Part shown: one piece after another, positions 1-64,000 of the stretch | Numbering within the stretch: the stretch's first letter is position 1 | Layout of the letters: every line of letters starts with the position of its first letter | NCBI RefSeq assembly: GCF_031656915.1 | Contig: NZ_CP134227.1 | Location: forward strand, 1,612,001-1,676,000 | Source of the DNA: Nocardioides marmorisolisilvae | GTDB lineage: Bacteria; Actinomycetota; Actinomycetes; Propionibacteriales; Nocardioidaceae | DNA length: 64,000 nt | Direction: 5' to 3' | Notes under the pieces: model-generated | Seen by the model: only the letters and a program-made list of their open reading frames with translations | What the model was told of the DNA's origin: nothing | Databases searched by the model: none | Translations under genes and position numbers: made by a program

Positions 1-348
1 GTCACCATCCTGCTGTTCGTGATCTGGCACCTGCTCGAGTTCACGATCGTCAAGATCAACGTGCGGCCCGACCAGCTGCCGACCGACCGCCACGACCCGT
101 TCCTGCTGCTGGTCGACAGCTTCAACGTCTGGTGGATCACGCTGATCTACGTCGTGGCGATGGCGATGCTCGGCGCGCACCTGCACCACGGCATCTGGAG
201 CGCCTGCCAGACGCTCGGCTGGACCCTCAACACCCGGTCGCGCCGGCTGGCCCGACAGATCGCGTTCGTGCTGGCGCTGATCATCTCCGTCGGCTTCGTG
301 GCCGTGCCGATCTTCATCGCCGCCGGCGTCATCACCAAGACCAGCTGA
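1..348 (+). CDS. sdhC: Succinate dehydrogenase cytochrome b subunit (3' part)
   Basis: The frame is open from the first base of the window, so the 5' part of the gene lies outside. The visible 115 residues are the C-terminal portion of a membrane anchor. Two long hydrophobic segments are visible, around [18 protein letters not shown] and in the stretch ending [16 protein letters not shown]. Histidines in the HLLEF and HLHHGIW stretches are candidate haem b ligands, as in the single-polypeptide diheme cytochrome b of Bacillus/Wolinella-type quinone reductases. It would pass electrons from SdhB to menaquinone. The gene lies 31 nt before sdhA in the same direction, and sdhA and sdhB overlap, so this is one operon. 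The family assignment rests mainly on this context. Confidence 0.9.
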
Positions 349-379
349 CGACTCGCCCCTTTCGCGGAGGACCACCCCC

Positions 380-2407
380 ATGACCGACATGCCTGACACC
401 ACCCTGACCTCGGATCCGTCGTACGACGGCCCGGGCGAGTTCTCCGACGACGCCGCCGGCTACTACACCCTCGGCGATCCGGTCCAGGACACCAAGGCCC
501 CCCAGGGCCCGATCCAGGACCTGTGGGACGAGCGCAAGTTCACCTCACGGATGGCCAACCCGGCGAAGCGCCGTACCCTCTCGATCATCGTGGTCGGCAC
601 CGGCCTCGCCGGCGCCTCCGCCGCCGCCACCCTCGGTGAGGCCGGCTACCAGGTGCGGTCCTTCTGCTACCAGGACTCCCCGCGTCGGGCGCACTCGATC
701 GCCGCCCAGGGCGGCATCAACGCCGCGAAGAACTACAAGGGCGACGGCGACTCGGTCTACCGACTCTTCTACGACACCGTGAAGGGCGGCGACTACCGGT
801 CGCGGGAGTCCAACTCCTACCGACTGGCCCAGGTCAGCGTCGACATCATCGACCAGTGCGTTGCCCAGGGTGTCCCCTTCGCTCGCGAGTACGGCGGGCT
901 GCTCGACAACCGCTCCTTCGGCGGCGTGCAGGTCTCCCGCACCTTCTACGCCCGTGGCCAGACCGGGCAGCAACTGCTGATCGGCGCCTACCAGGCCCTC
1001 GAGCGCCAGGTTCAGGCCGGGACGGTGGAGACCTTCACCCGCCACGAGATGCTCGAGCTCGTCGTGGTCGACGGCCGCGCCCGCGGCATCATCACCCGCG
1101 ACCTGGTCACCGGCGCGATCGAGACCCACACCGCGGACGTGGTCGTGCTCGCGACCGGCGGCTACGGCAACGTCTACTACCTGTCCACCAACGCGATGGG
1201 CAGCAACGTCACTGCGTCGTGGCGGGCCTACCGCAAGGGCGCCTACTTCGGGAACCCCTGCTACACGCAGATCCACCCGACCTGCATCCCGGTCACCGGG
1301 CACCACCAGTCCAAGCTGACCCTGATGAGCGAGTCGCTGCGCAACGACGGCCGGATCTGGGTGCCGAAGAAGAAGGCCGACTGCGAGAAGAGCCCGCGGG
1401 ACATCCCCGAGGAGGACCGCGACTACTACCTGGAGCGGATCTACCCGTCCTTCGGCAACCTGGTCCCCCGCGACATCGCCTCCCGACAGGCCAAGAACAT
1501 GTGCGACGAGGGTCGCGGTGTGGGCCCCGAGGTCGAGGGCGTGCGCCGCGGTGTCTACCTCGACTTCGCCGACGCGATCAAGCGTCTCGGCCGACCGGCC
1601 ATCGAGGCGAAGTACGGCAACCTCTTCGACATGTACGCCCGGATCACGGGCGAGGATCCCTACAGCTCGCCGATGCGCGTCTACCCGGCGATCCACTACA
1701 CGATGGGCGGCCTGTGGGTCGACTACGACCTGCAGAGCAACCTGCCCGGCCTCTTCGTCGCGGGCGAGGCGAACTTCTCCGACCAGGGCGCCAACCGGCT
1801 CGGCGCATCGGCACTGATGCAGGGCCTGGCCGACGGCTACTTCGTGCTGCCGAACACGATCCGCGACTACCTCGCCGACGGGCCCTTCGAGCAGGTGCCC
1901 GACGACCATCCGGCTGTGCTCGAGGCGCTGGAGTCGGTGCGCACCCGGGTCGAGCACTTCCTCACCGTCGACGGCACCCGGAGCGTGGACTCCTACCACC
2001 GCGAGCTCGGCAATATCATGTGGGAGTTCTGCGGCATGGAGCGCAGCGCCGACGGCCTGCGGAAGGCGATCGACCTCATCCGCGGCCTGAAGGACGACTT
2101 CTACCGCAACGTCAAGGTGCTCGGCGCGGCCGACAACATCAACCAGAGCCTTGAGAAGGCGGGCCGGGTCGCGGACTTCTTCGAGCTCGGCGAGCTGATG
2201 TGCATCGACGCGCTGAACCGCCGTGAGTCCTGTGGCGGTCACTTCCGCGCTGAGTCCCAGACCGAGGACGGCGAGGCGCTTCGGCACGACGACCAGTTCG
2301 CGTACGTCGCGGCCTGGGGCTTCGCCGGCGACCACGCACCACCGGTGCTGCACAAGGAAGAACTCACCTACACCGCCATCGAGATGAAGCAGCGGAGCTA
2401 CAAGTAA
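380..2407 (+). CDS. sdhA: Succinate dehydrogenase flavoprotein subunit
   Basis: 675 residues. It oxidises succinate to fumarate on covalently bound FAD and hands electrons to SdhB, on the cytoplasmic side of the membrane. The FAD-binding Rossmann motif appears near residue 70 ([20 protein letters not shown]). It is followed by the flavoprotein signature [16 protein letters not shown] with the histidine expected to carry FAD. Substrate-site stretches [11 protein letters not shown] and [10 protein letters not shown] are present, as is a late [10 protein letters not shown] motif. Length and sequence style fit the B-type (three-subunit) enzyme. The ATG start has GGAGG about ten bases upstream. 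The stop codon shares one base with the sdhB start (TAATG), implying translational coupling. Confidence 0.97.
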
Positions 2408-3150
2408 TGCGACTGACCCTGAAGATCTGGCGCCAGGCCGACGCCTCCGCACCCGGTGCGATGCACGACTACCAGCTCGACGACGTCTCCCCCGACATGT
2501 CCTTCCTGGAGATGCTCGACGTCCTCAACGAGGAGCTGAACACCCGCGGCGAGGAGCCGATCGCCTTCGACAGCGACTGTCGCGAGGGCATCTGCGGCAT
2601 GTGCAGTCTGATGATCAACGGCCAACCTCACGGCCCGGAGGTCACCACCACCTGCCAGTTGCACATGAGGTCCTTCTCCGACGGTGACACCGTCGTGATC
2701 GAGCCCTGGCGCGCTGGACCGTTCCCGGTCCTCAAGGACCTGGTGGTCGACCGTAGCGCCTTCGACCGGATCATCCAGCAGGGCGGCTACATCTCGGTGA
2801 ACACCGGCGCCGCTCCCGACGCCCACGCGATCCCGGTGCCCAAGCAGAACGCCGACCGTGCCTTCGACGTCGCCACCTGCATCGGATGCGGCGCCTGTGT
2901 CGCGGCCTGCCCCAATGGCTCGGCATCACTGTTCGTCGGAGCAAAGGTCACCCACCTCGGCGAGCTGCCCCAAGGACAGGCCGAGCGCGACACCCGCGTG
3001 GTGAACATGGTCGCCCAGGCCGACGCCGAGGGCTTCGGCGGCTGCACGAACATCGGTGAGTGCACGGCCGCCTGCCCCAAGGAGATCCCGCTCGACGTGA
3101 TCTCGCAGCTCAACCGCGACCTGCGCACGGCCATCCGCCACGGCCACTGA
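2407..3150 (+). CDS. sdhB: Succinate dehydrogenase iron-sulfur subunit
   Basis: 247 residues. It carries electrons from the SdhA flavin to the SdhC haems and quinone. The N-terminal ferredoxin-like domain shows the 2Fe-2S ligands CREGICGMC plus a later Cys. The C-terminal domain has two further clusters of cysteines, [12 protein letters not shown] and [12 protein letters not shown], which supply the 4Fe-4S and 3Fe-4S centres. The start overlaps the sdhA stop by one base. The next gene begins 28 nt downstream with its own promoter-like element, so sdhB is probably the last gene of the sdh operon, although no clear terminator hairpin is visible. Confidence 0.97.
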
Positions 3151-3178
3151 CCCCGCGACACGGCCTACACTCGCCCCT

Positions 3179-4141
3179 GTGCCTGGACATTCCCGAGGAA
3201 GGACCATCCTCTGCAGTCTGGTGCTCGCCGCCGGCGGCGTACTCGTCGCTGCGCCGTCCGGCACCGCTGATCCGGGGGTAGCGGCCGCTCCGATCGTGCA
3301 CCGGTTGCGGGTGCACGACAAGGCTGCGGTGAACTACGCCTACTGGACGCGGTACGCCGACCTTCGACGGGTGCGCACCGGATTCACCGGAAGCGTCCTG
3401 GGCTGTCTGCCCGGCACCGACTCCCCGGCGTCACTGACCGCGACGATGCGGGCGATCAATCTCATGCGTGGCCTGAACCACCTCGACCCGGTGACCTTCT
3501 CCGCGCGACTCAACGACCGGTCGATGTTGACCGCACTGATGATCGCTGCGAACCGGACGCTGAGCCACTACCCCGATCAGAGCTGGCTCTGCTACACCCG
3601 CGCAGGCGCACGCAACGCGGCCGACTCGAACCTGGCCTACCGGTACCCACGGATCAACCCGGTGGGCGTGGTGAGGATGTACATGACCGACGACGGAGCG
3701 GAGAACCGCAGCGTCGGCCACCGACGCTGGCTCCTCTACCCGTTCACCACGACGATGGGGTCCGGGACCACCCACACGACGAATGCGATGCACGTGCGTG
3801 GCGACACCACACGCACCCGCCACAACCCGGCCTGGGTGTCCTGGCCGAGCCGCGGCTGGTTCCCGGCTCCGCTCGTCCCGGGACGGCGCTGGTCACTCAG
3901 CTCCGGGCACCGCCACGCCGACTTCAGCCACGCGCGGGTCCGGGTGCACCGCAACGGCCACCGGGTCCGGGTCTCGCGGATCGCCGCCGGCGACCGGTAC
4001 GGCATGCCGACGGTCGTGTGGCACCTGCACGAGCGGATCCACCCGCGGGCCACCTACCACGTGGTGGTCCGCAACGTCCGCATCCACGGTCGGTCGGTCG
4101 ATCGCTCGTACTGGGTGGAGCTGTTCAGGCCGAGACGCTGA
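3179..4141 (+). CDS. Secreted CAP/SCP-like domain protein
   Basis: 320 residues with a GTG start. The N-terminus is a signal peptide (hydrophobic core CSLVLAAGGVLVAAP, likely cleavage after GTADP), so the protein is exported. Residues about 90-200 resemble a CAP (cysteine-rich secretory/PR-1) fold: an INLMRGLNHLDPV helix, a histidine-containing LSHYP stretch, and ENRSVGHRRWLLYP, which matches the signature region of bacterial CAP proteins. The C-terminal third is rich in Arg/His and beta-like; I do not recognise it. A promoter-like TACACT lies seven bases before the GTG, consistent with a leaderless mRNA. The 3' end overlaps the convergent 2'-5' RNA ligase-like gene by 17 nt. The enzymatic role is unknown. 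Confidence 0.7.
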   Translation: MPGHSRGRTILCSLVLAAGGVLVAAPSGTADPGVAAAPIVHRLRVHDKAAVNYAYWTRYADLRRVRTGFTGSVLGCLPGTDSPASLTATMRAINLMRGLNHLDPVTFSARLNDRSMLTALMIAANRTLSHYPDQSWLCYTRAGARNAADSNLAYRYPRINPVGVVRMYMTDDGAENRSVGHRRWLLYPFTTTMGSGTTHTTNAMHVRGDTTRTRHNPAWVSWPSRGWFPAPLVPGRRWSLSSGHRHADFSHARVRVHRNGHRVRVSRIAAGDRYGMPTVVWHLHERIHPRATYHVVVRNVRIHGRSVDRSYWVELFRPRR

Positions 4142-4655
4142 CCCGGCTGCCCAGCGGGAAGGACCGCGTGGTGTGCCAGCCGGTCACCTCGTCGTGCAGG
4201 TAGAGGTGGAACGCACCGGCCTCGAAGCTGCAGTCGTAGTCACCGAGATCGGCGAAGGCCCGGTCCAGCAGCGCGTCCTCGACGTCGTGGGCCACGGTGA
4301 CGTGCGGGTGGTAGGGGAACCGGAGATCGGCGGCCAGCGGCCCGGTGCGCACCCGGGCGGTGAGCTGCTCGCATTGGGAGATGCCCTCCACCACGACGAC
4401 GAAGACGACCGGTGAGATGGGCCGGAACGTGCCGGTGCCGCGCAGATGCAGGGTGAACGGCGCCGACTCCGAGGCGATCGACTCGAGGTGCTCGACGATC
4501 CCGGGCAGGTCCTCGTCGGCGACCTCGTACGGCGGCAGCAGCGTGACGTGGGTGGGGATCAGCCGCGCCGACTCGTCCCCCAGCGCGACCCGGTAGTCCT
4601 GGAGCAGGCTGCCGTGCGGGTCGGGGACCGCGATCGAGACACCGATGGTGGACAT
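4125..4655 (-). CDS. 2'-5' RNA ligase family protein
   Basis: 176 residues. The protein has the two HxTx signatures that define the 2H phosphoesterase/RNA ligase superfamily: THVTLL near residue 36 and HPHVTVAH near residue 117. The spacing and the overall length fit LigT-like proteins, which act on 2',5'-linked or 2',3'-cyclic phosphate RNA ends. The physiological substrate in actinobacteria is not established. It lies 10 nt downstream of trpS on the same strand, so co-transcription with a tRNA-charging enzyme is possible. A TAGGCT box seven bases before the ATG suggests an additional leaderless promoter inside the trpS end. Confidence 0.85.
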   Translation of the reverse strand: MSTIGVSIAVPDPHGSLLQDYRVALGDESARLIPTHVTLLPPYEVADEDLPGIVEHLESIASESAPFTLHLRGTGTFRPISPVVFVVVVEGISQCEQLTARVRTGPLAADLRFPYHPHVTVAHDVEDALLDRAFADLGDYDCSFEAGAFHLYLHDEVTGWHTTRSFPLGSRVSVSA

Positions 4656-4665
4656 TGACCGCAGC

Positions 4666-5697
4666 CTAGTCGCGTCCCGAGCCGATCCGGATCAGCCCGA
4701 CACGGTCGTAGACGTCGGAGAGTGTGCGGCTCGCCACCTCGCGCGCCTGCGCAGAGCCGCGCTCGAGGACGGCCTCCAACTCGGCACGGTCATCGAGCAG
4801 CTCGAGGGTCCGGCTGCGGAAAGGGGTGACGAAGTCGACGACCACCTCGGCGAGGTCCTTCTTGAAGTCGCCGTAGCCGCGGCCGGCGTACGCGTCCTCG
4901 AGCTCGGGCACCGTGCGTCCGGACAGCGAGCTGTAGATCGTGAGCAGGTTGGAGACGCCGGGCTTCTCCTCCGGATCGAAGCGAACCTCGGAGCCGGAGT
5001 CGGTGACCGCGGAGCGGATCTTCTTCGCCGACACCGACGGCTCGTCGAGCATGTCGATGATCCCGGCGGCGCTCGACGCCGACTTCGACATCTTCGCGGT
5101 GGGGTTCTGCAGGTCGTAGATCTTGCCGGTGCTCTTGAGGATGTAGGGCTCCGGCAGCGGGAACGTCTTCTTGTAGCGGTGGTTGAACCGCTGCGCGAGG
5201 TCGCGAGTCAGCTCGAGGTGCTGGCGCTGGTCCTCGCCCACCGGGACGTACTTCGGCCGGTAGAGCAGGATGTCGGCAGCCATCAGCATCGGGTAGGCGA
5301 ACAGCCCGACCGAGGCCGCGCCCTCCCCGTCCTTGCCGGACTTGTCCTTGAACTGGGTCATCCGACGTGCCTCGCCGAAGCTGGTGATGCACTGCAGCAC
5401 CCATCCGAGCTCAGCATGCTCGGGCACGTGGGACTGCAGGAACATCGCGGAGCGCGCCGGGTCGACACCGCTGGCGATCAGCTGCGCGGCGCAGGCCACG
5501 AACCGCTTGCGCAGCTCCTTGGGGTCCTGCGGCACCGTCAGGGAGTGCAGGTCGGCGATGAAGTAGAACGCCTCGTGCCCGTCCTGCAGGCTGGCCCACT
5601 GCCGCAGCGCACCCAGGTAGTTGCCGAAGTGGAACGAGTCACTGGTCGGCTGGATGCCGGACAGCACGCGCGGCAGGGCTGCAGGGGTGGTGGACAT
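4666..5697 (-). CDS. trpS: Tryptophanyl-tRNA synthetase
   Basis: 343 residues from the chosen ATG. It is a class I aminoacyl-tRNA synthetase that charges tRNA-Trp. The N-terminal [19 protein letters not shown] contains the HIGH-equivalent motif (HFGN), and KMSKS appears intact about two thirds of the way along. Length is typical of the bacterial enzyme. Two in-frame ATGs exist, at 5706 and 5697. I chose the inner one because a GAGAAT element lies seven bases upstream of it, the spacing seen for leaderless starts elsewhere in this window, and because homologues usually begin just before RVLSGIQPT. Divergent from the sigma factor gene at 5805. Confidence 0.96.
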
Positions 5698-5804
5698 GGC
5701 CGCCATTCTCTCAGTCGTCCGCGCCGCACAACGCCGGTGGGTCGATGCAACCTGGTCGGCCCCTGGTGAGTCGCACAGGTGAGAGTGTGAGGCGAGGAGG
5801 TGCG

Positions 5805-6299
5805 ATGTCGGGCGAGGATCAGCTCCGCGATCTGTACGACGCGTCGTACCCCCGACTCGTCGGCCAGCTCACCGCCTTCACCGGCAGCCGCGCCGAGGCC
5901 GAGGACGTGGTGCAAGAGGCCTTCGTCCGGGCGCTCGGCCGCAGCCGCGGCTTTGCCCGCGTCGACAACCCCGAGGCCTGGCTGCGTACCGTCGCGGTCA
6001 ATCTCGCGCGGAGCCGCTGGCGGCGGGTACGACGCTTTGCCGGCCTGCTTCCCGATCTCGTCCCGGACCAGCACCCCGACCTCGGTCCCGACCGGGTGGC
6101 GCTGCTCCACGCGCTCGAGGCCCTGCCCGCGGCGCAGCGCGAGGCGATCGCGCTGCACCATCTCGCCGACCTCCCGGTCGCGGACATCGCCTCGGCGCTG
6201 GGAGTACCGGTCGGCACCGTCAAGGCACGGCTGTCGCGCGGCCGGGCCGCGCTGGCGGACCTGCTCGCAGACGACCCCGAGGGGGCTCCCCGTGCCTGA
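5805..6299 (+). CDS. ECF-type RNA polymerase sigma factor
   Basis: 164 residues. Region 2 is at the N-terminus ([19 protein letters not shown] followed by [13 protein letters not shown]). Region 4 is at the C-terminus, with [19 protein letters not shown] and a helix-turn-helix ending [18 protein letters not shown]. Two domains without region 1 or 3 is the SigE/SigK-like extracytoplasmic-function pattern. The frame is open further upstream, but the ATG at 5805 has a strong GAGGAGG Shine-Dalgarno. The stop overlaps the GTG of the downstream membrane protein by eight bases, the usual pairing of an ECF sigma factor with its membrane partner. Confidence 0.92.
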
Positions 6300-7437
6300 C
6301 TTCCCTGACCTCGTCACCCCGGCCACCCGGGCCACGAAGCCGCCACCGTTCGAGTCGCTGGTGGCCCGCGCCCGGGTCCGACGCCGGACCCGGGTCGCGA
6401 CCACGCTGACGTTGGTCGTGGTCGCGGTGGTGGCGATCGCCGCCGGCTCGGCACTGGCCGGGCGACACGCCACGACACGACCGATCACCCCGCCGACGCC
6501 GAGCCCGGACGCTCGCACCGCCGCGATCGTGCGCACCGGGTCACTGGTGAGCTATGCCGCTGCGCCCGACGGCTCCGTGCTCACGGTCTGGCAGAGGTGT
6601 GCGCGCGGTGACGCGCACTGTGCGGCGGCATGGCGGTTGACGACACGTGCGGGAAGCTGGTCCGGCTTGGCCCACGGCTCCGAGCCGTTCGCCTACGCCG
6701 CCGGCAACGCGTTCGTGGTGACGAGCTGGGACCGACTGGGGGACGTGGTCGACAACGACGGGACCGCAAGGCCGCTGCGCCATGTCCGCTCGCTGGTGCC
6801 GGCACGCGGTGACGTCACCGTGCGCAGCGCGAAGGGTCTGCTGCTCCTCGATCCGCGCACCGCGGCTGTGGCGGAGCTGCCGCTGCCTCCGGGTGCCGAC
6901 GCGCTGGCCGAGGCGACCGTGGACGTCGACGGCACCGTCTACGCGCTGCCGGCCTTCGCCGGGCCGGGGAAGGTCTGGGTCGCCCGATTCCGCGACCGAC
7001 ACTGGACCCACGTGGTGCTCTCCCACGGCGGGGCACGGGGCACGATGCCCGGCTACGTGGTCGCCTCAGGCAGCCACGCAGCCGCGCTCTCGAGCTTCGA
7101 CGGCGCGACCATCCTCCCCGTCGGAGTCCTCGGCGTGACCGCGGACGGAGGCGACACCTGGACGATGCTCACGAAAAGCGCGCTGCCCTTCGGCGCAGTG
7201 GACTCGATGGCCGCCACATCCGGCGGAACCCTCTACCTCACCACTCCGGACGGCGAGGTGTACCGGAGCGCCGAGCCGAACTGGACACGGTTCGAGCGCG
7301 TCGCCGCCCCGAGACGAACCGGTGAGCTCCAGGGTGTCGGCGACCAGGTCGTGGCGCGCATCGGCACGGCGAAGCATCCACGGCTGATCGTGTTCGATGA
7401 CTCTGGCTGGCACCCGTGGCCCGCGGCGCTGCGTTGA
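6292..7437 (+). CDS. Membrane-anchored probable partner of the ECF sigma factor, extracytoplasmic beta-propeller-like region
   Basis: 381 residues, GTG start overlapping the sigma factor gene by eight bases. A short cytoplasmic segment of about 35 residues contains ESLVARARVRRR and is followed by one membrane helix (TLTLVVVAVVAIAAGSALAG). The remaining 320 residues lie outside the cell. That part contains repeated beta-rich units such as DGGDTWTML and PDGEVYRSAEPNW, which resemble BNR/Asp-box blades of sialidase-like propellers. Position and topology suggest an anti-sigma or signal-sensing protein. No zinc-binding anti-sigma (HxxxCxxC) motif is seen in the short cytoplasmic part, so direct anti-sigma activity is an inference from context only. 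Confidence 0.7.
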   Translation: MPDFPDLVTPATRATKPPPFESLVARARVRRRTRVATTLTLVVVAVVAIAAGSALAGRHATTRPITPPTPSPDARTAAIVRTGSLVSYAAAPDGSVLTVWQRCARGDAHCAAAWRLTTRAGSWSGLAHGSEPFAYAAGNAFVVTSWDRLGDVVDNDGTARPLRHVRSLVPARGDVTVRSAKGLLLLDPRTAAVAELPLPPGADALAEATVDVDGTVYALPAFAGPGKVWVARFRDRHWTHVVLSHGGARGTMPGYVVASGSHAAALSSFDGATILPVGVLGVTADGGDTWTMLTKSALPFGAVDSMAATSGGTLYLTTPDGEVYRSAEPNWTRFERVAAPRRTGELQGVGDQVVARIGTAKHPRLIVFDDSGWHPWPAALR

Positions 7438-7440
7438 GGC

Positions 7441-7467
7441 GCTGGTCACCGGACGACCACCGGTGAA
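7441..7467. terminator. Possible hairpin terminator after the sigma operon
   Basis: TCACCGG and CCGGTGA form a seven-base-pair stem around a seven-base loop, immediately after the stop codon of the membrane partner. There is no following T-run, which is common in high-GC actinobacteria. Weak evidence. Confidence 0.3.
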
Positions 7468-7509
7468 ACCGCGTTGCGCCCGTGCCGCCTCGGTTGGCAG
7501 GGTGCGCCC

Positions 7510-8634
7510 ATGACGGTTCCGGTGCTCACCGATGGCGGCGTGACTCTGCGCCGCCATACCGACGACGACATCGATCGCTGCTTCGAGCAGTGCGTCGACC
7601 CGCTCAGCGTGGAGTGGACGACGGTGCCGACGTCGTACACCCTCGACGACGCCCGGCGGTTCGTCCGGCACGCGATGCCCGGCGGTTGGGCGACCGACCA
7701 GGAGTGGGGCTTCGCCGTCGAGTACGACGGCCGGTACGCCGGCACCATCAGCCTGCGCCCGCACCACGGCGGGGAGGGCGAGGCCCGGGCCGAGGTAGCC
7801 TACGGCTCGCACCCCGACGTGCGGGGCACCGGTGCGATGGAGCGCGCGCTGCGGCTGTTGCTGGAGTGGGGGTTCTCCGAGAAGGGCCTGCACACGGTGA
7901 TCTGGTGGGCCAACGAGGGCAACTGGGCCTCGCGCCGGCTGGCGTGGCGGGTGGGGTTCGACATCGTGCCGGGCGTGGTGCGGCGCTGGCTGCCGCACCG
8001 TGGCGAGCTGCGGGACGCCTGGGTCGGCACCCTGCTGAGCGACGACGACCGAAAGCCGCGCGGTCCCTGGCTGGACACCCCGGTGCTGCGCCTTGACGGT
8101 CTCACGATGAGGGCTCCCGAGGACCGCGACGTCCCGCGGATCGTCGAGGCCTGCTCCGACCCGGTGAGCAGGCACTGGCTGCGGCACATGCCCGACCCCT
8201 ACGGTCCTGCCGACGCCCGCGCCTGGATCGAGAGCCGTCGCGCCGGCGCGGCCCGCGGGGACGTCGTGACCTGGGCGATCACCGACGCCGCCACCGACCT
8301 GATGCTGGGGGCGCTGAACCTGTTCTCCATCGACCGCGAGGACGGGCAGGCGGAGGTGGGCTATTGGGTGCATCCGGACGCACGCGGCCGCGGGGTGGCC
8401 AGCACCGCTACCCGGGCCGCCTGTCGGCACGCCCTCATTGACCTCGAGGACGGCGGCCTGGGGCTGACCCGGGTGGATGCGATCGCCGCGGTCGACAACC
8501 ACGCATCGCGCGGCGCCCTGCGCGGAGCCGGGATGCGTGAGGTGGCCACCGAGCGCTCGGCGATGATCATCGCCGGCACGCCTACGGACGCGGTCCGCTA
8601 CGACATCGTCGCAGCGGATCTCAACGCGGACTGA
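7510..8634 (+). CDS. Tandem GNAT-domain N-acetyltransferase
   Basis: 374 residues containing two GNAT acetyltransferase domains. The first (about residues 1-170) begins TDGGVTLRRHTDDDIDRC and has the acetyl-CoA region AEVAYGSHPDVRGTGAMERA. The second (about 190-370) begins LDGLTMRAPEDRDVPRIVEA and has VGYWVHPDARGRGVASTATR. Both halves resemble the RimJ/RimL subgroup, which acetylates amino groups of ribosomal proteins, antibiotics or small molecules; the substrate here is unknown. The frame extends upstream, but the ATG at 7510 directly precedes the first strand of the fold. The 3' end overlaps the convergent glycoside hydrolase gene by 14 nt. Confidence 0.88.
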   Translation: MTVPVLTDGGVTLRRHTDDDIDRCFEQCVDPLSVEWTTVPTSYTLDDARRFVRHAMPGGWATDQEWGFAVEYDGRYAGTISLRPHHGGEGEARAEVAYGSHPDVRGTGAMERALRLLLEWGFSEKGLHTVIWWANEGNWASRRLAWRVGFDIVPGVVRRWLPHRGELRDAWVGTLLSDDDRKPRGPWLDTPVLRLDGLTMRAPEDRDVPRIVEACSDPVSRHWLRHMPDPYGPADARAWIESRRAGAARGDVVTWAITDAATDLMLGALNLFSIDREDGQAEVGYWVHPDARGRGVASTATRAACRHALIDLEDGGLGLTRVDAIAAVDNHASRGALRGAGMREVATERSAMIIAGTPTDAVRYDIVAADLNAD

Positions 8635-10126
8635 CCGTCACCGTCACCGTCGCGGCACCCGGCGACTGGCTGACGGCGAGCCGCGGCGCGTTCGGCGCGG
8701 ACACGACGCTGCCGCCGACCACACGAGCGGTGTAGCCACGGGGGTACTCGATGACAGGGGTGGCGATCGTGCTCCGCGCTCCGGCCGAGAAGCGGCCGTT
8801 CCCGAGGGCTCGTCGGGTCGACCAGGTCGCGGAGAAGACCGAGGACGTCCGGTCGAAGGAGTACGCCGTCGGCGTCCCCGCTACCGCGACCGGGTGTGGC
8901 ACCGCGAGGGCGCGGAGCTTGTCGGTCTCGACATTGGCGCCCGACGGCGGCTCGGCGGGATCCAGCACCAGTGCCTGTTCCGCGCCCGGCCCCGAGGTGG
9001 TCGGGTCGCCGCAACCGCAGTAGGCCCAGTAGGTCCAGCCGACCCGGTGGGTGGCCGCGCGGTTGACCATGTCTGCCAGCACGGTCTGGTCGGTGGTGGC
9101 CCCGAACTCCGTGAGCAGCGGGGTCGCCCCGGTCAGCTGCAGCTGGCGCTCCATGCCGTTCCACACCCGGTTGTTCAGCACGTTGCACGCGGCTCCGGTG
9201 AGGTCGGTGCGCTGCACCTTCAGGGAGTGCGACACGCAGTAGTCATGGAAGGAGAACCCGAGGTCGGCCCCGGTCGGCCGGACGAACGTGCTGACCCCGC
9301 TGTTGAACAGCAACGTCGGCTCGTAGAACACCGGCAGCCGCGGTTGGACCGTGTGCACCGCGTCGATCACCTTCTGGCTCATCCGCTGCACCTTGGCGTC
9401 CAGCGAACGACACCCGAGCGGGATGCAGGTCGCGTACGCCGTGCCGGGCCACGGCTCGTTGAACACATCGATGCCGAGCAGACCGGGCGTGGTCGCCATG
9501 AACGCGACCACGTGCCGCCAGGCCGCGGCGTAGTGGTCGACCAGGCCGACGCCGTCCGGCGCCGCAGCGTTGTTCCAGAAGTGGTCGTAGGCGCGGTTCA
9601 TCGCGGGGTTGAGGAAGTAGTTCGCAGGGAAGCCTGCCTGCGGCTGGTTCGGCACGCCCTGGTCGATGACCGCCCAGTCCGGTGCGCCCTCGCCCTGGAA
9701 CCTCTCGTTGTAGAGGTCCTGATGGAAGTCCAGCAGGCTGCGGATGCCGTGTCTGGCCAAGGTGCGCACGGTGGCCCGGATGTGGGCGAGATAGTCGTCG
9801 TCGTACTCCCCTGGTCTCGGCTCCACGGCCTTCCAGATCAGCCCCAGCCGGACGGCGGTGAAGCCGTTGCGCTGAAGGAACGCCGCGTCGTCGGCGCCGA
9901 ACCCGGCCGCGTCCGGACGGTACGGCGCGAGCTTGTAGACCATGTTCACCCCGGCGGTGATCAACGCTCGGCCTTGGCTGTCCACCAGGAAGCGGCCCGC
10001 GGTCTGCGGTCGCGCTGCCGACCTCGAGGTCGAGGCTGTCTCGGCCTGCACCTGCGCCTGCAGCGCGGCGACCATCGCGAGCCCGACCAACCCGGCCAGC
10101 ACGGCCAGCGCACCACGTCGTCCCAT
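8621..10126 (-). CDS. Secreted GH5 endoglycoceramidase-like glycoside hydrolase
   Basis: 501 residues from the ATG at 10126; a TTG at 10168 would add 14 residues and overlap the MFS gene by 11 nt. The N-terminus is an export signal (GALAVLAGLVGLAMVAALQA). The catalytic TIM barrel (residues about 40-400) has GFTAVRLGLIWKAVEPRPG, the LLDFHQDLYNE stretch, the acid/base Glu in DVFNEPWPG and the nucleophile Glu in LLTEFGATTD. These are the landmarks of glycoside hydrolase family 5, and the FHQD plus NEPWPG combination resembles endoglycoceramidases from Rhodococcus, which cut ceramide from glycosphingolipids. The last 90 residues form a beta-sandwich-like C-terminal domain. Cys residues in AYATCIPLGC and WAYCGCGD may form disulfides. 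Substrate is inferred. Confidence 0.82.
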   Translation of the reverse strand: MGRRGALAVLAGLVGLAMVAALQAQVQAETASTSRSAARPQTAGRFLVDSQGRALITAGVNMVYKLAPYRPDAAGFGADDAAFLQRNGFTAVRLGLIWKAVEPRPGEYDDDYLAHIRATVRTLARHGIRSLLDFHQDLYNERFQGEGAPDWAVIDQGVPNQPQAGFPANYFLNPAMNRAYDHFWNNAAAPDGVGLVDHYAAAWRHVVAFMATTPGLLGIDVFNEPWPGTAYATCIPLGCRSLDAKVQRMSQKVIDAVHTVQPRLPVFYEPTLLFNSGVSTFVRPTGADLGFSFHDYCVSHSLKVQRTDLTGAACNVLNNRVWNGMERQLQLTGATPLLTEFGATTDQTVLADMVNRAATHRVGWTYWAYCGCGDPTTSGPGAEQALVLDPAEPPSGANVETDKLRALAVPHPVAVAGTPTAYSFDRTSSVFSATWSTRRALGNGRFSAGARSTIATPVIEYPRGYTARVVGGSVVSAPNAPRLAVSQSPGAATVTVTVSPR

Positions 10127-10157
10127 GCCTCGCCCAACGACGCGGCCGTCGGACCGG

Positions 10158-11402
10158 TTATGCGGCAACCGCGCGGCGTAGGTGCAGCAGGGCGGAGGCG
10201 AGCAGGACGAGGAGGCCCGCGACCGAAAGGCCGACCCCGACCAGCGCGGGATCGCGGTAGCCGCCGCTGGCGCTGACCACGATGCCCCCGAGCCAGGCGC
10301 CGAGCGCGTTCGCGATGTTCAGTGACGCGTGGTTGAGCGCGGCGCCGAGCGTCTGGGCCTCCCCCGCGACGTGCATCAGCCGCAGCTGCAGGTTGACCAC
10401 GAGCACCGACCCGAGGGTGGTGATCGCGAAGGTGACCGGCAGCGCCCACCAGCCGTACGGCGCGACCGCCCAGAAGACCAGCAGCACCAGGCCCATCCCG
10501 GCCGACCCGATCGCCAGCGACCGCATGATCGACCAGTCGGCAAGCTCGCCGGCCACCCAGGTGCCGAACACCATCCCCAGCCCGAAGGACAGCGTGAAGA
10601 CCGGGACCACCGACTCCGAGAGGCCGCCGACCCGGGTCACGGTCGGGGCGATGTAGGTATAGACGGCGAACATCCCGCCGAACCCGACTGCGCCGATGAG
10701 CAGGGTGAGCCAGACCTGGGGTTCGGCGAAGAGCCCGAGCTCGCGGCGTCCGGTCGCGTGACGGTCTGCGGGCATCGCCGGGATGAACGCGCGGACCAGG
10801 ACGATGGTCAGCAGGCCCAGGGCCGCGACCAGGACGTAGGCCGCGCGCCAGCTCAGGTCCTGACCGAGCCAGGTCCCGGCCGGGACACCGAACACGTTGG
10901 CCACCGAGAGCCCGAGCATCACCAGCGCGACCGCCCGGCCCTTGCGCCCCGGGGCGGCCAGGGATGCGGCCACCAGGGAGGCGACTCCGAAGTACGCTCC
11001 GTGCGGCACCCCGGAGAAGAACCGGGCGATGAGCAGCAGTCCGTAGCTCGACGCCAGGGCGCTGGCGGCGTTGCCGACCACGAAGGCGACCATCAGCGCG
11101 ATCAGCAGCCCGCGCCGCGGCAGTCGGGCGCCGAAGTACGCCAGTACCGGGGCGCCGATCACCACACCGAGGGCGTACGCCGAGATCGCGTGGCCGGTCG
11201 TCGGGATCGACTCGTGCACTCCGTGCGCGATCTGCGGCAGCAGTCCCATCGACACGAACTCGGTGGTGCCGATCGCGAAGCCGCCGGTGGCGAGCGCGAG
11301 AACGGCCGCCCCGAAGTGGGCGCACGGCGGGGTGCCGGATCCGTCACTCGACGCCGCGGTGGAACGAGGCGCGTGAGGGCGCGGGCTCGACGGTGTGGTC
11401 AC
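10158..11402 (-). CDS. MFS transporter, DHA1 drug-efflux type
   Basis: 414 residues, GTG start, with twelve predicted membrane helices. The first helix, GGFAIGTTEFVSMGLLPQIA, is the hallmark of the AraJ/YdhP/Cmx branch of the DHA1 family (drug:H+ antiporters). The conserved loop after helix 2 is present as FGARLPRRGLLIALM, and the helix 5 region FGVPAGTWLGQDLSWRAAY is typical. The substrate cannot be read from sequence; chloramphenicol, sugars and other small molecules are transported by relatives. It lies directly upstream of the glycoside hydrolase on the same strand (31 nt), and the two may be co-transcribed. Confidence 0.88.
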   Translation of the reverse strand: MTTPSSPRPHAPRSTAASSDGSGTPPCAHFGAAVLALATGGFAIGTTEFVSMGLLPQIAHGVHESIPTTGHAISAYALGVVIGAPVLAYFGARLPRRGLLIALMVAFVVGNAASALASSYGLLLIARFFSGVPHGAYFGVASLVAASLAAPGRKGRAVALVMLGLSVANVFGVPAGTWLGQDLSWRAAYVLVAALGLLTIVLVRAFIPAMPADRHATGRRELGLFAEPQVWLTLLIGAVGFGGMFAVYTYIAPTVTRVGGLSESVVPVFTLSFGLGMVFGTWVAGELADWSIMRSLAIGSAGMGLVLLVFWAVAPYGWWALPVTFAITTLGSVLVVNLQLRLMHVAGEAQTLGAALNHASLNIANALGAWLGGIVVSASGGYRDPALVGVGLSVAGLLVLLASALLHLRRAVAA

Positions 11403-11451
11403 CTCATCGGCAACCGTGCTGCGACGACGGCCAGTCCTCAGGGTGCGGTCC

Positions 11452-13680
<2,229 letters not shown>

Positions 13681-13825
13681 CGGTTGTTCCTCTTCTCGCG
13701 CCGTGAATGTCTTGATCTCAAGATATCTCCCGGGCACCGGACCGGTGCGACCCGGGTCTGGTGCCATCCTGCCCGAGGCCGGCCCCTGCGCGCGAGGCCG
13801 GCCCCGGAAGGGGATCGAGGGCGGA

Positions 13826-16625
<2,800 letters not shown>

Positions 16626-16632
16626 GACACCG

Positions 16633-16661
16633 ACTCAATCACCCTTTCTGGAATCATTCAA
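16633..16661 (-). promoter_or_regulatory. furA promoter with Fur-box-like sequence
   Basis: Reading toward furA, TTGAAT (-35-like, 16661-16656) and TTGAGT (-10-like, 16638-16633) are separated by 17 bases, and the furA GTG begins seven bases after the -10 box, as expected for a leaderless transcript. The -35 region contains the small palindrome GAATgATTC, a plausible half of a FurA operator. It is a conspicuous AT-rich patch in otherwise GC-rich DNA. Confidence 0.5.
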
Positions 16662-16802
16662 GATGCTGGTTCGAGTCCAGCCGCCAGACCCGGTACGCCG
16701 TGCCGCGGGCGCTGCGCTAACGTCGAGCCGTCCCCCGGCGCGCGTCCTCGCGGCCACGGGACATCGTCGTTGCGAAGTCGTCGTCAGCAGTCAGGAGCGC
16801 AC

Positions 16803-17792
16803 GTGTCCACCACTCCCCTCAAGGTCGCCGTCACCGGCGCCGCCGGCCAGATCGGCTACAGCCTGCTCTTCCGCCTCGCCAGCGGCGCCTTGCTCGGGCC
16901 GGACCGCCCGATCGAGCTGCGTCTGCTCGAGATCACCCCGGCCCTGAAGGCGCTCGAAGGCGTCGTCATGGAGCTCGACGACTGCGCCTTCCCCACGCTC
17001 GCGGGCGTGCAGACCGGCGACGACCCCGAGAAGATCTTCGACGGCGTGAACCTCGCTCTGCTCGTCGGCGCCCGCCCGCGCGGTCCGGGCATGGAGCGCG
17101 GCGACCTGCTCGAGGCCAACGGCGCGATCTTCACCGCCCAGGGCAAGGCGCTGAACAAGGTCGCGGCCGACGACGTGCGCATCGGGGTGACCGGCAACCC
17201 GGCCAACACCAACGCCCTGATCGCGATGACCAACGCCCCCGACATCCCTGACGAGCGGTTCTCGGCGCTCACCCGGCTCGACCACAACCGGGCGATCTCG
17301 CAGCTCGCCGCGAAGACCGGCGCCGCGGTCACCGAGATCAAGAAGATGACGATCTGGGGCAACCACTCCGCCACCCAGTACCCCGACGTGTTCCACGCCG
17401 AGGTCGGCGGCCGCAACGCTGCCGAGGTCGTCGGTGACCAGGGGTGGATCGAGAACGACTTCATCCCGACCGTGGCCAAGCGCGGCGCCGCGATCATCGA
17501 CGCGCGTGGCTCGTCCTCAGCAGCGTCGGCCGCCTCGGCGACCATCGACGCCGCCCGGGACTGGCTGACCGGCTCGGCCGAGGGCGACTGGGTCTCGATG
17601 GCGGTCAAGTCCGACGGGTCGTACGGCGTCCCCGAGGGTCTGGTGTCGTCGTTCCCGGTCACCACCAGCAACGGCGACTGGGCGATCGTCCAAGGTCTCG
17701 AGATCGACGACTTCTCCCGCGCCCGGATCGACGCGTCGACCGCCGAGCTCGCCGACGAGCGCAGCGCGGTCACCGAGCTGGGCCTCATCTGA
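16803..17792 (+). CDS. mdh: Malate dehydrogenase
   Basis: 329 residues, GTG start. It interconverts malate and oxaloacetate with NAD+ in the TCA cycle. The NAD-binding glycine motif [20 protein letters not shown] is at the N-terminus. The substrate-binding arginines lie in [14 protein letters not shown], and [12 protein letters not shown] and the catalytic-histidine region [13 protein letters not shown] follow. Length and sequence match the actinobacterial/cytosolic-type enzyme. An AGGAG ribosome-binding site precedes the GTG, which begins the family's usual N-terminus; the longer open frame upstream is not coding. Transcribed toward the folD cluster. Confidence 0.97.
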
Positions 17793-17812
17793 CCCCGGGC
17801 CAGCCCCGGGTC
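17791..17812. terminator. Hairpin between convergent mdh and DUF3017 gene
   Basis: GACCC and GGG on the left pair with CCC and GGGTC on the right, with one bulged C, giving eight base pairs around a short loop. It starts within the mdh stop codon and ends at the stop of the opposing gene, a natural position for a bidirectional terminator. No T-run. Confidence 0.45.
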
Positions 17813-18200
17813 AGCGGGGCTGGTTGGGGATGTTCACCGCGAGGATGATCGCCAGCACACCGACGGCGGCCAGGGCGGCCACGTCGAACCACTTGCTGCG
17901 CACCCGGAGCATCCCCCCGTTGAGGTCGCTGAGCACCAGCCGCGCCACCGCGCCGAGCAGCAGGCCGGCCCCCACCACGACGACGCCGTTGCGCCATGGG
18001 CCGAAGGCGACCACGCCGAGTCCGGCCAGGCAGATCGCGAGCACCGCGAGGTAGACCGCGCCGCCCCACGTCGACGGCCGACGTCTCGGCGCGGGCTCCG
18101 GCACCGGCCCGGGCACCCCCGGGACGGGGGTGCCGGGCGCCGGCTGGGCTGGATCGGGCTGGGCAGGATCGGGCTGGGCAGGATCGGGCTGGGCTGGCAC
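17811..18200 (-). CDS. DUF3017 small membrane protein
   Basis: 129 residues, GTG start. The first about 40 residues are Pro/Gln/Asp-rich and contain repeated QPDPA pentapeptides. Three membrane helices follow ([56 protein letters not shown]). This architecture, and the position immediately after folD, matches the DUF3017 family of actinobacteria, whose function is unknown. The start lies two bases after the folD stop (TGACGGTG), so the two are probably translated together. Confidence 0.85.
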
Positions 18201-18201
18201 C
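18142..18201 (-). repeat. 15-bp tandem repeat, four units, in the DUF3017 gene
   Basis: Units of GGCTGGGCAGGATCG (plus strand) at 18142, 18157, 18172 and 18187, the outer ones with substitutions. They encode Gln-Pro-Asp-Pro-Ala in the N-terminal tail of the DUF3017 protein. The last unit includes the GTG start codon. Confidence 0.9.
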
Positions 18202-18202
18202 G

Positions 18203-19048
18203 TCAGCCAGCCGCCTGCTCGGCGGAGCGCACCACGTTGGACAGCAGCATCGCGCGGGTCATCGGGCCGACCCCGCCCGGGTTCGGCGACACCCAGCCCG
18301 CCACGTCGTGCACCTCGTCGGCCACGTCGCCGGCGATCTTGCCGTCGACACGCGAGACACCGACGTCGAGCACCGCCGCGCCGGGCTTGACCATCGACGC
18401 GCTGATGATCCCGGGTACGCCGGCCGCGGCGACGATGATGTCGGCCGATCGGGTGTGCGCTGCCAGGTCGCGGGTCCCGGTGTGGCACAGCGTCACCGTG
18501 GCGTTCTCGCTGCGCCGGGTCAGCAGCAGCCCGAGCGGCCGCCCCACGGTGAGCCCGCGGCCCACCACCACGACCTCCGCGCCGGCGATCTCCACACCGT
18601 GCCGGCGGAGCAGCTCGATCACGCCGACGGGCGTGCACGGCAGCGGCCCCGACTGGCCGAGAACCAGCTTGCCCAGGTTGACCGGGTGCAGTCCGTCGAC
18701 ATCCTTGTCGGGGTCGACCCGCGACAGCAGCGCGAACTCGTCCAGCCCGGTGGGCTGCTGCACCAGGAAGCCGGTGCAGGCGGGGTCCGCGTTGAGCTCG
18801 TCGATCACCGCCTCCACCTCGGCCTGGGTCGCGGTGGCCGGGAGGTCACGCCGGATCGAGGTGATGCCGATCGAGGCGCAGTCCTTGTGCTTGGCGCCGA
18901 CGTACCAGCGCGAGCCCGGATCGTCGCCGACCAGGACCGTGCCGAGCCCGGGGGTGACGCCCTGCTCCTTGAGCTTGGCGACGCGCTCAGCCAGCTCCGC
19001 CTTGATGGTGCGCAGGGTGGCCGTGCCGTCGAGGATCTGTGCGGTCAT
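18203..19048 (-). CDS. folD: Methylenetetrahydrofolate dehydrogenase / methenyltetrahydrofolate cyclohydrolase
   Basis: 281 residues. A bifunctional cytoplasmic enzyme that oxidises 5,10-methylene-THF to methenyl-THF and hydrolyses it to 10-formyl-THF. The catalytic region [18 protein letters not shown] contains the Tyr and Lys expected for cyclohydrolase activity. [12 protein letters not shown] and [11 protein letters not shown] follow, then [20 protein letters not shown] and the NADP-binding [17 protein letters not shown]. 10-formyl-THF is the formyl donor for PurN and PurH, encoded immediately upstream (19 nt from purH), so the cluster joins the cofactor supply to its use. Start ATG at 19048 fits the family. 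Confidence 0.97.
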
Positions 19049-19066
19049 GAGGTTGCTCCCTTGCGC

Positions 19067-20659
19067 TCAGTGGAAGAAGTGCCGCGTGCCGGTGAGGTAC
19101 ATCGTCACGCCGGCCCTCTCGCAGGCCTCGACGGTCAGATTGTCACGGACTGAGCCGCCGGGTTGCACGATCGCCCGCACACCGGCGTCGAGGAGCACCT
19201 GGGGCCCGTCCTCGAAGGGGAAGAATGCATCGGAGGCGGCGACCGAGCCGACGGCGCGGTCCCCCGCCCGTTCGACAGCGAGCTTGCAGGAGTCGACGCG
19301 GTTGACCTGACCCATGCCGACGCCCACGGAGGCGCCGCCCGAGGCGAGCAGGATCGCGTTGGACTTCACCGCTCGCACGGCCCGCCAGGCGAACGCGAGG
19401 TCGGCCAGCGTCGCCTCGTCGGCCGGCTTACCGGTCGCGAGTGTCCAGTTCGCCGGGTCATCGCCGTCCGCCTGGAACCGATCGGCCTGCTGCATCAGCA
19501 GGCCGCCGCAGATCTGCTTGAACTCCACCCCTCGGCCGCCGTGGCCGCTGGTGCGCAGGATCCGGATGTTCTTTCCGCCGCGAGGCAACGACTGCAGGGC
19601 CTCGACCACGCCCTCGTCGTACGCCGGCGCCACGATCGCCTCGGTGAACGTCTCCTCCATGGCCGTGACCATGGCCAGCGACACCGAGGTGTTGACGGCG
19701 ATCACTCCGCCGAAGGCGGAGGTCGGGTCGCAGGCGTTCGCCTTCACATAGGCGTCGACGACATCTGAGCCGACCGCGATGCCGCACGGGTTGGCGTGCT
19801 TGATGATCGCGACGCAGGGCTGGTCACCGTGGTCGTACGCCGCCCGCAGCGCCGCGTCGGTGTCCTGGTAGTTGTTGTAGGACATCTCCTTGCCGTGCAG
19901 CTGCTCGGCCGTGGCGAGGGAGTCATCACCGTCCGGACTCACGTAGAGCGCGGCCGACTGGTGGGCGTTCTCGCCGTAGCGAAGGGTCGCCTTCTTCTCA
20001 TAGGCCGCACCCACCCAGGCCGGGAAGCTCGACCCGTCGCTGGTGTCGGCGAGCACGCTGCCCATCCAGGACGCGACGGCCACGTCGTACGACGCGGTGT
20101 GCGCGAACGCCTCGGCGGCAAGCCGCTTGCGCTGCTCGAGGGTGAAGCCGCCGGCAGCGACCGCGGCCAGCACGTCGGGGTAGCGCGTGGGCGAGGTGAC
20201 GATCGCGACAGAGGGGTGGTTCTTCGCGGCGGCACGCACCATCGAGGGGCCGCCGATGTCGATCTGCTCGACGCACTCATCGGCGCTCGCGCCGGACTGC
20301 ACGGTGTCGCGGAACGGGTAGAGGTTCGAGACCACGAGGTCGAAGGGCTCGATGCCCAGGTCGGCGAGCTGCTGGACGTGACTGTCCAGGCGCCGGTCGG
20401 CGAGGATGCCCGCGTGCACCTTCGGGTGCAGCGTCTTGACCCGTCCGTCGAGGCACTCGGGAAAGCCGGTGAGGTCCTCGACACGGGTCACCGGTAGCCC
20501 GGCGCCGGCGATCAGCGCGGCGGAGCCGCCGGTGGAGACCATCTCCACGCCGGCCTCGTGCAGGCCACGGACGAGCTCCTCGAGCCCGCTCTTGTCGTAG
20601 ACCGAGACCAGGGCGCGCCTGATCGGGATCCTGTGCTCGGCGTTCGTGGGGTCGGTCAT
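19067..20659 (-). CDS. purH: Bifunctional AICAR transformylase / IMP cyclohydrolase
   Basis: 530 residues. It catalyses the last two steps of IMP synthesis: formylation of AICAR with 10-formyl-THF, then ring closure. The N-terminal MGS-like cyclohydrolase domain has [18 protein letters not shown] and STGGSA, and the transformylase domain contains the catalytic KHANPCG motif and a C-terminal PGGSVRD. The open frame continues 40 codons upstream, but that stretch runs through a ZTP riboswitch. The ATG at 20659 has GAGGAG upstream and gives the normal length, so it is taken as the start. Expression is probably induced by ZTP/ZMP when 10-formyl-THF runs low. Confidence 0.97.
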
Positions 20660-20685
20660 GGGTGCACTCCTCACCTCGTCGGATG

Positions 20686-20785
20686 AGGGCACCCAGGCGT
20701 TCGATGCACGCTCGCTGCCTCTGAATTCCACAGAGCACTCCCCGGTGGTCGTCCCACCTGCGCCAGTCGTGTGAGGCACACTCTA
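20686..20785 (-). ncRNA. ZTP (pfl) riboswitch upstream of purH
   Basis: In the leader between purN and purH, read on the minus strand, three blocks appear in the order known for pfl/ZTP riboswitches. First is a stem followed by ACTGGCG (20767-20761). Next is GGTGGG pairing into ACCACCGGGGAG (20749-20738). After a variable linker comes CGCCTGGGTG (20699-20690). Established knowledge: this RNA binds ZTP/ZMP and activates de novo purine and folate genes, purH among them. Downstream, CCTCA and GGTGC can pair with TGAGG and GCACC around the purH ribosome-binding site, which suggests that ligand binding exposes the site. Block identities were matched from memory, without a covariance search. Confidence 0.85.
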
Positions 20786-20792
20786 GGACAGA

Positions 20793-21401
20793 TCAGCCGC
20801 CGAACCGAACCCGGCGGCCCTCGATCCTGAATCCCTCCCGCGCCATCCGGCCGACAGCCTCGACCAGCATCGACCGCTCCGCGGACTTGATCCGCTCGTG
20901 CAGCGTCTCGACGGTGTCGTCGTCCTCCACCCGCACCGCCCGCTGGTCCACGATCGGTCCGGTGTCGACCCCATCGTCGATCACGAACAAGGTGCAGCCG
21001 GTGACCCGGACGCCGTACTCCAGGGCGTCCCGCGGGCCGTGCATGCCGGGGAAGGAGGGCGACAGCGCCGGATGGGTGTTCACCGTGCGGGCGCCGAGCG
21101 CGGGCAGGTAGGAGGAGCCCAGCAGCTTCATGAAGCCGGCCAGCACCACCACATCGGGCCGGTACGACGAGACCTCGCCGGTGACCGCGGCGTCCCACTC
21201 CGCACGGCTGGGGAAGTCGTCGACCCGGTGCACGAAGGTCGGCACCCCGGCCTGCTCGGCCCTGGTCAGAGCCTGGATGCCGTCACGATCAGCGCCGACG
21301 GCGACCACCTCGGCGCCGTACGACGGATCCGCGCAGGCATCGAGCAGCGCCTGCAGGTTGGTGCCGGAACCCGAGACGAGGACGAGCAGACGTGCGGTCA
21401 C
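20793..21401 (-). CDS. purN: Phosphoribosylglycinamide formyltransferase
   Basis: 202 residues, GTG start. It transfers a formyl group from 10-formyl-THF to GAR in purine synthesis. The N-terminal LLVLVSGSGTNLQALLDA is the phosphate-binding loop. VVLAGFMKLL, the NTHPALSPSFPGMHG block with catalytic Asn and His, and VDTGPIVDQRAV with the catalytic Asp are all present. A TAGCCT box six bases before the start suggests a leaderless transcript. It sits nine bases downstream of the PerM-like gene and upstream of the riboswitch-controlled purH, the same order as in mycobacteria. Confidence 0.97.
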   Translation of the reverse strand: MTARLLVLVSGSGTNLQALLDACADPSYGAEVVAVGADRDGIQALTRAEQAGVPTFVHRVDDFPSRAEWDAAVTGEVSSYRPDVVVLAGFMKLLGSSYLPALGARTVNTHPALSPSFPGMHGPRDALEYGVRVTGCTLFVIDDGVDTGPIVDQRAVRVEDDDTVETLHERIKSAERSMLVEAVGRMAREGFRIEGRRVRFGG

Positions 21402-21410
21402 CCGCAGAGG

Positions 21411-22625
21411 CTACTGCCCGCCCGACCTCCGGGCGGCACGCCGCTGCCACGCGGAGGCGCCGACCCCGCCGAGGATGCCGCCCAGGCTCATCCCGCCAAC
21501 GGCGACGACCAGCAGTTGCGCGGAGGGGACGCCGATGTCTGCCATCCGGCCGGTGCCCATCGGACCGCCGGCGAGGGCGGCCAGCAGCCACACCAGCGCG
21601 CCGGCCCCGAGGCCGCTCCCGAGGCCGCGCAGCACGGCTGCGTCCCAGGCCAGCACGGGCCGTCGACGCTGGACGAGCACGGCGCCGGCGAGGGCGCACA
21701 ACGGAGGAGCCGCGAGGAACGCCCCCCACCAGCCGGGTGTGCTGCCCGGGCCGGGCAGTGCGGCCAGCAGCGGGAACGCGGGCAACGGCCCGAGGGTCAC
21801 CGCGGTCGCAGTGACCGACGTCCCCGTGCCCACGGCGAACCCCGGCCCGGCCAGCCAGGACGTCGCCAGTAGTACCGCGTTCGGCGCGACCAGGGCGCTG
21901 GCCAGCAGCAGCATCAAGGCGTCGCCGAAGGACAGGTGCAACGACGAGAACAGGTCGGCGGTGTCATTGAAGGACAGCACGAGGGACACCGCGCTCAGCA
22001 CGGCTCCGGCGGCCACGAGGAGCATGGCGCCGGAGAGGGCACCGGTGACGATGCTGCGCACCTGGTCGGGCACGGCCTGCCACCATGTGGTCAGCCGACC
22101 GGTGCCCTGCGCGAGGCCCAGCCCGCAGCCGACCACCGGAAGGACCAGACCGCCCAGGACCGCACGAGGGACACTGGGCTCCGCGCCGGAGCGGGTGGCG
22201 AGCAGGGCGACCAGCACGGCGAGGACGACGTACACGCCGGCGCAGACCAGCACGGCCGTCGCCAGCGACCTGTCGTCGCGGGCCGGCTCGGCGTTGCGGG
22301 CGGCCCATCGCCCGCTGCGGTAGCCCACCACGAGGACCATCAGGGTCAGTCCCAGCGGCGTGATCCCGATCGGTCCACCCGCCGCGGAGAGGTCGGCACC
22401 GTGGCCGAGCAGCCACGCGTCCGCACCGACGCGCAGCGCGTCGGTGGTCTGTCCGTGGGCGCCGGCATCGGCGAGGAACCAGCCGATCACGGCGACGGCC
22501 ATGCAGAGCACGAGGGTGGCGCCGACCGTCACCGCAGCGGCGAGGGCGCCGGCGGCCACCAGCGGCCGCTGCTCGGCGCTGCCCGCACCGGTGCTGAGCC
22601 GGGGACGGCTGATCAGATCTGTCAT
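21411..22625 (-). CDS. perM: PerM-like multi-spanning membrane protein (DUF6350)
   Basis: 404 residues with about ten hydrophobic segments separated by short loops, from AAGALAAAVTVGATLVLCMA to LLVVAVGGMSLGGILGG, and a basic C-terminus (WQRRAARRSGG). The gene immediately upstream of purN in mycobacteria encodes the cell-division protein PerM, and this protein has the same size, topology and position. The symbol is therefore transferred by synteny and topology rather than by a sequence motif. The frame is open far upstream through antisense of the next gene; the ATG at 22625 is the first one followed by a protein-like N-terminus. Confidence 0.75.
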   Translation of the reverse strand: MTDLISRPRLSTGAGSAEQRPLVAAGALAAAVTVGATLVLCMAVAVIGWFLADAGAHGQTTDALRVGADAWLLGHGADLSAAGGPIGITPLGLTLMVLVVGYRSGRWAARNAEPARDDRSLATAVLVCAGVYVVLAVLVALLATRSGAEPSVPRAVLGGLVLPVVGCGLGLAQGTGRLTTWWQAVPDQVRSIVTGALSGAMLLVAAGAVLSAVSLVLSFNDTADLFSSLHLSFGDALMLLLASALVAPNAVLLATSWLAGPGFAVGTGTSVTATAVTLGPLPAFPLLAALPGPGSTPGWWGAFLAAPPLCALAGAVLVQRRRPVLAWDAAVLRGLGSGLGAGALVWLLAALAGGPMGTGRMADIGVPSAQLLVVAVGGMSLGGILGGVGASAWQRRAARRSGGQ

Positions 22626-22691
22626 CGGTCCTATCCTCGCCCACGCGGCGATGCGGATCAGGACATGCCACGCGGGTAATCTCCACCTGTC

Positions 22692-24527
22692 ATGTCCCGC
22701 CGCCATCGTCCCCACCCACGCAGCCGCGCCGGGCAGGAGCCCGCCGACTTCGACGCGTTCTACCTCGGGTCCCGCCGTCGGCTGCTGCTGCAGTGCCTGG
22801 CCCTCACCGGCGACCTCAGCGCGTCGCGTTCGGCGGTTCGCGACGCCTTCGTGGCCGCGCGTCACCACTGGCGCAAGGTCGGCCATCTCGATCAGCCCGA
22901 GGACTGGGTGCGGCCGCGCGCGTGGTCGACCGCGCAGAGGCGCAGCGTGGCCCGGATCTGGCACCGCGAGAAGGGCCTGACCGAGCAGCAGACTGCCGTA
23001 CTGGACGCGCTGAGCAGGCTCAGCGACGCCCAGCGCCGTACCCTCCTCCTGGCCCAGCTCGCCTCGGTGAGCCTGCCCCAGATCGGGCGCGAGCTCGCCC
23101 AGACGCGGATGCTGACCGAGCGCAACCTGCAGCAGGGCACCGACATGCTCGCCCTCACCCTGGGCTGCGACGCCTCCGCGATCCGCACCCATCTCGCCTC
23201 GCTGGCCCCGCTGGTCAGCTCCCCGGGCCTGCCGCGGGTCACCGTGATCCGACGCAGCGGACAGCGGCGCCGGCGGCTGCACGCCGCCACCGGATCCGTC
23301 CTGGCGCTCGCGGTCACCGTTGGCGCGGGCTGGTTCGTCAGCGCCGGCGGGCATGGCACCGAGACGGTGCAGGCGCAGACCCATCCCGTCACCCGTGCGA
23401 TGCTGCTCTCCCCGGGGCAGGTCGCTCCGATCGCCCCGAAGCAGACCTGGCAGGTGGTCCGCACCGACGACAACACCTCCGGCAGCGGGATCAACACCAT
23501 CTGCCAGCGCAGCCGCTTCGCTGACGACCGGGGCCTCGGCACCTGGGTGCGGGCGCTGCATGCCGACGGCAAGCCGGCGCGCGATGTCATCCAGACCGTC
23601 GAGATCTCGGCCAGTCCCGGCGCCGCCCGCCGTGCCTTCGCCACCACCCTGGGCTGGTACGCCGGGTGCCAGGAGGCACGTGTCCAGCTCGGTCGCTCCT
23701 ATCGGGTCTCGAACCTCGGCGACCAGGCCGAGGCGCTGCGGATCAACCTCGCCGGCAAGCAGCGACGCAGCTTCGTGCTGGCCATCGCCCGCAGTGGTTC
23801 GCTGACCAGCTCCACGGTGCTGACCACCCACGGGTCCCGGCCCGACCCGCTGCGACCGGTGCTGCAGGTCGCGGCCGCGGCGATGAGGGACGTCTGCCCG
23901 TCGAGCGCGGTCACTCACTGCGTCACCGGGCCGATCCGTGTCACGCCGGTGCTGCCGCCACCATCCGGCGAGGTGCCGGGCATGCTCGCCACCCCCGACC
24001 TGCCGCCGATCGCCACCATCGACAAGCCGTGGGTCGGGACCGACCCGATCACGGGCGGGCCGAACCTGGCCGCGACGACCTGCGACCACGCGAACTTCGC
24101 CGCCGCCGGCTCCGCTCCGCCACGCTCGCGCACGTTCCTCATCCCGCAGGCCAGGCTGCCGGAGCGTTTCGGCCTCACCGAGGTGTACGGCACCTTCCCC
24201 AGCACGAGGTCGGCCCGGAAGTTCGTCACGACGATCCGGCATCGGATGGCCACCTGCCAGCACCACCAGCTCGGCACGACCATCTCCCACCACACCGACC
24301 GCATGCACGGACTGCGCGGTTCGACATACTCCGTATGGCGGCAGACCGCGGAGATCAACCGGAAGAAGGCCGTGGTCAGCTTCTGGATGGGGATCGCCCA
24401 GGTCGGGCGGCACGTCGCCCAGGTGAACCTCACACCCTCGCGTCACGATGACGTGGCCGCACCGACGTTCCGTGCGCTGGTCGCGCGCGCCAGGGACCGG
24501 CTCTTCGAGCTGAAGGGGACCTCGTGA
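22692..24527 (+). CDS. Sigma-factor-like domain fused to a transmembrane extracytoplasmic sensor
   Basis: 611 residues. Residues 1-170 resemble a diverged ECF sigma factor. A region-2-like helix set is seen (DFDAFYLGSRRRLLLQCLAL, then SAVRDAFVAARHHWRKVGHL). A region-4-like block follows (ALSRLSDAQRRTLLLAQLAS, VSLPQIGRELAQTRMLTERN). After a basic RRSGQRRRRLH stretch there is one membrane helix (SVLALAVTVGAGWFVSAGG). About 400 extracytoplasmic residues then form two similar lobes with paired cysteines (NTICQRSRF...GCQEAR; TTCDHANF...MATCQHH), reminiscent of PknH-type sensor domains. A TAATCT box lies nine bases before the ATG. The stop overlaps the kynureninase start (GTGA). I read it as a membrane-tethered regulator; no such function has been shown here. 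Confidence 0.75.
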   Translation: MSRRHRPHPRSRAGQEPADFDAFYLGSRRRLLLQCLALTGDLSASRSAVRDAFVAARHHWRKVGHLDQPEDWVRPRAWSTAQRRSVARIWHREKGLTEQQTAVLDALSRLSDAQRRTLLLAQLASVSLPQIGRELAQTRMLTERNLQQGTDMLALTLGCDASAIRTHLASLAPLVSSPGLPRVTVIRRSGQRRRRLHAATGSVLALAVTVGAGWFVSAGGHGTETVQAQTHPVTRAMLLSPGQVAPIAPKQTWQVVRTDDNTSGSGINTICQRSRFADDRGLGTWVRALHADGKPARDVIQTVEISASPGAARRAFATTLGWYAGCQEARVQLGRSYRVSNLGDQAEALRINLAGKQRRSFVLAIARSGSLTSSTVLTTHGSRPDPLRPVLQVAAAAMRDVCPSSAVTHCVTGPIRVTPVLPPPSGEVPGMLATPDLPPIATIDKPWVGTDPITGGPNLAATTCDHANFAAAGSAPPRSRTFLIPQARLPERFGLTEVYGTFPSTRSARKFVTTIRHRMATCQHHQLGTTISHHTDRMHGLRGSTYSVWRQTAEINRKKAVVSFWMGIAQVGRHVAQVNLTPSRHDDVAAPTFRALVARARDRLFELKGTS

Positions 24528-25783
24528 CCAGCCGCGACGAGGCACTGGCGCTCGACCGGGGCAGCGCCCTGGCAGGCATGCGGGGCCGCTTCGACCTCCC
24601 GCCCGGCGTCATCTACCTCGACGGCAACTCCCTGGGTGCGCTTCCCGTCGGTGTGGCCGACCGGATGGCGGAGGTGCTGCACGACGAGTGGGGGCGGGGA
24701 CTGATCCGCTCATGGAACGCGCTCCCTGACGGAGGCGGCGACTGGATGGGGCTCTCCGCACGGGTCGCCCGACGGCTCGCCCCGCTGCTCGGAGTGGCCG
24801 CCGCCGACGTACATCTCGGCGACTCCACGAGCGTCACGCTGTTCAAGACGATGGTCGCCGCTGCGCGCCTGCGTCCGGGCCGTCGGGTGCTGGTGATCGA
24901 GCCCTCGACCTTCCCCACCGACGGGTACATCGCTGAAGGAGTCACCGACCTGCTCGGACTCGAGCTGCGCTGGTGCGACCCGGCCGATCCGGTTGCGGCC
25001 GTGGACGAGGACACCGCGCTGCTCTCACTGACCCACGTCGACTTCCGGACCGGCGCGATGTTCGACCTCGCGACGGTCACTGCCGCCGCACACGAGCGCG
25101 GTGCCCTGGTGCAATGGGACCTGTGCCACTCCACCGGCGCCGTCCCCGTCGACCTGACCACAGCCGACGCCGACTTCGCGGTCGGCTGCACCTACAAGTA
25201 CCTCAACGGCGGTCCGGGCTCGCCCGCGTTCGCCTGGGTGGCACCGCGCCACCAATCGGACCTACGACAACCGATCACCGGCTGGATCGGGCACGCCACG
25301 CCGTTCGCGATGAGCCGTGAGCACGTCCCCGCGGCCGGGATCGCGCGGATGGCCTCCGGTACGCCGCCGGTGCTGGCGCTGGCCACCCTCGACGCCGCTC
25401 TCGACGCCTTCGAGGGAGTCACCATCGCTGCCCTGCGGGCCACGTCGCTGTCTCTGACCGACCTGTTCATCCGGCTGCTCGACGAACGGCTGGGCACGGG
25501 GGCAGGCGTGGAGATCGTGACACCCCGCGAGCACGACCGCAGGGGCAGCCAGGTGTCGTTCCGGCACCCGCAGGCCTACGGCATCGTCCAGGCGCTCATC
25601 GCCCGGGGAGTGATCGGCGACTTCCGCGACGATGGCGACCGGCCGGGCATCGCCCGGTTCGGGTTCGCTCCGCTCTACGTGCGCCACGTCGACGTGCTCG
25701 ACGCCGTCGACCAGCTGGTCGGCGTGCTGGAGGGTGAGGAGCACCTCGACCCGTCGTACGCCACCCGCAACAGGGTCACCTGA
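24524..25783 (+). CDS. kynU: Kynureninase
   Basis: 419 residues, GTG start. This PLP enzyme cleaves kynurenine to anthranilate and alanine (or 3-hydroxykynurenine to 3-hydroxyanthranilate). The N-terminus has YLDGNSLGALPVGV and the aromatic-rich SWNALPDGGGDWMGL. FPTDGYIAEG and DLCHSTGAVPVDL (PLP-binding Asp/His region) follow, and the Schiff-base lysine is residue 225 in CTYKYLNGGPGSPAF. The substrate region GWIGHATPFAM is intact. The start overlaps the preceding sensor gene by four bases. No other kynurenine-pathway gene (tryptophan dioxygenase, formamidase) occurs in this window, so the substrate supply must come from elsewhere. Confidence 0.94.
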   Translation: MTSRDEALALDRGSALAGMRGRFDLPPGVIYLDGNSLGALPVGVADRMAEVLHDEWGRGLIRSWNALPDGGGDWMGLSARVARRLAPLLGVAAADVHLGDSTSVTLFKTMVAAARLRPGRRVLVIEPSTFPTDGYIAEGVTDLLGLELRWCDPADPVAAVDEDTALLSLTHVDFRTGAMFDLATVTAAAHERGALVQWDLCHSTGAVPVDLTTADADFAVGCTYKYLNGGPGSPAFAWVAPRHQSDLRQPITGWIGHATPFAMSREHVPAAGIARMASGTPPVLALATLDAALDAFEGVTIAALRATSLSLTDLFIRLLDERLGTGAGVEIVTPREHDRRGSQVSFRHPQAYGIVQALIARGVIGDFRDDGDRPGIARFGFAPLYVRHVDVLDAVDQLVGVLEGEEHLDPSYATRNRVT

Positions 25784-25810
25784 CTCCGGCTGCTTGTGCC
25801 GGACGCGGGA

Positions 25811-25867
25811 AAGCGGGACGCTCGAGACATCGGACGCTCGAGGCATCGGACACTCGAGGCATCGGAC
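25811..25867 (+). repeat. 16-bp tandem repeat upstream of a small membrane protein gene
   Basis: Three adjacent copies of CGCTCGAGGCATCGGA with single-base changes, followed by a truncated fourth. It lies in the non-coding gap after kynU. The unit is not a multiple of three, consistent with lack of coding constraint. Confidence 0.8.
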
Positions 25868-25882
25868 ACCAGGGAGATGCGG

Positions 25883-26059
25883 ATGTTCTGGATCGTCGTG
25901 CTCGCGCTGGTGGTGACGGCCTTCGGTGTCGCGTGGTGGAGCAGCGGACGGGCCCCGGGCCGCCGTGACCAGATCAGCCCGGCCGACGACAAGCGGCACA
26001 ACGACGCGTACCTGGAGCACGGCCGCAACGACGTCTCGGGCAAGCTGCCACCGTCGTGA
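25883..26059 (+). CDS. Small single-pass membrane protein, unknown function
   Basis: 58 residues. An N-terminal membrane helix (MFWIVVLALVVTAFGVAWW) is followed by a charged tail rich in Arg, Asp and His (SPADDKRHNDAYLEHGRND). Start chosen at 25883 because AGGGAG lies six bases upstream; an in-frame ATG at 25877 and a longer reading through the 16-bp repeats are less likely. I do not recognise the family. It lies between kynU and a hairpin terminator. Confidence 0.6.
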   Translation: MFWIVVLALVVTAFGVAWWSSGRAPGRRDQISPADDKRHNDAYLEHGRNDVSGKLPPS

Positions 26060-26089
26060 CCGTCCGGCCCGCTCTGGTCCGAGAACGGA

Positions 26090-26139
26090 ACGACGTCCTG
26101 CGAACCGGCCGCCGGAGCAGCCAGGTCGCAGGACGTCGT
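26090..26139. terminator. Bidirectional hairpin terminator between the small protein gene and sucD
   Basis: Fourteen bases starting ACGACGTCCTGCGA pair perfectly with TCGCAGGACGTCGT, leaving a 22-base loop that itself holds a small CCGG/CCGG stem. It lies in the 93-nt gap between two convergent genes, ending 13 bases from the sucD stop codon. Confidence 0.75.
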
Positions 26140-26152
26140 CGCGCGAGTTGGC

Positions 26153-27046
26153 TCAGCTGTTCTGCAGGATGGCCCGCATCAGCTCGGCGGTCTCCGACGG
26201 CGTCTTGCCGACCTTGACCCCGGCGGCCTCGAGGGCCTCCTTCTTGGCCTGAGCGGTACCGGAGGAGCCGGACACGATCGCACCGGCGTGGCCCATCGTC
26301 TTGCCCTCGGGCGCGGTGAAGCCGGCGACGTACCCGACCACCGGCTTGGTGACGTGGGCCTTGATGTAGTCGGCCGCCCGCTCCTCGGCGTCGCCCCCGA
26401 TCTCGCCGATCATCACGATCGCCTTGGTCTCCGGGTCGTTCTCGAAGGCCTCGAGCGCGTCGATGTGGGTGGTGCCGATGACCGGGTCACCGCCGATGCC
26501 GATCGCGGTGGTGAACCCGAAGTCGCGCAGCTCGTACATCATCTGGTAGGTCAGCGTGCCCGACTTCGACACCAGCCCGACCGGGCCCTTGCCCGCGATG
26601 GTGTGGGGGGTGATCCCGGCCAGGGACTCGCCCGGGGTGATGATCCCCGGGCAGTTCGGACCGATCATCCGGGTGCCGCCGTGGTTCGTGGGGCCCTGCA
26701 GGTAGGACCACACCTCGGCGGTGTCCTGCACCGGCACGCCCTCGGTGATCACGACCAGCAGCCCGATGCCCGCGTCGATGGCCTCGATGCACGCGTCCTT
26801 GGTGAAGGCAGGCGGCACGAAGACGACCGAGACGTCGGCACCGGTCTCGGCCATCGCCTCCTTGACGGTGCCGAAGACGGGCAGTTCCTTGCCGGAGAGC
26901 TCGACGGTGGTGCCGGCCTTGCGCGCGTTCACGCCGCCGACGATGTTCGAGCCCGCCTCGAGCATCAGCGTGGAGTGCTTCGACCCCATCCCGCCGGTGA
27001 TGCCCTGGACGATGATCAAGCTGTCCTTGTTGAGGTAGATCGCCAT
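26153..27046 (-). CDS. sucD: Succinyl-CoA synthetase alpha subunit
   Basis: 297 residues. With SucC it converts succinyl-CoA to succinate with substrate-level NTP synthesis. The N-terminus has the CoA-binding Rossmann region ([20 protein letters not shown]), and [10 protein letters not shown] is typical. The phosphorylated active-site histidine lies in [13 protein letters not shown]. The frame extends upstream, but the ATG at 27046 starts the family's usual MAIYLNKDS and has a GAAGAGAA purine stretch before it. It follows sucC by 31 nt on the same strand. Confidence 0.97.
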
Positions 27047-27077
27047 GTTCTCTTCTCTCGTCCTTCGTCCCGGGCCG

Positions 27078-28259
27078 TCAGGCGGTGGTGGTCGCTGAGT
27101 TGGCCAGCTCGGCGGCCTTGTCGGCCGCACCGTCCATCGTGTCGACCTGCGTCACCAGTGGGTGGTTCAGCGCATCGAGGATCTCCCGGCCCTTGTCGAC
27201 GTTGTTGCCGTCCAGGCGTACGACGAGCGGCTTGGTGGCCGCGTCGCCGAGGATCTCCAGGGCGCCCTTGATGCCGTTCGCGACCTCGTCGCACGCGGTG
27301 ATGCCACCGAACACGTTGACGAACACCGACTTGACCTGCGCGTCGTTGAGGATGACGTCGAGCCCGTTGGCCATCACCTGGGCGTTCGCACCGCCGCCGA
27401 TGTCGAGGAAGTTCGCCGGCTTCACGCCGCCGTGCTTCTCACCGGCGTAGGCGACCACGTCGAGGGTCGACATCACCAGGCCGGCCCCGTTGCCGATGAT
27501 TCCGACGGCACCGTCGAGCTTGACGTAGTTCAACCCGAGATCCTTGGCCTTCGCCTCGAGCGGGTCGGCCTCCTCGCGGATCGCGAACTTCTCGTGGTCG
27601 GGGTGACGCACCTCGGAGGCGTTGTCGTCGAGGCTGACCTTGCCGTCCAGGGCCTCCAGCTTGTCCTCGGCGAGCCGGGCGAGCGGGTTCACCTCGACCA
27701 GCGTCGCGTCCTCCTCGACGAAAACCTTGTAGAGGGCCTGGATCATCGTGACGGCCTGCTCGAACACGGGCTCGGGGAAGGACGCCTCGGTCGCGATCTC
27801 GCGGGCCTTGGCCTCGTCGACGCCGGCTCCTGGGTCGACCGCGATCTTCTTCACCGCGTCCGGGTTGGTCTTGGCGACCTCCTCGATCTCCACGCCGCCC
27901 TCGACCGATGCGATGCACAGGTACTGGCGGTTCGCGCGGTCCAGCAGGAACGAGAAGTAGTACTCCTCCTCGGGCGGGGTGGCCGGCGTGACCAGGACCC
28001 GGTTCACGGTGAGGCCCTTGATCTTCATGCCGAGGATCTGCGAGGCGTGCTCGAAGGCCTCCTCCGGGGTCTTGGCCAGCTTCACGCCGCCGGCCTTGCC
28101 GCGGCCGCCCGCCTTGACCTGCGCCTTGACGACCGTGACGCCGCCCATCTTCTCGGCGGCTGCCTTGGCGTCCTCGGCGGTCTCGACCACTTCACCGAGG
28201 GTCGTCACCACGCCGTGCTTCGCGAAGAGCTCCTTCGCCTGGTATTCCATCAGGTCCAC
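27078..28259 (-). CDS. sucC: Succinyl-CoA synthetase beta subunit
   Basis: 393 residues, GTG start. The ATP-grasp domain begins with [14 protein letters not shown] and contains [20 protein letters not shown]. Metal-nucleotide contacts lie around [20 protein letters not shown]. The CoA-ligase-like C-terminal domain holds the glycine-rich [31 protein letters not shown] and [16 protein letters not shown] stretches. It pairs with SucD downstream. The GTG at 28259 was preferred over the ATG three codons later because actinobacterial homologues usually begin Met-Asp-Leu. Confidence 0.97.
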
Positions 28260-28412
28260 GGTTCACCCGTTCTTCCACGATCGTCGACTGGCCGGGCGCA
28301 GCCCGGTGGCGGGACCGGTCAGCGGCCCCGCTCGACCTTAGACCCGGCGCGGCGGGCCGGGCCACGGGGGTCCGTCGTCACGTCGGTCACACCGCAGTGG
28401 TCGCGGGGGAGG

Positions 28413-28799
28413 TCACGACGCCTCGTAGTCCGCGACCCAGCCGGTGATCTCCGTGGTCGTCGCACCGGGCGTGAACACCTTCGCGACGCCCATCTCGCTC
28501 AGCGTCGGCAGGTCCTCCTCGGGGATGATCCCGCCCCCGAAGACGCCGATGTCGGTGGCGTCGCGCTCGGCGAGCAGATCCAGGAGCCGCTTGAACAGCG
28601 TCATGTGCGCGCCGGAGAGCACCGAGAGGCCGATCAGGTCGGCGTCCTCCTGGATCGCGGTCTCGACGATCTGCTCGGCCGTCTGGTGCAGGCCGGTGTA
28701 GATGACCTCGTGGCCGGCGTCCCGCAACGCACGAGCCACGACCTTGGCTCCTCGGTCGTGCCCGTCCAGTCCGGGCTTGGCGACCACGATCCTCAGCAT
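28413..28799 (-). CDS. Cobalamin-binding domain protein (methylmalonyl-CoA mutase C-terminal type)
   Basis: 128 residues consisting solely of a B12-binding Rossmann-like domain. The lower-ligand motif DxHxxG is present as DGHDRGAK, followed by the SVLSGAH and [13 protein letters not shown] loops that cradle the corrin tail. It corresponds to the C-terminal domain of methylmalonyl-CoA mutase as a stand-alone protein. Such small proteins either complete split mutases or deliver B12. No mutase large subunit is in the window. It is 153 nt upstream of sucC on the same strand; succinyl-CoA is the mutase product, so the linkage makes metabolic sense. Confidence 0.88.
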
Positions 28800-29031
28800 G
28801 CGGTTGAGGTTATCCCGTGGCCACCGGCGGCCCGCACCGCACCCGCGGGCATTCTCCGTCCTCCCGCCTTCCGGCGGGTCCGAACGGCCCCAACTGCACC
28901 CGCGGAGAGCTACTGGTCCACAAATGGGCCAACCGGAGTTTCCGGACCCGTTGCCATTCCGTTACTGTTTGCGATCGTGCGCCCGGCCCAGGCCGGGATG
29001 CCGGGGAATCAGCACCGACCACCAGGGACTC
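28800..29031. other. 232-nt gap between divergent genes
   Basis: It holds the upstream regions of the B12-binding protein and the M23 peptidase. A less GC-rich stretch around 28950-28972 (CCGTTACTGTTTGCGATC) is a plausible promoter or regulator site for the peptidase gene. I looked for a c-di-AMP riboswitch, common upstream of such peptidases, and did not find its conserved blocks. Confidence 0.4.
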
Positions 29032-29919
29032 ATGGGCAACCATCGGGCAGACACGCGCGGCCTCCGGGCCGCCGCCGCGGAGACTCCTGCCGCGCCGGCG
29101 GGAGGACGACGCAAGGCCACTCGGGCCGACCGGGTACGGCGCTCCCCACGGCGCCCGTCGTCGATCACCGGCCCGACCGGCTTCATGAGCCGGATCCCGG
29201 CAGCACCCACGCTGGTCGGCGCTACCGCGCTCCTGGTCGCCGGCGCGGGAGCGATCGGGCTGAGCAGTGGCCAGCTCCCCGGCCGGACCCACCTGCAGCT
29301 CTCCGCCGGCGCGAGCGCGCTGGGCGGCACCGACGCCTTCGCATTCTCACGCGACGACTCCCGGGCCCGGGCGATCAGCCGCGACTCCGAGCGCCAGGCG
29401 CTCCAGGACGCTGCGAACCAGCAGCTCAAGAACGAGGCGGAGAAGCAGAACCAGCAGCGCAGTGCCGCGCTCACGTCGCTGGCGAAGGACGCCGAGAAGC
29501 GCGCCAGCCAGATCGCCGAGAACCAGTGGCACCTACCGACCCTCAACTACCACCTGACCGGCCGGTTCGGCATGGTGAGCGGGCTGTGGGCCACCTTCCA
29601 CACCGGCCTGGACTTCGCCACCGCCACCGGGACCCCGATCTTCGCGGTCGCCAACGGCGTGATCACCTCCACCGGCTGGGACGGCCCCTACGGCAACAAG
29701 ACCGTCGAGACCCTCGATGACGGCACCGAGATCTGGTACGCCCACCAGTCCGAGATCGACGTCCAGCCCGGCCAGAAGGTCACCGGCGGACAGACGATCG
29801 GCAAGGTCGGCTCGACAGGCAACACCACCGGACCGCACGTGCACATCGAGGTTCGGCCCGGTGGCGGCGACCCGGTCGACCCCTACCCGGCCTTCATCCA
29901 GCACGGCGTCACGCCGTAG
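29032..29919 (+). CDS. M23-family cell-wall metallopeptidase
   Basis: 295 residues. Basic N-terminal cytoplasmic segment, one membrane helix (PTLVGATALLVAGAGAIGLSS), then a helical linker rich in Gln/Arg/Glu (about residues 105-160). The LytM/M23 endopeptidase domain follows, with zinc ligands in HTGLDFA and HVHIEVRPG and an intervening WYAHQSEIDV. It is expected to cleave peptidoglycan cross-links at the cell surface. The ATG at 29032 begins a protein-like N-terminus; the longer frame upstream crosses the promoter region. It is convergent with pcrA, the same arrangement as the peptidase gene beside uvrD1 in mycobacteria. Confidence 0.9.
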   Translation: MGNHRADTRGLRAAAAETPAAPAGGRRKATRADRVRRSPRRPSSITGPTGFMSRIPAAPTLVGATALLVAGAGAIGLSSGQLPGRTHLQLSAGASALGGTDAFAFSRDDSRARAISRDSERQALQDAANQQLKNEAEKQNQQRSAALTSLAKDAEKRASQIAENQWHLPTLNYHLTGRFGMVSGLWATFHTGLDFATATGTPIFAVANGVITSTGWDGPYGNKTVETLDDGTEIWYAHQSEIDVQPGQKVTGGQTIGKVGSTGNTTGPHVHIEVRPGGGDPVDPYPAFIQHGVTP

Positions 29920-29938
29920 CGCGGGTCGGATTCGCTCG

Positions 29939-29979
29939 CCCGGACCGGTTCCCCCGGACCGGTTGCCCCGGACCGTTGC
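29939..29979. repeat. 14-bp tandem repeat between M23 gene and pcrA
   Basis: Two copies of CCCGGACCGGTTCC/GC and a shortened third (CCCGGACCGTTGC). Each unit contains the self-complementary CCGGACCGG, so the run can also fold into hairpins and may act as a terminator for the two converging genes. Confidence 0.65.
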
Positions 29980-32433
29980 TCAGAGCTTCTCGACCGGTGC
30001 GTAGCGAAGCAGCAGCCGCTTGACACCCTCGCTGCCGAAGTCGACGGAGGCGACCGCGTTGTCCCCCGCCCCCTCGACCGTGACCACGGTTCCCAGCCCG
30101 AACGTGTCGTGGGTGACCCGGTCCCCCGGGTCGAGCTGCGGGACCTTCCGGCCTGCGGTGGCCTTCTGCGCCGCGTCGAGCCGTGCGGCTGCCGCGCCGA
30201 ACCGGCGCTGTGCCGCCCGGCTGGTCGGTGGCGCGAAGGCCGGCCGCCCCCACGAGGTCTGCTCGGCGGCGGTCCGCCGCCAGTCGACGAGGTCCACCGG
30301 CAGCTCGTCGACGAACCGGGAGGCCGGGTTGTGCTGCGGCGCTCCCCAGGCCGATCGCACGACGGCACGGGAGACGTAGAGACGACGACGGGCGCGGGTC
30401 AGCCCGACGTACGCGAGCCGGCGCTCCTCCTCCAGCTCGGTGCGGTCCCCCAGGGAGCGCAGGTGCGGGAAGACGCCGTCCTCCAGTCCGGTCAGGAACA
30501 CCACCGGGAACTCCAGGCCCTTGGCCGTGTGCAACGTCATCAGGGTCACCACTCCGGGGCTGTCCTCGTCGGGTGCGTCCGGCACCTGGTCGGAGTCGGC
30601 CACCAGTGCGACCCGCTCGAGGAAGTCACGCAGGCCCGGGGTCGCCGCAAGCCCGTCGGCGTCGGCGGGGTCGACGGACGGGCCCACCACCGGGTCGTCG
30701 GCGAACTCACGGGCGACGGCGACGAGCTCGGCGAGGTTGTCCACCCGGGTCTCGTCCTGCGGGTCGTCGGAGTCCTCGAGCTCCTTGAGGTACCCGGTCA
30801 GGGCCAGGGCCTGCTCCAGGACCACGTCGGCGCGCTCACCGGCGTCCGCCATCGACTGCAGCTGCTCGATGACGTCGACGAAGCCACGGATCGCGTTCAG
30901 TGACCGGCTGGCCACGCCCGGGGCTTCGTCCGCCCGACGCAGCGCCTCCCAGAAGGTGAGGCCATCCCGGTTCGCGAACGCCTCGACGCACGCCTCGGCG
31001 CGGTCCCCGATCCCGCGCTTCGGCGTGTTCAGGATGCGGCGCAGCGAGACCTGGTCAGCCGGGTTCACCAGCACTCGGAGATAGGCGAGCGCGTCGCGCA
31101 CCTCGCGGCGCTCGTAGAAGCGCACCCCACCAACCACCTTGTAGGGCATGCCGACGCGGATGAACACCTCCTCGAACACTCGCGACTGCGCATTGGTCCG
31201 ATAGAAGACCGCCACCTCACCGGCTCGGACCTGCCCCTGGTCGGTGAGCCGGTCGATCTCCTCGGCCACGAACCGTGCCTCGTCGTGCTCGTCGTCGCCG
31301 ACGTACCCGACGATCCGATCTCCGGGTCCGGCGTCGGTCCACAGGTTCTTCGGCTTGCGGCCGGCGTTGTGTCCGATCACGGCGTTGGCGGCGCTGAGGA
31401 TCGTCTGGGTGGAGCGGTAGTTCTGCTCGAGCAGGATCGTCCGGGCGTCCGGGAAGTCCTGCTCGAAGTCGAGGATGTTGCGGATGTTGGCGCCACGGAA
31501 GGCGTAGATCGACTGGTCGGCGTCGCCGACCACCATCAGCTCGGCGCCCCGGACCCGCTCCTCCGGAGGGCGCACGTCGTCGCCCTCCTCGGGCTCGAAG
31601 GGGTTCCCGCACAGCTCGTGGATCAGGGCGTACTGCGCGTGGTTGGTGTCCTGGTACTCGTCGACCAGCACATGTCGGAACCGGCGTCGCCACCCCTCGC
31701 GCACGTCGGGGAGGGCCCGGAACAGGTGCACGGTGCTCATCAGCAGGTCGTCGAAGTCCAGAGCGTTGGCCTCGCGGAGCCTGCGCTGGTAGAGCTCGTA
31801 CGCCGCGGCGTAGGTCTCCTCCAGAGCGTTGCGCGCGTCGTTCTTGGCCGCGTCCACGTCCTGGAGCTCGTTCTTGGCGTTGGACACCCACCCCAGGATC
31901 GACTTCGGGGGGTAGCGCTTGACATCGAGCTCCAGGTCGCGGCACACCAGCGTCATCAGCCGCTTGGAGTCCGCGGCGTCGTAGATCGAGAAGTTCGAGG
32001 TGAAGCCGAGCCCGGCGCGGTGGGACGCCGTGGCCTCCTTGCGCAGGATCCGCACGCACGCGGAGTGGAAGGTCGAGACCCACATGATCTTCGCGCGACC
32101 GCCGACCAGCTCGGCGACCCGCTCGCGCATCTCCGCGGCGGCCTTGTTGGTGAAGGTGATCGCCAGGATCGACCCGGGATGTGCGTCGCGCATCGAGATC
32201 AGCCACGCGATCCGGCGGGTGAGCACCCGGGTCTTGCCCGAACCCGCACCGGCGACGACGAGCAGCGGGGCACCCTCGTGGACGACCGCGGCTCGCTGCT
32301 GGTCGTTGAGACCCTCGAGGAGCTCCTCCCGGCCCGGCCGGCGTCGTCGGGCGCTGTGCTCGGCGGCCTGTCCGGCGGCCGGCTGGGAGGTGTCCGCGCG
32401 GACCGCGATGCCGGGGATCGGGAAGTCACTCAT
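29980..32433 (-). CDS. pcrA: ATP-dependent DNA helicase PcrA/UvrD
   Basis: 817 residues. An SF1A 3'-5' helicase acting in nucleotide-excision repair, replication-fork rescue and removal of recombinase. Motifs in order: Q motif LEGLNDQQRAAV, Walker A VAGAGSGKT, motif Ia TFTNKAAAEMRERV, Walker B LVDEYQDTN, motif III VVGDADQSIYAFRGA, motif IV ILEQNYRST, motif V TLHTAKGLEFPVVFL and motif VI YVGLTRARRRLYV. The C-terminal 60 residues (LDPGDRVTHDTFGLGTVV) form the Tudor-like domain that contacts RNA polymerase. A TAGGGT element lies nine bases before the ATG. Confidence 0.97.
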   Translation of the reverse strand: MSDFPIPGIAVRADTSQPAAGQAAEHSARRRRPGREELLEGLNDQQRAAVVHEGAPLLVVAGAGSGKTRVLTRRIAWLISMRDAHPGSILAITFTNKAAAEMRERVAELVGGRAKIMWVSTFHSACVRILRKEATASHRAGLGFTSNFSIYDAADSKRLMTLVCRDLELDVKRYPPKSILGWVSNAKNELQDVDAAKNDARNALEETYAAAYELYQRRLREANALDFDDLLMSTVHLFRALPDVREGWRRRFRHVLVDEYQDTNHAQYALIHELCGNPFEPEEGDDVRPPEERVRGAELMVVGDADQSIYAFRGANIRNILDFEQDFPDARTILLEQNYRSTQTILSAANAVIGHNAGRKPKNLWTDAGPGDRIVGYVGDDEHDEARFVAEEIDRLTDQGQVRAGEVAVFYRTNAQSRVFEEVFIRVGMPYKVVGGVRFYERREVRDALAYLRVLVNPADQVSLRRILNTPKRGIGDRAEACVEAFANRDGLTFWEALRRADEAPGVASRSLNAIRGFVDVIEQLQSMADAGERADVVLEQALALTGYLKELEDSDDPQDETRVDNLAELVAVAREFADDPVVGPSVDPADADGLAATPGLRDFLERVALVADSDQVPDAPDEDSPGVVTLMTLHTAKGLEFPVVFLTGLEDGVFPHLRSLGDRTELEEERRLAYVGLTRARRRLYVSRAVVRSAWGAPQHNPASRFVDELPVDLVDWRRTAAEQTSWGRPAFAPPTSRAAQRRFGAAAARLDAAQKATAGRKVPQLDPGDRVTHDTFGLGTVVTVEGAGDNAVASVDFGSEGVKRLLLRYAPVEKL

Positions 32434-32482
32434 CGCACCCCAACCCTACGTGGGCACGCGGACAGCCTCCGCGCTGCGCGGA

Positions 32483-33043
32483 TCATGAGAGGTCGACGAC
32501 CCGGTCGGCGAGGTCGCGCGTGGCCGCGACGAGCTCAGCGTTGGCGGCATCCACCCGGTCGACCCACTCCCGCGCCGCCTCGGGTGTCTTCCCGAATGCG
32601 ACGTGCCGGGCGACCAGCCGCTGTCGCCGTACGTCGTCTGGAAGGTCGAGGTACCAGACCTCGTCCAGGGCGTCGCGTACCTCGCGCCAGTCGGGTCGGT
32701 CCAGCAACAGGTAGTTGCCCTCGGTGACGACCAGCGCCGCCTCGGGGCGCACCACGATCGCGTCGGGGACCGGCTCCTCGACCGACCGGTCGAAGCCGGG
32801 AGCCCAGACGGCTGTGTCGGCATCGCGCAGCCTGCGCAGAAGGGCGGCGTACCCGACCGTGTCGAACGTCTCCGGCGCGCCCATCCGGTCGCGCAGCCCA
32901 CGCCGGACGAGCTCGTCCGGGCGCAGGTGGAACCCGTCCATCGGGACCGCGACACGTCCGGCGGGCTCCTCCGCGACGAGGCGGGCCGCGTAGGTCGACT
33001 TGCCGCAGCCCGGTGGACCGGTGAGGCCGAGCAGACGTCGCAC
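32483..33043 (-). CDS. Nucleoside/nucleotide kinase-like P-loop protein
   Basis: 186 residues, GTG start. Walker A is GPPGCGKST at the N-terminus, followed by VPMDGFHLRPDEL (the acceptor-binding Asp region of the uridine kinase/phosphoribulokinase family) and VVTEGNYLLLDRPDW. The last is the sequence around the second Asp/Glu motif in the YggC/FrcK-like subgroup, whose characterised members phosphorylate sugars or nucleosides. The specific substrate is unknown. A TAGCCT element lies six bases before the GTG. It is 49 nt upstream of pcrA in the same direction. Confidence 0.82.
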   Translation of the reverse strand: MRRLLGLTGPPGCGKSTYAARLVAEEPAGRVAVPMDGFHLRPDELVRRGLRDRMGAPETFDTVGYAALLRRLRDADTAVWAPGFDRSVEEPVPDAIVVRPEAALVVTEGNYLLLDRPDWREVRDALDEVWYLDLPDDVRRQRLVARHVAFGKTPEAAREWVDRVDAANAELVAATRDLADRVVDLS

Positions 33044-33084
33044 TCGCCGAGGCTAGGGCACGGCTGGCCGGCGCAGGCACGGAT

Positions 33085-33453
33085 TCAGCGCAGGTAGATC
33101 AGGTACGCACCGGCCACCGCAGGCAACCAGCCGAGAACCAGCCACGGGGTCAGTGGGGACCGCTTGTGGATCAGGAAGCCGGCCGCGACCGCGACCATTC
33201 CGATGAGCGCCGCGATCACGATCAGACCCGCCTGCGCGCCCGGACGGTCGGCGTCGAGGAAGTACGCCGCCACCACGATGCCCGCGGAGAGGTGTTCGAT
33301 GGTGGTGACCGCGAGCACCGACATCACCCACTTCTGCACCTGGGTGAGGCTCATCGAGCCGCCGCGCTGCTGCGGCGGCCGCGGGTTGGCCGGGTCCATC
33401 AGGTGCCGCGCCCGGCGGGCGGGCGGCACCGCGGGCAGACGATCGGGGGTCAT
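33085..33453 (-). CDS. Small membrane protein, unknown
   Basis: 122 residues. A basic, proline-rich N-terminus is followed by three or four hydrophobic helices (VMSVLAVTTIEHLSAGIVVA, AGLIVIAALIGMVAVAAGFL, WLVLGWLPAVAGAYLIYL). I do not recognise the family. The frame extends upstream, but the ATG at 33453 is the first plausible start. An internal ATG before SLTQVQKW, about 35 codons in, is an alternative. Same strand as the kinase gene that follows. Confidence 0.65.
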   Translation of the reverse strand: MTPDRLPAVPPARRARHLMDPANPRPPQQRGGSMSLTQVQKWVMSVLAVTTIEHLSAGIVVAAYFLDADRPGAQAGLIVIAALIGMVAVAAGFLIHKRSPLTPWLVLGWLPAVAGAYLIYLR

Positions 33454-33671
33454 GGTGTGAGGATTGTCCCCCGCGCTCGACCTGCCCCGACCCAAATCGG
33501 GCACTGTGGCCCGTGATCCCGCACACAGGGCGTCCGGCATCCCTCGCTGCAGCAGATTTCGGGGGACCCCGTGCGCAAACCGGGCAGGTGCCGATATGGT
33601 CTACGGCGGACAGCATCGACATCACCCGCCGCGTCTGCGTCGGGGGCCCGGTTACCTTCGGAGAGATAAAA

Positions 33672-34046
33672 ATGGCGGAGACCTACGTCACCTATAACGG
33701 CTACCAGTACGACGCTCGCATCCTTGGTGCTCCGCTCGAGATCATCCGGCTGCGCGAGCGTCTGAACGAGGCCAAGAGCATCAACGCGAGCACCCTCGCC
33801 CTCGGCCTTGCCGTCGAGTCTCTCGAGCGGATCCTCGCGGACCGCCTCAAGGGCACCCACGTGCTCGCGCGCCGTGCCGACGAGGACCTGGTCTGCGTCT
33901 GCGGCCTCGTCGTATCTGCCGGCACCGACGTCGCCAGCGCGCCGGGCCACCTCAACCAGGAGACCTGGCTGCCCGCCGACAGCAGCGCCGGCAGCACCTC
34001 CTCGGCTGCATCGTGGAGCAGCACCTCCACCGCCGAGTCTGAGTGA
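33672..34046 (+). CDS. Conserved-looking hypothetical protein with Ser/Thr-rich tail
   Basis: 124 residues. The ATG is preceded by GGAGAG and lies in a locally A-rich stretch (GATAAAA), unusual for this genome. Residues 1-95 look like a compact fold: YVTYNGYQYDARILGAPLEI, a helix RLRERLNEAKSINASTLA, LESLERIL-like helices, then a CVCGLVV pair of cysteines. The last 30 residues are Ser/Thr/Ala-rich. I do not recognise the family. A promoter-like TATGGT lies about 75 nt upstream, and one of the strongest hairpins in the window follows the gene, so it appears to be an independently transcribed, possibly abundant protein. Confidence 0.75.
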   Translation: MAETYVTYNGYQYDARILGAPLEIIRLRERLNEAKSINASTLALGLAVESLERILADRLKGTHVLARRADEDLVCVCGLVVSAGTDVASAPGHLNQETWLPADSSAGSTSSAASWSSTSTAESE

Positions 34047-34069
34047 GCCGCTAGGTTCCCAGCACCGTC

Positions 34070-34109
34070 CAGGGCGCGACGGTCGGCCAGTGCCGACCGT
34101 CGCGCCCTG
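34070..34109. terminator. Strong bidirectional hairpin terminator
   Basis: An 18-base perfect inverted repeat (CAGGGCGCGACGGTCGGC and its complement) with a four-base CAGT loop, placed between the stop of the hypothetical gene at 34046 and the stop of the convergent oxidoreductase gene at 34112. The size and symmetry fit a terminator serving both strands. Confidence 0.9.
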
Positions 34110-34111
34110 CG

Positions 34112-35683
34112 CTATCGGCGACGCAGCTGCGCGTGCGCCAGAGCCGCTCGGGCCGCGTTCGCTCCGCAGGCACCGTGCACCGCACCGCCCGGGTGCGCGG
34201 ATGCCGACCCCAGGTAGAGGCCGCGCACGGGCGTCTCGGCACGACCCAGCCCCGGCATGGGACGCAGCACTGCCTGCTGGCGCAGTGCGGCGGTGCCGCC
34301 GTTCAGCGCTCCGTTGACCAGGTTCTCGTCGCGCGCGTGCAGGTCCCACGGGGTGAGCACCCGGCGCGCCAGCACCATCGACCCGAACCCCGGCGCGGCC
34401 CTCTCCATCCGTTGCTGGATCCGGTCCGCCATCCGCTGCGCGTCGTCGTGGTCCCACACACCGCGGATCACACCGGTCTCGTCGGCACCGAACCGCTGCG
34501 GCACGTGGGTGTACGCCCAGGCCGACTCCGCACCCGCAGGGGCCCGGCTCGGGTCGGCGAGGGCCATCTGCCCGACGACCAGGAACGGCGCCGCCGGCAC
34601 CACCCCGGCGGCGATCCGCGCCTGGTCGGCGGCGATCTGGTCGAGCGAGTCGGTGACGTGCACCGTGCCGGGCTGCGCGGCGGGCGCCTCTTGCCAGGGG
34701 ATCGGCCCGCTCAAGGCCCAGTCCACCTTGACGGTGCCGGGGTCCCAGCGGAACCGTCGCATCCACCGCCGGGTCCGGGCGGGCACGTCCTCCGGACGCA
34801 GTAGGTCGCCGTACAGCGCGGGTGCGCTGACGTCGGCGACGACCGCGTGCCGGACCCGGATGACGTCGCCGTGCGAGGTGCGGACGCCGACCGCCCGACC
34901 GTCGCGGACCAGCACCCGGTCCGCGCGGGTGGCCAGACGCAGCTCGCCCCCGGCACGGGCGAATCGCTGCACCATGGCGGCGCTGAGCATGCCGGCCCCT
35001 CCTCGCGGTACCGGGAAGCCGTGGTGCTGGGCGAGCATGCTGAGCAGCCAGCCGATCAGGGCGGACCCGGGCGCGTCCACGGAGATGTCGGAGTGTGCGG
35101 CGTTGCCGCCGATCAGCAGTCCGGGCGCCGTGCCCGCGAAGCGGTCGCGGGCGAGGGTGGCTGCGGGGCCGAGGAGTCGCCGGAGGAAGGCGACACCGCC
35201 GGCCCGACGTACCCGAGCCAGCGCCGCGGCTCCGTGCCGGATCGGCGGGAAGGGCGAGAGCAGCGCGGCCACCAGCTCCTCGCCGATGGCGTCCCACTCC
35301 GAGCAGAGCGCGAGCCAGGCATCACCGTCACCCGGCGCGAGCGCATCGAGCCCTGCTGCCGTGTCAGCCCGGTCGCGGTGCAGCAGCGCCCAGCCTCCGC
35401 CCGGCATCGGGGTCCCGACGGCTGCGGGCGCGCGCATCCACTCCAGGCCGTGACGCTCCAGGTCGAGTCCCCGGATCACGGGTGAGGCGACCGCCATCGG
35501 GTAGAACGCACTGAAGGTGTCGTGCACCCACCCCGGGCGCACGTCCTCGTCGCTGGCGACGGCGCCTCCCGGTCTCGACTGTGTCTCCAGGAGAACGACC
35601 TGCCAGCCGGCGTCGACCAGCAGGTTGGCGGCCACCAGCCCGTTGGGACCGCTACCGATCACCACCGCGTCCACCACGCTCAT
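34112..35683 (-). CDS. FAD-dependent oxidoreductase of the phytoene desaturase-like family
   Basis: 523 residues. The N-terminus is a dinucleotide-binding fold (AVVIGSGPNGLVAANLLVDAG) followed by ETQSRPGGAVASDE. The C-terminus has LGSASAHPGGAVHGACGANAA, the CrtI/PYROXD2-type FAD contact in which the usual ASTHPGGGV is slightly altered. This places it among NAD(P)/FAD-dependent desaturase or isomerase-like enzymes. Actinobacterial relatives are mostly uncharacterised and often unconnected with carotenoids. No carotenoid gene is nearby. The ATG at 35683 is the start of the Rossmann fold; the long open frame upstream overlaps the next gene antisense and is not coding. Confidence 0.88.
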   Translation of the reverse strand: MSVVDAVVIGSGPNGLVAANLLVDAGWQVVLLETQSRPGGAVASDEDVRPGWVHDTFSAFYPMAVASPVIRGLDLERHGLEWMRAPAAVGTPMPGGGWALLHRDRADTAAGLDALAPGDGDAWLALCSEWDAIGEELVAALLSPFPPIRHGAAALARVRRAGGVAFLRRLLGPAATLARDRFAGTAPGLLIGGNAAHSDISVDAPGSALIGWLLSMLAQHHGFPVPRGGAGMLSAAMVQRFARAGGELRLATRADRVLVRDGRAVGVRTSHGDVIRVRHAVVADVSAPALYGDLLRPEDVPARTRRWMRRFRWDPGTVKVDWALSGPIPWQEAPAAQPGTVHVTDSLDQIAADQARIAAGVVPAAPFLVVGQMALADPSRAPAGAESAWAYTHVPQRFGADETGVIRGVWDHDDAQRMADRIQQRMERAAPGFGSMVLARRVLTPWDLHARDENLVNGALNGGTAALRQQAVLRPMPGLGRAETPVRGLYLGSASAHPGGAVHGACGANAARAALAHAQLRRR

Positions 35684-35715
35684 GCCGTCCACGATGACAG
35701 GGCCGGACGGACCGG

Positions 35716-36879
35716 TCAGCCGACCGTCCAGGTGATCAGGTCGCCGGACGGCGCCAGCGCGACGCGCACCTGGCCGATCTTCACCCGCGTCGGCAGGGTG
35801 AAGGCGAAGTAGCCGCTCGCCGTCGCCCCCGGTCGCAGCCGCAGCGAGGAGGACATCAGTGGACCCGCAGCGACGCGTCCGATCCCGCGGTCGGGTGCAT
35901 GGGCCAGGGCTTGTACGTCGACGAGGCGGACGCTGGTCCAGCCGTGCAGCCGCCATGGGCCGCTGCCTTCGTTGTGCACGGTGATCCTGACGGCGATCAC
36001 GTGCGTGCCGGCCGGCACCCGTCCCGCTCTCGCGGTGGTCGGGGTCGGCCGATCGGCGGTGATCCGCAACGGCGGGTGGAACGGGGTCCGGGCTGTGACC
36101 ACCGGTGTGCCGATCGCGGCGGTGACGTGCTCCTGCCCTCTCAGGCCGTCCACCCAGTCGCGGACACGGGGCCCCACGGTGACGCCGGCCAGTGCCACCG
36201 CCGCCACCAGCAGCGCGGCCACCAGCCAGCGCACCCGGTGGTGGCGCTCGGGCGCGAGTCGGCGGGCACCGGGCGGGGCAGGCTGGGGGTCCTCGGCCCG
36301 CGCCAGCTCCGCCGTCCTCCGCAGCGTGCGGTCCGCAGGTCGAAGCGAGGAGGCGAGCGCGCGGGTGACGGCCCGCAGGTCTTCGGCGTCGAGCCGGCCC
36401 GGCTCGTCGAGCAGCACATCGAGCACGTTCTCCGTCGAGGACAGCAGCACCCCGCGGGTGCTGCCGTCGACCGGCTCGGGGCGGGGGAAGCAGAGCACCG
36501 GAGTCACCGGGACGCCCGGCACCAGGGACGACACCGCGGCGGCCGCCTCGACGGCGTCGCCGACCGCGACCACCCGGAGCGCGCCACGGCACCGCAGCGC
36601 GCCCTCGTCGACCGAGATCGCCCCCGACCAGTGGTGCTCGGAGACCACGAACACGCCGGCGGGCCCGGCGACCACGTGGTCGATCAGGCTGCCCGCCCGG
36701 CCCGGCCACACTCGGTCGTGGAGGACCAGCCAGCCGTTGGCTCGCATCAGGTTCAGCACCGGCGCCGCAGACGCGCCGACCCCGGGCCGCGCGTCGGCCG
36801 CGGGCAGGCGCGACCGACCGGCCGTCCGGGCAGGCCGGACCCGACGACGGGACAGCGCGTGCGCAGACCCCCCAGCCAT
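35716..36879 (-). CDS. NERD-domain membrane protein
   Basis: 387 residues. Residues about 40-150 resemble a NERD (nuclease-related) domain: LMRANGWLVLHDRVWPGRAG, IDHVVAGPAGVFVVSEHHWS and a hydrophobic strand VTPVLCFPRPEPV. The D...xEH pattern departs from the usual D...ExK, so nuclease activity may be lost. One membrane helix follows (VRWLVAALLVAAVALAGVTVG). The C-terminal 130 residues look like an extracytoplasmic Ig-like/DUF4352-type beta domain (VIAVRITVHNEGSGPWRLHG). The combination suggests an anchored binding or sensing protein. It lies upstream of the FAD oxidoreductase on the same strand (32 nt). Confidence 0.7.
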   Translation of the reverse strand: MAGGSAHALSRRRVRPARTAGRSRLPAADARPGVGASAAPVLNLMRANGWLVLHDRVWPGRAGSLIDHVVAGPAGVFVVSEHHWSGAISVDEGALRCRGALRVVAVGDAVEAAAAVSSLVPGVPVTPVLCFPRPEPVDGSTRGVLLSSTENVLDVLLDEPGRLDAEDLRAVTRALASSLRPADRTLRRTAELARAEDPQPAPPGARRLAPERHHRVRWLVAALLVAAVALAGVTVGPRVRDWVDGLRGQEHVTAAIGTPVVTARTPFHPPLRITADRPTPTTARAGRVPAGTHVIAVRITVHNEGSGPWRLHGWTSVRLVDVQALAHAPDRGIGRVAAGPLMSSSLRLRPGATASGYFAFTLPTRVKIGQVRVALAPSGDLITWTVG

Positions 36880-37019
36880 GAGCTCCCTCCCGAACCCCGC
36901 CAGGCTTGCTTCCTCCGAGGTGACCGTAGCGGTCCGGGGCCCCCGGAGAACAGGTAATCGGGAGTCCGCGCCCGGAGACGGTCGATCGGGGCGGTCGGCG
37001 GCGCCGTACCCTCGTGGCC

Positions 37020-37784
37020 GTGAGCACCGACGAGCTGCAGGTAAGGCGCCGGCCCGGAGTGGTCGAGGTGGTCTTCAACCGCCCCGAGCGGCGCAACGCC
37101 TTCACCAGCCGGATGTACGCCGACATGCGCGCCCTGTGCGACGAGCTGCGCGAGGACCCGGCGGTCCGGGTGCTGGTGCTGCGCGGTGCGGGTGGCAGGG
37201 CGTTCGCGGCCGGCAACGAGATCTCCGACTTCGTCGACAGGGATGCGGTCAGCTACGAGGCCGGCATCCGCGAGCTGCTCGTGACACTCTTCGGGCTGCC
37301 GCAGGTCACCGTCGCGGCGGTCGAGGGGGCGTGCGTCGGGGGCGGCCTGGCGGTCGCCACGCACTGCGACCTGCGGATCTGCACACCCGACGCCCGGTTC
37401 GGCTACCCGATCGCGCGGACACTGGGCAACGCGCTGTCCGCCTCGATCGTCTACCGCTGCGCCACGGTCTTCGGCGAGTCGCTGACCCGCGAGATGCTGC
37501 TCACCTCACGGCTGACGACGGCCGACCGGGCGTACGCCGTCGGCGCGGTGATGGCGGTCGTCGACGACCTCGACCCCGAGCTGGACACCGTCGTGAGCGG
37601 GCTGCTGTCCGCCTCAGGGGTGACCATCCGCGCGACCAAGGCCCAGCTGACCGCGCGTGCCGCCACACTCGAGGCGGAGCCGGAGTCGGACGACGCGCTG
37701 CTGGCGGAGGTCTACGGCGGCCCGGACTTCGCCGAGGGCGTGCGGGCCTTCCTGGCGCGGGAGAAGCCGGCCTTCCAGCCGTGA
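37020..37784 (+). CDS. Enoyl-CoA hydratase/isomerase family protein
   Basis: 254 residues from the GTG at 37020; a GTG at 37014 would add two residues. The crotonase fold is clear: VVEVVFNRPERRNAFTSRM at the N-terminus, the oxyanion-hole segments GRAFAAGNEISDF and VEGACVGGGLAVATHCDLRI, then FGYPIARTLGNALSA. In canonical hydratases the FGxPE motif supplies the catalytic Glu; here that position is Ile, so hydratase chemistry is doubtful and another crotonase reaction is possible. TACCCT ends seven bases before the chosen start, pointing to a leaderless transcript. Substrate unknown. Confidence 0.85.
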   Translation: MSTDELQVRRRPGVVEVVFNRPERRNAFTSRMYADMRALCDELREDPAVRVLVLRGAGGRAFAAGNEISDFVDRDAVSYEAGIRELLVTLFGLPQVTVAAVEGACVGGGLAVATHCDLRICTPDARFGYPIARTLGNALSASIVYRCATVFGESLTREMLLTSRLTTADRAYAVGAVMAVVDDLDPELDTVVSGLLSASGVTIRATKAQLTARAATLEAEPESDDALLAEVYGGPDFAEGVRAFLAREKPAFQP

Positions 37785-37806
37785 GCGCACCGGCCCCGAG
37801 GCCGGG

Positions 37807-37947
37807 TCAGTGCCGGTTGCGGTCCCTGGTGGCCTCGCCCGCCTTGACGGCGAGGATGAGGCCGATGCCGATCACGCAGACCACCATGACTGCGCCCGCG
37901 ATGAACCACCCCAGGGCGGTCGTCGCGACCGTCTGCAGCGCCACCAT
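37807..37947 (-). CDS. Very small single-pass membrane protein
   Basis: 46 residues: a short N-terminus, one membrane helix (FIAGAVMVVCVIGIGLILAV) and a basic C-terminal tail (KAGEATRDRNRH). The ATG at 37947 has a perfect AGGAGG seven bases upstream, which makes translation likely despite the size. The longer frame upstream has no such signal. It follows the regulator gene at 37986 on the same strand and could be the last cistron of the fdxA transcript. Confidence 0.7.
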   Translation of the reverse strand: MVALQTVATTALGWFIAGAVMVVCVIGIGLILAVKAGEATRDRNRH

Positions 37948-37985
37948 CTGAACCTCCTCTGTTCCGATTACCCCAGCCGTTGCGA

Positions 37986-38645
37986 TCACCCCAGCTGTGC
38001 CAGGCACATATCGGGTTCGACGAACGCCTCGAGCGCGTCCACGGTGACCGGACCCGTCGCCGGATCGGCGTCACCGAACTCGGCTGCTGCCCCCTGCATC
38101 AGTCCGAGGTGCACCGGGCAGATCACGTCGCGGTGGTCGCCGACCAGCTCCAGGAACGGGCAGTGCCGCAGGGCGATCTGCTCGCGGCTGCGTCCGTCCC
38201 CTTCGACGGTACGCCGCTGCGGCGCGAATCCCAGATCGGCGAGCAGGCCGACCAGTCGATCCGTGACCGACCGGCCTGCACCGCCGCCGTCGGAGCGCGT
38301 CGCGGCGAGTCGCCGGCCCCAGGCACGACCGGAGGCGCGCGCACGACGTACCCCGTCCGGCCCCACAGCCAGGCTGCCGGCGAGGATGCCGGCGAGGAGC
38401 TCGAAGTTGCGCGGCCCGTCCGGATCCATTCCGGAGCTGGCGCGGAAGCGCAGCGCGGGACGACCCGGACCGGCCTCCACGGGACGGGAGGTCACCTGAT
38501 CGACCCGACCGCGTTCGAGAAGTCCGTCGAGATGGAAGCGCACGGTGTTGGGATGCACACCCAGGGCGCTCGCGATCTCCACGATGGTCATCGGCCCGGT
38601 CGCCTCACGCAACACGGCGAGCACGTCGTCGCGGCGCCCGGTCAT
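37986..38645 (-). CDS. Winged-helix transcriptional regulator with cysteine sensor domain
   Basis: 219 residues. The N-terminus is an ArsR/DeoR-like winged helix (VLAVLREATGPMTIVEIASA, LGVHPNTVRFHLDGLLERG). The C-terminal domain contains HCPFLEL, then ICPVHLGLMQGA and a final DMCLAQLG, giving three cysteines plus a histidine in a spacing like SufR-type Fe-S-sensing repressors. Its ATG overlaps the ferredoxin stop (ATGA), so ferredoxin and regulator are made together. I infer that it senses iron-sulfur status, nitric oxide or redox state and acts on the inverted repeat upstream of fdxA. The longer frame upstream is antisense shadow. Confidence 0.85.
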   Translation of the reverse strand: MTGRRDDVLAVLREATGPMTIVEIASALGVHPNTVRFHLDGLLERGRVDQVTSRPVEAGPGRPALRFRASSGMDPDGPRNFELLAGILAGSLAVGPDGVRRARASGRAWGRRLAATRSDGGGAGRSVTDRLVGLLADLGFAPQRRTVEGDGRSREQIALRHCPFLELVGDHRDVICPVHLGLMQGAAAEFGDADPATGPVTVDALEAFVEPDMCLAQLG

Positions 38646-38986
38646 GACGCCTGCGGCGGCAACCCGGCCACCAGCGGGGTGTCGACGCCGAGCGGGCCGA
38701 GCTTGGTCGCGCCGCCCGGGGATCCCAGCGGAGCGTCCCGGCCATCGAGAGTGGCGCTGAAGAACAGATCGTTGTCGGCGAGGTACGGCGCCAGCTCGGC
38801 GGGCAGGTCGTCCTCGTAGTAGATCGCCTCGACCGGGCACACCGGCTCGCACGCGCCGCAGTCGACACACTCGTCGGGGTGGATGTAGAGGCTGCGGCCG
38901 CCCTCATAGATGCAGTCGACCGGGCACTCGTCCACACAGGCACGGTCCATCACGTCGACACAGGGCTGGCCGATCACGTACGTCAC
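38642..38986 (-). CDS. fdxA: Ferredoxin, FdxA 7Fe-8S type
   Basis: 114 residues, GTG start. Cysteines in VIGQPCVDVMDRACVDECPV and CVDCGACEPVCPV coordinate one 3Fe-4S and one 4Fe-4S cluster, the 7Fe pattern of actinobacterial FdxA, an electron carrier for cytochrome P450s and other redox enzymes. The C-terminal LADNDLFFSATLDG extension is typical. The start codon coincides with the edge of a perfect palindrome that contains a TATAAA box, so the mRNA is probably leaderless. Its stop overlaps the regulator's ATG. Confidence 0.95.
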   Translation of the reverse strand: MTYVIGQPCVDVMDRACVDECPVDCIYEGGRSLYIHPDECVDCGACEPVCPVEAIYYEDDLPAELAPYLADNDLFFSATLDGRDAPLGSPGGATKLGPLGVDTPLVAGLPPQAS

Positions 38987-39028
38987 CCCTCTAGTTTATA
39001 CAAAGATGTCTTGTATAAACTAGAGGGG
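38986..39028. promoter_or_regulatory. Perfect 18-bp inverted repeat in the fdxA/hemerythrin divergent promoter
   Basis: Arms 38986-39003 (CCCCTCTAGTTTATACAA) and 39011-39028 are exact reverse complements separated by the seven bases AGATGTC. Each arm contains TATAAA, placed eight bases before the fdxA GTG on one side and about 25 bases before the hemerythrin GTG on the other. The repeat is far richer in A and T than its surroundings. The natural reading is a symmetrical operator covering two back-to-back promoters, bound by the co-encoded cysteine-containing regulator; the binding itself is inferred. Confidence 0.85.
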
Positions 39029-39043
39029 TCGAGAGGAACCTCC

Positions 39044-39589
39044 GTGGCCGAACCATCCACTCACCAACCGGACATTGGCGTCCCAGGACCCGGCGCGCTC
39101 CGGGCCGCGCTGGAGCGCGAGCACCGCGCCATCGACGGCGGCGTCGAGGACTTCCTCGCCGGTGCCGGTGGCCTCGATCAGGCCGAGCGGCGGCTCCGCG
39201 AGGCGCTCACCGCGCTGCGCCGCCACATCTACCTCGAGGAGGAGTTCCTCTTCCCCCCGATGCGCAGCTCGGGACTGCTCGCACCGGTCTTCGTGATGCT
39301 CTCCGAGCATCGTGACCTCTGGCGGACGATGGACCTTCTCGAGGCCCAGCTCGACGGGGCGGGGCTCGACGGGGCGGGGCTCGACGGGGCCCAGCTCGAC
39401 GGCGTCGTGGACGCGTCGAGGCAGACCGCGGCGACCCTGCTGGCCCAGCTCGACCGGCACAACACCAAGGAGGAGCCGATCATCTACGGCGCCGCCGACA
39501 CGACGCTCACCGAGGACGCCCGCGCCGAGCTGGCCGACTTCATCTCCCACGAGCAGCTGCCCGCCGGGTGGACCTGCCAGGGCGCGTAG
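39044..39589 (+). CDS. Hemerythrin HHE-domain protein
   Basis: 181 residues, GTG start with GAGAGG upstream. The four-helix HHE fold is marked by LEREHRAIDGG, ALRRHIYLEEEFLFP, LSEHRDLWRTMD and LDRHNTKEEPIIY, supplying the His and Glu ligands of a di-iron centre. Related proteins bind oxygen or nitric oxide or help repair Fe-S clusters (as YtfE/RIC does). That fits its divergent pairing with a 7Fe ferredoxin and a cysteine-bearing regulator. An internal 15-bp repeat lengthens the loop between helices 3 and 4 with LDGAG-type pentapeptides. Confidence 0.9.
   Translation: MAEPSTHQPDIGVPGPGALRAALEREHRAIDGGVEDFLAGAGGLDQAERRLREALTALRRHIYLEEEFLFPPMRSSGLLAPVFVMLSEHRDLWRTMDLLEAQLDGAGLDGAGLDGAQLDGVVDASRQTAATLLAQLDRHNTKEEPIIYGAADTTLTEDARAELADFISHEQLPAGWTCQGA
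39349..39408 (+). repeat. 15-bp tandem repeat, about four units, inside the hemerythrin gene
   Basis: Units of GCTCGACGGGGCGGG at 39349 and 39364, a variant at 39379 and a diverged one at 39394. They encode Leu-Asp-Gly-Ala-Gly/Gln repeats in the inter-helix loop. Confidence 0.85.
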
Positions 39590-39606
39590 GCGACCGACCT
39601 GCGCCG

Positions 39607-41304
39607 TCAGCGGTGGGTGCTCGGTGATTGGCTGAGCCCCGTCCGCACCGCAGCGGTGGCGCGGACGTCGTCCTCGTTGTAGTCGAGCAGTCGACGCCGG
39701 GCCCGGGCGCCGTCCGCCCCGTCCGCGCGCGCCTCCTCCAGCCAGAGCTGCGACTGCAGGCCGCCCGGATCGTCGTCGCGCCAGTGGAAGCCGAACGCGG
39801 GAGCGACCCGCTTGATGCCGAGCCCGTGCGCGCCGAAGTAGTGCGCCGAGACCAGCTTGTGCAGGTCGACGAACAGCGGTAGCAGGTCGGCCACGGCCGT
39901 CGTACCGAGAACTCGCTTGAGCTGGGTCGCCTCCACCGGGGAGTAGTGGTAGACCAGCACCCGCTCCCCGCGGGACCGCGCCTCGGCGAGCAGCTCGCGC
40001 AGCCAGGCGACGAACTGGCCGGCGAGGGCACGCTCGCCGGCCTCGTCGACGACCTCCCAGGACACGATCGGCCGGTACTGCGACGAGCCGCCATGGTGCA
40101 CCAGCGCACCCCAGAGATAGACCCGTTGGTCGACACCCCACTCGAGGTCGAAGTCCACCTCGACCTCGGCCCGCGGCACCGGGATCGGGCCGGTGCCGAT
40201 CCTCTCCATCTCGACCCCGTCACGGATCATCCGGGCCCGCCTCACCACCCCGGCGAGCCGGTCGGGCGCGTCCGGCAGGTGCGTGACCTCGGGCAGGTAG
40301 TCGGCGAGGAACGCCTCGTCCGTCGGGTCGAGGGACGCCAGCGACGCCAAGGACGCGTGCCCGAGCCGGTCCAGGACCAGCCATTCTCGGCGCGACAGCG
40401 TCCCGCTGGTGATCTGTGCACTGGCCGCGTCAGGGGCATCGGTCAGGCAGAGGTCAAGCCACGGGCAGCTGGTGCACTCGTCGGTGAACACCGGGACCAC
40501 CAGCGGCTCCGGGTCATCGGCCCCGCCCGTGCGCGCCGCGGCGACCCCGGCCACCCGCACCCGGAAGTCGTGCTCGTGGTCGTACCGTTCGAGCGCACTG
40601 CGACGCGCCGAGCCACGGCTACGGGAGTACGTCGTGAAGGCCGGCCGATCCAGGTCGTGCCATACCAGCACCATGCCCGAGGGATCGATCTCGGGCAGAG
40701 CGTCGGTGCCGATCACGAACCCGCATGCGGAGTCGGCTGCGTGACCGCAGGCCTGCAGCATCCGCCAGTAGTGGGCCAGCTGCAAGAAGTCGTCCGCGCG
40801 CTGACTGACCCGCATCGCCCGGCCGGCGAGCACGCCAGTCACGGCCGGCGCGGCCGGGCCGGACCAGGTCAACGCCCCCTTCCGGGCGGCGCGGGTCATC
40901 AGGTGGGCCTTGACCTCACCGGGGACGTAGCCGGCGCCGACCCGGACCAGGAGGTCGGGCCGCCCCTTCCGGCCACCGTCGACGTCGTCGGGCAGCCAGC
41001 CGCCGATCACGACCTCGGCGCCCGAGCGCATCGCAGCCACGGTCGCCTCGACCGCCGCCGTCCGACCGTCCGCCGCGGAGACATCGACGTAGCGGTCAGG
41101 TCCGAGGGCCGCACGCAGCCGCCCGAGCACGTCCTGCTCGTGCACCAGACCGGCCTCCACCCGGAGCTGGATCGGTGCCGGCAGCACCCACTCGCCCTTC
41201 GGGACGGTCGGGTCCCACTCGTTGTGCACCCGGCGGGCGCACCGCTTGGCGTCGTATGCGCCCAGTAGCACTGTCGCACCGTTGGTCGCCGGTCCTCCCG
41301 TCAC
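39607..41304 (-). CDS. RecB-like PD-(D/E)XK nuclease fused to an RNase H-like domain (TM0106 type)
   Basis: 565 residues, GTG start. The N-terminal half has a RecB-type nuclease core with GRPDLLVRV and YVPGEVKAHL as the D...ExK catalytic motif. A cysteine group (DECTSCPWLDLCL) resembles the Fe-S-associated CxxC of this class. The C-terminal half begins AEVEVDFDLEWGVDQRVYLW and ends LLDYNEDDVRATAAV, the first and last acidic motifs of a YprB-type RNase H/DEDD exonuclease. The start overlaps the stop of the SNF2 helicase (GTGA), so helicase and nuclease are probably produced in fixed ratio and may act together on DNA. Confidence 0.85.
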   Translation of the reverse strand: MTGGPATNGATVLLGAYDAKRCARRVHNEWDPTVPKGEWVLPAPIQLRVEAGLVHEQDVLGRLRAALGPDRYVDVSAADGRTAAVEATVAAMRSGAEVVIGGWLPDDVDGGRKGRPDLLVRVGAGYVPGEVKAHLMTRAARKGALTWSGPAAPAVTGVLAGRAMRVSQRADDFLQLAHYWRMLQACGHAADSACGFVIGTDALPEIDPSGMVLVWHDLDRPAFTTYSRSRGSARRSALERYDHEHDFRVRVAGVAAARTGGADDPEPLVVPVFTDECTSCPWLDLCLTDAPDAASAQITSGTLSRREWLVLDRLGHASLASLASLDPTDEAFLADYLPEVTHLPDAPDRLAGVVRRARMIRDGVEMERIGTGPIPVPRAEVEVDFDLEWGVDQRVYLWGALVHHGGSSQYRPIVSWEVVDEAGERALAGQFVAWLRELLAEARSRGERVLVYHYSPVEATQLKRVLGTTAVADLLPLFVDLHKLVSAHYFGAHGLGIKRVAPAFGFHWRDDDPGGLQSQLWLEEARADGADGARARRRLLDYNEDDVRATAAVRTGLSQSPSTHR

Positions 41305-44300
41305 GGGTCACCTCCTACGCGGTCGCCGGGGGCGTCGAACAGCGCCCGGACGTCGTCGGCGTCGATGGCTCCGTCGCCCGCGCCGCCGCCGTCGAGGACC
41401 CGGGCGAACAGCGCCGCCTTGCGCTCCTTGAGCGCGACGACCTTCTCCTCGATCGTGTCGGTGGCCACCAGTCGGTAGACCATCACCGGCCGCTGCTGGC
41501 CGATCCGGTGGGTGCGGTCGACCGCCTGCGCCTCGACCGCGGGGTTCCACCATGGGTCGAGCACGTAGACGTAGTCGGCCTCGGTGAGGGTGAGCCCGAC
41601 ACCGCCGGCCTTGAGGCTGATCAGGAAGGCGGGCGCAGCGCCGGTACGGAACCCCTCGATGACCCGCTGTCGGTCCCGAGTCCTGCCGTCGAGGTAGCAG
41701 GTCTCGATGCCCTCACGGTCGAGCCGCTCGCGCACCCGCTTGAGGAACGACGTGAACTGGCTGAACACCAGGGCCCGGTGCCCTTCGGCCGCGAGCTCGG
41801 TGAGGTGCTCGACGAGCAGGTCCACCTTGGCCGAGGCGACCTTGTCATGGGCCGGGTCGAGCAGCGCGGCGTCGAGGCTGAGCTGACGCAGCCGGGTCAG
41901 CGAACGGAAGATCGCGATCCGGTGCCGGTCGAACTCCTCGACGAGTCCGAGCACGGTCTGCCGCTCGCGCTGGAGGTGGGTGTCATAGATCCGGCGGTGC
42001 CGCGGCCCCAGGGTGACCTCCAGCAGCTGTTCCTGCTTGGGCGGCATGTCGGCGGCGACCAGGTCCTTGGTGCGGCGCAGCAGGAACGGCCGGATCCGGC
42101 GACGGAACCGGTCCAGTGCCGCCGCGTCGCCGGCCTCCACGGGCCGGACCACCAGGTCGCGGAACCGCTGCGGGGACGGGTAGAGCCCGGGCGCCACCAC
42201 GGACAGCAGCGCCCACAGCTCCATCAGCCTGTTCTCGAACGGAGTGCCGGTGAGCGCTACCCGGAACGGCGCGTCGATCCCGCGGACGGCTCGGTAGGTC
42301 TTCGCCTGATGGTTCTTGATCTGCTGTGCCTCGTCGAGGACCAGGCCGCCCCACGCGAGTCCGGCGTACGCCTCGGCTTCCAGCCGCAGCAGTGTGTACG
42401 ACGTCAGCACCAGGTCTGCACCCTCGGCGAGCTCGGCCACCGACTCGGCGCGCCGCGCACCGGTCCCCTCGACCGTCCTGACCACCAGATCCGGGGCGTG
42501 CTGAGCGGCCTCGGCGCGCCACGCGGTCACCACGCTGGTGGGCGCGACGACCAGGAACGGTGCTGCCCCCTTGGCGCGGGCGTGCGCCACCAGTGCGAGC
42601 GCCTGCAGTGTCTTGCCCAGGCCCATGTCGTCGGCGAGGATCCCGCCGAGGCCGGCCTGCCACAGGAACGCCAGCCAGCGGAAGCCGTCGTACTGGTAGC
42701 TGCGCAGGGTGCACGTCAGACCGGTGGTGGCGACCTCGGGCAGCCGCTCAGCCGACTGCAGCGCTCGGGCGGAGGCGACCCAGGCGGCCGCCTGCTCGTC
42801 GACCACCCCGAGCTCGTCGAGCTCGGCCCACGCACCGAGGTCGTGGCTGCCCACCCGCAGCCGCTCGCTCGGCTGGTCGGCCAGCTCGCCGGCGGCGGCG
42901 ACGAGCTCGGCCAGCCGGTCGAACGCAGGATGGTCGGCGCGAACGTGCAGCCCGCTGGGCAGGAAGATCCGCTCCGCCCGGCGGGTCAAGGCGGTGAGCA
43001 CGCTGGCCAGCGGCACCTGCTCGCCGTCGACGCGGATCATCACCTCGAGATCGAGCCAGTCGGTACGGCGGTCAGCCTCCTGCCCGTCCGGGCCCGCCTC
43101 GGGTCCGGCCAGGCTGAAGCTGATCTCCGGTGCGCCGACCGCGGGCCGGTAGTCGGGCTGGGTGCCCGTCTCCTCGACGTCGATGGCATCGTCGGCGCGG
43201 AGTCCGGGCAGCACGTCGTCGACGAACCGGAGCAGGTCGGCGCCGGTCCAGCGATGCTCGCCCCGCAGTCGTCCTCCAGCGTCGCAGAGCAGGTCGCGCG
43301 CGGCGTCGTCCAGCGTGAGCCGGGAGAGGTGTGAATCCTCGGCGTCGGTGCGGCGGACGTCGAGCATCCCGGCGCCGGAGTCGAGCGCGTAGCGGCTCTC
43401 CGCGCCGGCCACCGGGTAGGACCAGCCGAAGCTGGCCGCCGCCTGCCCCGGCGAGAGCCACTCCAGCTCGAGCACCAGCCTCGGCTCCGGCTCCTCCGGG
43501 AGCGGCACCGAGCCATCTGTCGACGTGGTCGCGAGCTGGCGTCGCAGCCGCGGCAAGAACGCGTCCTCGAACCGCTGTCGCGCCTCGTCCGGCACCACCA
43601 GCGGCTCGGTCCGACGCAGCAGCGCCTGCACCCTCTCGGGCAGCAGCCGCACCAGCGGCGCGAGGGTCAGCATCGAGGGCGCGGCTCGGCCGCCGCCCGC
43701 CGCGGTGAGCAGTGCGACCCCGTGGGCGGGGTTGCCGATCGGCTCGATCGCGTCGGCACTCCACGACCGGTCACCGACGCCGACGCCGAGACGCACCGAC
43801 AGTCCGGTCTCGGTCGAGCGCAGGTCGGCGGTCACCGCGACCGGCTCCTCGAGGAGCTCGACCTCGGCGATCCCCTCGCCGGGGACGAGCTCGATCCCGG
43901 CAGCACACACCCGCGTCAGCATCGGCCACAGCGCGGGCCCGACCCGGGCGAGATCCGCCGGACCGCCGTACGCCGGCCCCAGCACGGTGGCCAGCTCCGC
44001 GAGGATCTCGACCTGCATCGGGTCGTGCGCGCCGCCGTAGCGCAGGCCGTTGACCTGATGCCAGTCGGCGCCGGTCTTGATCCAGCGACCCAGCTTGCCG
44101 CGCTGCAGCGGGCGGAGCCGGATGGTGCGCACCGGGTGGTCGCTCCAGCGGTAGCGCGCGACCTTGAGGTCCACCTGGAGCGCGAGCGGGACGGCCCCGG
44201 TGCCCTCGGCCGAGCTGCGAGCCTCGAGCTCGAGAAGGGCGTCCTCCAGCTCGCCCGCCCACCGGTCGGGATCGGGTCCACCCTCCAGGAGGGCGAGGTC

Positions 44301-44588
44301 CCGGCGGGCCCCCAGGATCAGCGCGACGCCGTGCTTGCAGCCCAGCCCCACCGGGCAGTCGCAGACCGACCAGATCTCGGTGCCGTGCCGCATCGTCGCC
44401 GCCCGGACCGTGACGCGGTACGGCTCCGGCCGGGTGCCCCGGACACTGCCGATCAGCTCGACGTCCCCGCCGCGGGTGGTGGCGACGTCGAAGCCCAGCA
44501 CGCGCCCCTGGGCGACGTACGCCTGCGCACGCCGAACGGTCTCGCGACCGAACTCCTTGTCCAGAGCCGACTCCGGGATGTCGAGCAT
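41301..44588 (-). CDS. SNF2-family helicase with SWIM zinc finger (HelZ-like)
   Basis: 1095 residues. The N-terminus carries a SWIM zinc finger (SVCDCPVGLGCKHGVAL, CxCx(n)CxH). A long middle region unique to bacterial SNF2 proteins follows. The SF2 motor spans about residues 620-1070: LWQAGLGGILADDMGLGKTL (Walker A), LVVAPTSVV, LVLDEAQQIKN (DEAQ box), ALTGTPFENRLMELW, VFSQFTSFLKRV, LISLKAGGVGLTLTEADYV and DRTHRIGQQRPVMVYRLV. These proteins are dsDNA translocases. It overlaps the downstream RecB-like nuclease gene. TAGCCT lies six bases before the ATG, suggesting a leaderless start. Confidence 0.93.
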   Translation of the reverse strand: MLDIPESALDKEFGRETVRRAQAYVAQGRVLGFDVATTRGGDVELIGSVRGTRPEPYRVTVRAATMRHGTEIWSVCDCPVGLGCKHGVALILGARRDLALLEGGPDPDRWAGELEDALLELEARSSAEGTGAVPLALQVDLKVARYRWSDHPVRTIRLRPLQRGKLGRWIKTGADWHQVNGLRYGGAHDPMQVEILAELATVLGPAYGGPADLARVGPALWPMLTRVCAAGIELVPGEGIAEVELLEEPVAVTADLRSTETGLSVRLGVGVGDRSWSADAIEPIGNPAHGVALLTAAGGGRAAPSMLTLAPLVRLLPERVQALLRRTEPLVVPDEARQRFEDAFLPRLRRQLATTSTDGSVPLPEEPEPRLVLELEWLSPGQAAASFGWSYPVAGAESRYALDSGAGMLDVRRTDAEDSHLSRLTLDDAARDLLCDAGGRLRGEHRWTGADLLRFVDDVLPGLRADDAIDVEETGTQPDYRPAVGAPEISFSLAGPEAGPDGQEADRRTDWLDLEVMIRVDGEQVPLASVLTALTRRAERIFLPSGLHVRADHPAFDRLAELVAAAGELADQPSERLRVGSHDLGAWAELDELGVVDEQAAAWVASARALQSAERLPEVATTGLTCTLRSYQYDGFRWLAFLWQAGLGGILADDMGLGKTLQALALVAHARAKGAAPFLVVAPTSVVTAWRAEAAQHAPDLVVRTVEGTGARRAESVAELAEGADLVLTSYTLLRLEAEAYAGLAWGGLVLDEAQQIKNHQAKTYRAVRGIDAPFRVALTGTPFENRLMELWALLSVVAPGLYPSPQRFRDLVVRPVEAGDAAALDRFRRRIRPFLLRRTKDLVAADMPPKQEQLLEVTLGPRHRRIYDTHLQRERQTVLGLVEEFDRHRIAIFRSLTRLRQLSLDAALLDPAHDKVASAKVDLLVEHLTELAAEGHRALVFSQFTSFLKRVRERLDREGIETCYLDGRTRDRQRVIEGFRTGAAPAFLISLKAGGVGLTLTEADYVYVLDPWWNPAVEAQAVDRTHRIGQQRPVMVYRLVATDTIEEKVVALKERKAALFARVLDGGGAGDGAIDADDVRALFDAPGDRVGGDP

Positions 44589-44706
44589 TCGGCGAGGCTA
44601 TCCCCGGCCGCCGACAGCCCCGCATGCCGCCACCCCATGGGACCGACCGTTGCCGACAGTCCTCGGCGTCTGGCTGGAACACTGGGTTGGCTGGCACGCT
44701 GGGTCG

Positions 44707-45339
44707 GTGCCGTCCCCGAGCATCACCCACCTGGCCTGGCCGCTGCTGGATCGGCTCGCGCTGCGCGACCGACTCGTGTCGGCCTACGCCACCGACCGTG
44801 GCTACCACGACCTGCGCCACCTCGCCGAGGTGCTGGCCCGGCTCGACGAGCTCGGCGTCCGCTCGGGGGCGGACCCGCAGCGCGACGACCTCGTCGTCCT
44901 GCTCGCTGCCTGGTTCCACGACGCCGTCTACGCCGGGGCGGCAGACGACGAGGAGCGTTCCGCACGGCTCGCCGAGGAGACCCTCGCCGACGTCGGGCCA
45001 CCGGTCACCGGGGACGACGTCGAGGAGGTGGCTCGGCTCGTCCGCCTCACCGCCGGCCACGACCCGGCTCCCGGCGACCGCAACGGCGAGCTGCTCTGCG
45101 ACGCCGACCTGGCGATCCTGGCGGCCACCCCGGACCGGTACGCCGAGTACGTCGCCGACGTCCGCCGTGACTTCGCCGACATCGACGACACCGCCTTCCG
45201 AGCCGGTCGTGCCGCGGTGCTGTCCGAGCTGGCCGGACGAACCACGATCTTCCGTACCGCCCACGCGCGACGGCATTGGGAGCAGCGAGCGCAGACGAAC
45301 CTCGCCGCCGAGCTGTCCTCGCTGGGCGGGCAGCTCTGA
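44707..45339 (+). CDS. HD-domain metal-dependent phosphohydrolase-like protein
   Basis: 210 residues from the GTG at 44707. The HD-superfamily metal ligands are visible as YHDLRHLAEVL (first His), AAWFHDAVYAG (the HD pair) and LLCDADLAILAA (the distal Asp). This belongs to the family of predicted HD phosphohydrolases whose members often process nucleotides; substrate unknown. Start is uncertain because no clear ribosome-binding site precedes the GTG and the frame is open further upstream. Convergent with the DUF4031 gene, 19 nt apart. Confidence 0.85.
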   Translation: MPSPSITHLAWPLLDRLALRDRLVSAYATDRGYHDLRHLAEVLARLDELGVRSGADPQRDDLVVLLAAWFHDAVYAGAADDEERSARLAEETLADVGPPVTGDDVEEVARLVRLTAGHDPAPGDRNGELLCDADLAILAATPDRYAEYVADVRRDFADIDDTAFRAGRAAVLSELAGRTTIFRTAHARRHWEQRAQTNLAAELSSLGGQL

Positions 45340-45358
45340 GGCTCTCAAGCAGGAGAGC

Positions 45359-45625
45359 TCAGACGGGCGGCTGCTTGCGTCGACGCAGGCCGGCAGCGTC
45401 GAGCCGGCGGACCAGCTCTCGACTCCGCACCGGGCGGGCACCGGCGTCGAGGGCCGCCTGATAGTGCTCCGACGGCAGGTCGTAGTGGTCCCGGTCGAAG
45501 CCGCACGCAGGCAGTCCGAGCGCGCCCGCGAACGCGTGCAGCTCGTCGTACGACGTGTCCGAGGCCAGATGCGACCACAGCCGGCCGCGCCACGGAACCG
45601 ACGGCGGGTCGATGAGGATGGTCAC
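45359..45625 (-). CDS. DUF4031 protein
   Basis: 88 residues, GTG start. The sequence ILIDPPSVPWRGRLWSHLAS, then YDELHAFAGALGLPACGFDR and DHYDLPSEHYQAALDAGA is the signature of the DUF4031 family, small actinobacterial and proteobacterial proteins of unknown function with conserved Asp, Trp, His and Arg that suggest an enzyme or nucleotide-binding role. CACAAT lies six bases before the GTG. The much longer upstream frame is antisense shadow of the histidine kinase. Confidence 0.85.
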   Translation of the reverse strand: MTILIDPPSVPWRGRLWSHLASDTSYDELHAFAGALGLPACGFDRDHYDLPSEHYQAALDAGARPVRSRELVRRLDAAGLRRRKQPPV

Positions 45626-45663
45626 GGCTCCATTGTGCCGACTCCGAGCGCTGCCCGGATCCG

Positions 45664-45696
45664 GGCGGCTCAGGCGGCTCAGGCGGCTCAGGCGGT
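45664..45696 (-). repeat. 9-bp tandem repeat spanning the histidine kinase stop codon
   Basis: Three and a half copies of GGCGGCTCA (plus strand). Read on the kinase strand, each unit carries an in-frame TGA, so the gene ends in three successive stop codons (45688-45690 is the first). Confidence 0.8.
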
Positions 45697-47235
45697 CTGG
45701 GAGGCCTCGGGGAGGGTGACCACGAAGGCCGAGCCTGTCGGCTCCACGTCGCGATAGCCGACGTCGCCGCCGTTCGCACGAGCCAGCTCTCGGGTGATGA
45801 ACAGCCCGAGCCCGGTGCCCATCACCCGCTGGGCGGTGTCGGCGTCCCGGGCGAACCGCTGGAAGAGGTGCTCCCGGAAGGCACCGTGCACGCCCGGGCC
45901 GGCGTCCTCCACGATGATCTGCACCAGGCCGTCGCTGGTCGCCGAGGCGGACAGCCCGGTCGCGCCGCCGGCGTACTTCTCGGCGTTGTTCACCAGGTTG
46001 GCCAGGATCTGGTCGAGGTGGCCGGGCTGCACCACCGCGGTGAGCGTCTCCGCGCACGCGATCGGCGGCCGGGACTCCTCGGGCACGGACGCGACAGCCG
46101 CGTGCAGCCGCGGAGCGAGCCGGCACGGCTGCGGTACGGCGGTGAGTGCGCCGCGGTCGCTGCTCACCATGGTGAGGATGTCGTGCAGGACGGCCCTGAT
46201 CTGCAGCGCGTTGCGCTCGACGACTGCCAGGGCGTTGCGTGCCACCTCGACCTCGTCGCCTGCCAGCCCGTCGAGGGAGTCCGCGCCGACCTCGGCGTAC
46301 CCCTGGATCGCGGTCATCGGATTGCCGATCTCGTGTCCGAGCATCCCGATCACGTCGATCTTGAACTGGTTCGCCAGCTCGAGCTCGTCGTTCTTCTCGG
46401 CGAGCCTGGCCGCGGCGGCGGCGCGCTCCCGCAGTGGTTCGTGCAGGGCGGCGCGCTGGGCCAGGCCATAGATCGGCACCAGCAGCAGCGAGAACCATGC
46501 ACCGCCGGTCCACACCGCCGCCAACAGGCCTCCGATCAGCAGGACCGCTGCCTCGGTGCCGTAGAACGACCAGGTCCGCAACGTGGCCCGCAGCCAGACC
46601 TCGTCGGCGGCGTCGTTGAGCAGCGCCGTTCCGGTGAACAGCACGGTCTCGGTGGCGAGGAAGGCACCTGCGGCGGCCACGACGCCGACCAGTCCGCGGC
46701 CTCCGTCACCGGCCATCCAGTTCGCCTGGGTGCCGACGACGGCGGCGCGTACCGCCACGGCTGCGAGTCCGCTCAGGACCAGGAACCCGGCCGACCCGAC
46801 CCATTTCCACAGCGGGATGCGCAGACCGCGCCAGCCGGCGTGCAGGTAGGTGACCACGACGATGAGCAGCAGCCACGGCGACGGGAGCAACAGCGCGGTG
46901 GCGAACGCCCAGGCCGACAGCGCCTTGTGCGGCTGCTGGGTGCGGGAAAGACCGCCTGCGAGGATCCGGCTGAATTCGACGTTGAGCACCGACACGATCA
47001 CCAGCGCGAGCGCTGTCATCCATGCAGGCCGGCTGGCGTGCACCGGGCCATGCACCACGAAGGGCAGCGCGAGGGCCGCAACGATCACGGCCAGGATGTA
47101 GGCCCGCTCGATGGCAGGCACCCGCCAGAACTGCCGCCACGCAGCACCGATCGGCGAGGGCGGAATGATCGGCCGCAGCCCGACCTTCCCGGCCCTCCCG
47201 GCCCGCGGCATCGGACCCGCGCCGTCAGCAGCCAT
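45688..47235 (-). CDS. Membrane sensor histidine kinase (orphan)
   Basis: 515 residues from the ATG at 47235, which has GGAAGGGA upstream; in-frame starts at 47238 and 47256 are alternatives. The N-terminal 280 residues hold seven or eight membrane helices (AYILAVIVAALALPFVV through AAVLLIGGLLAAVWTGGA) with no large extracytoplasmic domain, suggesting that it senses within the membrane. The kinase core follows: H-box MLGHEIGNPMTAIQGY, N-box LANLVNNAEKYA, G1 VEDAGPGV and G2 GTGLGLFITRELA. No response regulator gene lies next to it, so its partner is elsewhere. Confidence 0.9.
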   Translation of the reverse strand: MAADGAGPMPRAGRAGKVGLRPIIPPSPIGAAWRQFWRVPAIERAYILAVIVAALALPFVVHGPVHASRPAWMTALALVIVSVLNVEFSRILAGGLSRTQQPHKALSAWAFATALLLPSPWLLLIVVVTYLHAGWRGLRIPLWKWVGSAGFLVLSGLAAVAVRAAVVGTQANWMAGDGGRGLVGVVAAAGAFLATETVLFTGTALLNDAADEVWLRATLRTWSFYGTEAAVLLIGGLLAAVWTGGAWFSLLLVPIYGLAQRAALHEPLRERAAAAARLAEKNDELELANQFKIDVIGMLGHEIGNPMTAIQGYAEVGADSLDGLAGDEVEVARNALAVVERNALQIRAVLHDILTMVSSDRGALTAVPQPCRLAPRLHAAVASVPEESRPPIACAETLTAVVQPGHLDQILANLVNNAEKYAGGATGLSASATSDGLVQIIVEDAGPGVHGAFREHLFQRFARDADTAQRVMGTGLGLFITRELARANGGDVGYRDVEPTGSAFVVTLPEASQTA

Positions 47236-47371
47236 CACTCGTCCCTTCCCCCGCATCCTCTCCCGTCCCCACGAGCTCTGTACATCGGGATGCCGTGACC
47301 AACCGTAGGTGGCGGACGCGACGGGCCGCAGACAAAGCCCGAAACCGCTCGAAGCGTCGTACCGTCGGCGG

Positions 47372-47515
47372 ATGGACGTCGAACCGATCAGCGACCACTG
47401 CCTCGCCGCGACCCGCGCCTGGCCCGCGTGCTGTCCCGACCACGAGCTGCCGAAGGAGCGCCGGCCATGGTTCCGGCCGGCCGGATCCCGGCCGGCCGGA
47501 ACCATGGCACGGTGA
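47372..47515 (+). CDS. Possible small leader ORF coupled to the NUDIX gene
   Basis: 47 codons, ATG at 47372 with TACCGT six bases upstream. Its TGA overlaps the NUDIX GTG (GTGA), the pattern of translational coupling. The product would contain two cysteines (AWPACCPDHE) and a C-terminus encoded by a large inverted repeat (RPAGSRPAGT). No family recognised. It might equally be a remnant of a longer gene; support is positional only. Confidence 0.35.
   Translation: MDVEPISDHCLAATRAWPACCPDHELPKERRPWFRPAGSRPAGTMAR
47464..47508. repeat. Perfect 21-bp inverted repeat just before the NUDIX start
   Basis: Arms 47464-47484 and 47488-47508 are exact reverse complements with a three-base ATC loop. Each arm begins or ends with the NcoI-like GCCATGG and contains GGCCGGCCGG. 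The hairpin ends three bases before the NUDIX GTG, so as RNA it would bury the region where a ribosome-binding site should be. It could be a translational switch, an attenuator or a mobile palindromic element. Confidence 0.9.
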
Positions 47516-47949
47516 GACAACGCAGGCTGGTCGTGGGCGGCATCATCGTGGACGACCTGAGCGCGCCGACCTCGGTCCTGGGCGCGAGACGCTCCGCGCC
47601 CGAGGAGCTCCGCGGGCTGTGGGAGTTTCCCGGCGGCAAGGTCGAGGAGGACGAGTCCGCTCGACACGCGCTTGCCCGTGAGCTCCGCGAGGAGCTCGCG
47701 GTCTCGGTGACCGTCGGCGCGGAGCTCCGGCACCCCGACGGCGCCTGGCCGATCTCGGACACCCACGAGCTGCGGCTGTTCTGGGTCGAGGTCAGTGACG
47801 GCGTACCCGTAGCGGGCGTCGCGCACGACGAGCTGCGCAGGTTGGACTCCGCCACCTTGACGTCGGTGCCGTGGCTGCCCGCCGACGCGGCCGCGGTGGA
47901 TGCGGTCGCCGATGTCCTGCGGGGCGGAGCACGGAACCTCATCGACTGA
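47512..47949 (+). CDS. NUDIX hydrolase, MutT-like
   Basis: 145 residues from the GTG at 47512. The NUDIX box is intact: GGKVEEDESARHALARELRE followed by ELAV, matching Gx5Ex7REuxEExGu. The downstream VPWLPADAAAVDAV fits MutT/CTP-pyrophosphohydrolase relatives that sanitise oxidised or non-canonical nucleotides. An in-frame ATG at 47428 would add 28 residues encoded mostly by the inverted repeat; the shorter form matches the fold. Convergent with the helicase gene, 19 nt apart. Confidence 0.88.
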   Translation: MRQRRLVVGGIIVDDLSAPTSVLGARRSAPEELRGLWEFPGGKVEEDESARHALARELREELAVSVTVGAELRHPDGAWPISDTHELRLFWVEVSDGVPVAGVAHDELRRLDSATLTSVPWLPADAAAVDAVADVLRGGARNLID

Positions 47950-47968
47950 CCGGCACTGACCGGCACCC

Positions 47969-50509
47969 TCACCATCGCCGCATAGCGGTCGTCGTCAGCA
48001 CCAGCTCACCGAGTTCATCGGAGGCGTCGAGGTCGACCTCGGCATCGATCATCCAGTCGTGGTGCCCGGCCGGGTCGGCGAGGGTCTGGCGCACCGGCCA
48101 CCGCCGTCCGACCCGTTCGACCACGAACAGGTCCGGGCCGCGGGCGTCCCCGCTGGTCCCGATCGCACCGTGCTCGGCGTAGTACTCCTCGAGCGCGGCG
48201 TCCCAGGCCTCGCGCGTCATCACGACCTCGCGCGGCGGATCGCATCGGGAGGCCTCATCCTCCGACAGCGCTGCCAGGCCGCCGACATCGTCGCGGGCCG
48301 CCAGCTCCACCCTTCTCCACATCGCATTGCGAATCATCACGGTGAACGCACGCTCCTGCTGCGACAGCGGGCGCGGCGGAGGTGCAGCCGCGTCGACGAG
48401 GGTGCGCGGCTTGTGGTCCGGGTCCGACAACGCCTCCCACTCGTCGAGCAGTGAGGAGTCCACCTGCCGCACGGTCTCCCCCAGCCACTCGACGAGGTCC
48501 TCGAGCTCGGCCGGCCGGTGCGCGTCGGGGACGGTCTGCCGCAGGGTTCGGTAGGCGTCGGAGAGGTAGCGCAGCAGCAGCCCCTCGGACCTGGCGATCC
48601 GGTAGCGCCCGACGAAGTCGGTGAAGCTCATCCCCTGCTCGAACATCTCCCGGACCACCGACTTCGGATCGAGCGCGTCTACCGGCAGCCACGGGTGCGT
48701 CTCCCGGTAGATCTCGAACACCGGCACCAGCAGGTCGGCAAGCGGGCGCGGCCAGGTCACCTCGTCGAGCAGCGCCATCCGCTCGTCGTACTCCAGGCCG
48801 TCGGCCTTCATCTCGGCGATCGCCTCACCGCGCGCCGCGTGCTGCTGGGCGAGAAGGATCTGTCTCGGCGGGTCGAGCACGGCCTCGACCACCGACACGA
48901 TGTCGAGGGCGTACGACGGGGCCTCGGGGTCGAGCAGGTCCAGTGCCGCGATCGCGAACAGCGAAAGCGGCTGGTTGAGCGCGAAGTCCGGCGGCAGCTC
49001 GACGGTGAGCACGTACCGCCGGCCGAGCTCGTCGGGCTCGTCCAGCCGGGTCAACACCCCCGAGTGCACGAGGCTCCTGGCCAGTCGCAGCGCCCGGCGC
49101 GCCAGTGCCAGCTGGGTACGCCGATCCTCGTGGTTGTCGGTCATCAGCCGCCGCATCACCGAGAACGCGTCCTCGTCACGGGCCGCGACGTTGACCAGCA
49201 TCGCGTTGTCGACCTTCATGCGTGACCGCAGCTGCTCCGGGGTGCCGGCGACCAGCTTGTCGAAGGTCGCCTCGGTCCACACCACGGTGCCCTCGAGCGG
49301 CTTCTTCAGCTGGGCCTTGGACCTCCGCTTCGCCAGCTTGGCCTCGCTCATCGCGGCGTTCTTCGCGGCCGCCTTGGCTTTGGCCCTCTCGTTCGCGATG
49401 ACGTGCTCGGGCGCCTGGACGACGACATATCCGGAGGTGTCGAAGCCCGGGCGCCCGGCCCGACCGGCGATCTGCTGGAACTCTCGGACCCGAAGCACTC
49501 GCTGGCGCCGGCCGTCGTACTTCGCGAGCGCGGAGAACAGCACGGTGCGGATCGGCACGTTGATGCCCACGCCGAGCGTGTCAGTGCCGCAGATGACGGT
49601 GAGCAGGCCCTCCTGGGCGAGCTGCTCCACCAGCCGGCGGTAGCGCGGCAGCATGCCGGCGTGGTGGACGCCGATGCCACGACGCAGCAACTTCGACAGC
49701 GACTTTCCGAAGCCGGCCCCGAACCTGACCTCGGCCAGCCGCTCCTTGATCAGCTCACGGTTCGGGCCTCGCGTGAGCTTGTCGAAGGCGGGATTGAGCA
49801 GCGAGGTCGCCTGCTCGACGGCCGCCGCCTGGGTGAAGTGCACGACGTAGACCGGCGCCTGGCCGGTCTCCACCAGCTCCTGCAGCGTGTCGGCCAACGG
49901 CTCCAGCGACCAGTTGAAGTGCAACGGCACCGGCCGCTCGGCCTTGTCGATGGTCGCGGTCTCACGACCGTTGCGCAGAGTCAGGTCGGCCGCGATCTCG
50001 CTGACGTCGCCCAGCGTGGCCGACATCAGCACGAACTGCGCCTGGGGAACCTCGAGCAGCGGCACCTGCCACGCCCAGCCGCGCTGGGGATCGGCGTAGT
50101 AGTGGAACTCGTCCATGATCACCAGGCCGACGTCCGCGCTCGCCCCCTCGCGGAGCGCGATGTTGGCCAGCACCTCCGCCGTGCAGCAGATGATCGGCGC
50201 CTCCGGGTTCACCGAGGCGTCGCCGGTCAGCAGCCCGACGTCCGCGGCCCCGAAGACGTCGCAGAGGGCGAAGAACTTCTCGCTCACCAGCGCCTTGATC
50301 GGTGCGGTGTAGAAGGACACCCGCCCGTCGGCGATCGCCGCCATGTGCGCCGCGGTCGCGACCAGGGACTTCCCCGAGCCCGTCGGCGTGGCGAGCACGA
50401 CGTTGTTGCCCGCGAGCAGCTCGATGATCGCCTCCTCCTGGTGCGGGTAGAGCTCGAGGCCCTGTTCCTCTGCGAACCCGAGGATCCGCTCGTACGCCAC
50501 CTCGCTCAC
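47969..50509 (-). CDS. Ski2-like DEAD/DEAH-box helicase (DUF3516 type)
   Basis: 846 residues. SF2 motifs in order: Walker A LATPTGSGKSLVA, motif Ia APIKALVSEKF, motif Ib TGDASVNPEA, Walker B IMDEFHYY, motif III LMSATL, then in the second RecA domain VHHAGMLPRYRRLVE, TDTLGVGINVPIRTVLF and QQIAGRAGRPG. The remaining 450 residues are the C-terminal region (DUF3516) of this actinobacterial family, which is related to the Ski2/Mtr4/HelY helicases acting on RNA. Its exact substrate is not established. Basic insert around NERAKAKAAAKNAAMSEAKL may bind nucleic acid. Confidence 0.92.
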   Translation of the reverse strand: MSEVAYERILGFAEEQGLELYPHQEEAIIELLAGNNVVLATPTGSGKSLVATAAHMAAIADGRVSFYTAPIKALVSEKFFALCDVFGAADVGLLTGDASVNPEAPIICCTAEVLANIALREGASADVGLVIMDEFHYYADPQRGWAWQVPLLEVPQAQFVLMSATLGDVSEIAADLTLRNGRETATIDKAERPVPLHFNWSLEPLADTLQELVETGQAPVYVVHFTQAAAVEQATSLLNPAFDKLTRGPNRELIKERLAEVRFGAGFGKSLSKLLRRGIGVHHAGMLPRYRRLVEQLAQEGLLTVICGTDTLGVGINVPIRTVLFSALAKYDGRRQRVLRVREFQQIAGRAGRPGFDTSGYVVVQAPEHVIANERAKAKAAAKNAAMSEAKLAKRRSKAQLKKPLEGTVVWTEATFDKLVAGTPEQLRSRMKVDNAMLVNVAARDEDAFSVMRRLMTDNHEDRRTQLALARRALRLARSLVHSGVLTRLDEPDELGRRYVLTVELPPDFALNQPLSLFAIAALDLLDPEAPSYALDIVSVVEAVLDPPRQILLAQQHAARGEAIAEMKADGLEYDERMALLDEVTWPRPLADLLVPVFEIYRETHPWLPVDALDPKSVVREMFEQGMSFTDFVGRYRIARSEGLLLRYLSDAYRTLRQTVPDAHRPAELEDLVEWLGETVRQVDSSLLDEWEALSDPDHKPRTLVDAAAPPPRPLSQQERAFTVMIRNAMWRRVELAARDDVGGLAALSEDEASRCDPPREVVMTREAWDAALEEYYAEHGAIGTSGDARGPDLFVVERVGRRWPVRQTLADPAGHHDWMIDAEVDLDASDELGELVLTTTAMRRW

Positions 50510-50594
50510 CGCGCTGCTGTCCCGACACGGCTCCCTGCCATTCCCCCATCCTCACGCACTCGGGCACGACGACCGACCGGCACCCGCCCGGAAC

Positions 50595-51167
50595 TCACCT
50601 GTGAAGGTGCGACCGCTCGCCATCGGGGTCGAGCATGGCGATGATCTCGGCGGGCCCCCGATCAGCGCCGAACGCGTGCGGCACCATCGTGGAGAACTCG
50701 GCCGCCTGCCCGGCCTCGACCCTGATGGTGCGCTCCCCCAGCAGCAGGATCACCGTGCCGGTCAGCACGGTGAACCAGTCGCGCCCCGGATGTACCGGCA
50801 GCTCGCCGTCCCTACGCCGCGGCGGCGGTTGGGTGAGCCGGATCTTGGCGACCTTGATGCCATGGGGAGCAGGATCGCGGGACAGCAACCAGGTGGTCAT
50901 CCCGCGGGCCTCGTCCCGGTGCGGTCGGATCACCACGTCCTGGTCGTCCTCGGCCTCGACAAGATGGTCGATGGAGGTGTCGAGCACGCGCGCGATCGCG
51001 GTCAGCTGGTCGAGGCCGATCCGCCGTTGACCCGTCTCGATCCGGCTCAACGTCGAGGCGCTGAGGAAGCAACGGGCAGCCAGGTCGTCGAGCGACCACC
51101 CGCGGGCGACCCGCAGGCCGCGGATGCGCTGGCGGACCAGTGCATCGAGATCCCGATCTTGCGTCAT
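50595..51167 (-). CDS. XRE-type regulator with cupin sensor domain
   Basis: 190 residues. N-terminal helix-turn-helix (LRVARGWSLDDLAARCFLSA, STLSRIETGQRRIGLDQLTA), then a C-terminal cupin (VHPGRDWFTVLTGTVILLLG, EAGQAAEFSTMVPHAFG) that could bind a small ligand or metal. The ATG at 51167 has TACGAT seven bases upstream and lies inside a 10-bp inverted repeat, so autoregulation is likely. Divergent from the His-rich methyltransferase gene, which it probably controls. Confidence 0.9.
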   Translation of the reverse strand: MTQDRDLDALVRQRIRGLRVARGWSLDDLAARCFLSASTLSRIETGQRRIGLDQLTAIARVLDTSIDHLVEAEDDQDVVIRPHRDEARGMTTWLLSRDPAPHGIKVAKIRLTQPPPRRRDGELPVHPGRDWFTVLTGTVILLLGERTIRVEAGQAAEFSTMVPHAFGADRGPAEIIAMLDPDGERSHLHR

Positions 51168-51177
51168 ACGCAAGATC
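51155..51177. promoter_or_regulatory. Operator-like inverted repeat over the XRE regulator start
   Basis: GATCTTGCGT and ACGCAAGATC are perfect reverse complements separated by CAT, the complement of the regulator's own start codon. The -10-like TACGAT overlaps the outer arm. A half-site-like CTAACGCAA follows at 51186-51194. Binding there would block the regulator's promoter and could affect the methyltransferase promoter 30 bp away. Confidence 0.7.
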
Positions 51178-51215
51178 GTATGCCTCTAACGCAATCCGCG
51201 CCTACCCTGGACCTC

Positions 51216-52106
51216 ATGAGCCACGCACACTCCGACCACCAGGCCTCTCACCACCAGGCCTCTCACCACCAGGCCTCTCACCACCAGGCATCCCAGGGCG
51301 GGGTCGACCTGCTCGACCTCGATGCCGAGGTCATCGCCGAACAGCTCCACGCGGTGCGGACCGACCTCGGCAGGCTGGTCGACGAGCCGGTGCGCCGGAT
51401 CGTCGACCTCGGCGCGGGAACCGGCACCGGCACCTTCGGGCTCCTGGAGCACTTCCCCGACGCCCAGGTCGTGGCGATCGACTCCTCTGAGGAGGCCCTC
51501 GACCGACTACGCCGCCGCGCCGAGCAGCTCGGACTGTCCGATCGGGTCAGCAGCTTGTGCGCCGATCTTGACGAAGGGGTCCCCCCGCTGGAGCCGGTCG
51601 ATCTGGCCTGGGCGTCAGCCTCCCTGCACCACCTCTCCGATCCAGACCGCACGCTGGCCGGGGTGGCCGCCGCCATCCGCCCGCGAGGCCTCCTCTCGGT
51701 CGTCGAGCTGGCAGGGTTCCCCCGCTTCCTGCCGGACGGCACCCCCGGCAGCGCAGCAGAGGCGCGCGCCCACGAGCTCCTCGCTGCCGACCGCGCCATC
51801 GACGCACCCACCATGGGCAGCGACTGGGGACCGCGGCTGGTCCGAGCCGGACTCGTCCTCGAGATCGACCGGGCGATCGCCATCGACCTCACCCCGCCAC
51901 AGCCGCCCGTGGTCGGCGAGTACGCCGCCGGCGCACTCGAGCGCATCCGCGGCGCGGTCGCCGATCGGCTCGGGGCCGACGACCTCGGCGCGCTCGACGA
52001 GCTGCTCACCGGCGGGCCCAACGACGTACGACGCCGCAACGACCTGCAGGTCCGCACCGAGCGATGGCTGTGGATCGCTCGCCGACCTGCCGACCCGGCC
52101 GCGTAG
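51216..52106 (+). CDS. Class I SAM-dependent methyltransferase with His-rich N-terminus
   Basis: 296 residues from the ATG at 51216, which has TACCCT seven bases upstream (leaderless pattern); an ATG at 51180 would add 12 residues. The first 30 residues contain HHQAS repeated by a 15-bp tandem repeat, giving about nine histidines that could bind metal. The methyltransferase core follows: IVDLGAGTGTGTFGLLEHFP (motif I), VVAIDSSEEALDRL, LCADLDEG and LAWASASLHHLSDPDRTL. Substrate unknown. Divergent from a XRE-cupin regulator. Confidence 0.9.
   Translation: MSHAHSDHQASHHQASHHQASHHQASQGGVDLLDLDAEVIAEQLHAVRTDLGRLVDEPVRRIVDLGAGTGTGTFGLLEHFPDAQVVAIDSSEEALDRLRRRAEQLGLSDRVSSLCADLDEGVPPLEPVDLAWASASLHHLSDPDRTLAGVAAAIRPRGLLSVVELAGFPRFLPDGTPGSAAEARAHELLAADRAIDAPTMGSDWGPRLVRAGLVLEIDRAIAIDLTPPQPPVVGEYAAGALERIRGAVADRLGADDLGALDELLTGGPNDVRRRNDLQVRTERWLWIARRPADPAA
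51236..51295 (+). repeat. 15-bp tandem repeat, four units, in the methyltransferase gene
   Basis: CCACCAGGCCTCTCA at 51236, 51251 and 51266 is identical, and a fourth copy at 51281 differs slightly. Encodes His-His-Gln-Ala-Ser repeats. Confidence 0.92.
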
Positions 52107-52113
52107 CCGCGGC

Positions 52114-52485
52114 TCAGCGGATGCAGGTCAGGCAGGTGGTCGCCGTCGGCCGCGCCTCGAGCCGCGCCGGGTCGATGGACCCACCGCAGCGGCTGCAGAC
52201 GCCGTACCTGCCCGCGTCCCACCGCTCGAGCGCGCGGTCGACCTCCCGCAGACGCTCCTGTGCCTGCCTGATCAGCGCCTCCAGCTGGGACCGCTCGAAC
52301 GCGATCGTGGCGCCCTCGGGATCGTGCTCGTCGTCAGCGTTCGACCCGCGCGACGCGGCCACCATGCCGGCGAAGTCGCCCTGGAGCGCCGCGAGGCGCT
52401 CGGCGGTCCGCCGTCGCTCGGCGAGCAGCCGGTCGGCATCGGCAGACCTCTTCGCGGCACGCGCGTTTGCAGGGGGCTCGGTCAT
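52114..52485 (-). CDS. DksA/TraR-type C4 zinc-finger protein
   Basis: 123 residues. A coiled-coil-like N-terminal two thirds (ADRLLAERRRTAERLAALQG, LEALIRQAQERLREVDRALE) is followed by a C4 zinc finger, GVCSRCGGSIDPARLEARP and TTCLTC. Proteins of this family insert into the RNA polymerase secondary channel or act as small regulators. The ATG overlaps the stop of the preceding gene (ATGA), fixing the start. Convergent with the methyltransferase gene. Confidence 0.9.
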   Translation of the reverse strand: MTEPPANARAAKRSADADRLLAERRRTAERLAALQGDFAGMVAASRGSNADDEHDPEGATIAFERSQLEALIRQAQERLREVDRALERWDAGRYGVCSRCGGSIDPARLEARPTATTCLTCIR

Positions 52486-52907
52486 CGGGTGCCGGCGCTG
52501 TACTGACACTCGTCGTAGCCCGCGTCGTACTGCGCCCGGGTCACCGGGATGACGAGGTCGAAGGTGTGGCTGCGGGCATGGCGGCCGAAGGTGAGGACGG
52601 TGGAGACGTACCCGGGCAGGACGTCGTCGAGACTGCCCCGCTGAACGTAGAACGACAGGTCGAGCACGCCATTCGACGTCGATGCGACGGTGAGACCCCG
52701 ATAGACCAGCCCACCACGTGCCTGGTCGAAGGTGCAGCCGTCACGAGCGGCATGGATCGAGAAGCTCGTCACCTTCGCCAGGCCGCCCACCGCTTCCGCC
52801 GCCGGGTCGCTCGCACCATCGTTGCGTGCCGAGAGGACCAGGACGGCGGCAATGATCACGAGAACTGCAGCCGCCGAGGCCGCCCCCATCACCACCCGCT
52901 GAGCCAT
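52482..52907 (-). CDS. Membrane-anchored or secreted hypothetical protein
   Basis: 141 residues. An N-terminal hydrophobic segment (GAASAAAVLVIIAAVLVLS) anchors or exports a beta-rich domain with two cysteines (ARDGCTFDQARG and YDECQYSAG) that may form a disulfide. I do not recognise the family. TAGCGT lies six bases before the ATG. Its stop overlaps the start of the DksA-type gene, an odd pairing of an exported protein with an RNA-polymerase-associated one. Confidence 0.7.
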   Translation of the reverse strand: MAQRVVMGAASAAAVLVIIAAVLVLSARNDGASDPAAEAVGGLAKVTSFSIHAARDGCTFDQARGGLVYRGLTVASTSNGVLDLSFYVQRGSLDDVLPGYVSTVLTFGRHARSHTFDLVIPVTRAQYDAGYDECQYSAGTR

Positions 52908-53047
52908 GACAGAACGCTACGGGACCAGCGCAGCGCCGGACGTGGAATGGCGATCCGGGACGGCGCGATCGTGAGACGCCGCCCGGAGGGCATATCCGCA
53001 CATCCGCGATGGTTGACCTGACAACTACATCTTCTCCAGGAGGCACC

Positions 53048-53692
53048 ATGTCCCAGCTCGTCATCTTCGGCGGAACGGGCTATGCCGGTTCCCACATCGC
53101 CCGCGAAGCGGTCCGGCGCGGCCACGTGGTCGTCTCCTACTCGCGGCACGAGCCGGCCCGACCGGACGAGGGCGTGGACTACCGCATCAGTTCGATCACC
53201 GACCCGACATCGGTGCGCGCGGCCGCCGACGAAGCCGACGAGCTGGTGGTGGCGGTGCACGGCGCGGACGTGGACGGCCAGCCGCTGCTCGCCGTACTCC
53301 CGTCGCTGGTCGAGGCGGCACGGGCCGCTGGCACCCGGCTGTCGTTCGTCGGCGGTGCCGGGAGCTCGTACGTCGCGGAGGGCGGTCCGCTGCTGCTCGA
53401 CACCCCCGACTTCAACGAGGAGTGGAAGCCCGAGGCGAGGGCACACGCCGCCGTGCTCGACGCCTTGCGTGAGGCGCCCGAGGACCTCGACTGGTTCTAC
53501 GTCAGCCCGGCGGCGCTGTTCGGCGCCTGGGCACCCGGCGACGACACCGGCAGCTACCGCACCGGCGGAGACCTGCTGGTCACCAAGGACGACGGGTCGT
53601 CGGAGATCTCCGGGGTGGACTTCGCCCGGGCGTACGTCGACGAGATCGAGCAGCGCAACCACCTGCGCCGTCGCTTCACCGTCGGCCACTGA
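53048..53692 (+). CDS. NAD(P)-dependent epimerase/oxidoreductase (NmrA/YwnB-like SDR)
   Basis: 214 residues. Atypical short-chain dehydrogenase fold: the dinucleotide loop GGTGYAGSHIAREAV replaces the usual GxxGxxG arrangement, then DYRISSITDPTSVRAAADEA, LSFVGGAGSSYVAEGG and a SPAALFGAWAPGD stretch that substitutes for the YxxxK motif. Relatives such as YwnB or NAD(P)H-binding quinone reductases act on small redox substrates or as redox sensors. The ATG at 53048 is preceded by CCAGGAGG. Confidence 0.88.
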   Translation: MSQLVIFGGTGYAGSHIAREAVRRGHVVVSYSRHEPARPDEGVDYRISSITDPTSVRAAADEADELVVAVHGADVDGQPLLAVLPSLVEAARAAGTRLSFVGGAGSSYVAEGGPLLLDTPDFNEEWKPEARAHAAVLDALREAPEDLDWFYVSPAALFGAWAPGDDTGSYRTGGDLLVTKDDGSSEISGVDFARAYVDEIEQRNHLRRRFTVGH

Positions 53693-53805
53693 GCCGCGAC
53701 GCGACGACTCGGCACCATGGGTCGTTCGTGGCGATGTCACAGATCGGTGCGGGCCGGCGTCTTCATGTCGTGGCCACTCACCACGGACTCACCATGGAGG
53801 ACGAC

Positions 53806-54390
53806 ATGACCGGAACGACCCGTATCCCCGCAGCCGAGGTCTCCGGACCCAAGGGCTGGCTCGTGGAGCGGTTCGCCAGGAGGACCCTGGGTCAGGTGCC
53901 GAGCTCGATCGGCGTCTACTGGCACAACCAGAAGGTGCTGATGGACATGGCCTCGGTCGGGGGCAAGGTCAAGAAGTGGGACGCCTGCGACGAACAGCTC
54001 AAGTCGTTCGCGCACATGGCGGTTGCCTCGAGGGTCGGCTGCACCTGGTGCCTGGACTTCAACTACTTCGAAGCCCACAACGTGGGCCTCGATCTGACCA
54101 AGGCGCGAGAGATCCCGCGGTGGCGCGAATCCGAGGTCTTCACGGCACTGGAGCGCGAGGTATTGACCTATGCCGAGGCCATGACCGAGACCGAGCCCAC
54201 CGTGACCGACGAGATGGTCAGCTCACTGCGGTCCCAGCTCGGCGACTCCGCATTGGTCGAGCTCACGGCGGTGATCGCGTTCGCGAACTTCACGACCCGT
54301 CCGAACGTCGCGCTCGGCATCGAGTCCGACGGCTTCGCCGCGGCGTGCGGCCTCAAACCGCTCGCGGACCGCGTTGCCGCAGCGTCGTGA
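53806..54390 (+). CDS. Carboxymuconolactone decarboxylase / AhpD-like protein
   Basis: 194 residues. The all-helical CMD fold contains the redox pair and downstream residues of AhpD-like alkyl-hydroperoxidases: RVGCTWCLDFNYFEAHNVG (CxxC...E/H). It could reduce peroxides via the CxxC or serve as a lactone decarboxylase; the CxxC favours a redox role. GGAGG lies five bases before the ATG at 53806, making it preferable to the ATG at 53794. It follows the NAD(P)-dependent oxidoreductase by 113 nt in the same direction. Confidence 0.88.
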   Translation: MTGTTRIPAAEVSGPKGWLVERFARRTLGQVPSSIGVYWHNQKVLMDMASVGGKVKKWDACDEQLKSFAHMAVASRVGCTWCLDFNYFEAHNVGLDLTKAREIPRWRESEVFTALEREVLTYAEAMTETEPTVTDEMVSSLRSQLGDSALVELTAVIAFANFTTRPNVALGIESDGFAAACGLKPLADRVAAAS

Positions 54391-54408
54391 CCAGACCGAC
54401 AACCTGCC

Positions 54409-55356
54409 TTAGGACAACGTCGTCGGATCTGTGTTCGCGCCGCAGACGACGACCGCGACCCGTTCGCCCGCAGCAGGGGCGTATCGGCCGGAGAGCAGCG
54501 CTGCGTACGCCGTGGCGGCGCCGAACTCGGACGCGATGCGATACTCGGTCCACAGCTCCTGCCGGGCCTGCACGATCTCGTCGTCGGTGACCAGGACCGA
54601 GATGGGCTTCTCAGCCTTCTGCGCGGCGAATGCCAGGCCGCCGATCCGGCGAGCTCCGAGAGAATCGGCGGCGACACCGGAGACGCTGACGTCGACGGGC
54701 TGATCCGCCGCCATGGCGTTGTGCAGGGTGGGAATCCTCTCCGGCTCCACCGCGACCACACGGACCCGTCCCAGCGCCGATGCGGCGATGCCGGCGTAAA
54801 GGCCGCCTCCCCCTACCGCGACGACGATGGTGTCGATGGAGGGCTCGTCCTCCATGATCTCCTCGGCGATCGTGCCCGCACCCGCAGCGATCTCCGCTTG
54901 GTCGTAGGCGTGGACGAGACTGGCGCCGCTGGAGTCGGCGAAGGCGACGGCGGCCTCGTAGGCCTCGGCGTACTCGGCGCCGCCGCGGACCACCTCGGCT
55001 CCGTAGCGTCGGATCCGGGCGACCTTGACCTCGGGCGCGGCCTGCGGAACGAACACGGTGGCCCTGATCCCGAGCCGGCCGGCGGCGTACGCGTGGGCAA
55101 GGCCCGCGTTCCCTCCGGACGCGACCACGATGCCCGCCGCGCCGAGCTCTCCGGTCTCGGAGGCAGCCAGCTGGCGGTTGAACGCCCCGCGGGTCTTGAA
55201 GACGCCGCAGTGCTGCAGGAACTCGCACTTGAGCCACATCCCATCCTGCGGTGCGGGTGCCAGCAGCGGGGTGCGCCTGATCCGGCCCTCGATACGTCGG
55301 GCTGCGGCCAACACGTCCTCACGAGTGATGCTCACGAGTTCAGTATCGGTCTCCAT
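54409..55356 (-). CDS. PLP-dependent serine/threonine dehydratase-like enzyme
   Basis: 315 residues. Fold-type II PLP enzyme: the Schiff-base lysine is in CGVFKTRGAFNRQL, the phosphate-contacting VVASGGNAGLAHAYAA follows, and the glycine-rich loop is VVAVGGGGLYAGIAAS. The family deaminates Ser/Thr to pyruvate or 2-oxobutyrate, or racemises Ser. The usual SGN is SGG-N here, a small departure. A GTG at 55335 preceded by GATACT six bases upstream is an alternative, leaderless start that would remove seven residues. Confidence 0.88.
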   Translation of the reverse strand: METDTELVSITREDVLAAARRIEGRIRRTPLLAPAPQDGMWLKCEFLQHCGVFKTRGAFNRQLAASETGELGAAGIVVASGGNAGLAHAYAAGRLGIRATVFVPQAAPEVKVARIRRYGAEVVRGGAEYAEAYEAAVAFADSSGASLVHAYDQAEIAAGAGTIAEEIMEDEPSIDTIVVAVGGGGLYAGIAASALGRVRVVAVEPERIPTLHNAMAADQPVDVSVSGVAADSLGARRIGGLAFAAQKAEKPISVLVTDDEIVQARQELWTEYRIASEFGAATAYAALLSGRYAPAAGERVAVVVCGANTDPTTLS

Positions 55357-55380
55357 GGGGCGACCACCGGGGATCGGGTG

Positions 55381-56646
55381 TCAGGTGCGCCGGACGAAGC
55401 GGACGTCGCCGTTGGGCAGTCGACAGGCGGTGAAGCGAGGATCGTGGGCGAGGTGGTGATGGTGGCTGCACAACAGCACCCCGTCCTCGAGATTGGTGCT
55501 GCCTCCGGCCGCCCACGGCTTGTCGTGGTGGGCCTCGGTCCAGGCGGCCGGGATCGTGCAGTCCTCGGCACGGCAGCCGCGGTCGCGAAGCCGCAGCGCC
55601 TTGTGTTGGGACCGTGTGAACAGGCGGCTGCTGCGGCCGAGGTCGAGCACCTCGGACCTGCTGCCGAGGACGACCGGGACGAGTCGGGCGTTGCAGGCGA
55701 GCCGGCGTACCTCGCCGGCACTGAGCCGGTCGCTGTCGCCGTCGCCGGCGCCGAGCAGGTCGGCTGCCGCCAGCTCGGCGCGCAGCTGGTCGAGGGACAG
55801 GGTGATCAGCACCGTGGTGGCATCACCACCGTGGTCGGGGAGCTTCTCCGGGTCGAGGTGCTCGAGCAGGGAACAGAACGCCTCGCCGAGTCGACGCGGG
55901 TAGGGAACCCGGTCGATCGGCGGCTGGGGGTTGTCGGCCTCGCTGCCCAGGTGTCGAGGTGAGGCGAACGACTCGAGGTAGGTACACAGCCGCCTCGCCG
56001 CAGACTCCGGGAGGCGCCCGGAGATGCGAGTGGTGCCGTCGCCGAGGGGTCGGAGGCTCATCTGGGTCTTCTCCCGAGCATGCCGCTCCTCGTCGGCCAG
56101 CCGGCGACCTTCCTCCTCCTCGGCGACCTCGGGGGCAACGAGGTCGAGGATCCGACGTCCCACTCGGCGCAGCTGGCCGGGAGTCAGCTCCGCGGCGTAG
56201 CCGACGAGGGTCGCCTCGGCTCGCTCGAGGAGCTCGCGGCCGAGGCGGTCCGGCAGGGCGTCGAGCGCGCGGTCGATCACGCGGGCCTGGGCCACGTTGC
56301 AGCGACCACCAGCCAGCGCGTCGGCAAGTGTGAGTCGGTCTCGATCGAGGCTGCGCGCCAGCCGGGCGTCGGCGCGGGAGCTGTCGGCCTCGTTGCGGGT
56401 GTGGTGGGCGTACCAGGCGCCCACGTCCCGAGCGGCGTCGATCTCGGCCACGTCGGCTGCGGCGGCCATCACCTTCAACCGAAGCCCGGCCACCCGAGAC
56501 TCGACCACGGCCAGCTCACGCAGCGCTGCCGCCTTCTCCTCGGTCGACAGGTACGTCGCCTGGACGTCGACCACCTCATCGAGCCCGTTCCTGAGCCGGC
56601 TGACGCAAGCGAGGATCGGATGCTTCGGGAGTGGCGGTGCGGTCAT
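55381..56646 (-). CDS. DUF222/HNH endonuclease-like protein (13E12 type)
   Basis: 421 residues. The DUF222 domain fills the first 320 residues (LRNGLDEVVDVQATYLSTEE, GRCNVAQARVIDRALDALPD). The C-terminal HNH domain is CRAEDCTIPAAWTEAHHDKP followed by NLEDGVLLCSHHHHLAHD, with zinc cysteines and the catalytic HH. Such proteins are multicopy in actinobacteria (the 13E12 repeat family of mycobacteria) and many are SOS-regulated. The ATG at 56646 has GGAG six bases upstream; an ATG at 56670 would add eight residues but sits against a CCGCCCGG/CCGGGCGG hairpin. Confidence 0.9.
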   Translation of the reverse strand: MTAPPLPKHPILACVSRLRNGLDEVVDVQATYLSTEEKAAALRELAVVESRVAGLRLKVMAAAADVAEIDAARDVGAWYAHHTRNEADSSRADARLARSLDRDRLTLADALAGGRCNVAQARVIDRALDALPDRLGRELLERAEATLVGYAAELTPGQLRRVGRRILDLVAPEVAEEEEGRRLADEERHAREKTQMSLRPLGDGTTRISGRLPESAARRLCTYLESFASPRHLGSEADNPQPPIDRVPYPRRLGEAFCSLLEHLDPEKLPDHGGDATTVLITLSLDQLRAELAAADLLGAGDGDSDRLSAGEVRRLACNARLVPVVLGSRSEVLDLGRSSRLFTRSQHKALRLRDRGCRAEDCTIPAAWTEAHHDKPWAAGGSTNLEDGVLLCSHHHHLAHDPRFTACRLPNGDVRFVRRT

Positions 56647-56826
56647 CTGCTGCTCCGGTGTCGACGTCATCCGCCCGGCCGGGCGGATGCTGCGTCGTCT
56701 CGCCGGAGGCACCAGCGACGGTGCAATTACTGACCGCTTCGCGAGACTCTACCACCGGACCTTCGCGACCACCTTGTTTCCACTGGAGCTCCTCGATCCG
56801 ATGAGGTGCCCTCAGCCTACCATTAC

Positions 56827-56842
56827 TCGAACGTATGTGCTA
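56827..56842 (-). promoter_or_regulatory. SOS (LexA)-box-like site upstream of the DUF222-HNH gene
   Basis: Read toward the gene, TAGCAC-ATAC-GTTCGA matches the actinobacterial LexA consensus TCGAAC-N4-GTTCGA at ten of twelve positions, with one half-site perfect. It lies in an AT-rich patch about 180 nt before the start codon. Related DUF222-HNH genes in mycobacteria are known to carry such boxes. Confidence 0.55.
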
Positions 56843-56905
56843 GCGCCTTTTTCCACCCATTGTCGGGCTCGTCGTGCCGCACTGCCGCCTCTGCCGACGC
56901 CTCAC

Positions 56906-58576
56906 TCAGATCCCCAACCGTGCCGCGACGTGCGGCCCGGCGATCTCTCGTACGACGTCGGGCTGACCGACCACGATCAGCTGGTCGGTCGCGCGCGACA
57001 TGCCGACGTACAGCTTCTCCCTCGATCGGTCGCGAGCGGTCGTCTCGTTGACGCAGAGCACGACGGCCGGACGCTCGAGGCCCTTGCACCCGAGCACGTG
57101 CCCGTAGAACACGTCGTCCTCCCAGAAGGTGCGCCAATAGCCGTGCTGGCCGAGCTCCTCAGTGAGGTTCAGCTGTTCGGTGTGCCGGGATCCGGTGGTG
57201 AGCAGCGCGATGTTGGCGGGGTGCCAGCCGACCTCGAGCAGGAGCTCGACTGCGTCATCGGCGGCGTCGAGCGGGTCGTCGGCCGGTAGGAAGCTGACCT
57301 CGACGCCCTCGCCGCCGCGTGGCGTCATCTGGGTCGGTGCCAGCGGGCCGAAAGCCGCGTGGATCTGCTTGGTGTTGCGCAGGTTGTGGTCGAGAACGAG
57401 CGGCACCAGGGGCACAGGCGGCCGACCGAAGCGCGCGAAGATGCGCTGGTTCTCGTCGGAGTAGATGTAGAGCCCGCTCTCCTCCTCGTTCTGCATCGCC
57501 CGCAGCAATGGCGTCCACCAGCTCTCTGCGAAGTCTTGGGCCTCGTCGACGACGAACGCGTCGAACCGCTTGTCGGGCGGGAGCTCCCGTGCGAGCTCGG
57601 CCATCATCGACGGCAGCCGCTCCTCCCAGAACTCACTGTCCTCGCGCTCTCCCCCTGGCGCCCCCCACGACCGGCCGAGCTCCTCGTAGGTGCCGACGAA
57701 TGCAGGCCTGGCGCGCTTGGGCCACCCCTCGACCTCGCGCTTGAGGAACTCGCCGAGACCGATCGAGTAGCACAGCAGCGCCACTCGCTGCGGTGGCTCA
57801 CCGTCGCGACCGCGGGACAGCTCCTTGGCCTGGGCGAGCGCGAGCACCGTCTTCCCACTCCCGGCGCCGCCGCGCACCTCGACCCGGTTGAGCAGCCTTG
57901 TCACGCGCAGCAGCTGCGCCTGCTCGGCGGTCAGCCGGTCCGAGGCCGAGCGCCGTTGGGCGGCCTCCGCGTTGAGGTCCCGCTCGGTGAAGCTGCGGCC
58001 GTGCAAGACCTGCGAGAGCAGCACCAGGTCGTCGTACGACGGGGCCTTGGTGCCCCGCGCCATCCCCCGGGCGTTGTTCGCGACCCGATCGGCGAGGTCC
58101 GCCATGTCGACGCGGTCGTGCAGCGCCCAACGCGGGCAGTCCGGTGTGCCGAAGTCGCTGGAGAAGTCGGAGTACGGCGTCACGACGCCGTGTGCCCACG
58201 TGATCCTGCCGCGGCTCCATCGCGGGTCGGACTCGACGTAGTCGCGCAAGGCGTACTTCGCGTCCTTCGCCTGCTCCACCGGATGGATCCGCCGCTCCCC
58301 GCCACCGGACTGGTGCCAGTGCTCGCCGTCGTACCAGACCGACCCGCCCTTGACCTCAAGGACGACCGCCCCGACATCGGGAAGCAGTACGACGAGATCC
58401 GCCTCGTGGTCCTTATGCTCGTCGATCACCCACTGGTTCGCGATCAGGATCGCGTCCGCGGGCAGGGTGTCGCGCAGTCGCTGCCACACCTCACGTTCCG
58501 CCTCGGAGGCGAACTGTGGTTGCTCGGGACGACAGTTCGGGGTCATCTGGTCAGCAGAACACAGGTCGATCGTCAT
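56906..58576 (-). CDS. NERD-domain UvrD/Rep-like helicase
   Basis: 556 residues. The N-terminal NERD domain has EADLVVLLPDVGAVVLEVKG (D...ExK nuclease core). The rest is an SF1 helicase: Walker A RGGAGSGKTVLAL, DEAQDFAESWW (Walker B), YSDENQRIF (motif III), DHNLRNTKQIH (motif IV), YGHVLGCKGLERPAVVL (motif V) and KLYVGMSRATDQLIV (motif VI). At 556 residues it lacks most accessory subdomains of PcrA. The ATG at 58576 overlaps the stop of the upstream nuclease gene (ATGA), so it is the third cistron of the cluster that starts at 60397. Likely acts on DNA damaged or invaded; role inferred. Confidence 0.88.
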   Translation of the reverse strand: MTIDLCSADQMTPNCRPEQPQFASEAEREVWQRLRDTLPADAILIANQWVIDEHKDHEADLVVLLPDVGAVVLEVKGGSVWYDGEHWHQSGGGERRIHPVEQAKDAKYALRDYVESDPRWSRGRITWAHGVVTPYSDFSSDFGTPDCPRWALHDRVDMADLADRVANNARGMARGTKAPSYDDLVLLSQVLHGRSFTERDLNAEAAQRRSASDRLTAEQAQLLRVTRLLNRVEVRGGAGSGKTVLALAQAKELSRGRDGEPPQRVALLCYSIGLGEFLKREVEGWPKRARPAFVGTYEELGRSWGAPGGEREDSEFWEERLPSMMAELARELPPDKRFDAFVVDEAQDFAESWWTPLLRAMQNEEESGLYIYSDENQRIFARFGRPPVPLVPLVLDHNLRNTKQIHAAFGPLAPTQMTPRGGEGVEVSFLPADDPLDAADDAVELLLEVGWHPANIALLTTGSRHTEQLNLTEELGQHGYWRTFWEDDVFYGHVLGCKGLERPAVVLCVNETTARDRSREKLYVGMSRATDQLIVVGQPDVVREIAGPHVAARLGI

Positions 58577-59483
58577 GCAGGCTCGTCGGACGGACTGAGG
58601 TCGAGATACCTGCGTCGGAAGGTGTCCCGCCATCCGTCATGCCCCTCGATCGAATCGACCACCTCCTCGATCGAGCCGAAGACCAGGTACTCCGGGTCGA
58701 CCAACTCGGCCGCAACGGTGTCCACCGTCGACCTCGCCGTGACGTCGTCGGCGAGCGCCACGACGACCGACCGACCGCGCGTGTGCTCGCCCGCTCGCTC
58801 GACGAGCTGCGCGAGCAATGTGTTGTACCAGAACTGGCGAAGCCCCATCTTGTCCAGTGCCTCCGCCGCCCCTGCATGCCAGCCTCCGTCAGCCGTCGCC
58901 GTGCGGAACTTCTCCGCCGCAGGCTTGACCTGTGACTTCGCGAGGTTCTCGGCGTACTTGCACTCGATGCCGAGGAATCCGGTCCCTCTGCCGGTCCGGT
59001 ACTCGATGAACGCGTCAAACGCCGATCCGGTGAATGTTCCCGTCGCCGGAGCCCACTCGAGGCGAATGCTCGAGACGCCGTCCGCGTCCGGTGCCAACGA
59101 CCGAATCCAGGGCAGCGCTGCCTCAGGGTGAGCGGCCAGGTAGCCGAACAGGTTGAAGCACAGGGGTTGCGAGGACAGCAGGTTCCTGCGCACTCGGTCC
59201 ATCTGGATCATCCCGGGCCGCTTGCCGGCGTCCAGATCCGCTTCGGCGGCTCCCAGGGACTCCCGCGCTTCCGGTGTCCAGAGATTCACGGCAAGGTCGA
59301 CGCCGTCCGGCAGCATGCTCACCACGGGCTTCGAGCGAGTCGCGATGTTCCCTGCCGGCACACCGCAGTGCGTCTCGCGCCACCACCCCTGGTGCCGGCG
59401 AAGCCGCCGCTGCCATTTGTTGCCTGCCCGAGCAGGACAGCGGCCGCACGGTCCAGCTGGCCGACGGTGAGCCCCCGGTTCAT
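58573..59483 (-). CDS. PD-(D/E)XK nuclease-like protein, apparently frameshifted near the N-terminus
   Basis: The main frame (58573 up to a GTG at 59361) carries a restriction-endonuclease-like core: SAFDAFIEYRTGRG then GFLGIECKYAENLAKS, a D...ExK motif, and a C-terminal helical part. This resembles PGN_0703-type putative endonucleases. That frame has no start codon at the expected upstream position, although KWQRRLRRHQGWWRE looks coding. A neighbouring frame begins with ATG at 59483 overlapping the upstream stop (ATGA) and reads MNRGLTVGQLDRAAAVLLGQ, a convincing N-terminus. The two join only if one base is missing around 59400-59425. Either the gene is broken, the base was lost in sequencing, or a -1 ribosomal shift occurs. 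Coordinates therefore include a frame change. Confidence 0.65.
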
Positions 59484-60397
59484 CGGCGACCGCCCGTGCG
59501 GAGGGCCAGATCGTCCGCGACGTCGTCGAGCGTCTCCAGGAACATCGGCACGATGAGCTCAAGGTGCTCGCCGACGAAGGGCGAAGCCGGCAGGGTCATC
59601 GTCATGAGCACGTCGCGGCCGACCAACACGAACTTCGTCATCCGGCGGCGGTTGAGCACGGCCACCTCCACGGCGGTCTGGCGGCGACTGCGGACATCGT
59701 GCACCAGCGGCGCCATCACGTCGATGACCGGACGATCGCTGCGGGCGATGAAGCACACCTGGGCTTGGCCGAGTCTGATCCAACAGTCGCCGTCGTCGTC
59801 GGTCGTGACCCCGTCCTCGGACAGGGCCTCGAGAACTGGTTCGAGCATGATCAGCAGATCCTCGCGCGAGCTCGGCCGCAGCAGCGGCGGAGTGGTCGTC
59901 GACTCACTCATCACCAGGCGCGTCCACGCACCGCCGTCGTTCGCACCCTCGATCTCGAGGAACGTCGGGTCGATGACGCCGAACACCTCGCGCAGCACGC
60001 CGACGGCGACGGGCGCGACCTCTTCAGGCCCGAACTCGTCGTCGTGCAGCGCGCGGTGCCACACCGTGGTGGTCTCCTCCTCGAACGGCTCGAACACGAC
60101 TGCGCTGCCCGGGGTCTCGAAGGATCGCTCGAGCAGGCGCGCCTCGAGCTCGGTGTCGAGCTGGTGAGCCGGAGCGAGCTGCTGGTTGCTCGGCGCGCAG
60201 AGCAGCACCGCCTGGTCGGCACGCACCACCTGCAACCACGGCGAACAACCCTCGTCGTCCTCCTCCCAGGTGGTCACGTCGAGCGTCAGGACGGCCGCCG
60301 CCGGCACGCTTGCGACGTACTCGCCCAGTCGCCGCTCGAACTCCGCCCATGCCTCTTCGGTGGCTGCGTCCATCTCACTGCTCTCGATCTCGTTCAT
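59480..60397 (-). CDS. YbjN/TY-Chap chaperone-like protein
   Basis: 305 residues, acidic. Two or three similar alpha/beta units are visible. The N-terminal one contains FERRLGEYVASVPAAAVLTL and CSPWLQVVRADQAVLLCA. The middle one (about 180-240) contains SREDLLIMLEPVLEALSEDG and CWIRLGQAQVCFIARSD. The C-terminal one contains VLVGRDVLMTMTLPASPFVG. These resemble the YbjN/type III-secretion chaperone (TY-Chap) folds that bind peptides. The ATG at 60397 has GGAAGGGG upstream. The stop overlaps the nuclease ATG by four bases, making this the first gene of the three-gene cluster. It may chaperone or inhibit the nuclease; that is inference. Confidence 0.7.
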   Translation of the reverse strand: MNEIESSEMDAATEEAWAEFERRLGEYVASVPAAAVLTLDVTTWEEDDEGCSPWLQVVRADQAVLLCAPSNQQLAPAHQLDTELEARLLERSFETPGSAVVFEPFEEETTTVWHRALHDDEFGPEEVAPVAVGVLREVFGVIDPTFLEIEGANDGGAWTRLVMSESTTTPPLLRPSSREDLLIMLEPVLEALSEDGVTTDDDGDCWIRLGQAQVCFIARSDRPVIDVMAPLVHDVRSRRQTAVEVAVLNRRRMTKFVLVGRDVLMTMTLPASPFVGEHLELIVPMFLETLDDVADDLALRTGGRR

Positions 60398-60511
60398 CTC
60401 GACCCCTTCCTCCCGGCGCAGACCCAGGATCACCCCCACCCCCGACACAATCCGGCGTGCAAATGGTCCGTTCCAGTGCCGCGCAAGGGTCGAAGACGCG
60501 AGACTCGGCGC
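60398..60511. promoter_or_regulatory. Divergent promoter region between the nuclease-helicase cluster and the WYL pair
   Basis: 114 nt shared by two divergent operons. Toward the WYL genes, GAGACT lies six bases before the GTG (leaderless pattern). Toward the chaperone gene there is a GGAAGGGG ribosome-binding site. No palindrome long enough to name as an operator is seen, but a WYL regulator would be expected to bind here. Confidence 0.5.
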
Positions 60512-61426
60512 GTGACCAGGAGTGCGGGACGCGACCAGCGCGAGCCGATGGAGCGGCTGGTCCGGCTGGCGGTCGCACTGCAGAGCTGCGGCCGTGTCGG
60601 GATGCCGTCCGACCAGCTGGTCCGAATCGCCGGCTTCGAAAGCAGCGCCGACCCGACCAGCCAGCTCGGTCGCGAGCTCCGTCAGATGCGCGCCCTCGGC
60701 TGGCAGATCGACAACATCGCTCCACACGGCGAGGACGGCGTCTACCGGATGACCAGCGTGGACAACCGGCTACGCCTCAAGCTCACCCCCGCGCAGCAGG
60801 CCGCTTTGCAGCGCGCCGTACTTCTCGCCGACCGCGCCGACCTCGTCGAACGCCTGGGCCTGCCGGCGACCCCGCGCACCGCTGCGGTGAGCGCCGTCGT
60901 GCCGGGCGGCCCCCACGACGCCCGGCTGGCGACGGTGATCCGCGCCGTGAGGATGCGCTGCCTGCTGCACTTCTTGTACGCCGGCTCGACGCGCACCGTG
61001 CATCCGGACTCGGTCCGCGCGCAGAACGGCACCTGGTACCTCCGCGCCTTCGAGGACACCGCCAACCGGATGAAGGTCTTCGTCGTCTCGCGGATGTCCG
61101 AGGTGTCGGCGGACAGTCCCCAGACTGCGAGGACGTTCCCGCGCGAGCGCCACCCCGGACTGCACCCGATGAGCTGGCAGATCGACCCGCCGGTGGAGGT
61201 CACACTGCGTGCACCGGTCGAGTACGTGCCCGACGTCGAGCGTTGGCTCGGCAGGCCCGTGTCGTACCGCGACCTCGGTGGCGAGGTGGAGCTCATGTAC
61301 GTCGTCACCCATCGTGCGGCGCTGCGAGCACGGATCTACCAGCTCGGCACCCGCGTGCAGCTGGTCGGCCCCGAGGACGTACGCAGGGAGATGCTGACCG
61401 AGCTGACCGAGATGGCGGGCGAGTGA
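60512..61426 (+). CDS. WYL-domain transcriptional regulator (PafB-like)
   Basis: 304 residues from the GTG at 60512; an ATG at 60548 is an alternative. A winged helix at the N-terminus (MERLVRLAVALQSCGRVGMP, LGRELRQMRALGWQIDNIA) is followed by a WYL domain in which the motif reads NGTWYLRAFEDTANRMKVF, and a WCX-type C-terminal extension (LRAPVEYVPDVERWLG). WYL proteins sense nucleic acids or nucleotides and control DNA-damage or phage-defence genes. The stop overlaps the next ATG (TGATG), so the two are made as a pair, as PafB and PafC are. Confidence 0.88.
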   Translation: MTRSAGRDQREPMERLVRLAVALQSCGRVGMPSDQLVRIAGFESSADPTSQLGRELRQMRALGWQIDNIAPHGEDGVYRMTSVDNRLRLKLTPAQQAALQRAVLLADRADLVERLGLPATPRTAAVSAVVPGGPHDARLATVIRAVRMRCLLHFLYAGSTRTVHPDSVRAQNGTWYLRAFEDTANRMKVFVVSRMSEVSADSPQTARTFPRERHPGLHPMSWQIDPPVEVTLRAPVEYVPDVERWLGRPVSYRDLGGEVELMYVVTHRAALRARIYQLGTRVQLVGPEDVRREMLTELTEMAGE

Positions 61427-62415
61427 TGGCTGCGCCGCCGAAGTACGTCCAGCGGATCGCTCGCCTACCCGAGGTGTTCGAGGTCCTCGCTGCTCATCCC
61501 GACGGTCTGCCGATCGCCGACGTCGCGAGGGAGCTCGGCGTACCCGCCGAGGAGCTCCGCGAGGACCTGCTCGCCTTCTACAGCGCCGATGTCGGCACGC
61601 TGCTGCTCGGCCTCTCGCGCCCCGACGTGCTTGAGTTCCTCGGCACCGACGGCGACGACGACCCGGCGACCGCCGAGGTGGTCCGCATCGTCGACCAGCG
61701 GCCGATCGACGAGCTCGGCGTGGAGTACGTCGATGCCGCGGAGCTCGCGCTCGTCTACACCGCCGCGCGTGGGCTGCTGGAGCTCGACCCGGACGATGAG
61801 GACCTGAAGGGTGCACTCAGCGTGCTCACCGAGACCATGCTCGGCGACCCAGTCCGGCCGCGTCCGCCCGCAAGCTGGAACCGTCCGCTCGAGGCTCTGG
61901 AGGATGCAGTGACCGACCACCGCCGCGTGCGCATCGTCTACTCGCGCACCTGGCACGAGGGCGTCACCGACCGGGTGATCGAGCCCTACCTGCTCGTCCA
62001 GACCCGCCGCGGCTGGGAGGTCGACGCCGGCCCCCCCGACGCCGGTGGCCGCCTCCGCACCTTCCTGGTGTCGAACATCCGCGACTACGAGGTTCTCGAC
62101 GAGGAGTTCACCGCGCCGCCCGAACTCGACCGGCTGCTGGAAGCCCAACGCGCGACCACGCGAGTGCGGGTGCGGATCCCGCACGCCGCCCGCTGGGCCA
62201 CCGACTTCTACGCCGAGCGCGTCGCGATCATCGCCGACGACGAACTCAGCGCCACCCTCGACCTCGACCTACTGCCCCCGGTCGAGCAACGCATCGGCCT
62301 GCTGCTCCTCATCGCCGGAACGGACGCCGCGGTGCTCGACCCGACCCGCCTGGTGACTGCCGGCCCGAATCTCGCCGCGGAGCTGCTCGCTCACCATCGG
62401 GGCCACAGCGCTTGA
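61426..62415 (+). CDS. WYL-domain transcriptional regulator (PafC-like)
   Basis: 329 residues. N-terminal helix-turn-helix (VFEVLAAHPDGLPIADVARE, LGVPAEELREDLLAFYSADV), a helical middle region (DAAELALVYTAARGLLELDP) and a WYL-type domain (DHRRVRIVYSRTWHEGVTDR, then RRGWEVDAGPPDAGGRLRTF) in which the W-Y-L triad is altered to W-E-V. Partner of the preceding gene, with which it shares one base. The altered triad suggests that only one subunit of the heterodimer binds ligand. The genuine proteasome-linked pafBC normally sits near pafA and tatAC, which are absent here, so this is probably a paralogous pair. Confidence 0.87.
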   Translation: MAAPPKYVQRIARLPEVFEVLAAHPDGLPIADVARELGVPAEELREDLLAFYSADVGTLLLGLSRPDVLEFLGTDGDDDPATAEVVRIVDQRPIDELGVEYVDAAELALVYTAARGLLELDPDDEDLKGALSVLTETMLGDPVRPRPPASWNRPLEALEDAVTDHRRVRIVYSRTWHEGVTDRVIEPYLLVQTRRGWEVDAGPPDAGGRLRTFLVSNIRDYEVLDEEFTAPPELDRLLEAQRATTRVRVRIPHAARWATDFYAERVAIIADDELSATLDLDLLPPVEQRIGLLLLIAGTDAAVLDPTRLVTAGPNLAAELLAHHRGHSA

Positions 62416-62504
62416 GGAGGTCGCGCGGTAACCGCCTCGAAGCCTAGGACGGCACTTGAGGTGCGAGCGCCAGCGAGACCCCGTCCGCGGCCCGACTCAC
62501 CGCA

Positions 62505-63053
62505 TCAGCGCACGTTCCACTGAGCCGTCTGGCCGAACCCGCTGTCCATCGAGAACTGCACCTGCGCGATCCTCGCCCTGACCGGCACCTGGAACACCAG
62601 ATATCCGAGCGCTCTGTTGCCCGGCGCCAGCTTCACCGAGGTGGGCAGCTGCTGGCCGGCGGCGACCTGGTCGAAGAACGCGTCAGCCTCGTACTGCTGC
62701 CCCGCCTTGTCGACCACCTTGGCACCATTGCTCGGCGCATCGTCGTACGCCGCCGTGCCGGTGTTCTTCAGCACGAACTGGACAGCGACGAGCCGCTTGC
62801 CCTTGTCAGGCTTGACGAACTGGTCGGACGAGCTCGTGTTGGTCACCCGCTTCGCCGTCACCTGCAGCTTCGACCCATCATCGTTGCCCTTGACGGTGAC
62901 GGGCTGACCGACGCGGGCAGACGCCGCCTTACCGCCCTTGGCATTGTCGGCCTTGGTGTTGACGTCGGTCGCCGCGCATCCGCTCAGCGCGATCGCGATC
63001 GCCGCGACCGCCGTTGCCAGCGCCAGGCGCCGGCCCTTCTTCATGGTGTTCAT
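62505..63053 (-). CDS. DUF4352 lipoprotein
   Basis: 182 residues. The signal peptide LALATAVAAIAIALSGCAAT ends in the lipobox LSGC, so the mature protein is lipidated and sits on the outer face of the membrane. The mature part is a DUF4352-like immunoglobulin fold: GKRLVAVQFVLKNTGTAAYD and GYLVFQVPVRARIAQVQFS, found in actinobacterial surface proteins of unknown function. The ATG at 63053 has GAAGGGG upstream; the first 18 bases of leader plus start are identical to those of the chaperone gene at 60397. Confidence 0.9.
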   Translation of the reverse strand: MNTMKKGRRLALATAVAAIAIALSGCAATDVNTKADNAKGGKAASARVGQPVTVKGNDDGSKLQVTAKRVTNTSSSDQFVKPDKGKRLVAVQFVLKNTGTAAYDDAPSNGAKVVDKAGQQYEADAFFDQVAAGQQLPTSVKLAPGNRALGYLVFQVPVRARIAQVQFSMDSGFGQTAQWNVR

Positions 63054-63410
63054 CTCGACCCCTTCGTTGGAAGTATCCGCCCCACCTGGAGCGGTGAACG
63101 GACCGTAGGGAGACCACCCGACAGAACGGTCCGAGTCCTCACCGCGAGCCACTGGACCCGAGCGATCGCGACGTTGACGCGGTTGCGGTCGCTGTTGCGG
63201 CGGGCAGCTCGATCTCGGCTTCAGCGCCGAAGGCAAAGCCCAACGTGCCCACGTGGCCCCTCCCTCCTTCCAAACCCGAGTTCTGTCGGACCCTGTTGCC
63301 AAGGTCTCGACTCGTATCTATTTCCTCGAGCCGGGGGTCGACGTCATGTCTCCAGCCACACCGCACGGTGCCTCGCGCGCAATCGTCACAAGCCTGTTCG
63401 CGAGCCTGCG
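63054..63410. other. 357-nt gap, mostly without a convincing gene
   Basis: It contains the promoter regions of the lipoprotein and the truncated downstream gene. A lower-GC stretch (TCGTATCTATTTCCTCG, around 63313-63329) could be promoter sequence. Apart from one short reading frame listed separately, I see no gene, RNA motif or repeat. Confidence 0.4.
63139..63252 (-). CDS. Possible small peptide gene
   Basis: 37 codons from a GTG at 63252 that has an exceptionally good AAGGAGG about ten bases upstream. The predicted product is Ala/Thr/Ser-rich (ELPAATATATASTSRSLGSS) with no recognisable domain. Only the ribosome-binding site argues for translation. Confidence 0.25.
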   Translation of the reverse strand: MGTLGFAFGAEAEIELPAATATATASTSRSLGSSGSR

Positions 63411-64000
63411 ATGAGGCGCCATCGAGCAGCACGTTCAGACAGCGATCAGACCTGTAAGAACGGACACGCCGTCCCTTCCGGCGCGCGCTTCTGTGCGATC
63501 TGCGGCAGCGAGGTCACGACACCGGAGACAACAGCGGAGCCGACCACAGTTGCACCGCCGATCCTCGAGGACCCGCCCACCAGATCTCGTCGATGGTGGA
63601 GGCCGTGGGCGATCGTCGTCGTCCTCGCAGTGCTCGGCACTGCTGTCTACTGGTTCGGCCTGCGCACGACGGACGAGGAGCGGTACGTCGATGCCCTGAA
63701 GGCGCAGCACCTCTATGTCCAGTTCGGGACTCGCGAGGCAGCCGTCACCCAAGGTCGGGCCTTCTGCGCCAAGCTGGACGCTGGCCAGGAACCGGTCGGT
63801 TACCGGAGCCAGCAGGTCGCGGTGAAGGAACTGTGCCCCGCGTTCGCCAAGGGGTTCACCGTCGTGCCGACCCCGGCCGAGCTCCAGAGTCAGTTCGCCT
63901 CCGAGCTGCGCGACAAGGGGCTCGGAGGGAAGTTCGCGAGCGATGTGGCCGCGGCGGCCTTCGCGAAGCGGACCTGCAGCCGACTCGATGCAGGCGGAGC
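63411..64000 (+). CDS. Zinc-ribbon membrane protein with DUF732-like repeats (3' truncated)
   Basis: The gene runs off the end of the window; 196 codons are visible. The N-terminus is a zinc ribbon (TCKNGHAVPSGARFCAICGS). A Thr/Pro-rich linker and one membrane helix (WAIVVVLAVLGTAVYWFGL) follow. The extracytoplasmic part begins with two similar units. One has EERYVDALKAQHLYVQFG and AFCAKLDAGQEPVGY. The second has QFASELRDKGLGGKFAS and TCSRLDAGG, each with the conserved Cys of DUF732-type mycobacterial/actinobacterial domains. Function unknown. The ATG at 63411 has no clear ribosome-binding site, so the start is provisional. Confidence 0.75.
   Translation, partial: MRRHRAARSDSDQTCKNGHAVPSGARFCAICGSEVTTPETTAEPTTVAPPILEDPPTRSRRWWRPWAIVVVLAVLGTAVYWFGLRTTDEERYVDALKAQHLYVQFGTREAAVTQGRAFCAKLDAGQEPVGYRSQQVAVKELCPAFAKGFTVVPTPAELQSQFASELRDKGLGGKFASDVAAAAFAKRTCSRLDAGG

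What the first reader, a model, noticed from the sequence alone, without database searches (positions are those of the whole stretch)
56906..62415. Candidate defence or DNA-damage module: chaperone-like protein, nuclease, NERD-UvrD helicase and a divergent WYL regulator pair
Three genes overlap by four bases each (YbjN/TY-Chap-like, PD-(D/E)XK nuclease-like, NERD-UvrD helicase) and share a 114-nt divergent promoter with two coupled WYL regulators. Nuclease plus helicase under WYL control is a pattern known from phage-defence and DNA-damage loci, but I do not recognise this combination, in particular a YbjN-like chaperone as the first cistron. It may hold the nuclease inactive or present a peptide signal. 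It is the best candidate in the window for an undescribed system.
Basis: partly seen in the sequence, partly recalled or inferred. Interest (0 to 1): 0.78.

Follow-up and report, generated by a model that had tools for sequence, protein, structure and literature searches.

The report
DNA-damage-wired, eroded ADP-ribose conflict operon
These genes are a worn-down, patchily inherited bacterial conflict operon of the kind that normally carries an enzyme removing ADP-ribose marks, and its promoter looks like those of the cell's DNA-damage response, so it is probably switched on when DNA is broken or a phage attacks.

Summary
The genes are real, but one detail fails: the ATG overlapping the end of the TY-Chap gene is not the nuclease start. 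It opens a 54-codon frame whose first 21 codons are a relic of an ADP-ribosylglycohydrolase (ARG); it scores 31.6 bits, best of 4218 window starts (next 7.6). Relatives keep TY-Chap–ARG–helicase at this position. An apparent deletion joined the ARG start, out of frame, to the nuclease, whose body and catalytic residues survive.

TY-Chap, rapidly evolving REases and WYL regulators were described in ARG-centred systems (Iyer et al. 2022), so the combination is a reduced variant of a known, untested kind.

New here is the regulation. The WYL pair is a paralogue of PafB/PafC (the true pafBC lies elsewhere in the genome), and the TY-Chap promoter has the PafBC architecture (TGTCGG-N10-[T/G]ANNNT). 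Matches to this motif in the genome precede recA, uvrB, sbcD, xseA and radA. TY-Chap genes carry it in 18/36 cases versus 46/1352 other genes. Where the extra WYL pair exists, matching sites cluster beside it (8 versus 0.27 expected) and shift from TGTCGG[T/C] to TGTCGG[G/A].

Prediction: DNA-damage-induced activation rather than derepression by ADP-ribose. The locus is patchy, not housekeeping. Phage defence is unproven.

The parts
59480..60397 (-). TY-Chap3 + TY-Chap1 predicted peptide-binding chaperone, first cistron
   Evidence: Pfam PF22552 9.3e-18 and PF22551 2.6e-27; ATG 60397 follows the -10 hexamer and a GGGAGGAAGG SD at a suitable distance
60426..60447 (-). PafBC-type DNA-damage promoter TGTCGG-N10-GATCCT driving TY-Chap (one mismatch to TGTCGG-N10-TANNNT, at the first -10 base)
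   Evidence: architecture equals tTGTCRgtg-8nt-TannnT of PMC5656591
59421..59483 (-). relic of the ARG (ADP-ribosylglycohydrolase) N-terminus, MNRGLTVGQLDRAAAVLLGQA, with ATGA coupling to TY-Chap
   Evidence: 31.6 bits, rank 1 of 4218 window starts, next 7.6; TY-Chap/ARG ATGA overlap in L138
59319..59483 (-). 54-codon leader frame starting at the ARG relic; its TGA overlaps GTG 59322 of the nuclease frame (GTGA)
58573..59424 (-). PD-(D/E)XK nuclease body (PDDEXK_13 / REase-ARP), own start lost; E169, D183, E200, K202 kept (P0002 numbering)
   Evidence: Pfam 1.6e-66 and 6.2e-26; alignment A3; intact homologue L053:9038-9991
56906..58576 (-). NERD + superfamily 1 (UvrD-like) helicase
   Evidence: Pfam NERD 8e-10, UvrD_C_2 5.6e-8; PADLOC RTasNERD-Hel 3e-32; Walker A GGAGSGKT, DEAQ box
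60512..61426 (+). WYL1, PafB-like regulator (WYL-WCX)
   Evidence: WYL 1.8e-9; hhalign to own PafB 90% over 281 columns
61426..62415 (+). WYL2, PafC-like regulator
   Evidence: WYL 2.6e-10; hhalign to own PafC 97.6%, E 3.8e-12
63102..63123 (-). exact TGTCGG-N10-TANNNT site before a predicted secreted lipoprotein (62505-63053), possible second local target

Best explanation
The locus is a reduced, ARG-less derivative of an ARG-centred (ADP-ribose) conflict system, wired to the DNA-damage response. Its WYL pair is a second PafBC that (by analogy with PafBC and SiwR) binds ssDNA made by damage or phage attack and recruits sigma-A RNA polymerase to a PafBC-type promoter in front of TY-Chap. The induced products are a TY-Chap that binds damaged or modified proteins, a NERD-UvrD helicase that opens or remodels damaged or foreign DNA, and an REase that cuts it. 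The ARG gene has been deleted here, leaving its first 21 codons fused out of frame to the nuclease, so the nuclease is either re-initiated at GTGA/ATG 59322-59316 as a truncated protein or no longer made. Shown: gene content, ARG relic, promoter architecture and its enrichment at TY-Chap genes, PafBC kinship of the WYL pair, patchiness. Inferred: ssDNA sensing, activation, biochemical roles, any phage phenotype.
For: ARG relic: 31.6 bits, first of 4218 window starts; most of the best blastp-short hits are ARG N-termini, L225 co-linear over 22 residues; the own genome has no ARG at E<=1e-20 while 31/148 relatives do. Complete operons: TY-Chap-ARG-Hel in L228, TY-Chap-ARG in L226 and L138; a same-genus island in G020 with NrtR-type regulator, ARPP, ARG, helicase, TY-Chap and WYL pair. 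Promoter: motif in own genome 20 sites versus 4 reversed controls, in front of recA, uvrB, sbcD, xseA, radA, dnaX; TY-Chap 18/36 versus 46/1352 other genes, P 4e-16. WYL pair: PafB/PafC paralogues; local site cluster 8 versus 0.27. PafBC and SiwR precedents: PMC11804915, PMC10693628.
Against: The window's own site has G instead of T at the first -10 base. No expression, binding or phage data. Canonical PafBC could read the same site, so the WYL pair's role is inferred. TY-Chap homologues of the order's second family (f2) examined lack the motif, so the wiring is lineage-restricted. For complete ARG systems the published reasoning proposes WYL/Nudix repressors sensing ADP-ribose (PMC9503650). 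The helicase family is mostly found alone.
Confidence: 0.6

Rival explanations
1. The operon is simply a member of the canonical PafBC DNA-repair regulon; the neighbouring WYL pair is unrelated to it or controls something else.
For: The motif is shared with recA, uvrB and others; TY-Chap operons in genomes without the WYL pair also carry canonical TGTCGG[T/C]G sites (L020, L053, L139, L142, L153).
Against: The pair is divergently adjacent in two genomes whose TY-Chaps are only about 30% identical (window, G020), and with the pair present the base after TGTCGG is G/A in 5/5 TY-Chap promoters versus 1/14 without it (Fisher P 5e-4); local clustering of the G/A-type sites.
Confidence: 0.25
2. A decaying remnant: after loss of ARG and of the nuclease start, the locus has no function left except a free-standing helicase and chaperone.
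For: Out-of-frame fusion, degraded -10 first base, a 35-aa helicase remnant next to the WYL pair in G012, own genome without ARG.
Against: TY-Chap, helicase, WYL pair and nuclease body have no internal stops; catalytic residues kept; TY-Chap-helicase operons without ARG in the same operon exist elsewhere (L217, L221, L046).
Confidence: 0.2
3. Classical ARG-system logic: the WYL proteins are repressors released by ADP-ribose, and the operon counters phage ADP-ribosyltransferases (Iyer et al. 2022).
For: Same gene set in ARG islands; published proposal (PMC9503650).
Against: The WYL pair is PafB/PafC-type, an activator class, and the site has the spacing of a PafBC activator promoter rather than an operator over a -35/-10 promoter; no ARG is left here to make an ADP-ribose signal.
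Confidence: 0.1

Closest known systems
ARG-centred ADP-ribose conflict systems with TY-Chap, REase, ARPP and WYL or Nudix regulators (Iyer, Burroughs, Anantharaman, Aravind 2022, PMC9503650)
   Same: TY-Chap1/TY-Chap3, REase-ARP/PDDEXK nuclease, helicase, WYL TF; ARG relic; complete ARG/ARPP/NrtR island in a same-genus genome
   Different: ARG deleted; WYL regulator is a PafB/PafC-type pair with a PafBC-type promoter; G020 has both a NrtR-type regulator and a WYL pair, whereas the paper reports Nudix and WYL TFs as mutually exclusive
PafBC of mycobacteria (LexA/RecA-independent DNA damage regulator)
   Same: Two WYL proteins in B-C order, stop/start coupled; promoter architecture tTGTCRgtg-8-TannnT
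   Different: Not next to pafA/pup/tatAC (that pair is at G000:C1 about 508-510 kb); patchy; about 20-29% identical; sites shifted to TGTCGG[G/A]
SiwR, WYL activator of M. smegmatis (PMC10693628)
   Same: Extra PafBC-related regulator controlling an adjacent operon in genotoxic stress
   Different: SiwR is a single gene with a DinB/YfiT-like operon and a GGA -26 element
NERD-UvrD helicases of candidate defence modules (PADLOC RTasNERD-Hel, GajB-like)
   Same: NERD + superfamily 1 helicase domains, PADLOC E 3e-32
   Different: No reverse transcriptase, no GajA

Membership tests
ARG-centred conflict system | ADP-ribosylglycohydrolase gene | tested here: not met
   No ARG at E<=1e-20 in the own genome; only a 21-codon relic at 59483-59421
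ARG-centred conflict system | TY-Chap chaperone in the operon | tested here: met
   PF22551, PF22552
ARG-centred conflict system | REase of the conflict-system type | tested here: met
   PDDEXK_13 1.6e-66, REase-ARP 6e-26, but reading-frame start lost
ARG-centred conflict system | Nudix or WYL one-component regulator | tested here: met
   Two WYL genes divergent from the operon
PafBC (orthologue) | Located in the pup-proteasome locus (pafA, prcBA, tatAC) | tested here: not met
   That locus with its own pafB-pafC pair is L026 (genes recognised by inspection)
PafBC-like WYL heterodimer (works like) | Two WYL proteins homologous to PafB and PafC over full length | tested here: met
   hhalign 90% and 97.6%
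PafBC-like WYL heterodimer (works like) | WYL-domain Arg/Tyr residues for ssDNA | tested here: inconclusive
   WYL1 keeps the Arg before the Pro, the WYL triad and the R...SR pattern; WYL2 keeps the first Arg but not the WYL triad; residue numbers not mapped on the structure
PafBC-like WYL heterodimer (works like) | Activates TGTCRG-N10-TANNNT promoters | not testable with these tools
   Site present and clustered near the pair in relatives; activation needs experiment
Gabija / DRT defence | GajA or reverse transcriptase partner | tested here: not met
   No such domain in the five proteins of the locus

The most novel reading that the evidence does not exclude
A patchily distributed, duplicated PafBC with a shifted promoter specificity (TGTCGG[G/A] instead of TGTCGG[T/C]) runs its own conflict regulon (TY-Chap/ARG/ARPP operons, VWA, AAA and RecB-like nuclease genes) in actinobacteria, so that ADP-ribose conflict systems are triggered by DNA damage (ssDNA) rather than by ADP-ribose.
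Probability: 0.45. Interest if true: 0.75.

Novelty: new variant of a known kind. Interest (0 to 1): 0.6.

Why it matters
It connects two fields that the paper searches did not show connected: predicted ADP-ribose conflict systems and the PafBC DNA-damage response. It gives a testable trigger (ssDNA via a WYL pair) and a promoter motif for a class of systems whose published model is ADP-ribose-sensing repression, and it shows the loss of ARG in one lineage by a visible scar.

Tried and rejected
Chaperone as nuclease inhibitor: rejected as general logic, because TY-Chap occurs mostly without this nuclease. Housekeeping locus: rejected, patchy. TTG 59562 as nuclease start: disfavoured by coding score (-14 versus +6.3 for the ATG frame) and because the homologue L053 begins about 20 codons before NRWQ. 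The pattern TGTCGGRGG alone as a marker of WYL-pair genomes: rejected, it is enriched in nearly all relatives as part of the PafBC motif; only the local clustering is informative. ARG operons as such carrying the motif: 1/17, so the link runs through TY-Chap. Helicase promoter: motif in only 7/74 helicase genes. PDB sequence searches of helicase and WYL proteins gave nothing. TY-Chap not found on plasmids. Structure prediction was not run: family matches already identify the domains.

Full report
OBSERVATION. The five genes exist. The helicase (58576-56906, minus) starts inside the nuclease stop (ATGA). TY-Chap (60397-59480, minus) carries TY-Chap3 and TY-Chap1 domains; the nuclease is PDDEXK_13 (1.6e-66) with a weaker REase-ARP match; the helicase is NERD plus UvrD_C_2; the two divergent genes are WYL proteins. 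The gap between TY-Chap and WYL1 is 114 nt. The claim that TY-Chap and the nuclease overlap by four bases is wrong: ATG 59483 overlaps the TY-Chap stop but opens a 54-codon frame, MNRGLTVGQLDRAAAVLLGQATNGSGG..., that differs from the nuclease frame and ends at 59321-59319.

THE SCAR. That short frame is the start of an ADP-ribosylglycohydrolase. Against 1830 predicted proteins of relatives' loci, most of the best blastp-short hits are ARG N-termini (L209, L225, L138, L226, L141), L225 aligned from residue 1 over 22 residues. A profile built from 23 ARG N-termini scores the frame 31.6 bits, first among 4218 start codons of the window, the second being 7.6. The coding score of 59483-59424 is +6.3 in this frame and -14.0 in the nuclease frame; after the junction the nuclease frame is the best. 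Relatives show the likely ancestral order: TY-Chap-ARG-helicase in L228, TY-Chap-ARG in L226, TY-Chap overlapping ARG by ATGA in L138. The own genome has no ARG at E<=1e-20. The simplest reading is a deletion from ARG codon 21 into the nuclease N-terminus. The nuclease body keeps E169, D183, E200 and K202 (P0002 numbering), but it has no clear start; re-initiation is possible at GTGA 59322 or ATG 59316 and would lose the invariant R55, Q58 and G71. An assembly indel cannot be excluded for the frame, but it would not remove the ARG signal.

KIND OF SYSTEM. TY-Chap1-3, rapidly evolving REases, helicases, ARPP and WYL or Nudix regulators were described together in ARG-centred conflict systems (PMC9503650). 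In G020, of the same genus, an island holds a NrtR-type regulator, ARPP-1, two ARG-family genes, the orthologous helicase (about 70% identical), a 30% identical TY-Chap divergent from the same WYL pair (56-59%) and four PafBC-type sites. TY-Chap therefore evolves much faster than its neighbours or has been exchanged. Distribution is patchy: helicase orthologues 5/58, WYL pair 11/148, TY-Chap 47/148, close nuclease homologue in one other genome (G102, with TY-Chap-helicase-nuclease in one operon), ARG 31/148. Across 80 named actinobacterial loci the helicase is usually alone; TY-Chap is near it in about ten and this nuclease in two.

REGULATION. Upstream of TY-Chap lies GTGTCGGGGGTGGGGGTGATCCT. 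Published PafBC promoters read tTGTCRgtg-8 nt-TannnT (PMC5656591), that is TGTCRG-N10-TANNNT. In the own genome the exact pattern TGTCGG-N10-TANNNT has 20 matches against 4 for the reversed pattern, and they precede genes that read as recA, uvrB, sbcD, xseA, radA, dnaX, several HNH-type genes and a DNA cytosine methyltransferase (gene names by sequence inspection). The window's TY-Chap site keeps the spacing and the A and T of the -10 hexamer (GATCCT for TANNNT) and deviates at one base. An SD (GGGAGGAAGG) and ATG 60397 follow at a suitable distance. TY-Chap genes of relatives carry an exact site in 20 of 39 cases (18 of 36 after removing duplicate loci) against 46 of 1352 other genes (Fisher P 4e-16). 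TY-Chap homologues of the second family of the order (f2) that were examined lack it.

THE WYL PAIR. WYL1 and WYL2 are full-length relatives of PafB (hhalign 90%) and PafC (97.6%), in the same order and coupled, while the canonical pafBC with pafA, pup, prcBA and tatAC sits at about 508-510 kb. In genomes with the pair, sites of the form TGTCGG[G/A]GG-N7-TANNNT cluster within 15 kb of it, 8 observed against 0.27 expected, four of them in G020. The base after TGTCGG is G or A in 5/5 TY-Chap promoters of genomes with the pair and in 1/14 without (Fisher P 5e-4; counts read by eye, and the genomes are not independent). I infer that the pair is a dedicated PafBC with slightly shifted specificity. 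WYL1 keeps the Arg and Tyr pattern used for ssDNA in PafBC (PMC11804915), which suggests, but does not show, ssDNA sensing. SiwR (PMC10693628) is a precedent for an extra WYL activator with its own operon.

MECHANISM. Most likely: DNA damage or phage attack makes ssDNA; the WYL pair (or PafBC) recruits polymerase to the TY-Chap promoter; TY-Chap, helicase and, if still made, nuclease are produced. This differs from the published model of ADP-ribose-sensing repressors. No step of the mechanism was measured here.

NOVELTY. Gene content is a reduced variant of a described, experimentally untested class. The DNA-damage wiring and the second PafBC were not found in the papers searched, but the library does not hold most subscription papers.

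Noticed in passing
window 41301-44588 (-), site 44616-44595: Large predicted protein (1095 aa, looks like a SWIM/SNF2-type helicase) with an exact PafBC-type promoter motif 28 nt upstream.
   Followed up: partly
window 62505-63053 (-), site 63123-63102: Predicted lipoprotein convergent with WYL2 carries an exact PafBC-type site; it may belong to the local regulon.
   Followed up: partly
L091, L095, L105, L106 (G000:C1 0.705, 1.555, 3.919, 3.945 Mb): Four 13E12/DUF222-like genes of the own genome each have an exact PafBC-type site upstream; a similar gene lies at window 55381-56670.
   Followed up: partly
L057 (G000:C1:1174000-1193999) and L056 (G103): Island with a large predicted helicase (PafBC-type site at L057:17737) and a remote homologue of the window's nuclease; looks like a restriction or DISARM-like defence island.
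   Followed up: no
L235 (G000:C1:2858000-2877900): Two TGTCGGAGG-type sites 7.5 kb apart, before a HIRAN-like protein and before a DNA cytosine methyltransferase with a Vsr-like gene nearby; possible trans targets of the WYL pair.
   Followed up: partly
L022 9175-10485, L049 11083-12348, L050 14231-15520, L053 13490-14785: A VWA-type gene recurs near the WYL pair or the TY-Chap-helicase-nuclease operon, with a PafBC-type site upstream in three loci.
   Followed up: partly
L022 8002-8106 (G012): A 35-residue remnant of the helicase C-terminus (86% identical) next to the WYL pair and a TY-Chap1 gene: another eroded copy of the module.
   Followed up: partly
phage record MT835574.1, 6762-8396: A faecal bacteriophage record encodes a 41% identical full-length NERD-UvrD helicase.
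   Followed up: no
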